Below, piece after piece: positions 1-24,685 of a DNA stretch of 24,685 nt. How positions within the stretch are numbered: position 1 is the stretch's first letter; each line of letters starts with the position of its first letter. The stretch lies in the IMG/VR virus record IMGVR_UViG_3300047408_000344, positions 1-24,685 of that record. One strand, given 5' to 3'. Origin of the DNA: a virus. The translations under genes were made by a program, and so were the position numbers. A model generated the notes under the pieces. It searched no databases and was not told the origin of the DNA. It saw only the letters and a program-made list of their open reading frames with translations.

Positions 1-132
1 CGAGAAGTGACAGACGAAATGATCGCCGCCATGACGCTTCGAGAATATGAGGCGCTGTTCGACGAGAACGGTAAGCCAAAGCCAGGGGTACGCCATCGGT
101 CAACCCGCGGCATCCCCGTTCGTCAACATTAG
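1..132 (+). CDS. C-terminal end of an unknown head-region protein (partial)
   Basis: An open frame runs from the first base to a TAG at 130-132 and gives 43 residues, ending STRGIPVRQH. The start lies outside the window, unless the in-frame ATG at 19 is used, which would give only 37 residues. The tail is charged and polar with no recognisable motif. Its place just before the major capsid gene fits a scaffolding, capsid-maturation or portal-adjacent protein, but this is inference from position only. The stop codon overlaps the start of the capsid ribosome-binding site. Confidence 0.6.
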   Translation, partial: REVTDEMIAAMTLREYEALFDENGKPKPGVRHRSTRGIPVRQH

Positions 133-143
133 GGGGTTCATCG

Positions 144-998
144 ATGGCCACCGGTGCCACTGAGTTCGTTGATAAAACCATCAGCGACGGCGTCTTCTCG
201 CCCGACATCTGGAGCAAGCAGGTCCTCCGCGCGACCGAGTCGAATCTGTTGTTCGCCAAGAGCGTCAACCGCGGCTTCGAGAACGACGCCAGCGTGGGCA
301 AGACCGTCAAGGTTGCCAGCATTGGCAACCTGGCCGCTCGAGCCAAGACCGAAAATACCGCGATCGTCTACGAAACCGTTGCCGAGACGGCGACCACGAT
401 CACGCTCAACATCTGGTCGTATGCCGCATTGGGAATTGAGGACATCGTCAAGGTGCAGAGCATCATCGATGTCCAATCCGAATACCAGCAGAAGCTGGGT
501 TACGCGCTCGCCAAGGACGTCGACACCAACCTGGCCGTCGACGTCGCGGGCTTCACCCAGACCGTGGGCACGCTCGGTACGGCCCTGTCGGACGCCAACG
601 TCCTGGCCGCGGTGCAGTTGCTCGATAACGCCGATGCGCCGCAGACCGAACGGTTCTTCTTGATGTCACCGGCTGAGAAGGTGGCCAAGCTGGCGTTGGA
701 CCGGTGGAGCAACGCGTTGTACATCGGCAACACCAACCTGCCGTCGAAGGACGGCCAACTCGGCGACATGTACGGGCTGAACCTGGGCGTCACCACCAAC
801 CTGGTGAAGCCGGCTGGTGGTCAGGCCAACAATTTCATCGGCCATCGGGAAGCCATCGCGCTGGTGATGCAGCGCACGCCGAAATCGCACATCTTCTACG
901 ACATCGATGTGTTCTCGTGGAAATTGGCCGTCGAAGAAATTTACGGCCACCAGATGATGCGACCGACCTTTGGTGTCTGGGCAAAGGGAGCTGCTTAG
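144..998 (+). CDS. Major capsid protein (HK97-fold, P22 coat-like family)
   Basis: This 284-residue protein has the composition and layout of phage coat proteins. The N-terminus (FVDKTISDGVFSPDIWSKQV) precedes a conserved pattern of beta-rich segments (GKTVKVASIGNL, TTITLNIWSYAALGIED) and a long helix (SEYQQKLGYALAKDVD). A C-terminal block reads FYDIDVFSWKLAVEEIYGHQ. It would form the icosahedral shell around the DNA. A strong AGGGGG ribosome-binding site at about 131-136 fixes the ATG at 144. The last codons (AKGAA, TAG at 996-998) are repeated beyond the antisense endonuclease gene at 1470-1487, so this 3' end is probably a replacement brought by that element. Coat identity rests on family resemblance and position. 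Confidence 0.85.
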   Translation: MATGATEFVDKTISDGVFSPDIWSKQVLRATESNLLFAKSVNRGFENDASVGKTVKVASIGNLAARAKTENTAIVYETVAETATTITLNIWSYAALGIEDIVKVQSIIDVQSEYQQKLGYALAKDVDTNLAVDVAGFTQTVGTLGTALSDANVLAAVQLLDNADAPQTERFFLMSPAEKVAKLALDRWSNALYIGNTNLPSKDGQLGDMYGLNLGVTTNLVKPAGGQANNFIGHREAIALVMQRTPKSHIFYDIDVFSWKLAVEEIYGHQMMRPTFGVWAKGAA

Positions 999-1474
999 GC
1001 AGCGTAGGCGCGAAGGGCCATGAGTTGAGTGCGGTAATGGGCAAGCAGATCAGCGTCGCGAATCTTCGCTCCGCGAGTGATTTCGCGCACCCCTGCGGCC
1101 CACACCTCGAACTGCAGTCGCTTTTTGGCTCGCAGCGGATACTGCTCGAAGAGGTCGACGAGGACGAGTGTGTCCGCCTGTCTCCAGACGTGGTAGCGCA
1201 AGCCAGGATTCTGATTCGGGCGCAGCGTTCGTGTGGCGCTGTGGTTGTTGATGATCCCGAAGCCGAGCCGATCTCTGATCTCGTACAGAATCGCGCCATC
1301 ATCGGCGCGCAGCGTGATTTCAAAGCGGGCACTTGGCCAACTGAGTTTGTGCGGATTGCCTTTGTGCGAGGACGTGTAGGTCAAGACGAACGCTCCCTCG
1401 CCATCAGTGAAGCCGGCCAGCCAGTGGCCGAAAGCAGGATCTATGGATAACACCCCTTCAGTATATTTGGCCAA
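995..1474 (-). CDS. LAGLIDADG homing endonuclease, antisense to the capsid 3' end
   Basis: This 159-residue protein has one LAGLIDADG motif near its N-terminus (GHWLAGFTDGEGAF, residues about 15-28), with the acidic catalytic residue in place. The single motif and the size match homodimeric members of the family. It should cut a long asymmetric site and drive copying of itself into empty alleles. Its stop codon overlaps the capsid stop by four bases, so the two genes converge. The start taken is TTG at 1474; a GTG at 1453 is a possible alternative, and neither has a clear ribosome-binding site. The N-terminal codons overlap the displaced capsid tail. Base composition looks less GC-rich than its neighbours and it contains no CTCGAG, consistent with transfer. 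Confidence 0.85.
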   Translation of the reverse strand: MAKYTEGVLSIDPAFGHWLAGFTDGEGAFVLTYTSSHKGNPHKLSWPSARFEITLRADDGAILYEIRDRLGFGIINNHSATRTLRPNQNPGLRYHVWRQADTLVLVDLFEQYPLRAKKRLQFEVWAAGVREITRGAKIRDADLLAHYRTQLMALRAYAA

Positions 1475-1487
1475 GGGAGCCGCGTAG
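1455..1487 (+). pseudogene. Displaced native 3' end of the capsid gene
   Basis: Read in frame to the TAG at 1485-1487, this stretch encodes PSVYLAKGAA and a stop. The capsid protein itself ends GVWAKGAA and a stop. The last 18 bases of the two ends match at 15 positions by eye. The segment has no start of its own and sits directly beyond the antisense endonuclease gene. It is best read as the original capsid C-terminus, cut off when the endonuclease and a substitute tail were inserted. It still contains AAGGGAG, which probably serves as ribosome-binding site for the next gene, and this may be why it is preserved. Confidence 0.65.
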
Positions 1488-1491
1488 CCCC

Positions 1492-2100
1492 GTGGCTGGT
1501 GAAACCTTCACCGAGCGGATGCAGGCCAGGACGCTTGGCCGCTCGGACATCCCCTTGAGACGCGGGCAGAACTACAACTATCCACTCCGGTGGTGGGCGA
1601 CTCCCAACGGGGACATCGTCCAGTTGCAGTCTGACCCCCAGAACCGCGCGTTGTACGCCGACCTGGGGTTTCACCTGCTGGCCGTCACCGCCGCGCAGGG
1701 CGACGTGCTGTCTGAAGTCGAGGAGTGGGAACGCCTCGAGCGGCCCAGGGTCATCGCCGAGCAGCGCAAGCGGGCCAAGCTCATCAATGCGATCCGCAAA
1801 GCCGACCTCAAAGATCCCACGCTGGGCACCCTGATCGATGTCGAGACGATCGACTCGCAGACCACCGACGAGCTCGAGGCCACCATCCGGGACATCCGCG
1901 CGCACGGAGCGGTGATCCGGGTGGTCGACACCAAGTTTCGGGACGAGCCCGAGCCGAGTCTGCTGCGCGGCGTCGAGACGAGCGCCACCAACGCGCTCGA
2001 GGACCTGCAACGCAAACTGAGCGCGGACGGCGCCAGGGCAACCACGATCGAAGGCACCGGTAAAGATCCCATCGATGAGGCCCGACGAAGGAGGACCTAA
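1492..2100 (+). CDS. Hypothetical structural-module protein with helical centre
   Basis: This 202-residue protein starts at GTG 1492, with AAGGGAG about 12 bases upstream inside the displaced capsid tail; an in-frame ATG at 1519 is the alternative. The N-terminal 60 residues (LRWWATPNGDIVQLQSDPQNRALYADLGFHLL) are followed by a charged helical stretch (EVEEWERLERPRVIAEQRKRAKL), then an acidic, polar C-terminus. No enzyme motif is visible. Its position right after the capsid suggests a head-completion or capsid-associated role, but function is unknown. Before the endonuclease insertion it would have lain a few bases from the capsid stop. Confidence 0.75.
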   Translation: MAGETFTERMQARTLGRSDIPLRRGQNYNYPLRWWATPNGDIVQLQSDPQNRALYADLGFHLLAVTAAQGDVLSEVEEWERLERPRVIAEQRKRAKLINAIRKADLKDPTLGTLIDVETIDSQTTDELEATIRDIRAHGAVIRVVDTKFRDEPEPSLLRGVETSATNALEDLQRKLSADGARATTIEGTGKDPIDEARRRRT

Positions 2101-2105
2101 GACCC

Positions 2106-2414
2106 ATGACCGAACCAGCACCCGTTGACTTCGTGGCTCAGGCGAACCTGATGCACGAGCACGGCCCGGCGGTGACGCCGCCCAGCACGCTGTACTTCAC
2201 CTATCTCAAGCCGGACGGCGAGTCGATTATCGCGCCGGCGACCAGTGCCGAGGTGTACCTGCGGGAAGGGTTCACCATTACGGGCGAGCAGACCATCGAA
2301 AGCGTGGATGCGTACAACGCGGAGCAGGCGGCCAAAGCGGCCCCGAAGGCGGAACGTGAAACGCACGCGCCCAGGGCTGAGCACGTCGAGGGGCCGGCTC
2401 GGCCGAGGTCCTGA
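2106..2414 (+). CDS. Hypothetical small head-region protein
   Basis: This 102-residue protein follows the previous gene by five bases and has a good GGAGG ribosome-binding site at about 2090-2094. A compact core (STLYFTYLKPDGESIIAPATSAEVYLREGFTI) looks like a small beta domain. The C-terminal third is an alanine- and charge-rich tail likely to be disordered. I do not recognise the family. Placement in the capsid-to-tail gene order suggests a minor head or connector protein. Confidence 0.7.
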   Translation: MTEPAPVDFVAQANLMHEHGPAVTPPSTLYFTYLKPDGESIIAPATSAEVYLREGFTITGEQTIESVDAYNAEQAAKAAPKAERETHAPRAEHVEGPARPRS

Positions 2415-2416
2415 CG

Positions 2417-2872
2417 ATGCCGCTGGACGGCGGCAAAATCGGCTCGCAGGTCGGGGCCGCGATGGGCCTGTGGACGCACACGCCCGTCGATTGGCGCGGG
2501 AACGAAACGGGTCAGGCGCCGCCTGGCCCGGCGGGGTGGCCGCCCAACGCGTCGGCTGCCACCGCGGTCTTTCCGAATGGCTCGCCCAGCGTGGCGACCG
2601 GTCAGGCAGTCAGCATTACGGCCATCTCGGTCACGGGCATCACCGTGTCGGGGGCGACCGTCAACTTCACCCTGTCGCAGTCCGCATTGAACTGGATCGA
2701 CTATGGCACGACGACGGCCTACGGCACGACCAACACGCAGGGGTCGGGCACGGGTCCGCAGGTCAAGGCGCTGTCAGGGCTGACGACGGGCACGCTGTAC
2801 CACTACCGGATTGCGGCGTACGCCAACGGTCTGACGACCTACTCGCCAGACGGGACGTTCACCACGTCGTGA
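2417..2872 (+). CDS. Ig/fibronectin type III-like virion protein
   Basis: This 151-residue protein has a proline-rich N-terminus followed from about residue 65 by a beta-sandwich pattern: VSITAISVTGITVSGATVNF, then NWIDYGTTTAYG, then LSGLTTGTLYHYRIAAYANG and a final FTT strand. The 'L-x-x-L-x-x-G-T-x-Y-x-Y-R' element is typical of fibronectin type III-like repeats. Such domains decorate phage heads and tails and often bind weakly to cell-surface glycans. It starts two bases after the preceding stop and ends with a GTGA overlap into the next gene. The fold call is from pattern recognition only. Confidence 0.7.
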   Translation: MPLDGGKIGSQVGAAMGLWTHTPVDWRGNETGQAPPGPAGWPPNASAATAVFPNGSPSVATGQAVSITAISVTGITVSGATVNFTLSQSALNWIDYGTTTAYGTTNTQGSGTGPQVKALSGLTTGTLYHYRIAAYANGLTTYSPDGTFTTS

Positions 2873-3315
2873 TCGATGAGCACGGTCGGACCGAGTATCT
2901 GAGCGTCATGGCGGCGCATCGGCCCGACTGTGCCTTCGGCCAGGGGTTTTTCCGGCTGACCTTCGGCGAGCACGAGGTGCGCTACTGCCAGACGTGGGAC
3001 GCCGTGCTGACCGCAACCAAACTGCTCGAGGGGGTGGTCCCGGAGATCCGCGTCGAACGCGACGGGCACTGCCTGGACGGCGACCCGCTGATCGGGGATG
3101 CCAATACACCCGACGTCGTCGACGGCGAGTGGTGGCTGTCTCTGCCGCGCGAGGACGCCATGCGCGAGCTCGGGCTGACTCGTGACGCCGACTATCGGCG
3201 GGCGTACGACGCGATCGCGGCCACGGTTTACCGTAGGGACAATCGCGCGTCGCAGGGCGGTGTGCGGGCGTCCATCGTCATCAAGCGGCCAGGGGCCAGG
3301 GTGGTGAACGCGTGA
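2869..3315 (+). CDS. Hypothetical protein of the head/tail module
   Basis: The start chosen is GTG 2869, which overlaps the previous stop as GTGA; an in-frame ATG at 2908 is possible. The 148-residue product is acidic and includes the stretches FRLTFGEHEVRYCQTWDAVL and DGEWWLSLPREDAMRELGLT. No known motif is visible. The open frame continues upstream in the wrong phase through the previous gene, but that part is a shadow. The gene is probably a structural accessory, judged by its position between capsid and tail genes. Confidence 0.65.
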   Translation: MIDEHGRTEYLSVMAAHRPDCAFGQGFFRLTFGEHEVRYCQTWDAVLTATKLLEGVVPEIRVERDGHCLDGDPLIGDANTPDVVDGEWWLSLPREDAMRELGLTRDADYRRAYDAIAATVYRRDNRASQGGVRASIVIKRPGARVVNA

Positions 3316-3530
3316 TGACGACGCAGGCGCCGGTGGTTCCCAGTGACCACATCACCGATGGCTTCTGGATACATACGGGGCGATTGCGCGTCAGCTATCG
3401 GCTGACGACGGGCGCGGTGGTGACCATCACGCTGCCGGATGACTGGCAGACGTTGCTGGCGCGCGTGGCGGCGCTCGAGGCCAGGCCCGTCATCAACAGC
3501 CTCGACGACCTGGTCTACGGACCCGCATGA
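3312..3530 (+). CDS. Small hypothetical protein
   Basis: This 72-residue protein starts at GTG 3312 or the adjacent in-frame ATG 3315, overlapping the preceding stop either way. It has a short beta pattern (LRVSYRLTTGAVVTITLP) followed by a helix (WQTLLARVAALEA) that could form a short coiled coil. It ends with an ATGA overlap into the next gene, so it is translationally coupled on both sides. Function unknown. Confidence 0.6.
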   Translation: MMTTQAPVVPSDHITDGFWIHTGRLRVSYRLTTGAVVTITLPDDWQTLLARVAALEARPVINSLDDLVYGPA

Positions 3531-3640
3531 CGACACTCTCATTGCAGCCGGCTCCCCCGAGTACGCCAGCGCCGTCGCTCGAGCCCGCGGTGCAACCGAC
3601 GGCCCCGGTCGTGGCGGTCGATCTCATGGGCGGAGGATGA
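3527..3640 (+). CDS. Very small proline-rich protein
   Basis: A 37-codon frame begins at ATG 3527 in an ATGA overlap and ends at TGA 3638-3640, four bases before the next ATG. It fills the gap between two genes exactly, which supports it as real. The product is rich in proline, alanine and threonine (QPAPPSTPAPSLEPAVQPTAP) and ends in glycines. Its final codons (GGCGGAGGA) form the ribosome-binding site of the next gene, so translation of this frame may mainly serve coupling. Confidence 0.5.
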   Translation: MTTLSLQPAPPSTPAPSLEPAVQPTAPVVAVDLMGGG

Positions 3641-3644
3641 GCTG

Positions 3645-4670
3645 ATGGCCACGCTGCAGCAGTACCGCGCGACCTTTTCGGTCGAGGCTGGCCCGTACAT
3701 CGGCCCGTCGTCGTACGAGGTCAGGGCGATGGTCGGCTCGACGACCAGCCAGCTCGTGTGTCTGGCCTATCCGATCATGTCGGGTATCCCCCAGGAAGAT
3801 CAGTTGATCGACCGACCGCTGTACCGCCCCAACGCGACCCAGCCAACCGACCGCCACCGCTACGTCATGGCCTACGACCCGTCGACGGGCACCATCACGC
3901 CCGATCTGCCGTGGTCGGTCAGCCCTTTCTCTGATGGCGCGGGCACGACGTACGGGTTCCTCGAAGCACTCACCTATTACGACATGGAGCAGTACGAGTA
4001 CCTGGACCTCGCGGGCGGCGGGCTGAGCGGAGTCGGCGAACGGTTCGAGATCCTGGGTCCGTTCGACGCGCCGACCACGCACCGATTGATCAACGAGGGT
4101 CTGAAACATTGCTGGATGGTCGTCGAGGTGGCGTGCGTTCCCACGATTCTGACCACCAGGCACGACCTCAACGTGGTGGCGCCGTGGCTGATCGACAGTG
4201 GCAACGTGCTGCAGGTGGGGTTGCTGGCCAGTGGCGAGGACCGCAACCTGCAGGACCCGTTCGAGCGCAGGATCATGGGCCAGGTCGAACGTGACGGCGG
4301 CAACTTCTACCTGAACACCCAGCCGCACACGTTCAACGACGGCGACCAGATTTTTCTCCGCGTGCTGAAACGGGCGTACGATCACTGTCGGCCGGCGGGG
4401 GGCACGTTCGGCGATCAGGCGGGATTGAGCCTGGAGAGCGACGAGGCGGCCATTGAGCCTGGGTGGGCGGCGTCCGCGGCGCTGGTGGCTGGCTGGCGGC
4501 AGTTCGGGCATCTGCTCGAGCCGGCGGCGAATCAGCGATTGATCCGCGACCAGGCCAGCGCGGTGGCAGCGTTCAACGACCTGGTCAGAGAACATCTGGT
4601 GGCGGATCTCCCCCAGAAAAAACTGTACCGCCAGCGCACGTTCGGCCCAGGCGTCAGGACCGCAGGATGA
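3645..4670 (+). CDS. Structural protein, possible tail adaptor or connector
   Basis: This 341-residue protein starts at ATG 3645 behind GGAGG and ends in an ATGA overlap with the 651-residue tail protein. The centre contains a helix-rich segment (TTHRLINEGLKHCWMVVEVACV) and later beta-rich parts (GNFYLNTQPHTFNDGDQIFLRVL). The C-terminus is helical (AAVAAFNDLVREHLVADLPQKKLYRQRTFG). The order capsid, this protein, large propeller-like protein, fibre resembles the adaptor-nozzle-fibre order of short-tailed phages. The adaptor idea comes from gene order, not from a motif. Confidence 0.65.
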   Translation: MATLQQYRATFSVEAGPYIGPSSYEVRAMVGSTTSQLVCLAYPIMSGIPQEDQLIDRPLYRPNATQPTDRHRYVMAYDPSTGTITPDLPWSVSPFSDGAGTTYGFLEALTYYDMEQYEYLDLAGGGLSGVGERFEILGPFDAPTTHRLINEGLKHCWMVVEVACVPTILTTRHDLNVVAPWLIDSGNVLQVGLLASGEDRNLQDPFERRIMGQVERDGGNFYLNTQPHTFNDGDQIFLRVLKRAYDHCRPAGGTFGDQAGLSLESDEAAIEPGWAASAALVAGWRQFGHLLEPAANQRLIRDQASAVAAFNDLVREHLVADLPQKKLYRQRTFGPGVRTAG

Positions 4671-6622
4671 GTCTGTACGCGAAACGCGAGCCGTGGCCGT
4701 TCCACGTGAAAGTCGACGGCGTGGGTTTTCTGATTGGCGCGCCGCAGCCGGGCCAGCCGGCGCTGGTGTCCACCAAGACGGCCGACGTCGGTTCGGTGGC
4801 TCCGCCTGACTACTCGTACGCGGGGTCGAATCCGACCAATGATAGGGAGGAGCCCTTCCAGAATCTGACGCTGGGTCTGGGCTTGGCGTTGCAAGAAAAA
4901 TGGGACGACCAGCGGTATATGTCGGCCAACGCGGTGGACCTGTCGGTCTGGCCGTGGTGCCTGGGTCCCGAGATTGGCACGTACACCCTGGCGGGCGTGG
5001 ACGCCGCGCGAGGCATCAATCGCTTCTTCGAGCTCGGCACCACCCTGTACGCCGCCAACGGGGTGAACGTGCTGAGAAAAGCCGCGGGCACGAGCGATAC
5101 GTGGTCGATCGCGCACACGTTCGGGCAGCCCATCCTGGACGTGTGCGTGTTCACGTCCAACTTCGACGGCGTGCAGCGGGCGTTCTTCGCACTGGCCGGC
5201 GCGGTGGCGCAGTGGACCTCGGACGGCACGGCGTACACGGCGATGGCGACGTTCAACGCGCTGGCCTTCACGGTCATTGGCAAGGAATTCTGGTGGGCAG
5301 ACGATACGAACCGTCTGAGAAAACTGGACACCAACGCTGACCCGACCAACGAAGCCAACTACACCAATCTGATTTTTCGGGCGGGGGACAAGAGCGCCGC
5401 CATCACCTCACTCCTGGTCACCAGCGGCGGCACCCTGGTCATCTGCAAAACGGATGGCACGTACACGCTGAATGCCGCGGGCGACGACCACGAGCTCTTC
5501 CCGTTCCTGCGGTACGCCGACACGCCCAACAATGGCAAGGCGTGGGGCACGTTCGAGAACGGGCTGTACGTGGCCTACGGGGATAGTCTGGGGCGGATCG
5601 ACTCCGACCTGTCGTGGACGTCGGTGGGGCCTGACGACCTGAGCTCGAACGTGGCGGGCATCGCGGGCCAGGTGACGGCGTTCGCGGGCGTGGGCCAGAT
5701 GTTTGCCTACGCGGCGTTGCTGGATCGGAACACCAACACGGGGTACCTGTGCAAGTTCGGGGCGTGGGTGTCGATGGGGGTCCGCGGACCGCGGCAGAGC
5801 ACCCTGGTGACGGCACTGGGTAGCCAGGGCACGGGCGAGCCGGTCCACATCGACGCCTGGCACGGCAGTGTCAGCATCCCGTTCGTTGGCCGCGCTATCC
5901 AGGCGTTGTTCGTGTCCACGATCGGCTCGACGGTGAGCGGGCACACGCGCACGTACGTCGGCTTTTCTGATGGGTCGATCGGCTGGATTCTCAATCCGTG
6001 TACGCCCAATCCCGCGGGGTGCGTGGACTACAAGTACTTCGTGGGCGACGGGTGGGTGGATCTGCCGGTGTGGCACGGCGGGTACCACGCCAGCATCAAA
6101 AGTCTGCGGCATTTCTCGGTGACGGGACCGCGGATCGACGCCCAGAATTACGTGACGCTGGAGTACCGGCTGGACGTGACGCCAGGTATGGCGTGGACTG
6201 CGTTTCCGCACACGTTCAACACGGCGGTCTATGACCGCGCGAAGTTTCCCACGGGGGCGACCTGCACGCTGGCGGCATTGCGGGTGCATCTGCACAACAC
6301 CGACCACGCGAGCTCGCCGCTGGTGTCGGCCGTGTCGTTGGGGCATGCGCTGCGGCCGAAGCGGGTGATGGAGTTTTCGGCAGACATCCTGTGTGCCGAT
6401 GGCTTGGTGCGGCGGGATGGCGTGCCGGTCAGGATGGGCCGCAAGAAGATCCAGGCACTGATCGAGGCGGCCGTGGACAACCCTGGAGCAGTGACGGTGG
6501 TGCTGCCCGACGAGACGACGCAGGAGCTGTCGTTTACGGATTACAGCATTCTTCAATCTTTCGATGAGATCGGGCGGCAGTGGCGTGGCAGTTTACGTAT
6601 CAAAGCGGTGCAGTGGATTTGA
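4667..6622 (+). CDS. Large tail protein, possible beta-propeller nozzle
   Basis: This 651-residue protein starts at ATG 4667 in an ATGA overlap. It is almost entirely beta-strand, with recurring blocks of the type 'strand-G-x-L/Y-x-A' (GTTLYAANGVNVLRK, KEFWWADDTNRLRKL, GTLVICKTDGTYTLN, ENGLYVAYGDSLGRID, RTYVGFSDGSIGWI). Such repeated blades suggest a beta-propeller, as in tail nozzle proteins of T7-like and related phages. The C-terminal part (MEFSADILCADGLVRRDG to VQWI) looks like a separate tube-like domain. It is the largest structural gene, and no tape-measure protein is present. The nozzle role is inferred. Confidence 0.65.
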   Translation: MSLYAKREPWPFHVKVDGVGFLIGAPQPGQPALVSTKTADVGSVAPPDYSYAGSNPTNDREEPFQNLTLGLGLALQEKWDDQRYMSANAVDLSVWPWCLGPEIGTYTLAGVDAARGINRFFELGTTLYAANGVNVLRKAAGTSDTWSIAHTFGQPILDVCVFTSNFDGVQRAFFALAGAVAQWTSDGTAYTAMATFNALAFTVIGKEFWWADDTNRLRKLDTNADPTNEANYTNLIFRAGDKSAAITSLLVTSGGTLVICKTDGTYTLNAAGDDHELFPFLRYADTPNNGKAWGTFENGLYVAYGDSLGRIDSDLSWTSVGPDDLSSNVAGIAGQVTAFAGVGQMFAYAALLDRNTNTGYLCKFGAWVSMGVRGPRQSTLVTALGSQGTGEPVHIDAWHGSVSIPFVGRAIQALFVSTIGSTVSGHTRTYVGFSDGSIGWILNPCTPNPAGCVDYKYFVGDGWVDLPVWHGGYHASIKSLRHFSVTGPRIDAQNYVTLEYRLDVTPGMAWTAFPHTFNTAVYDRAKFPTGATCTLAALRVHLHNTDHASSPLVSAVSLGHALRPKRVMEFSADILCADGLVRRDGVPVRMGRKKIQALIEAAVDNPGAVTVVLPDETTQELSFTDYSILQSFDEIGRQWRGSLRIKAVQWI

Positions 6623-6633
6623 GGAGCAGCTAG

Positions 6634-7662
6634 ATGGCGCGTATCCCAGTGGACCCAAATTACTCGTTTCCTACATTTCCGCGCGCGACCGCGGCGACCG
6701 ACATTTTTGTCAAAGAGGACGTGCAGGCTCTTGCCGCGGCGGTGAGCACCCACGTTCACGACGGGGCGGGCAAGGGTCTGCTGGTTGGTGGGCCAGCCGC
6801 GGGCTCGATCACCAACGCTATGCTGGGCGCGGACGTCGCGCGCGACAACCAGTTGACCAACGGGGGCTTTGAAATCTGGCAGCGGGGGAACGGGCCATTC
6901 GTAACCCCCGCTCCCCTGATTACGGCTGACCGTTGGGCGATCAATGGCTCCGGGGCCACGCTCTCTATCTCGCGCAATACAGCGAATGTTGATGCTGCAT
7001 CAACAGCGTGCGCTGCGATCACCGTCACAGCCTGGACGGGCGAGTTGTATTTGACAAATACCCCAGAGCACCTGAAGCAACTGCTCGGGCGCACAATCTC
7101 GCTTTCTCTGCGAGTACGCACATCAACACCAAACGCGGTGCGGGCGGTGATTGCAACGGACGTCGGCCCCTTCGCCTACAGCGCCTATCACACTGGCGGC
7201 GGTGCGTATGAGACCTTGACTGCGACTGCTCTGATTGCACCCAACGTCACCATTCTGTCGCCCAGCGTGGCCTTCGGGGCAAACAGCACGGTCTACGTCG
7301 ACAACGCCATGCTGGTGGTGGGCAGCCAGGCGGCCAACTACGTGCCCATGCACCCGGCCGACGACCTCGCGCGGTGTCTCAGGTATTACGAGGTGGTCGG
7401 GCTGGGCGGCGGCTTCCTGGCGGCGGCCTGGTCGGGGGTCGGGAGTGAAGCGATCGCGTCCCCCATCCGCTGGCAGGTTCCCAAGCCGGTCACGCCAACC
7501 GTGACGAAGGTCGGCACTTGGACCGTTACCCTCTGCACCCAGCCCACGCTGCTGACGTCGACGGTTGACGGGACCCAGTTGTACGCGGCCAGTACCGCAA
7601 TCGGGCATGTCCAGTACGCGACGACCGGAAGTGCCTATCTGACGAGTGAGGCCAATCCGTAG
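6634..7662 (+). CDS. Tail fibre / receptor-binding protein with carbohydrate-binding-type domain
   Basis: This 342-residue protein starts at ATG 6634 with GAGGAGC upstream. The N-terminal region contains 'HVHDGAGKG' and 'SITNAMLG', phrases typical of fibre stalks. From residue about 75 comes the widespread fibre block NGGFEIWQRGNGPF followed by TADRWAINGSG and a beta-sandwich. The block ADDLARCLRYYEV, with a hydrophobic C-terminal domain, is also a familiar fibre feature. It is expected at the tail tip, binding host surface sugars. It is last in the large-protein part of the tail operon, as fibre genes often are. Confidence 0.8.
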   Translation: MARIPVDPNYSFPTFPRATAATDIFVKEDVQALAAAVSTHVHDGAGKGLLVGGPAAGSITNAMLGADVARDNQLTNGGFEIWQRGNGPFVTPAPLITADRWAINGSGATLSISRNTANVDAASTACAAITVTAWTGELYLTNTPEHLKQLLGRTISLSLRVRTSTPNAVRAVIATDVGPFAYSAYHTGGGAYETLTATALIAPNVTILSPSVAFGANSTVYVDNAMLVVGSQAANYVPMHPADDLARCLRYYEVVGLGGGFLAAAWSGVGSEAIASPIRWQVPKPVTPTVTKVGTWTVTLCTQPTLLTSTVDGTQLYAASTAIGHVQYATTGSAYLTSEANP

Positions 7663-7664
7663 CC

Positions 7665-8060
7665 ATGTCTGTCAAAGTCACCTCCTTCGATGATCCCACC
7701 GCCTGGGAGTATGAGCACGACGATTTCCCCGGTGGTAGTCACGGCGGCACCCTCGACCCCGCCATAGTGACATACGGGATTGGTCCTGATGGCGCACCCG
7801 ATGAGAACGTGGTGGTGGTGCCGTGCCCATTCGAGAACTGCGGCTCAGTGAGTTACTGGCCGCCAGGTGGTGGGGCCGACGCGCTGATGGGGCAGTCGTT
7901 GCACGTCATGGTGGCGATGCGGCCCGGTCTGGGCCGCGAGGGAAAGACGGCCGAGCAGGCCGCCAGCGAGGTCAAGCAGCGCGTGATCGACACCGACGGG
8001 GAGCAGCGCTGGGTACTCGACGATGCCGCGCTGGCGGTACTGGAGGCGACTCAGGCATGA
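7665..8060 (+). CDS. Hypothetical protein after the tail fibre
   Basis: This 131-residue protein starts two bases after the fibre stop. The N-terminal half is acidic and glycine-rich with one Cys pair (PCPFENCGS) followed by YWPPGGG, which could form a minor metal-binding or turn element. The second half is helical (KTAEQAASEVKQRVID, DDAALAVLEATQA). It ends in an ATGA overlap. It could be a fibre chaperone or a small tail protein. I do not recognise the family. Confidence 0.65.
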   Translation: MSVKVTSFDDPTAWEYEHDDFPGGSHGGTLDPAIVTYGIGPDGAPDENVVVVPCPFENCGSVSYWPPGGGADALMGQSLHVMVAMRPGLGREGKTAEQAASEVKQRVIDTDGEQRWVLDDAALAVLEATQA

Positions 8061-8239
8061 CCGACTACAACATCGGGCCAGGGGTTCAGGCTGCCATCGA
8101 CGAAAATAACGATTCCGCCCGCAGCGATGAGCAGTACGTGATCCTCGAGCCCGGACGGAAGGTGAGTCTCACGCTCGCGAGAGACGCACAGTACTGGTAT
8201 TACGAAGAAGACAACAAGGTCAATCGACTGGCTTTCTAG
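8057..8239 (+). CDS. Small acidic hypothetical protein
   Basis: This 60-residue protein starts at ATG 8057 in an ATGA overlap with the preceding gene. It is acidic and aromatic at the C-terminus (DAQYWYYEEDNKVNRLAF). No known domain is visible. Its last 100 bases overlap an open phase-shifted frame that leads without a stop into the cysteine-peptidase gene, so it could matter for how that gene is expressed. Confidence 0.55.
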   Translation: MTDYNIGPGVQAAIDENNDSARSDEQYVILEPGRKVSLTLARDAQYWYYEEDNKVNRLAF

Positions 8240-8289
8240 CGGGGATCGAGCCGGCACCACCGGCGGTTCGATGGGATCCCTACACACCG

Positions 8290-8715
8290 ATGGAGCCGCA
8301 GTTGACCGATTGGAGCTGCGCGGCGTGCAGCCTGGATTGGCTCAAGGTGGCGACCGGCATGGAGGCTGCGAGTGACCGCTACACCACCACCATGCAGATT
8401 GGCTACACCGAGAACATCAACCCGACCTACGGGCTGATGGATGGCTCAGGCGCCGAGCTGCAGCGGGTGCTCGGGGAGTACGGCCAGGACAGCGCGCAGG
8501 GGTGGCTCGACTATGACTCGGTGTACGCGCTGGCACGTGAAACGCCGGGCATGCTCAGTGGAGCGAACTGGTACCACTGGGTCGCTCTGCGCGGGGTGCA
8601 GGGCACCAATCTGTGGGTGGCCAACAGCGCGCAAGGCTACAAGGGCGTGCTCGACATTCTTTCGCGTGACGATTTCGAAAGATTAGGGCCGTTCAGTGTT
8701 GTCTGGCTCGTTTAG
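8290..8715 (+). CDS. C39/papain-like cysteine peptidase, candidate endolysin
   Basis: This 141-residue protein has the signature of a C39-like (papain-fold) peptidase. Gln4 lies six residues before Cys10 in QLTDWSCAAC, the same spacing as the oxyanion Gln and catalytic Cys of papain. His96 is in NWYHWVALRG, and Asn112 in LWVANSAQ can complete the triad. It probably cleaves peptide cross-links of the cell wall, because a holin candidate follows. The reading frame stays open upstream of ATG 8290 to 8131 and reads protein-like (RWDPYTP), but no standard start is there. The last 26 codons are duplicated downstream of the antisense HNH gene, so this 3' end is probably a replacement. Confidence 0.65.
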   Translation: MEPQLTDWSCAACSLDWLKVATGMEAASDRYTTTMQIGYTENINPTYGLMDGSGAELQRVLGEYGQDSAQGWLDYDSVYALARETPGMLSGANWYHWVALRGVQGTNLWVANSAQGYKGVLDILSRDDFERLGPFSVVWLV

Positions 8716-9255
8716 TGAACCCCACCGTAGTCGGTTGACGTACTTGGCGACGCAGGATTTTGAGCAGCGCGTGACGGGGTGGTTCTTCAGGCTGCTGGGC
8801 TTGCGCTCAACGAGAGTTCCACATTCAACGCAAGGTACGGTGACGCGGGTCCCACGGTTGAGATTCGGATGACGTTCCGGATGACGACGAAGCCAATGTG
8901 CGTCGCCCGTAGGCATTCGTCCTCTTGCGTCCCGGTCGCGATTGTTGTCTTGCTGAGTTCCCAGGTAGAGATGGGATAGGGCGAAGCAATGTCGAACGTC
9001 GCAGTGGTGCAGAACAAACAAACCGTCGGGGATCGGGCCATAGGTCAACGTCCACGCCAAGCGGAGGGCGCGCGTGTGGGGCTTACTGTCAAAAGTGAGG
9101 TCGCCGTACCCGCCGTCGCCCTTGTGAGGGCGACCTTGCTGGATGCGTCCTGTCCACAGCAGGCACGGTCCGAGATGTGCCGCATACGGCGGAGCAGCGG
9201 CAGACTGCCCGCGTTTCCAGAACTTCGAAATTGCAGTGCTGCGACGGATCGGCAC
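8683..9255 (-). CDS. HNH homing endonuclease, antisense to the lysin 3' end
   Basis: This 190-residue protein has the phage HNH block: CLLWTGRIQQG, then RALRLAWTLTYGPIPDG, then LFVLHHCDVRHC and SHLYLGTQQDNNRD. The first His pair, both Cys and the last His are present. Where relatives read C-V-N-P-x-H-L, this protein reads C-F-A-L-S-H-L, so the middle Asn is lost. A C-terminal zinc-finger-like part (CVECG with CSKSC, residues about 143-170) would help DNA binding. The start is GTG 9255 and the stop lies inside the lysin coding region, overlapping it antisense by 33 bases. It should nick or cut near the lysin 3' end to spread itself. Confidence 0.85.
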   Translation of the reverse strand: MPIRRSTAISKFWKRGQSAAAPPYAAHLGPCLLWTGRIQQGRPHKGDGGYGDLTFDSKPHTRALRLAWTLTYGPIPDGLFVLHHCDVRHCFALSHLYLGTQQDNNRDRDARGRMPTGDAHWLRRHPERHPNLNRGTRVTVPCVECGTLVERKPSSLKNHPVTRCSKSCVAKYVNRLRWGSLNEPDNTERP

Positions 9256-9270
9256 AGGGCACAGTTTACT

Positions 9271-9351
9271 TGCTACAAGGGCATTTACGACATCCTGAGC
9301 CGTTCAGACTTTGAACGTCTGGGCGGCTTCAGCGTGGTCTGGCTTACTTAG
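9271..9351 (+). pseudogene. Displaced native 3' end of the lysin gene
   Basis: Twenty-six codons plus a stop encode CYKGIYDILSRSDFERLGGF and then SVVWLT. They match the lysin C-terminus at 8635-8715 (GYKGVLDILSRDDFERLGPF, then SVVWLV) at 20 of 26 residues. Only about 53 of 81 bases match by hand alignment, and there are no gaps. It has no start of its own and directly abuts the 5' end of the antisense HNH gene. It is read as the original lysin tail, cut off when the endonuclease and a recoded tail were inserted. Confidence 0.8.
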
Positions 9352-9368
9352 TGCGATAGGGGAACGTA

Positions 9369-9530
9369 ATGCAGATAGGAACGGTAGGGGCGTACGCGGT
9401 GTCGATCGGATCGCTGATAGCAATTATTGTCCTGCTGCTGGCGATCCTGGGGCTGGTCGGGGTGTTGCCGTTGTCGGCGACGGTGGTCTTCGGGTTGGTC
9501 GGCGCGCTCGCGGTCGCTCGTCTGACCTAG
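9369..9530 (+). CDS. Two-helix holin candidate
   Basis: ATG 9369 follows AGGGGAA (about 9357-9363) and opens a 53-codon frame ending at TAG 9528-9530. The product is nearly all membrane: one segment VSIGSLIAIIVLLLAILGLV, a short Pro-containing turn (GVLPLSA), and a second segment VVFGLVGALAVA ending in Arg. The small size, two hydrophobic helices and position just after a cysteine-peptidase gene fit a holin that opens the inner membrane for the lysin. No sequence motif can prove this. Confidence 0.6.
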   Translation: MQIGTVGAYAVSIGSLIAIIVLLLAILGLVGVLPLSATVVFGLVGALAVARLT

Positions 9531-9556
9531 CCCGTCTAAGCGATCAAGCAGCGCTG

Positions 9557-9608
9557 GGGTGTACGTCGCAGAGCGGCGGCATTGCGTGCGCCGCGGGCGC
9601 GTACACCC
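9557..9608 (+). terminator. Strong two-tier hairpin between convergent operons
   Basis: GGGTGTACG at 9557-9565 pairs perfectly with CGTACACCC at 9600-9608. Inside it, GCGGCG at 9573-9578 pairs with CGCCGC at 9589-9594 around a ten-base loop. It lies in the 222-base gap between the holin stop and the stop of the oppositely directed lysogeny operon. A bidirectional terminator is therefore the simplest role. No T-run follows, so it may instead be a protein-binding site or a structured RNA. Confidence 0.45.
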
Positions 9609-9634
9609 ATCGTTCCAGGGCAAACGGGAGCGAT

Positions 9635-9685
9635 TTGGTCGGCGCGAGGCCGATTGTAGACCGCCCTGTGGCGTGGCTGACGTAG
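9635..9685 (+). repeat. Possible duplicated holin 3' end
   Basis: The 12 bases TTGGTCGGCGCG at 9635-9646 are identical to 9495-9506 inside the holin gene. In the same register both lead to a Leu-Thr-stop end (ARLT stop in the holin; AWLT stop at 9685). The intervening codons do not match and the lengths differ (12 versus 17 codons). This could be a decayed displaced holin tail like the two behind the endonuclease genes, or chance in GC-rich DNA. Apart from this and the hairpin, the gap 9531-9752 shows nothing. Confidence 0.25.
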
Positions 9686-9752
9686 TGATTGTGACGGCTT
9701 GCCGAGGCCGCGCATCACGCTGTGTCGGCCTTGTGGTCCACGCGTGAAACGT

Positions 9753-10049
9753 TCAGACAGTGCTCTTATCTCTAGCAAGCCGCTCTGGCAGGCAGGCGAT
9801 ACACACGCGGATCAGGTCCGGCGACGTCGTCGCTGCCACCCAGACCTTGTGGTTGCAGTCGGTGCAGCGTTCGACGTGTGAGTTAGCGGTGTGCGCTGCC
9901 GGCACCCGCATGACCATGACGATTGAGCCTGGCTCGGGTGCATGCTCCTCGAAGCCGAGATCCGTGGTTGGATCAGTGCCAAGGAGACGCCGCACCTCAG
10001 CGCGTGTGGCCGGCGTGACGCCGAATCGAGCCGCTTGGTTGTCAGACAT
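9753..10049 (-). CDS. Small zinc-ribbon protein of the lysogeny arm
   Basis: The start is ATG 10049, which overlaps the end of the preceding reverse gene (ATGTCTGA). The 98-residue product begins with a helical stretch resembling a small DNA-binding segment (NQAARFGVTPATRAEVRRLLG). It later has two Cys pairs, ERCTDCNHKVW and RVCIACL, spaced as in a zinc ribbon. Function unknown; the zinc ribbon suggests nucleic-acid or protein binding. It is third in a coupled three-gene reverse cluster. Confidence 0.6.
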   Translation of the reverse strand: MSDNQAARFGVTPATRAEVRRLLGTDPTTDLGFEEHAPEPGSIVMVMRVPAAHTANSHVERCTDCNHKVWVAATTSPDLIRVCIACLPERLARDKSTV

Positions 10050-10422
10050 TACTCGCTTTAGCGCGACCAAGCGCTGCGTCGGCGATCATCCATGCCGCGA
10101 CGCTGCTCTGGCAGGCGACGTGGCGGCATACCTCGAACTCCGCACACACCTTGCCGCCCTCCTCTTTGATCTGCTGGAGCGCCGCCCGCAGCCGCTGGAC
10201 CTCCTCTGACAGTCGCTTGACATCGGCGCGCCACAATTCCTCAGCATCGGCGGTCTGCTGTTCGGAGACGGCCAGCGCCGATTGCAACTGCTCGACCTGT
10301 CTTTCCAATTCGATGTACGTCGGGTGAGGCCAAACGTCAGGTGGCGTCTGGTCGATGCGCGGATCGTGGGCTGGCTGACACCCGTCGCCGACGAAGTGAG
10401 TCTGACCCGGATCAGAGCTCAT
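10042..10422 (-). CDS. Coiled-coil protein of the lysogeny arm
   Basis: This 126-residue protein starts at ATG 10422 in an ATGA overlap with the previous reverse gene. Residues about 35-90 form a long heptad-like helix (YIELERQVEQLQSALAVSEQ and VKRLSEEVQRLRAALQQIKE), so it should be an elongated dimer. The C-terminus has two Cys-containing segments (KVCAEFEVCRHVACQS) that may bind metal. The N-terminal 34 residues are polar and Pro-rich. Function unknown. Confidence 0.6.
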   Translation of the reverse strand: MSSDPGQTHFVGDGCQPAHDPRIDQTPPDVWPHPTYIELERQVEQLQSALAVSEQQTADAEELWRADVKRLSEEVQRLRAALQQIKEEGGKVCAEFEVCRHVACQSSVAAWMIADAALGRAKASNV

Positions 10423-10634
10423 GGCACGGGTCGGAAATGCTCGAGGGCAGCTTCGATCTCAGCCTCGTCGTCGAGCTGGCGGCTGACGTTGAAAAAGCCA
10501 TACGAGGCCAGGCAGATGTGACCATCCGGGAGCTGGTCGTGTTCGGCGCAGAACACGCGCTGGCACAGAGGACACCAGGTGGTCATCGGCGCCTGGCAGC
10601 CGGCGCGATCACAAAACCGCGGTAGTTCGTTCAC
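10419..10634 (-). CDS. Small zinc-finger protein of the lysogeny arm
   Basis: GTG 10634 is preferred because AAGGGGG stands at the right distance; ATG 10658 is in frame but lacks a ribosome-binding site. The 71-residue protein carries CDRAGC, CPLC, FCAEHD and DGHIC, a Cys/His pattern like a B-box or AN1-type double zinc finger. The C-terminus is acidic and helical. It is the first gene of a tightly coupled trio (10634 to 9753). It may be a prophage-expressed accessory factor; function unknown. Confidence 0.6.
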   Translation of the reverse strand: MNELPRFCDRAGCQAPMTTWCPLCQRVFCAEHDQLPDGHICLASYGFFNVSRQLDDEAEIEAALEHFRPVP

Positions 10635-10753
10635 CTTGCCCCCTTGAGATGAGCACATGTCGGGCCATTGTTACCTTGACCGGGACACAACGCGGGTGTT
10701 GACTTGTGGTACGCGCAGGCGCGCGAGTCGTCTCCCCGCACGAGACGGGTAGG

Positions 10754-10842
10754 GGGGATGACGGGAAGACCCTGGTTCGCTGTGACCCGGTCCTTTGCAC
10801 GACCCACGGGCCGCAACGAGACACGTGTCTCCCGTCATCCCC
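10754..10842. repeat. Intergenic inverted repeat with embedded perfect palindrome
   Basis: GGGGATGACGGGA at 10754-10766 pairs perfectly with TCCCGTCATCCCC at 10830-10842. Between them lies a perfect 14-base palindrome, GAGACACGTGTCTC (10818-10831), whose half AGACACGTG recurs at about 10864-10872. This sits in the 229-base gap between two reverse genes, downstream of the integrase. It could be promoter and operator for the zinc-finger trio, or part of a phage attachment site. No tRNA-like core is recognisable. Confidence 0.45.
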
Positions 10843-10863
10843 TCCCTCTCTACAGGCTGCCCG

Positions 10864-11160
10864 TCAGACACGTGGTGTATCGACCGGGTCCCGCGGCACA
10901 TCCTTCGTCTGGTCCCACCCTTGCTCAGCTACACGAGCGAGAGCGGGCGTAGTCGCGATCAGGTGCTGAATGCGCCGCGCCATCTGCACGGCAACGCGCA
11001 TGGTTTCACCTTGCATCGCCACGGGATGACGTGAGGCCAGTTGCACGGCGCCCATCAGGCACCACAAACGGTAGCGGCTGCTTTCGAGGGGCAGGATCGC
11101 AGGATCGCGGTACATCGCCTCAAACTCTTGCCTGAAATCGTCTGGAACTTGCTCGTGCAT
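10864..11160 (-). CDS. Hypothetical helical protein downstream of integrase
   Basis: The start is ATG 11160, with GAGGT just upstream and 11 bases after the integrase stop; a longer frame reaches ATG 11211 but overlaps the integrase. The 98-residue product is mostly helical (DDFRQEFEAMYRDPAILPLE, YRLWCLMGAVQLASRHP, TMRVAVQMARRIQHLI) with a polar tail. No motif is recognisable. Co-transcription with integrase is likely from the spacing. Confidence 0.6.
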   Translation of the reverse strand: MHEQVPDDFRQEFEAMYRDPAILPLESSRYRLWCLMGAVQLASRHPVAMQGETMRVAVQMARRIQHLIATTPALARVAEQGWDQTKDVPRDPVDTPRV

Positions 11161-11171
11161 CAGTTGGGACC

Positions 11172-12215
11172 TCAATGGCTGTGCGCCGCACGGCGGGCAC
11201 ACTGGGTGCAATGGAAGGCCCGCACGTTTCCTGGCCCGTCATACAGGGCTGGTGCAGGCTCAGCGTGTGTGTCGAGGCTCAGCCACTGCTCGGCGAGTGA
11301 CGCGTGGCCGGCGCGTTCGGCGATCAAGGATTGCGCGAAGTGGACATACGAGCTCACCACGTCCTTGCTCAGATGGCCGATGATGCGCCGCAGGCCGAGC
11401 TCGTCGCCGGGATAGGTCACCAGGTACCAGGTGGCGAACGTGTGGCGCAGTCGATGCGGGCCGGCGTCGGCCACGCCAGCGAGCTTTCCGAGACGTTCGA
11501 TCACCTGGCTGCCACCAGGTGCCTCGAGTGGATAGCCATCGCGACCCAGGAATACCCGTTGTCCCGATCGGTCTGATGCGGGCCGCTCGCTGAGATAGCG
11601 CCGGAGGGCGCGCGCGGTGCGGCCGCCGTCTCGCCGCGCGTCGACGCCGATGGGCACCAGGCGCTCGCGTCGGCCCTTGGCCTCGGCGCCGACCACGATC
11701 AGGCGCTGGTCGAGACGGACATGATCGAGCGTGATGGTGCAGGCCTCGCCGATGCGCATGCCCGTGTCGAGCAACAGCAGGAATAACGCCTCGTCACGTG
11801 CTGGCATCTGGGATGAGCGACACGCGCCCCACAGCGCGATGACCTCGGTCTGGGTGAAGGGTTGGCGCAGACGTTGGGCGATCTTGACCCGCCGCACCGC
11901 GTGCAGCGGATCGGAGGGCAGGATGCCCTCGCGCTCGAGGAAGCGTGAGAACAGGCGCATGATGTCGACGAAGACCATGCCGGCGACCTCGCCGCCGCGA
12001 CTACGCCGCCGATCGCTGTGACTCTGGTACCACAGCAACGCCTGGCGGACGTTCGGCGACGTCAGCGCGTCGAGGGTGGGCGCGATTCCGCGGGCGTCGA
12101 GATAGCGCAGAAACACGCACTCGAAGTACAGGTACTGGCGCTGGGTCGCTACCGTGCGACCCTCAGATGCGACGACGAGTTGATGGTAGGCAACGGCATC
12201 GGCCAGGTTTTTCAC
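11172..12215 (-). CDS. int: Tyrosine recombinase (phage integrase)
   Basis: GTG 12215 is chosen because GGGGAGGG stands just upstream and the repressor gene ends 23 bases before it. The 347-residue protein has an N-terminal core-binding domain (residues about 1-115) and a catalytic domain. Its catalytic set is complete: Arg154 (TGMRIGEA), Lys180 (AEAKGRRERLVP), His254 and Arg257 (HRLRHTFAT), His281 (IGHLSKDV) and Tyr290 (SSYVHFA). It joins phage and host attachment sites at integration and, with an excisionase, reverses this. The C-terminus adds a short CTQC tail that relatives usually lack. It is co-directional with the repressor, so it may be expressed from the repressor promoter. Confidence 0.9.
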   Translation of the reverse strand: MKNLADAVAYHQLVVASEGRTVATQRQYLYFECVFLRYLDARGIAPTLDALTSPNVRQALLWYQSHSDRRRSRGGEVAGMVFVDIMRLFSRFLEREGILPSDPLHAVRRVKIAQRLRQPFTQTEVIALWGACRSSQMPARDEALFLLLLDTGMRIGEACTITLDHVRLDQRLIVVGAEAKGRRERLVPIGVDARRDGGRTARALRRYLSERPASDRSGQRVFLGRDGYPLEAPGGSQVIERLGKLAGVADAGPHRLRHTFATWYLVTYPGDELGLRRIIGHLSKDVVSSYVHFAQSLIAERAGHASLAEQWLSLDTHAEPAPALYDGPGNVRAFHCTQCARRAAHSH

Positions 12216-12238
12216 GGCCTTCCCTCCCCAGGGATTCT

Positions 12239-12601
12239 CTAGAACGATTGTTCTAGCAGGAAGGGTGTGGTGGTCTGGGCGATGCGCAAGTGGAGGATGT
12301 CGGCCATTTCGGCCGTCGTCGCCTGGATCGCCAGCTCCTCGGCGTTGAGCTCTGAGCGCTCTCTGGCGCGATTGCGCGCGGTGTTGTCGTAGCCGGCCAG
12401 GCGTTCGAGATAGGCGCGCTCGACGCCGAAGAAGTCGGCGAGCTTCCACACGTTGAGCTGGTCGATGCCCTTGCCGCGGCGCCAGCGGGAGACGTTGCCT
12501 TCGTACTCGCCGAGTGCGCGGGCCAGTTGAGCGGGCGTCAGACCGCGTTCGCGCCTGAGTCGTTCGATCGCGTCGGAGAACGATGCGTCCTGGTCAGCCA
12601 T
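12239..12601 (-). CDS. CI/Cro-type HTH repressor
   Basis: ATG 12601 gives 120 residues, starting MADQDASFSDAIERLRRERG. Residues about 10-65 form a helix-turn-helix of the HTH_3 type (LTPAQLARALGEYEGNVSRW, then a second half with VWKLADFFGV and YLERLAGY). The remaining C-terminal part is helical, probably for dimerisation. No LexA-like peptidase domain is present, so control by RecA-dependent cleavage is unlikely. No ribosome-binding site is visible, so the message may be leaderless. Divergence from an excisionase-like gene across a 130-base operator region supports a lysogeny repressor. Confidence 0.8.
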   Translation of the reverse strand: MADQDASFSDAIERLRRERGLTPAQLARALGEYEGNVSRWRRGKGIDQLNVWKLADFFGVERAYLERLAGYDNTARNRARERSELNAEELAIQATTAEMADILHLRIAQTTTPFLLEQSF

Positions 12602-12653
12602 TGCCAGCCAGACCAGTGTACGCAAACTGTCTGACTTGCGCAATGTGAGTAAC

Positions 12654-12682
12654 TTGCGCGAGCGAATGATAGAGACTATCAT
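12654..12682 (+). promoter_or_regulatory. Rightward early promoter with overlapping operator
   Basis: TTGCGC at 12654-12659 and TATCAT at 12677-12682 are separated by 17 bases, giving a plausible promoter for the excisionase-side operon. The palindrome ATGATAG-aga-CTATCAT at 12666-12682 covers the spacer and the -10 element, so a bound repressor would block it. The same arm presents TATCAT on the other strand, for a possible leftward promoter. ACTTGCGC also occurs twice 18 bases apart (12634 and 12652), and CGCAA at 12621 is inverted to TTGCG at 12636. These look like further operator half-sites. Confidence 0.5.
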
Positions 12683-12731
12683 ACCGAACGTGACCCCGCG
12701 CGTTGTGAGAGATAGCATAGGGGAAGGCCAA

Positions 12732-12926
12732 GTGTCCGATCTGCTGACGCCCAACGAGGTTGCGCCCCTGCTCAATGTCGCCCCGAGCACCGTTCGCGGC
12801 TGGCTCAAACGGGGCGTCCTGCCTGGTTTTCAAACCCCAGGCGGGGTGTGGCGCATCCACCGCCGCGATGCAGAGCGACTCCGGCCCCCTGAGATACCTC
12901 AGCCTGAGGCGGAGGCTGTCGCCTGA
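12732..12926 (+). CDS. Excisionase-like / MerR-type HTH protein
   Basis: GTG 12732 follows GGGGAAGG and gives 64 residues. The sequence LLTPNEVAPLLNVAPSTVRG, followed by WLKRGVLPGF and GVWRIHRRDAERL, is the classic winged helix-turn-helix of excisionases and MerR-like (HTH_17) proteins. It is the first gene rightward from the switch region. It could be an excisionase that turns the integrase towards excision, a Cro-like early regulator, or both. The C-terminal tail is acidic. Confidence 0.75.
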   Translation: MSDLLTPNEVAPLLNVAPSTVRGWLKRGVLPGFQTPGGVWRIHRRDAERLRPPEIPQPEAEAVA

Positions 12927-12974
12927 ACTACTGATTGTGGCCTGGCCCTATCCAGGTTGCGTACGAGACAAAAA

Positions 12975-13003
12975 GAAAGAGCCCCGCCCTACGGAGCTCT
13001 TTC
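12975..13003 (+). terminator. Hairpin terminator or attenuator after the xis-like gene
   Basis: GAAAGAGC at 12975-12982 pairs with GCTCTTTC at 12996-13003. An inner CCG/CGG pair sits across a C-A mismatch with a five-base loop. A-rich sequence precedes the hairpin and TTTC ends it, so it resembles a weak terminator readable from both strands. It lies in the 101-base gap before the next gene and could attenuate transcription entering the early operon. Confidence 0.5.
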
Positions 13004-13027
13004 AACAACTACGAAAGAGGAAGACCA

Positions 13028-13354
13028 TTGCACGACCCACTCGATTCCGCAGTTGCAAGATCATCATACGCGAATGGCGCTACGGCGCAACCGGTTCAGT
13101 CAACCGGTGACGTAACTATTACGTCAGGATCGAGCCACAACCGCTCGACCGACCGCACCTGGTCGATGCAGGCCGCGTCGGACCGCGACAAAGCTATTGC
13201 GCTGATTCAGGACGCACGCCAGCGCATCTGCGACGTGCGCCTGCTCCTGAATCATTACGACACGTCGCTGTCGTTCAAGTTGGATTCCTTTCAACGCGAT
13301 CTCAACGACCGTTTGGGTGGCCTGCTTGTCGCCCGCGAGGACGCACAGGCGTGA
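13028..13354 (+). CDS. Hypothetical early protein (TTG start)
   Basis: The start is TTG 13028, because GAGGAAG stands directly upstream; there is no competing start with a ribosome-binding site, although ATG 13166 is in frame. The 108-residue product has a polar, Ser/Thr-rich N-terminal 45 residues. A helical part follows (SDRDKAIALIQDARQRICDV and LSFKLDSFQRDLNDRLGGLL). Function unknown. It ends in a GTGA overlap with the next gene and begins a long coupled series. Confidence 0.6.
   Translation: MHDPLDSAVARSSYANGATAQPVQSTGDVTITSGSSHNRSTDRTWSMQAASDRDKAIALIQDARQRICDVRLLLNHYDTSLSFKLDSFQRDLNDRLGGLLVAREDAQA
13108..13126. repeat. Palindrome within the early gene
   Basis: TGACGTAA and TTACGTCA form perfect eight-base arms around CTA. 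Just upstream, CAACCGGT occurs twice (about 13088-13095 and 13101-13108). The site falls in the low-complexity N-terminal part of the TTG-started gene. It may be an operator for a dimeric regulator, or may owe its form to chance. Confidence 0.35.
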
Positions 13355-13605
13355 CGGCCATGACTCCGTCACTGGGAGGGCGGAACGCTGACGCCCATCG
13401 GCGCAGTATTGAAAGTTCGGCTCGCCGCGAGCGAACCGATCCTGCCCGCATCGCCGCCAGGGCAGCCAAGCACCGTGCCGATGCTGAGGCATTCCGCGAT
13501 CTGGCCGCCGAGTATGCGGCACGGCACAACCCGGAGCGCGCTGCGTTGCTCCACGCGAAATCAGAGCACGCCTTCCAACTCGCGTACGACGAGGAGCAGT
13601 CGTGA
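13351..13605 (+). CDS. Small basic helical protein
   Basis: GTG 13351 overlaps the previous stop as GTGA. The 84-residue product is Arg- and Ala-rich with one long helix (PARIAARAAKHRADAEAFRD, LAAEYAARHNPERAALLHAK). The pattern of Ala, Arg and His suggests a helical hairpin that may bind nucleic acid. No family is recognised. It overlaps the following small membrane gene as GTGA. Confidence 0.55.
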   Translation: MTAMTPSLGGRNADAHRRSIESSARRERTDPARIAARAAKHRADAEAFRDLAAEYAARHNPERAALLHAKSEHAFQLAYDEEQS

Positions 13606-13733
13606 ACTGGGACGAGGTGGTGTACCGCGTCACCCTGCTGGCGGTGATCCTGGGCCTGGTCTGGCTGGTGTTCGCGCCAATGCCCAGCGGTGAGCCGCTC
13701 CTACAGATCGTCCACCAGGCGTACATCGCATGA
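13602..13733 (+). CDS. Small single-pass membrane protein
   Basis: GTG 13602 (GTGA overlap) opens a 43-codon frame ending at TGA 13731-13733. The product has one strongly hydrophobic helix, VTLLAVILGLVWLVF, followed by a Pro-rich turn and a short polar tail. Coupling on both sides supports it. It could be an early membrane effector or an accessory to lysis; nothing in the sequence decides this. Confidence 0.5.
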   Translation: MNWDEVVYRVTLLAVILGLVWLVFAPMPSGEPLLQIVHQAYIA

Positions 13734-13975
13734 CGACGGTGCCCTCGATTCGGATGACCGCGGCGGTGGACGCGGCGTACACCAAGTACGTCACCGACCA
13801 CCACGGCGATCTGTCCGACGTCGAGGGTTTCGCCAGCACGATGTTTAACGCCGGCGGCTCACACGCGATCAAAGCCATGGTCGAATTCGGCGATGTGATC
13901 CCGCAGCTCCACCGCATTGAAGCTCGAGTGCAGCGGTTGCTCGTCCTGCTCGAAGCATTCGAGGAGGAGCCCTGA
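13730..13975 (+). CDS. Hypothetical early protein
   Basis: ATG 13730 overlaps the previous stop as ATGA. The 81-residue product has two helical parts, MTAAVDAAYTKYVTDHHGDL and LHRIEARVQRLLVLLEAFEEEP, the second with coiled-coil character. No motif is recognised. It ends with TGATG into the next gene, so it is part of the coupled early operon. Confidence 0.55.
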   Translation: MTTVPSIRMTAAVDAAYTKYVTDHHGDLSDVEGFASTMFNAGGSHAIKAMVEFGDVIPQLHRIEARVQRLLVLLEAFEEEP

Positions 13976-14247
13976 TGGCGTACGTCATCAAGCTCGAGGG
14001 GCTGGCCGTGGGACGGCCGAGCGAGTACGACGGCGAGTACCTGTCGTTCTACGATCCTGGCGCGGGCGAGCCGGGCGAGTGCCGTCTAGACACGGTGAGC
14101 GATGCCGACAATTTCGGAAAGTTGGTGCTTGACGCCCTCCAGGGCAGGGCATATGTCAACGACTCCCAGGTCGACCAGGTCGACGTGACGATGGTGCGCT
14201 GCTCACCCGAACCGCGAACAGAGATCGAGTTATGGAGTCTGTCGTGA
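13975..14247 (+). CDS. Hypothetical early protein
   Basis: This 90-residue protein starts at ATG 13975, sharing one base with the previous stop. It appears beta-rich and acidic (YVIKLEGLAVGRPSEYDGEY, LSFYDPGAGEPGECRLDTVS), then a helix (ADNFGKLVLDALQG) and a final strand (VDVTMVRC, IELWSLS). It could be a small alpha/beta domain. The family is unknown to me. Confidence 0.55.
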   Translation: MAYVIKLEGLAVGRPSEYDGEYLSFYDPGAGEPGECRLDTVSDADNFGKLVLDALQGRAYVNDSQVDQVDVTMVRCSPEPRTEIELWSLS

Positions 14248-14684
14248 TCGACGGGCACTGGCTACGGGTGACGAAGTTCGATCCGCGCGCGGTCGGCTTA
14301 TACGGCCGGCACTACTCGGCGCGGCACTATGCGGACGGCCGCAAGCGCACCCAGTGTGCGCCACCTGGCGAAACGATGGTGCTGTTAACGGCCGCGTGCG
14401 ATGCGCTGTTCGTGTGGGTCCACAACACCATCGAGCGGTACGACCGCCAGGTCGGCGTCAACTGCGCGGTGTTCCGCAACGAGGGTCCGATCCTGAGTTC
14501 GCTGCTGGTATCAGAAGCCTCGGAACTCGCGCGGCAGCGGTGGCCGGGATTGCGGCTGTTTACGTACGTAGCCGACGGGAAAGTGCGGTCAGTCAACCCC
14601 GGCGCGTGTTTCAAGTTCGCGGGCTGGAAGAGATGCGGTCGGAACGCCGACGGCCGCTTGACGATCTTGGAGCTCGTGGCGTGA
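14244..14684 (+). CDS. GNAT-like phage protein
   Basis: GTG 14244 is preferred: GGAG stands six bases upstream and it gives the GTGA overlap seen across this operon. ATG 14232 is the alternative. The roughly 146-residue product has the pattern RHYSARHYADG, MVLLTAACDALFVWVH, NCAVFRNEGPILSSLLVSEA, RWPGLRLFTYV, then VNPGACFKFAGWKRCGR. This resembles a phage family with an N-acetyltransferase-like fold, judged from remembered family pattern and not tested. The substrate is unknown. It precedes the secreted transglycosylase by a GTGA overlap. Confidence 0.55.
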   Translation: MIDGHWLRVTKFDPRAVGLYGRHYSARHYADGRKRTQCAPPGETMVLLTAACDALFVWVHNTIERYDRQVGVNCAVFRNEGPILSSLLVSEASELARQRWPGLRLFTYVADGKVRSVNPGACFKFAGWKRCGRNADGRLTILELVA

Positions 14685-15076
14685 GAGTGGCGGCGCTGGT
14701 GTCGGCGGCAGTCCTGGTGCTGACCACCCAGGCGGCCCACGCGCGAGACGTAGGCGACGATCCCACGCCGGTGGTCGTGGACGATACCCAGGACCAGGTG
14801 GTCGAAGCCGTCGTCGAGCAGCCGGTGGTCGTGGTGGAAAACCCACGGCTGGCGTGTATACGGCGCATAGAGAGCCACAACGACCCCAACGCGACCAACC
14901 GGTACTCGGGGGCGATGGGGCTGTACCAGTTCCTGCCATCGACGTGGAGGACCACGCCGCAGGGACGGGCAGGACTGAGCGCATACGACCCGGTGGCGGC
15001 CACGGCAGCGGCCGAATGGATGTTGTCGGTGGGCAGGGCACGCGAGTGGGTAGCGGTATCGCGGGGGTACTGCTAG
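14681..15076 (+). CDS. Secreted lytic transglycosylase-like protein
   Basis: GTG 14681 (GTGA overlap) begins with a clear signal peptide: VRVAALVSAAVLVLTTQAAHA, written here only to name the segment, residues 1-21, with cleavage probably after A-H-A. A Val/Asp/Glu-rich linker follows. Residues about 60-131 are a lysozyme-fold domain of the Rpf/SLT type (RRIESHNDPNATN, GAMGLYQFLPSTWR, AAEWMLS). Glu in RIES is the likely catalytic acid. The 131-residue protein would cut peptidoglycan glycan strands outside the membrane. A small membrane protein follows at once, so the pair could act in lysis or in cell-wall remodelling. Confidence 0.75.
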   Translation: MRVAALVSAAVLVLTTQAAHARDVGDDPTPVVVDDTQDQVVEAVVEQPVVVVENPRLACIRRIESHNDPNATNRYSGAMGLYQFLPSTWRTTPQGRAGLSAYDPVAATAAAEWMLSVGRAREWVAVSRGYC

Positions 15077-15268
15077 ATGAATCGAGCGGCCCGCCAGAAA
15101 TACCTGGATGAGATTTACGCGCTGGACAACGCCGGCCGTCGGCGCCGCAGTGTCACCGAGATCATTGTCGTCGCGACGATCTGGGGCGTGATCCTCGGGG
15201 TCAGCGTGCTGATCCTGGTGGGATCGGTCTTTCTCATCGTCGCGGTGGTGAGGAGGTTCTGGTCGTGA
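15077..15268 (+). CDS. Small membrane protein beside the transglycosylase
   Basis: ATG 15077 directly follows the previous stop. The 63-residue product has a charged N-terminus (QKYLDEIYALDNAGRRRR) and a long hydrophobic helix (TEIIVVATIWGVILGVSVLI, extending through LVGSVFLIVAVV) that may span once or twice. It ends in Arg, Arg, Phe, Trp. It could be a holin- or spanin-like partner of the transglycosylase, or a regulator. It overlaps the methyltransferase start as GTGA. Confidence 0.55.
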   Translation: MNRAARQKYLDEIYALDNAGRRRRSVTEIIVVATIWGVILGVSVLILVGSVFLIVAVVRRFWS

Positions 15269-16650
15269 GCACGCGGGTGCTGGTGGGCGATGCGGTCGAA
15301 GTGCTGAAGACGCTGCCCGCGGAGTCATGCCACGTGTGCGTCACCTCACCGCCGTACTACGGACTCCGCGACTACGGGACTACGCCGCTGGTGTGGGGTG
15401 GCGATGCGGGCCACGAACATGAGTGGCTGACAGTTGACGAACTCCACAATCGCGGGGATGCTACCGCTGGACCGAAGCAAAAGAGCAACGTAGGCGCAGT
15501 CACCGGGCGCGGAGTAGTGCGCTATGGATCGTGCCCCTGCGGCGCGTGGCTCGGCAGTCTCGGCCTCGAGCCACATCCCGATCTGTACATCGAACACCTC
15601 GTCATGGTGTTCCGTGAAGTGTGGCGGGTGCTGCGGCCAGACGCCACGTTGTGGCTCAACATCGGCGATTCGATGGCTGGATCGGGCAAGGGCAAGACCG
15701 GCGCGAACGGCATTGGCGACCAGGAGCAGCGCCAGGGGTTCCACGACAACTACCACCTCGAACGGGACAACCAGACGCGTGCGCGCTGGCCGGACTACGG
15801 CAAGCCGAAGGATCTGTTGTTGATCCCGTTTCGGCTGGCGATTGCCCTGCAGGCTGACGGGTGGTACGTCAGGAGCGATGTGGCGTGGTGCAAGAAGTCG
15901 TGCATGCCGGAGAGCGTGCAGGACCGGCCGACGTCAGCGTGGGAGCACGTGTTCCTGCTCTCGAAACAGCCGCGGTACTACTACGACGCTGAGGCGGTCA
16001 GGGAATCGTCTGAGCAAGACGACCACAACCAGCGCTACGCGAAGGTATACGACGTCACGGCGGCGAACGCTATCCATCGACAACCCGGCAACACCAATAG
16101 CCCCGACGTCCATGCACGGCCTGGTCCGGGTGGACGCAACATGCGCAACTTCTGGGTGCTCGGTCCCGAGCCATTCCCGAGCGCACACTTCGCCACGTTC
16201 GTGCCGGAGATCCCGCGGCGGGCGATTCTGGCTGGGACGTCGGAACACGGTGTGTGCCCGGTGTGCGCAGCGCCGTGGGTGCGAGTCACGGAGCGCGCGA
16301 GTCCTCCCGACCTGGGTCGCGGTACGCAATCGTGGGCCGGTGGCGCAGGCGTAGGCACACCGCAACGCAACAGCAGCGGCGGTCTACAGCCGCAAGTACC
16401 TGTCACTACCGGCTGGCAGCCGTCCTGTGAGCATGTGGAGGCGATCCCGGTGGCGGCGTCTGTGCTCGATCCGTTTGCGGGTGCGGGGACCACGGGATTG
16501 GTGGCGGATCGGCTGGGCCGTGACTCGATCCTGATCGAGTTGAACCCCGCGTATGCGGAGATGGCGCGGCAGCGGATTACGGATGACTCGCCGATGTTCA
16601 CGGTGCTGTCGGTGCCCGAACGGATCAAACAGATGGATTTCAGCGCATGA
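15265..16650 (+). CDS. DNA methyltransferase (SPPY type, amino-methylating)
   Basis: GTG 15265 opens a 461-residue protein. Catalytic motif IV is TSPPYYGLRDYG (residues about 28-39) and the AdoMet-binding motif I is DPFAGAGTTG (from residue about 402). The order IV before I marks the beta class, which methylates N4 of cytosine or N6 of adenine. The SPPY form leans towards N4-cytosine but does not prove it. A long central insert holds the target-recognition part (WPDYGKPKDLLLIPFRLAIA, HVFLLSKQPRYYYD), and Cys clusters (CPCG, CPVC) may bind zinc. No restriction enzyme gene is nearby, so it is an orphan, probably protecting phage DNA or altering host expression. Confidence 0.85.
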   Translation: MSTRVLVGDAVEVLKTLPAESCHVCVTSPPYYGLRDYGTTPLVWGGDAGHEHEWLTVDELHNRGDATAGPKQKSNVGAVTGRGVVRYGSCPCGAWLGSLGLEPHPDLYIEHLVMVFREVWRVLRPDATLWLNIGDSMAGSGKGKTGANGIGDQEQRQGFHDNYHLERDNQTRARWPDYGKPKDLLLIPFRLAIALQADGWYVRSDVAWCKKSCMPESVQDRPTSAWEHVFLLSKQPRYYYDAEAVRESSEQDDHNQRYAKVYDVTAANAIHRQPGNTNSPDVHARPGPGGRNMRNFWVLGPEPFPSAHFATFVPEIPRRAILAGTSEHGVCPVCAAPWVRVTERASPPDLGRGTQSWAGGAGVGTPQRNSSGGLQPQVPVTTGWQPSCEHVEAIPVAASVLDPFAGAGTTGLVADRLGRDSILIELNPAYAEMARQRITDDSPMFTVLSVPERIKQMDFSA

Positions 16651-16823
16651 GCTACTTAGACGATCTCGCAGCCCAGATGCAGGTGGCGGCAGACCGGCTG
16701 AGCCAGGAGCCGGGTCATTTTCAACAACATTTTGCCAGGCATCTCCTGGAAGACCGGCGCACCGTAGTGCTCCTTGCCTTGAGAGAACCTGAACCTGAAC
16801 CAGTCACGGGGAGGGCCGAATGA
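16647..16823 (+). CDS. Small hypothetical protein
   Basis: ATG 16647 overlaps the methyltransferase stop as ATGA and the 58-codon frame ends as ATGA into the next gene. The product is helical and ends with an EPEPEP stretch encoded by repeated GAACCT units. No known motif is visible. Coupling on both sides is the main support. Confidence 0.5.
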   Translation: MSYLDDLAAQMQVAADRLSQEPGHFQQHFARHLLEDRRTVVLLALREPEPEPVTGRAE

Positions 16824-17044
16824 CGGCGATCAAAAATCCATTGACGGGCGCCATGACGCTGGTGTTGCCGTGTCGGGTGTGTGGGCAGCCGGTGTACTTC
16901 GGCTTCACGGCGAAGGGGAAACGCTGTCCCTATGACGTGGTCGATGGTGAGGCATCGACCACGTCGCACTTCACCACGTGTTCTGAGATTGACCGCTGGC
17001 GACCGAAGACCACGAAACCAGCCGATGTGGGAGTACAGACATGA
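16820..17044 (+). CDS. Zinc-ribbon protein
   Basis: This 74-residue protein contains CRVCGQPVYFGF, then GKRCPYDVVDGE and SHFTTC. The arrangement C-x2-C followed later by H-x3-C is widespread in small phage proteins placed before recombination and replication genes. It may bind nucleic acid or a replication partner. It overlaps the next gene by four bases. Confidence 0.6.
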   Translation: MTAIKNPLTGAMTLVLPCRVCGQPVYFGFTAKGKRCPYDVVDGEASTTSHFTTCSEIDRWRPKTTKPADVGVQT

Positions 17045-17790
17045 CGCAACTGGCAGCCAAACCCGTGGACACACCCGAAGTGACGTTCGAGCAACTGATG
17101 ATCCAGGGCGACATGGCCAAACTGAGCCCGGTGCAGCGGACCGACTATTACCAGCGCGTCTGCGACAGCCTGGGCCTCAACCCCCTGACGCGGCCGTTCG
17201 AGTACATCACCCTGCACGAGAAACTGGTGCTGTACGCCCGCAAGGACGCCACCGACCAGTTGCGTACGTTGCAGGGCGTCAGCATCGTGCGGCTCGAGCG
17301 CGAACGTCTGGACGACCTGTACGTGGTCACCGCGCACGCCACCAACGCCAAGGGCCGTTCAGACTCCAGTGTCGGCGCCGTCAACGTCAAGGGTTTATCA
17401 GGCGAGGGGCTGGCCAACGCCTTGATGCGGGCCGAAACGAAGGCCAAGCGCAGGGTGACCCTGAGTCTGTGCGGGCTGGGGTGGAGTGACGAAAGCGAGG
17501 TCGACAGCATTCCCTCCGCCCAGCGCATCGTGGTCGACCACACCACCGGCGAAGTGATCGACGAGTCACCTGCACCGGCGCTGCCGAAGCCGAAGATGGT
17601 CACGTCCGTGGAGCACCGGCTGTACAAGCGGTACGCGCAACTGGTGGCCGAAGCCGCGCAGTTCCAGATCGACGTGGACGGGCTCGAGTTGCCCATCACC
17701 GAAGAGCGGTTGACCGAGCTGGCGCTCCAGTTGAAGGAGCAGATGGCAGACGCCCAGGCCAAACATCTGGAGGAGGTCGGGGCTTTCTGA
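17041..17790 (+). CDS. Probable single-strand DNA annealing protein
   Basis: This 249-residue protein carries a block common in phage recombination genes: YYQRVCDSLGLNPLTRPFEY, then LVLYARKDATDQLRTLQGVS, and finally LANALMRAETKAKRRVTLSL, CGLG and DESEV. The pattern recalls Rad52/Erf-like annealing proteins, though I cannot say which subgroup. It would pair complementary strands during phage recombination or replication. The C-terminal part from about residue 165 is a variable linker plus helices (TEERLTELALQLKEQMADAQ). Position just before the primase-helicase supports the role. Confidence 0.6.
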   Translation: MTQLAAKPVDTPEVTFEQLMIQGDMAKLSPVQRTDYYQRVCDSLGLNPLTRPFEYITLHEKLVLYARKDATDQLRTLQGVSIVRLERERLDDLYVVTAHATNAKGRSDSSVGAVNVKGLSGEGLANALMRAETKAKRRVTLSLCGLGWSDESEVDSIPSAQRIVVDHTTGEVIDESPAPALPKPKMVTSVEHRLYKRYAQLVAEAAQFQIDVDGLELPITEERLTELALQLKEQMADAQAKHLEEVGAF

Positions 17791-17791
17791 C

Positions 17792-17971
17792 GTGCTCGCC
17801 GCGCGGGATGTAGCGGAGGGGCTGCGCTTTCTCCGCGCGCTGCGCACCACAGAGGTCGCTGCGGTGGCAAGCCTGCTGTTGCCCGCGGCGCTGGCTGGTG
17901 AAGCTGGCGTACACACGCTGGAGGTGTTGCAGATGGTGGGCATCGTGCTGACGGAGCGCGAGGCAGCATGA
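17792..17971 (+). CDS. Small helical protein
   Basis: GTG 17792 opens a 59-codon frame that ends in an ATGA overlap with the primase-helicase start. GGAGGAGG lies somewhat far upstream within the previous gene. The product is Ala/Leu-rich and helical (ARDVAEGLRFLRALRTTEVA, then HTLEVLQMVGIVLTEREAA). It might be a small helicase-loader-like or regulatory partner. Function unknown. Confidence 0.5.
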   Translation: MLAARDVAEGLRFLRALRTTEVAAVASLLLPAALAGEAGVHTLEVLQMVGIVLTEREAA

Positions 17972-20103
17972 CGGCGCAGCTCAGCGGAGTAGAGCGCCGT
18001 GAAGCGCTGTACCGCGAGTTGCTGCCACAACTTCGTTCGCCCAGTGGCGATCCGCATCGTGAGAAGTCGTACCCCACCGGTGACGGGCGGATCTGGTCCT
18101 TCTGCCCGGCCCACCCTGACGGGACCAAACACCACAATCGATCGCTGAGCCTGAGCACCAAATACGGGGTGGAGTGTTTCGCCGGGTGCGAGTTCACGGC
18201 CATCATCGACGGGTTCAACCTGCCTCACCAGCGACCGACCGAAACGGAGCGCGTGGTGCCCATCAGGCAGACCAGACGACCGGCGTCAGTGTCCTACGGC
18301 GAGCCGCGGCACCTGTACGTGTATCGCGACAGTTCGGGTGTCATCGTCGGCGAAAAAGGGCGTTGGGAGCAGGACGGCAACAAGACGTTCCGCTGGCGCA
18401 AACCCGGCGGTACGTGGCAGGCCGGCATCGCGCCGCTGAAGGTCAGTGATATGCCGTTGTGGGGCGCTGATCTGGTTGCCAGCGCGCCGGTCGACCAGAC
18501 GGTGTACCTGGTCGAAGGAGAGAAGGCGACCGAGGCGTGCCGTGCGCGTGGGTTACTGACCGTCACGTGCGCCGGCGGTGCGAGTACGACCGAGTTTGGT
18601 ACGGCGCTCGACGTACTGCGTGGCAGGGTGGTGATTCTCTGGCCTGACAACGACGCGGTGGGCAAGGGCCTGATGCAGCGCGTTGCAGCTCACCTGCGTG
18701 GACTGGCGACCGCGTCTTTGACGATCGCGCCAGGTGGCCCCGACAAGGGGGATGCCTTCGAGTACTTCAGCGGTGGTGGGACCGTCGAAGAGCTCGACCA
18801 GATGATTGCCCGCGGAGGTGTCGAGGCCAGCGAGAACAGGTTGAGCGAGTACCACATCGACCAGGACGGTGTGATCTCGGCAACCCGGCCTATCGACGAG
18901 ACGCTCACGCTAGGGTTCCACGCCGAGAACCTGCGCCAGGAGCGCACCGGCGTACACGCGCGGGTCAGTCTGACGTGCAACGGTGCTGACCTGGCCTGGT
19001 CGAACTTCAACGTCGAACGAGACGAAGATCGCGTCCGACTGGTGAACTCTGCAGTCAAGGCACTCCCTGCCGCATTCAAGGGGGCCTATGACGACAAGAT
19101 CCTGAAGACCGACCTGGACCGTTTCTGCCGCGGCCTGTGGGATGCCCAGATCGAGGACATGATGCCGTCGATGGTCGGCGGCACCCTCGAGCCGACCGCA
19201 CCATCGTTCCTGCTCTACCCGTTCGTCCTGGCGGAAGGCGGCACGATTATTTTCGCTCCTCCTGGTCGCGGCAAGAGTTACACGCTGCTGTTGATGGCGG
19301 TGTGTCTCGACGCAGGGAGCGAAGTGTTGTGGCTGCCCGTGAAACGATCCAAGGTGCTGTTTATCAACCTCGAGCGGGGCGCCAGGTCGGTCGCCGATCG
19401 GCTGGGCAACGTCAATGCCGCGCTGGGGCTGCGACGAGACCGACCGATTCCCATGATCAATCGGCGTGGCCGGACCCTGGCGGACGTCGCCCAGGCCGCC
19501 ATCAGACACATCCGTAAGTACGGTACCGAGGTGGTGTTCGTCGATTCGATCTCCCGCGCGGGCAGTGGTGACCTGAATGAGAACAACGTCGTCAACAAGA
19601 TCATCGACCAACTCAACGCGATGTGTCCTGCCTGGGTTGGGTTGGCCCATACCCCCCGTAGCGATGAGTCGCACCTGTACGGCGGGGTCCACTTCGAAGC
19701 CGGCGCGGACATCGTCGCCTGCCTTCTGTCACAACAGGAGGATGATGGACCGCTGGGAATCGGGCTGCAGATCACCAAGCAAAACGACGTCGGCCGCACG
19801 CCGCAATGGTTGATGCGCCTGGACTTCAACGGGTTTGGCCTCAGTTCAGTCAGGCCCGCTCGCCCGGGTGAGTTCACCGAGATCGAATCCGGGGCACGCA
19901 AAACCAACAAGGAGCAGATCCGCGAATACCTGGCCGACGCGGACACCAGCCGATGCAGCGCCACCGAGATCGGAAAAGAGCTGGGACTGCCCCGCCACGA
20001 GGTCGCGCGCATCCTGAACGGCGATCCTCTCCTGTTCGTCAAGCTCGAAAAACGTGGGCGCGAGCAGATTTTCGGGCTGCTGGCCAGCGAAGTCGGCGCA
20101 TGA
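17968..20103 (+). CDS. Primase-helicase (zinc finger, TOPRIM and RecA-like ATPase)
   Basis: This 711-residue replication protein has four visible parts. A zinc-binding site: Cys46, His49, Cys70 and Cys74 (FCPAHPDG, ECFAGC). A TOPRIM domain at about 178-245, with Glu183 in LVEGEK and Asp227 and Asp229 in WPDND. A RecA-like ATPase with Walker A APPGRGKS at 430-437 and Walker B VVFVDS ending near Asp526. A C-terminal winged-helix-like part (EIGKELGLPRHEVARILN). It resembles fused phage primase-helicases that unwind DNA and lay primers at the fork, but primase activity cannot be proved here. Repeats just after its stop may include the origin. Confidence 0.8.
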   Translation: MTAQLSGVERREALYRELLPQLRSPSGDPHREKSYPTGDGRIWSFCPAHPDGTKHHNRSLSLSTKYGVECFAGCEFTAIIDGFNLPHQRPTETERVVPIRQTRRPASVSYGEPRHLYVYRDSSGVIVGEKGRWEQDGNKTFRWRKPGGTWQAGIAPLKVSDMPLWGADLVASAPVDQTVYLVEGEKATEACRARGLLTVTCAGGASTTEFGTALDVLRGRVVILWPDNDAVGKGLMQRVAAHLRGLATASLTIAPGGPDKGDAFEYFSGGGTVEELDQMIARGGVEASENRLSEYHIDQDGVISATRPIDETLTLGFHAENLRQERTGVHARVSLTCNGADLAWSNFNVERDEDRVRLVNSAVKALPAAFKGAYDDKILKTDLDRFCRGLWDAQIEDMMPSMVGGTLEPTAPSFLLYPFVLAEGGTIIFAPPGRGKSYTLLLMAVCLDAGSEVLWLPVKRSKVLFINLERGARSVADRLGNVNAALGLRRDRPIPMINRRGRTLADVAQAAIRHIRKYGTEVVFVDSISRAGSGDLNENNVVNKIIDQLNAMCPAWVGLAHTPRSDESHLYGGVHFEAGADIVACLLSQQEDDGPLGIGLQITKQNDVGRTPQWLMRLDFNGFGLSSVRPARPGEFTEIESGARKTNKEQIREYLADADTSRCSATEIGKELGLPRHEVARILNGDPLLFVKLEKRGREQIFGLLASEVGA

Positions 20104-20112
20104 CCACAAAAA

Positions 20113-20145
20113 ATGTGTGTGGGGTCCGAAAAAGTACACACACAT
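20113..20145. repeat. First GT/AC inverted repeat after the primase-helicase
   Basis: ATGTGTGTG at 20113-20121 pairs perfectly with CACACACAT at 20137-20145 around 15 bases. The gene stop is only ten bases away. It is followed by the palindrome CTCCGGAG at 20150-20157. It could be a terminator or part of an origin. Confidence 0.5.
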
Positions 20146-20184
20146 GCCACTCCGGAGCGGCCAATTTTGAGATGCAGGTTGACA

Positions 20185-20274
20185 GAAAATGTATGTGTGT
20201 GAGTAGTGTGTCCCCCCCACGTTTCATAGTTTCGAAGAAACGATTAGGGGTACCGGGAAAAATGTATGTGTGTG
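20185..20274. repeat. Direct GT-rich repeats (iteron-like)
   Basis: The 16-base unit AAAATGTATGTGTGTG occurs at 20186-20201 and again at 20259-20274. A shorter relative, AAAATGTGTGTG, lies at 20110-20121. An AT-rich start followed by alternating TG is unlike the rest of this GC-rich sequence. Repeats next to a primase-helicase gene resemble initiator-binding iterons, though only two full copies are present. Alternating TG can also adopt Z-DNA. Confidence 0.45.
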
Positions 20275-20315
20275 TATGTCTGTATAAGGGACACACACAT
20301 ACACACATTTCCCGG
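20253..20315 (+). terminator. Long imperfect GT/AC hairpin, terminator or origin element
   Basis: The left arm from 20253 (CCGGGAAAAATGTATGTG and on to 20280) pairs with the right arm 20290-20315 (ending CACACATTTCCCGG). Two bases bulge and about three positions mismatch or wobble over roughly 26 pairs. The loop is about nine bases (TGTATAAGG). It ends the 223-base gap after the primase-helicase. It could terminate that operon or serve as an origin structure. Confidence 0.5.
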
Positions 20316-20326
20316 GCAGCTCAGAA

Positions 20327-20455
20327 ATGAACCTGAGGTGCCTCGTCCTGGGTCACCACTGGCGGTTCTGGGTCCGTTCCCCCAGCCGTCTCCTGGCCCT
20401 CGATCGCTGCCAACGCTGCGGCAAGACCACCCCCCACTGGTCCCGACCCTCATGA
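20327..20455 (+). CDS. Very small zinc-binding protein (HHWR/CxRCG type)
   Basis: ATG 20327 opens a 42-codon frame ending at TGA in an ATGA overlap with the next gene. The product MNLRCLVLGHHWRF continues to DRCQRCGKTTPHW. A Cys and His pair near the N-terminus plus C-x2-C matches a tiny zinc-ribbon protein type often met in phage genomes. Its role is unknown. The overlap and the motif together support a real gene. Confidence 0.55.
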   Translation: MNLRCLVLGHHWRFWVRSPSRLLALDRCQRCGKTTPHWSRPS

Positions 20456-20631
20456 CCGACTACGCCCTGGTCACTCTCCGCGACCTGGCCCGCAAAATGA
20501 TCGCCCTCGAAGCTAAAGCCAGAGCAGCCCTCGAGCACGGCGACGACCTCCGCGCCCGCCAACTCTGGTTTCAGCGCGTCCAGATCACCACCCTGCGCTC
20601 AGCAAAACTGCGGGAGTACTGGCGCCGATGA
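20452..20631 (+). CDS. Small helical protein
   Basis: ATG 20452 (ATGA overlap) gives 59 residues, beginning MTDYALVTLRDLARKMIALE. It is almost all helix and basic (KARAALEHGDDLRARQLWFQ, LRSAKLREYWRR). The frame is open further upstream, but that part runs through the repeat region and is not coding. It could be a helical DNA-binding or packaging accessory. It ends as ATGA into the next gene. Confidence 0.55.
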   Translation: MTDYALVTLRDLARKMIALEAKARAALEHGDDLRARQLWFQRVQITTLRSAKLREYWRR

Positions 20632-20879
20632 CCACCAACTTCTCCTTCTCAGAGATCCAGACCGACGAGCTCGAGCAGCTTCGCCTCGAGCTCGCCAACG
20701 CCAAAACCCACATCACCCTGCAGGCATCCATCAATCACCTGCTCGAGCAACACATCGCCTCACAGGACACCGTCATCCAGGCCGCCCGTGAACTCGTCCA
20801 TTGCCCAGCCTCAGGCGCTCTCGTCTGCCACGAGCGCCTCGAAGCCGCCATCAGAATCCTTGACCATGCATCATCCTGA
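20628..20879 (+). CDS. Coiled-coil hypothetical protein
   Basis: ATG 20628 overlaps the previous stop. The 83-residue protein is largely a heptad helix (IQTDELEQLRLELANAKTHI, TLQASINHLLEQHIASQDTV) with a short Cys-containing loop (VHCPASGALVCH) before a last helix. It probably forms a dimer or trimer. Position ahead of the terminase genes would fit a packaging or regulatory accessory, with no direct evidence. Confidence 0.6.
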   Translation: MTTNFSFSEIQTDELEQLRLELANAKTHITLQASINHLLEQHIASQDTVIQAARELVHCPASGALVCHERLEAAIRILDHASS

Positions 20880-21066
20880 ATCCATGCAGCTCTACCAGAT
20901 CGGCGACCGCGTCTACGTCCCCCTCAGCGGCATCACCGCCGGCTCTGGCACCATCCAGGATCTCTGGCCCCGCGGCTTGCTCTTGATCAAATTCGACTCG
21001 GACGGCGTCGTCGCTCCCTACCAGCCAGACGATGTCCGACCCCTACCCATCTCGAAGTCCGAGTGA
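20866..21066 (+). CDS. Small beta-barrel-like protein
   Basis: ATG 20866 gives 66 residues; ATG 20884 (60 residues) is equally plausible because it avoids the 14-base overlap with the previous gene. The core IGDRVYVPLSGITAGSGTIQ, then LLLIKFDSDGVVAPYQPDDV, has the strand pattern of a small SH3/KOW-like barrel. Such domains bind nucleic acid or protein. It ends in a GTGA overlap with the TerS-like gene. Confidence 0.55.
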   Translation: MHHPESMQLYQIGDRVYVPLSGITAGSGTIQDLWPRGLLLIKFDSDGVVAPYQPDDVRPLPISKSE

Positions 21067-21473
21067 CCAATCACTTTCCGTCACCCATGACTTCGCCACG
21101 GTCCGATGGCAAACGTGCCTGTTCCGCGCACCGCACCGATGGTGTGCCCTGTCGTGGCCTGGCCATCCGTGGTGGCACGGTGTGCAACGTCCACGGCGGA
21201 CGAGCGCCCCAGGTCAAACACGCCGCCGAGGCCCGCATCCTCGCCCTCGTCGATCCCTCGCTGAATCGCATCGAGAAAACTATCGCCGACGACGACAACC
21301 CCGCCCTTGCCCTCGCCGCGGCACGCGACATCCTCGATCGCGCCGGACTCCGGCCCACCGACCAGCAAGTGGCTCAGGTCGCGCAGACGATGCGCGTCAC
21401 CATCGCCTTCGACCACAACGACGACGACCATGCCAACGGCACGACCACGCTCAGTCTCCCAGACGCCTCGTAA
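21063..21473 (+). CDS. HGG-motif protein, putative terminase small subunit
   Basis: GTG 21063 (GTGA overlap) gives 136 residues. The N-terminal half carries a Cys/His cluster: CSAHRTDGVPCRG, then GTVCNVHGGRAP. The following helices (NPALALAAARDILDRAGLRP) and the acidic tail match a family that regularly sits just before terminase large subunits. It would recognise phage DNA and hand it to TerL. The zinc-like N-terminus is unusual for classical TerS proteins, so the role rests on context. Its end overlaps the TerL start by 44 bases. Confidence 0.6.
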   Translation: MTNHFPSPMTSPRSDGKRACSAHRTDGVPCRGLAIRGGTVCNVHGGRAPQVKHAAEARILALVDPSLNRIEKTIADDDNPALALAAARDILDRAGLRPTDQQVAQVAQTMRVTIAFDHNDDDHANGTTTLSLPDAS

Positions 21474-22818
21474 CGTCGAGTTCACCCGCCCCACGCTGTA
21501 CCCCAAGCAGCTCGAGGCGATCTACTCGCCCGCCCGCTACAGCATCATCGAAGCCAGCACCAAATCGGGCAAAACCGTCGGCTGCATGGTCTGGCTCACC
21601 GAGCAGGCCTGGCTCGGTAAACCCGGCCACGAATACTGGTGGATCGCCCCCATCTACGAGCAGGCCAAAATCGTCTTCCGCCGCCTCAAACGCGGTCTGA
21701 CCCAGGGCACGTTTACCACCAACGAATCGGACAATTCCATCACGCTCATCAACGGCGCCGTGATCCGTTTCAAGGGCGCCGACAATCCCGACAGTCTGTA
21801 CGGCGAGGACGTGCATGCCGCGGTCGTCGACGAGGCCACCCGCGTCAAAGAGGACGCCTGGCACGCGGTCCGCACCACGCTCACGGCCACGCGCGGCCCC
21901 GTCCGCATCATCGGCAACGTCAAGGGTCGTCGTAACTGGGCGTACCTGCTCGCTCGCCGCGCTGAATCCGGGGAATACCCGGACATGCACTACGCCCGCA
22001 TCACCGCCTACGACGCCATCAAAGCCGGCGTGCTGGATGCCGCCGAGGTCGCCGATGCTCGAGCGCAGTTCCCCGAGGCAGTCTTCCGCGAACTGTACGA
22101 AGCCGAGCCGTCTGACGACGAGGGCAACCCCTTCGGTATCCAGGCGATCCGCGCGTGTCTCGAGCCCATCCACCTCGAGTGCGAGCCCGTGTGCTGGGGA
22201 TGGGATCTCGCTCGAGCCAACGACTGGACCTGGGGAATCGCGTTGTGCGACCACGGCGCCGTTTGTCAGTCCGAACGCTGGAACGCGTCGAACTACCCGA
22301 CATTAACGACATTTCCGACAAATGTCGGGTACGACAGCGGCTCGAGCTCACATCCCGAGTACTGGGAAGTGACGTTACGTCGTGTGAAGGACCTGGTCGG
22401 CCGCTTGCCCGCCGCCGTCGATTCGACCGGTCCCGGCGGCCCCATCGACCAGGCCCTCAATGCCGCCCACCGCAACGTCGAGGGCTACGTGTTCAATCAG
22501 CGCTCGAAGCAGCTCCTCATGGAAGGTCTGGCGGTAGCTATCCAGCAGCGCGCCATCGCGTTCCCAGAAGGCCCATTGTCCCTCGAGCTCGAGGCGTTCG
22601 AGTATCAGTACTCCCGAACCGGCGTGCACTATGGCGCGCCTGAAGGCATGCACGACGATGGAGTCTGCGCTCTGGCGCTGGCCGTCTACAAGTTCGGCAA
22701 ACTCGAGGGTCTGCGTACGCTGGGCATCCTGCTGACCACGTCGACCAGGATCAAGCACCACGGTGCGCTGGTGGGCGGCAAGAACCGAGACGACTGGCGC
22801 AACCCACTCGAGGCTTGA
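21430..22818 (+). CDS. terL: Terminase large subunit
   Basis: ATG 21430 gives 462 residues; no ribosome-binding site is clear and the frame is open further upstream. The ATPase domain has Walker A ASTKSGKT (residues 42-49) and Walker B-like AAVVDEATR. The C-terminal nuclease has its first acidic motif in WGWDLARANDW, then VDSTGPGG, and HDDGVCALALA near the end. It pumps DNA into the head and cuts it, working with the TerS-like protein and docking on the portal. Between SERWNA and YWEVTLRRVKDLVG it holds about 25 extra residues compared with usual relatives, encoded across an inverted repeat (22294-22331). Confidence 0.9.
   Translation: MPTARPRSVSQTPRNVEFTRPTLYPKQLEAIYSPARYSIIEASTKSGKTVGCMVWLTEQAWLGKPGHEYWWIAPIYEQAKIVFRRLKRGLTQGTFTTNESDNSITLINGAVIRFKGADNPDSLYGEDVHAAVVDEATRVKEDAWHAVRTTLTATRGPVRIIGNVKGRRNWAYLLARRAESGEYPDMHYARITAYDAIKAGVLDAAEVADARAQFPEAVFRELYEAEPSDDEGNPFGIQAIRACLEPIHLECEPVCWGWDLARANDWTWGIALCDHGAVCQSERWNASNYPTLTTFPTNVGYDSGSSSHPEYWEVTLRRVKDLVGRLPAAVDSTGPGGPIDQALNAAHRNVEGYVFNQRSKQLLMEGLAVAIQQRAIAFPEGPLSLELEAFEYQYSRTGVHYGAPEGMHDDGVCALALAVYKFGKLEGLRTLGILLTTSTRIKHHGALVGGKNRDDWRNPLEA
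22294..22331. repeat. Perfect inverted repeat inside terL
   Basis: TACCCGACATT at 22294-22304 pairs with AATGTCGGGTA at 22321-22331 over 11 bases. The unit CGACATT also occurs twice in direct orientation (22298-22304 and 22308-22314). The stretch is AT-richer than the gene around it. It encodes part of the extra loop in the nuclease domain. Confidence 0.6.
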
Positions 22819-22819
22819 G

Positions 22820-22872
22820 TATGCACTTGACAGATCCGAGAACAGAACCTTCTCGTATCTGTCAAGTGCATA
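22820..22872 (+). terminator. Near-perfect 23-bp hairpin between terL and the next gene
   Basis: The arms 22820-22842 and 22850-22872 pair at 22 of 23 positions around the loop CAGAACC. The single mismatch is C22836 against T22856. Each arm contains TTGACA, the consensus -35 hexamer, in inverted orientation. The hairpin begins directly after the TerL stop. No T-run follows, so it may be an RNA-processing site, an operator for a dimeric protein, or a terminator of another type. Confidence 0.55.
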
Positions 22873-22896
22873 GACACGTGGGCGTAGACTGGGTGC

Positions 22897-23232
22897 ATGC
22901 CGACTGCATCTGCACGCGATCTCGCCGGCGACGCCGCCGTGCTCGCCGCCAAACTCGCAGAATCTGATAGCGCGACTATCTACACCGAGGTTCCCGGTCT
23001 CGACGAAGACGGCGCCACTGCCCTGCTCGGCGCCGATCCCCCGCTCCACGTCGAGTTCGACCAGGTCCGCCAGTTGTGGGCCGTCCGCCTGGCGACGCCC
23101 GAAGAGGTCGCCGAAGCACAGGCCGCCGCAGCCGCTGCTGCTACCGCCGCCGTGGCAACCCGAACACAGGAGCACGAGAGCCCCAGGGGCAGCGCTCAGG
23201 AGCACGAGAGTAAAGACACCGCGCGTCACTGA
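22897..23232 (+). CDS. Hypothetical protein between terminase and portal
   Basis: ATG 22897 gives 111 residues. The N-terminal 75 residues are alpha/beta (DAAVLAAKLAESDSATIYTE, LHVEFDQVRQLWAVRLATPE), followed by an Ala-rich helix. The tail contains two QEHES units encoded by an exact 14-base repeat, CAGGAGCACGAGAG, at 23167 and 23197. Function unknown. Its stop shares one base with the portal start (TGATG), so the two are coupled. Confidence 0.6.
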   Translation: MPTASARDLAGDAAVLAAKLAESDSATIYTEVPGLDEDGATALLGADPPLHVEFDQVRQLWAVRLATPEEVAEAQAAAAAAATAAVATRTQEHESPRGSAQEHESKDTARH

Positions 23233-24685
23233 TGCGCGAAGGCGACGTCCCCACCAGCGGCCAGCTCGCCACCATGTGGTGGTCGAAGTACAACGAATTC
23301 CAGACGTCCCGTTTGCGCGTGCGGGACTGTCGCGACTGGCTGAATAACCGCTGGGACCCCGTCGTCCCCAAAGACTTCGCCCAGGTCGCCGGCAACCTGG
23401 CCATAAAACTGCCGTACGCCATCACCGTACCGTTGCACGCGGTGCAGATGCTCTCGGGGAAACGCCCGCGCCTGCGCCGCGACCCGATGGGCAAGAGCGT
23501 CACTGCCCGCACTGGCGCGTCCGACCTCGAGGTCTGGGCCAACGCCGCCATCACCGCCATCGAAGAGCAGCATGGGAAATTCTGGCGACCGCTCATGGAC
23601 ATGCTGTTCAACCAGGGCGCCGGCGCGGTGCTGTGTTTTCCAGCATCCGCGGGCTGGGAAAACATGCCCTCGTTCGTCGACGACGACGGCGGCGTCTATC
23701 CCCAGTTCAAAAAGCAGACCATGAAGCAGTCCGCCTCGGAGTACGAGGAGTATCTGCTCGACTGGCGCGCCAGACAGGTGCCCATGAGCATCAGAGTGAT
23801 CGGCATCGACCAGTGCCTGCCCATCCTCGGGCCCGGTCATCGCCTGGACGGCCTGCTCGTGCGCAGTCAGTACGCCCAGGAGGAGCTCGAGGCGCGCGGC
23901 TACCGCTGGCGTTTTGGAGATGAGGGCCACATCGGACCGGGCTACGACCCCGACTACATGAGCCAGTCCCGCGGCAGCTACCCCAAATTCACGCTGTACG
24001 AGCTCTGGCGACCGGGCAGCGTGGTCTATTACATCGGCCAGGGCGTGACCGCGCCGGCCACCGACGGTTCCAATATCACGCTGGCGCACCGCGTGAATGC
24101 TGGCGGTGAGACCAGCCTGGCCGCGATCGACCTGGCCAAAGACTTCGGGATCACGCGGCTGTGCGGCACGTGGGTGTGGGGCTGCAACTTTGCCAGCGAG
24201 ACCGACCCCGACCGGCGCGGCGTCCCGTTCCTGTGGCCCTTTCTCAGCGTTTTTCAAGGCATGAACAACCTGGCCACGGCCAAGCTGGCGCACGCCTGGC
24301 AGCACGCGTTCGGCGGCTGGTTCATTCCCGCCAACGCCGACGTCAGCCCAGATTTGGTGATGGAAAACGGCCGGCCGCGCGAGATCGACATCCAGCCCAT
24401 GAAAGCCCAGTACGTGGCCGGTACCCCGGTGCCTGCGACGCACCCTGGCACGAACAAGGACGTCGACGAGCTGATGGGCCTGATGCTGGGCAGCGTCCAC
24501 GAGGAGGCGCCCTCAGCGGCCGCAGGCGGCGGTCCTGGGGCAACCAGCGGCCACGACCGCGCGCTGATCAGAAGCATGCTGCAGGACGCCTATGACGACG
24601 TGCTGAACGGTGGGCTCGAGGCGATGACGTTCGTGGGCAGTATGGCGACCGAGATCGCCGATCGCATCGTCGAGCACTACGACGT
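23232..24685 (+). CDS. Portal protein (partial, runs off the window)
   Basis: ATG 23232 opens a frame without stop to the last base, 484 full codons. The N-terminus (LATMWWSKYNEFQTSRLRVR to HAVQMLSGKRPRLRRDP) fits phage portal proteins. So do the later blocks FWRPLMDMLFNQGAGAVLCF, KFTLYELWRPGSVVYYIGQG, RRGVPFLWPFLSVFQGMNNL and ATHPGTNKDVDELMGLMLGS. The portal forms the dodecameric ring at one vertex through which TerL pumps DNA and on which the tail is built. Position right after terminase supports this. The C-terminus is missing. Confidence 0.75.
   Translation, partial: MREGDVPTSGQLATMWWSKYNEFQTSRLRVRDCRDWLNNRWDPVVPKDFAQVAGNLAIKLPYAITVPLHAVQMLSGKRPRLRRDPMGKSVTARTGASDLEVWANAAITAIEEQHGKFWRPLMDMLFNQGAGAVLCFPASAGWENMPSFVDDDGGVYPQFKKQTMKQSASEYEEYLLDWRARQVPMSIRVIGIDQCLPILGPGHRLDGLLVRSQYAQEELEARGYRWRFGDEGHIGPGYDPDYMSQSRGSYPKFTLYELWRPGSVVYYIGQGVTAPATDGSNITLAHRVNAGGETSLAAIDLAKDFGITRLCGTWVWGCNFASETDPDRRGVPFLWPFLSVFQGMNNLATAKLAHAWQHAFGGWFIPANADVSPDLVMENGRPREIDIQPMKAQYVAGTPVPATHPGTNKDVDELMGLMLGSVHEEAPSAAAGGGPGATSGHDRALIRSMLQDAYDDVLNGGLEAMTFVGSMATEIADRIVEHYD

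What the first reader, a model, noticed from the sequence alone, without database searches (positions are those of the whole stretch)
8635..9351. Antisense HNH gene behind the lysin gene, with 26 C-terminal codons duplicated and recoded
The cysteine-peptidase C-terminus (8635-8715) and the fragment at 9271-9351 match at 20 of 26 residues but only about 53 of 81 bases, without gaps and with the stop in the same place. The HNH gene lies between them on the other strand and overlaps the first copy by 33 bases. The protein is kept while the DNA differs, as expected if the element brings a recoded tail that its own nuclease no longer recognises.
Basis: partly seen in the sequence, partly recalled or inferred. 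Interest (0 to 1): 0.9.

Follow-up and report, generated by a model that had tools for sequence, protein, structure and literature searches.

The report
Phage homing gene carrying rescue tail
A selfish DNA-cutting gene has inserted inside a phage's lysin gene and brought its own differently spelled copy of the gene's lost end, so the lysin should still work; the same trick recurs in the capsid gene of this phage, in related soil phages and in a cultured Gordonia phage, and resembles a natural version of an engineered 'home-and-rescue' gene drive.

Summary
Four relatives carry an uninterrupted lysin whose tail equals the downstream fragment (80/81 bases). Against one of them (G001) the window is identical for at least 120 bp left and 311 bp right of a clean 636-bp insertion. 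The insert is the recoded tail (8647-8715) plus an antisense HNH_3 gene; the resident tail survives as an orphan.

It is not a one-off. In the same window a LAGLIDADG gene (995-1474) sits behind the capsid gene with a second recoded/orphan tail pair. Relatives show six further cases, including mirror cases in which the element carries a recoded N-terminus of the next gene. Cultured Gordonia phage Belphegor has a recoded 20-codon tail at its HNH gene, with empty relatives on the same host.

Best reading: mobile homing endonuclease genes that invade coding sequence and carry a replacement gene end as rescue; the orphan tail is the right homology arm. Cleavage, homing and selection for recoding are inferred, not shown. 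Closest known: C-terminus-replacing elements of Allomyces and Glomus mitochondria. No phage description was found in the open papers searched. New variant of a known kind.

The parts
8290..8715 (+). Lysin-like C39/papain-fold cysteine peptidase gene (hybrid: resident body plus imported tail)
   Evidence: Cys and His invariant in 13 relatives; model pLDDT 75 matches C39-type peptidases and PeiR endoisopeptidase, TM about 0.5. No Pfam match.
8636..8646 (+). Left copy of GCTACAAGGGC, end of the left homology arm
   Evidence: 120 bases up to 8646 identical to empty allele G001
8647..8715 (+). Imported, recoded lysin tail (22 codons plus stop)
   Evidence: 39/66 bases but 17/22 residues identical to the resident tail; boundary abrupt at 8646/8647
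8683..9255 (-). HNH_3 homing-type endonuclease gene, antisense, 190 aa with a C-terminal CxxC...CxxxC zinc-finger-like motif
   Evidence: Pfam PF13392 E=3.8e-12; absent from the empty relatives' lysin locus
9256..9271 (.). Element-specific spacer between the HNH 5' end and the right arm
   Evidence: No match in the empty allele; right arm starts at 9272
9272..9351 (+). Orphan resident lysin tail, proposed right homology arm (starts with the second GCTACAAGGGC, 9272-9282)
   Evidence: With the following sequence identical to G001 for 311 bases; 80/81 to the tails of L002, L003, L005, L006
9369..9530 (+). Short membrane (holin-like) gene that follows the lysin in empty and filled alleles
   Evidence: Sequence reading; same neighbour in the empty relatives
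144..998 (+). Major capsid gene (Phage_capsid_2) with recoded last codons (about 981-998)
   Evidence: Pfam E=5.6e-8; last 6 codons 3 synonymous / 0 non-synonymous against the orphan
995..1474 (-). LAGLIDADG_1 endonuclease gene, antisense, stop overlapping the capsid stop
   Evidence: Pfam E=7.3e-15; net insert 489 bp, 56 empty-allele flank pairs detected
1470..1487 (+). Orphan resident capsid tail GCCAAGGGAGCCGCGTAG
   Evidence: Identical to the capsid end of empty relatives L033 and L035
4667..6622 (+). Tail gene that is empty here but invaded at its 3' end in G001/L002 and at its 5' end in G017/L033 and G018

Best explanation
The 636-bp insert is a mobile homing-endonuclease gene that targets coding sequence of a needed phage gene and carries a replacement for the part it cuts off. 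Shown: (1) the empty allele exists and its tail is the orphan; (2) the insert consists of a replacement tail plus an antisense HNH gene; (3) body and orphan are the uninterrupted flanks of the empty allele, meeting at GCTACAAGGGC; (4) the same architecture, with other endonucleases and other genes, recurs in this phage and its relatives, and a recoded gene end beside an HNH gene recurs in Gordonia phage Belphegor. Inferred: (5) the HNH protein cuts or nicks empty alleles near GGCTACAAGGGC in mixed infection; (6) repair copies the element, the lysin body acting as left arm and the orphan tail as right arm; (7) the replacement tail restores the enzyme (it supplies the last helix and strand of the modelled fold); (8) its different spelling spares it from cleavage and stops the recipient's own tail pairing with it, which would end repair before the HNH gene is copied. 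In effect this is a natural 'home-and-rescue' drive.
For: Clean filled/empty pair: 120 bases left and 311 bases right identical, 636 bp inserted. Abrupt change: nearest-empty distance 0 in the 90 bases before the tail, 27 in the 69 bases of tail and stop. Second element in the window: LAGLIDADG behind the capsid gene with its own orphan. Further cases: L097=L099 capsid (LAGLIDADG, 6 synonymous / 0 non-synonymous); G001 tail gene (17 codons identical to the window, then 10 synonymous / 4 non-synonymous in 19); G031/L067; N-terminal mirror cases G017 (4 synonymous after the start codon), G030 head, L112 head. Pooled over the six tabulated cases: 35 synonymous to 9 non-synonymous, P about 2e-12 under random change. 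Cultured case Belphegor: at most 10 differences per 20-codon window until the tail, then 17, with 9 empty relatives. The imported lysin tail contains helix 139-145 and strand 148-153 of the model. No Rfam intron.
Against: No cleavage or transfer was observed. This lysin element is seen in one contig only, and no donor was found. Imported tails are not outside the divergence of natural homologues in the capsid test, so selection for recoding is not demonstrated. Several HNH genes in relatives sit between genes without a recoded upstream end (G003, G009), so the trick is common but not universal. Some empty relatives also show abrupt tail swaps (L004, L007), so tail exchange can occur without a resident endonuclease gene. 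Belphegor keeps no orphan tail.
Confidence: 0.78

Rival explanations
1. Same insertion, but the tail's different spelling is only the divergence of the donor phage: the endonuclease gene arrived with the end of a distant relative's lysin by one-sided repair, and nothing selected for recoding.
For: Tail divergence lies within the range between natural homologues for capsid, lysin and tail gene. The imported lysin tail's protein is nearest to relative L008 (19/22 residues), which suggests another lineage as donor. Review PMC2988022 describes one-sided, microhomology-based repair in T4 intron homing.
Against: The lysin tail differs at 67-78% of same-residue codons from all ten natural tails, reaching above the natural maximum of 75%. 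In Belphegor the tail departs (17 differences) far more than the rest of the gene (1-10 per window), including two codons shared by all nine empty relatives.
Confidence: 0.45
2. Ordinary tandem duplication of the lysin end, with an HNH gene that later landed between the copies.
For: Two stop-aligned copies are present; a tandem duplication without any endonuclease gene exists in G030.
Against: Both flanks are identical to the empty allele for over 100 bases, and the insert starts at the first recoded base and ends at the orphan. A recent duplication would give two near-identical copies; here only the orphan matches relatives. The pattern recurs with other nucleases and genes.
Confidence: 0.03
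3. Metagenome assembly chimera joining two phage populations.
For: The lysin insert occurs in one contig, and no reads could be inspected.
Against: The right flank resumes exactly at the homologous base and stays identical for 311 bases. Analogous elements occur in independent samples (L097/L099, L059/L060, L066/L067), and a related arrangement in a cultured phage.
Confidence: 0.04
4. A group I intron or other spliced insert, with the fused tail as an alternative C-terminus read when unspliced.
For: HNH and LAGLIDADG genes are often intron-borne (established knowledge).
Against: No Rfam match to any intron family in the window at E<=1 (only chance miRNA hits) or in seven pieces of relatives at gathering threshold. 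The insert begins with a complete in-frame tail and stop.
Confidence: 0.03

Closest known systems
C-terminus-replacing mobile endonuclease ORFs of fungal mitochondria (Allomyces macrogynus atp6; Glomus sp. atp6, atp9, cox2, nad3; PMC3630166)
   Same: Endonuclease gene inserted in the 3' part of a host gene, a foreign in-frame C-terminus on the gene, the native C-terminus displaced downstream and closest to the uninvaded relative; protein conserved while DNA differs (paper: native 91-98% against inserted 64-81% nucleotide identity to a relative).
   Different: Phage genome; endonuclease antisense to the host gene, not sense or in phase; HNH as well as LAGLIDADG; N-terminal mirror versions; several elements per phage group; structural and lysis genes.
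Free-standing homing endonuclease genes of T-even and T7-like phages (seg, mob; HNH_3)
   Same: HNH_3 domain, presence/absence polymorphism between close relatives, insertion next to essential genes, overlap with the neighbouring gene end (review PMC2988022).
   Different: The known ones lie between genes and mostly cut at a distance; no description of a carried replacement gene end with an orphaned resident end was found.
Synthetic home-and-rescue gene drives (HomeR, PMC7968924)
   Same: Nuclease aimed at an essential gene, inserted in it together with a recoded part that restores it.
   Different: Engineered Cas9 in insects; analogy of logic only.
Prophages and islands that regenerate the 3' end of a protein-coding target (e14 / phage 21 in icd; from memory, not checked)
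   Same: The insertion replaces the gene end with a homologous, diverged copy.
   Different: Integrase and attachment site, reversible; no integrase in this 636-bp insert.

Membership tests
Free-standing HNH homing endonuclease gene | HNH nuclease domain above the curated cut-off | tested here: met
   PF13392, 46.1 bits against 24.8
Free-standing HNH homing endonuclease gene | Presence/absence between close relatives at one site | tested here: met
   Filled window, empty L002, L003, L005, L006
Free-standing HNH homing endonuclease gene | Not in an intron or intein | tested here: met
   No Rfam intron; gene is antisense, so no in-frame intein
Free-standing HNH homing endonuclease gene | Cleaves the empty allele and is inherited preferentially | not testable with these tools
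   Needs enzyme and mixed infections
Fungal mitochondrial C-terminus-replacing mORF element | Endonuclease ORF inserted in a gene, imported in-frame C-terminus | tested here: met
Fungal mitochondrial C-terminus-replacing mORF element | Displaced native C-terminus closer to relatives than the imported one | tested here: met
   80/81 against 54/81
Fungal mitochondrial C-terminus-replacing mORF element | Located in fungal mitochondrial DNA, endonuclease downstream in sense | tested here: not met
   Virus record with capsid and terminase genes; HNH antisense
Group I intron with endonuclease gene | Intron core structure | tested here: not met
   No Rfam hit
Integrase-type element regenerating a gene end | Integrase gene in the insert | tested here: not met
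   The only family-matched gene in the 636-bp insert is the HNH gene

The most novel reading that the evidence does not exclude
Phages hold a widespread class of natural home-and-rescue drives: endonuclease genes of unrelated families that invade coding sequence of essential genes and carry selectively recoded gene ends (C- or N-terminal), the orphaned resident end serving as homology arm, so that recoding both blocks self-cutting and forces co-copying of the nuclease.
Probability: 0.45. Interest if true: 0.88.

Novelty: new variant of a known kind. Interest (0 to 1): 0.8.

Why it matters
Homing endonuclease genes are thought to avoid harm by hiding in introns, inteins or gaps between genes. 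Here they sit in coding sequence of lysis and structural genes and pay for it with a spare gene end. That would explain how they reach conserved coding targets and why gene ends in phages are mosaic, and it gives a natural counterpart of engineered rescue drives. Because cultured Gordonia phages have filled and empty alleles on one host, the hypothesis is directly testable.

Tried and rejected
Cultured phages for the lysin: no match. Donor of the tail: 0 exact hits for a 21-mer in the viral collection, and only four distant HNH relatives. Host: capsid profile against bacterial and archaeal genomes found no relative; the best-listed terminase matches are distant phages at 23-31%. Intron: rejected. 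Recoding as outlier: inconclusive for capsid, suggestive for lysin and Belphegor. G030 stop-anchored tail duplication (score 92) is a gene duplication without an endonuclease gene. T7-like ZH4 and P413 carry sense HNH genes; the upstream tail is unchanged but the downstream gene's head differs (gp16 head in ZH4), and an empty relative, phiYIO1-1, shares ZH4's head, so these were not counted. No promoter-like site was found for the HNH gene. Paper searches gave no phage precedent; only open-licence papers are held.

Full report
Observation. The two copies of the lysin tail are real: 20/26 residues, 53/81 bases, stop-aligned, with an antisense HNH_3 gene between them that overlaps the first copy by 33 bases. 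The protein similarity is far beyond chance (score 103 against a maximum of 37 in 100,000 shuffles). After the shared GGCTACAAGGGC, 11 of 22 codons differ synonymously, 5 non-synonymously and 6 are identical.

Empty alleles. The window is a 24,685-base IMG/VR record. A scan of viral contigs gave 22 lysin relatives. L002, L003, L005 and L006 have an uninterrupted lysin ending YKGIYDILSRSDFERLGGFSVVWLT and then the same spacer and holin-like gene. Their tail DNA is 80/81 identical to the orphan and 54/81 to the fused tail. Against G001 (the record of L002) the window is identical for at least 120 bases up to 8646 and for 311 bases from 9272; between them lie 636 extra bases. The two arms overlap by GCTACAAGGGC in the empty allele. 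So the orphan is the resident tail, and the tail fused to the lysin came with the HNH gene. The insertion looks recent.

What the lysin is. No Pfam family matches. The gene is conserved among relatives with invariant Cys and His, and its model (pLDDT 75) resembles C39/papain-like peptidases, the top hit being the pseudomurein endoisopeptidase PeiR (TM about 0.5). The imported piece supplies the last helix (139-145) and the last strand (148-153), so truncation would be expected to destroy the fold (inference).

A second element in the same window. Behind the capsid gene (144-998) lies an antisense LAGLIDADG gene (995-1474), and then GCCAAGGGAGCCGCGTAG at 1470-1487. This is the capsid's own end as found in empty relatives L033 and L035; the fused end reads GCAAAGGGAGCTGCTTAG. 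Most of the 80 capsid relatives are empty; four distinct filled alleles were seen (window; L064; L097=L099; L059=L060), with two endonuclease families. L097 and L099, from two samples, carry a related LAGLIDADG element (57% identity) with a fused end of 8 codons: 6 synonymous, 0 non-synonymous against the orphan.

Wider pattern. Of 50 relative records, 22 hold HNH_3 genes (33 hits) and one a LAGLIDADG gene. Empty alleles exist for most. In G001 the tail gene that is empty in the window has 17 codons identical to the window, then 19 codons with 10 synonymous and 4 non-synonymous changes next to an antisense HNH gene. G031/L067 has a short case with an orphan. Mirror cases carry a recoded N-terminus of the next gene: G017 has GTG AGT CTA TAC GCT AAA AGA GAG on the functional gene, while the displaced head ATG AGT CTG TAC GCG AAG CGC GAG stays upstream; G030 and L112 show longer heads (16 and 18 codons; L112 12 synonymous, 3 non-synonymous) with an antisense HNH gene between the two heads. 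In all these cases the endonuclease gene is antisense to the gene whose end is recoded. Not every HNH gene shows it (for example the G003 and G009 insertions).

A cultured example. Gordonia phage Belphegor (PV366776.1) has an antisense HNH gene 34 behind minor tail gene 33. Nine empty relatives were compared. Belphegor's gene 33 differs from its nearest empty relative by 1-10 bases per 20-codon window, then by 17 in the last 20 codons; two of these codons are identical in all nine empty relatives, including phages only about 77% identical overall. The head of gene 35 is altered too. No orphan remains there.

Mechanism. Shown: insertion of a unit made of a replacement gene end plus an endonuclease gene; flanks equal to the empty allele; conservation of the protein (35 synonymous to 9 non-synonymous codon changes pooled over six cases, P about 2e-12). 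Inferred: the endonuclease cuts the empty allele at the junction, repair copies the unit, and the orphan serves as the right arm. Differences between the two tails would both hide the target and prevent repair from ending inside the tail before the nuclease is copied. Whether the spelling was selected is open: capsid tails lie within natural variation; the lysin tail is at or above the natural maximum of synonymous divergence, and the Belphegor tail is a clear outlier within its gene.

Comparison. The closest described elements are those of Allomyces and Glomus mitochondria (PMC3630166): endonuclease ORFs that replace the host gene's C-terminus and displace the native one. The phage elements work like them but are antisense, involve HNH as well as LAGLIDADG enzymes, and have an N-terminal version; they are not members of that group. 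As genes they are free-standing homing endonuclease genes by domain and by presence/absence polymorphism, with cleavage untested. The logic equals that of engineered home-and-rescue drives (PMC7968924). No phage precedent was found in five literature searches of an open-licence library, which does not prove there is none.

Limits. One contig for the lysin case, no reads, no host, no donor, no experiment.

Noticed in passing
window 8057-8290: The lysin frame is open and conserved upstream of ATG 8290 but shows no usual start codon there; it overlaps the preceding 60-codon ORF in another frame, which suggests a programmed frameshift fusion (...LAF / LAGIEPAPPAVRWDPYTPM).
   Followed up: no
L112 (reverse complement) 1792-4505: Two related NUMOD4-type HNH genes in one small phage stretch, one behind the capsid gene and one before the MPVDG gene, the latter with a displaced 18-codon head: possible spread of one endonuclease between neighbouring sites.
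   Followed up: partly
G028 (record of L060), 18711-19380: An HNH gene lies about 30 codons inside the following gene (MPLKKSGSKAA...), splitting it or replacing its head; the arrangement was not resolved.
   Followed up: no
L004 and L007 lysin tails against L002: Empty lysin genes nearly identical up to the last codons switch abruptly to another spelling together with the next gene, as if footprints of past conversion without the endonuclease gene.
   Followed up: partly
L281 (phage ZH4), gp16 start at 2941; L293 (phiYIO1-1): In K1F-like coliphages the first ~50 codons of gp16 differ sharply between HNH-bearing ZH4 and K1F/ST31, but HNH-free phiYIO1-1 shares the ZH4-type head: possible relic of a lost element in a well-studied phage group.
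   Followed up: partly
L004 6819-7214 against L009: An HNH gene is inserted in the N-terminal part of a zinc-binding gene (CPLCLRCFCLEHD), here in sense with the host gene, and the segment between them looks imported.
   Followed up: partly
G030 (reverse complement) 19593-20232: Two stop-aligned copies of a ...PGDDVSAGCF tail 555 bp apart without an endonuclease gene between them; looks like a gene duplication.
   Followed up: partly
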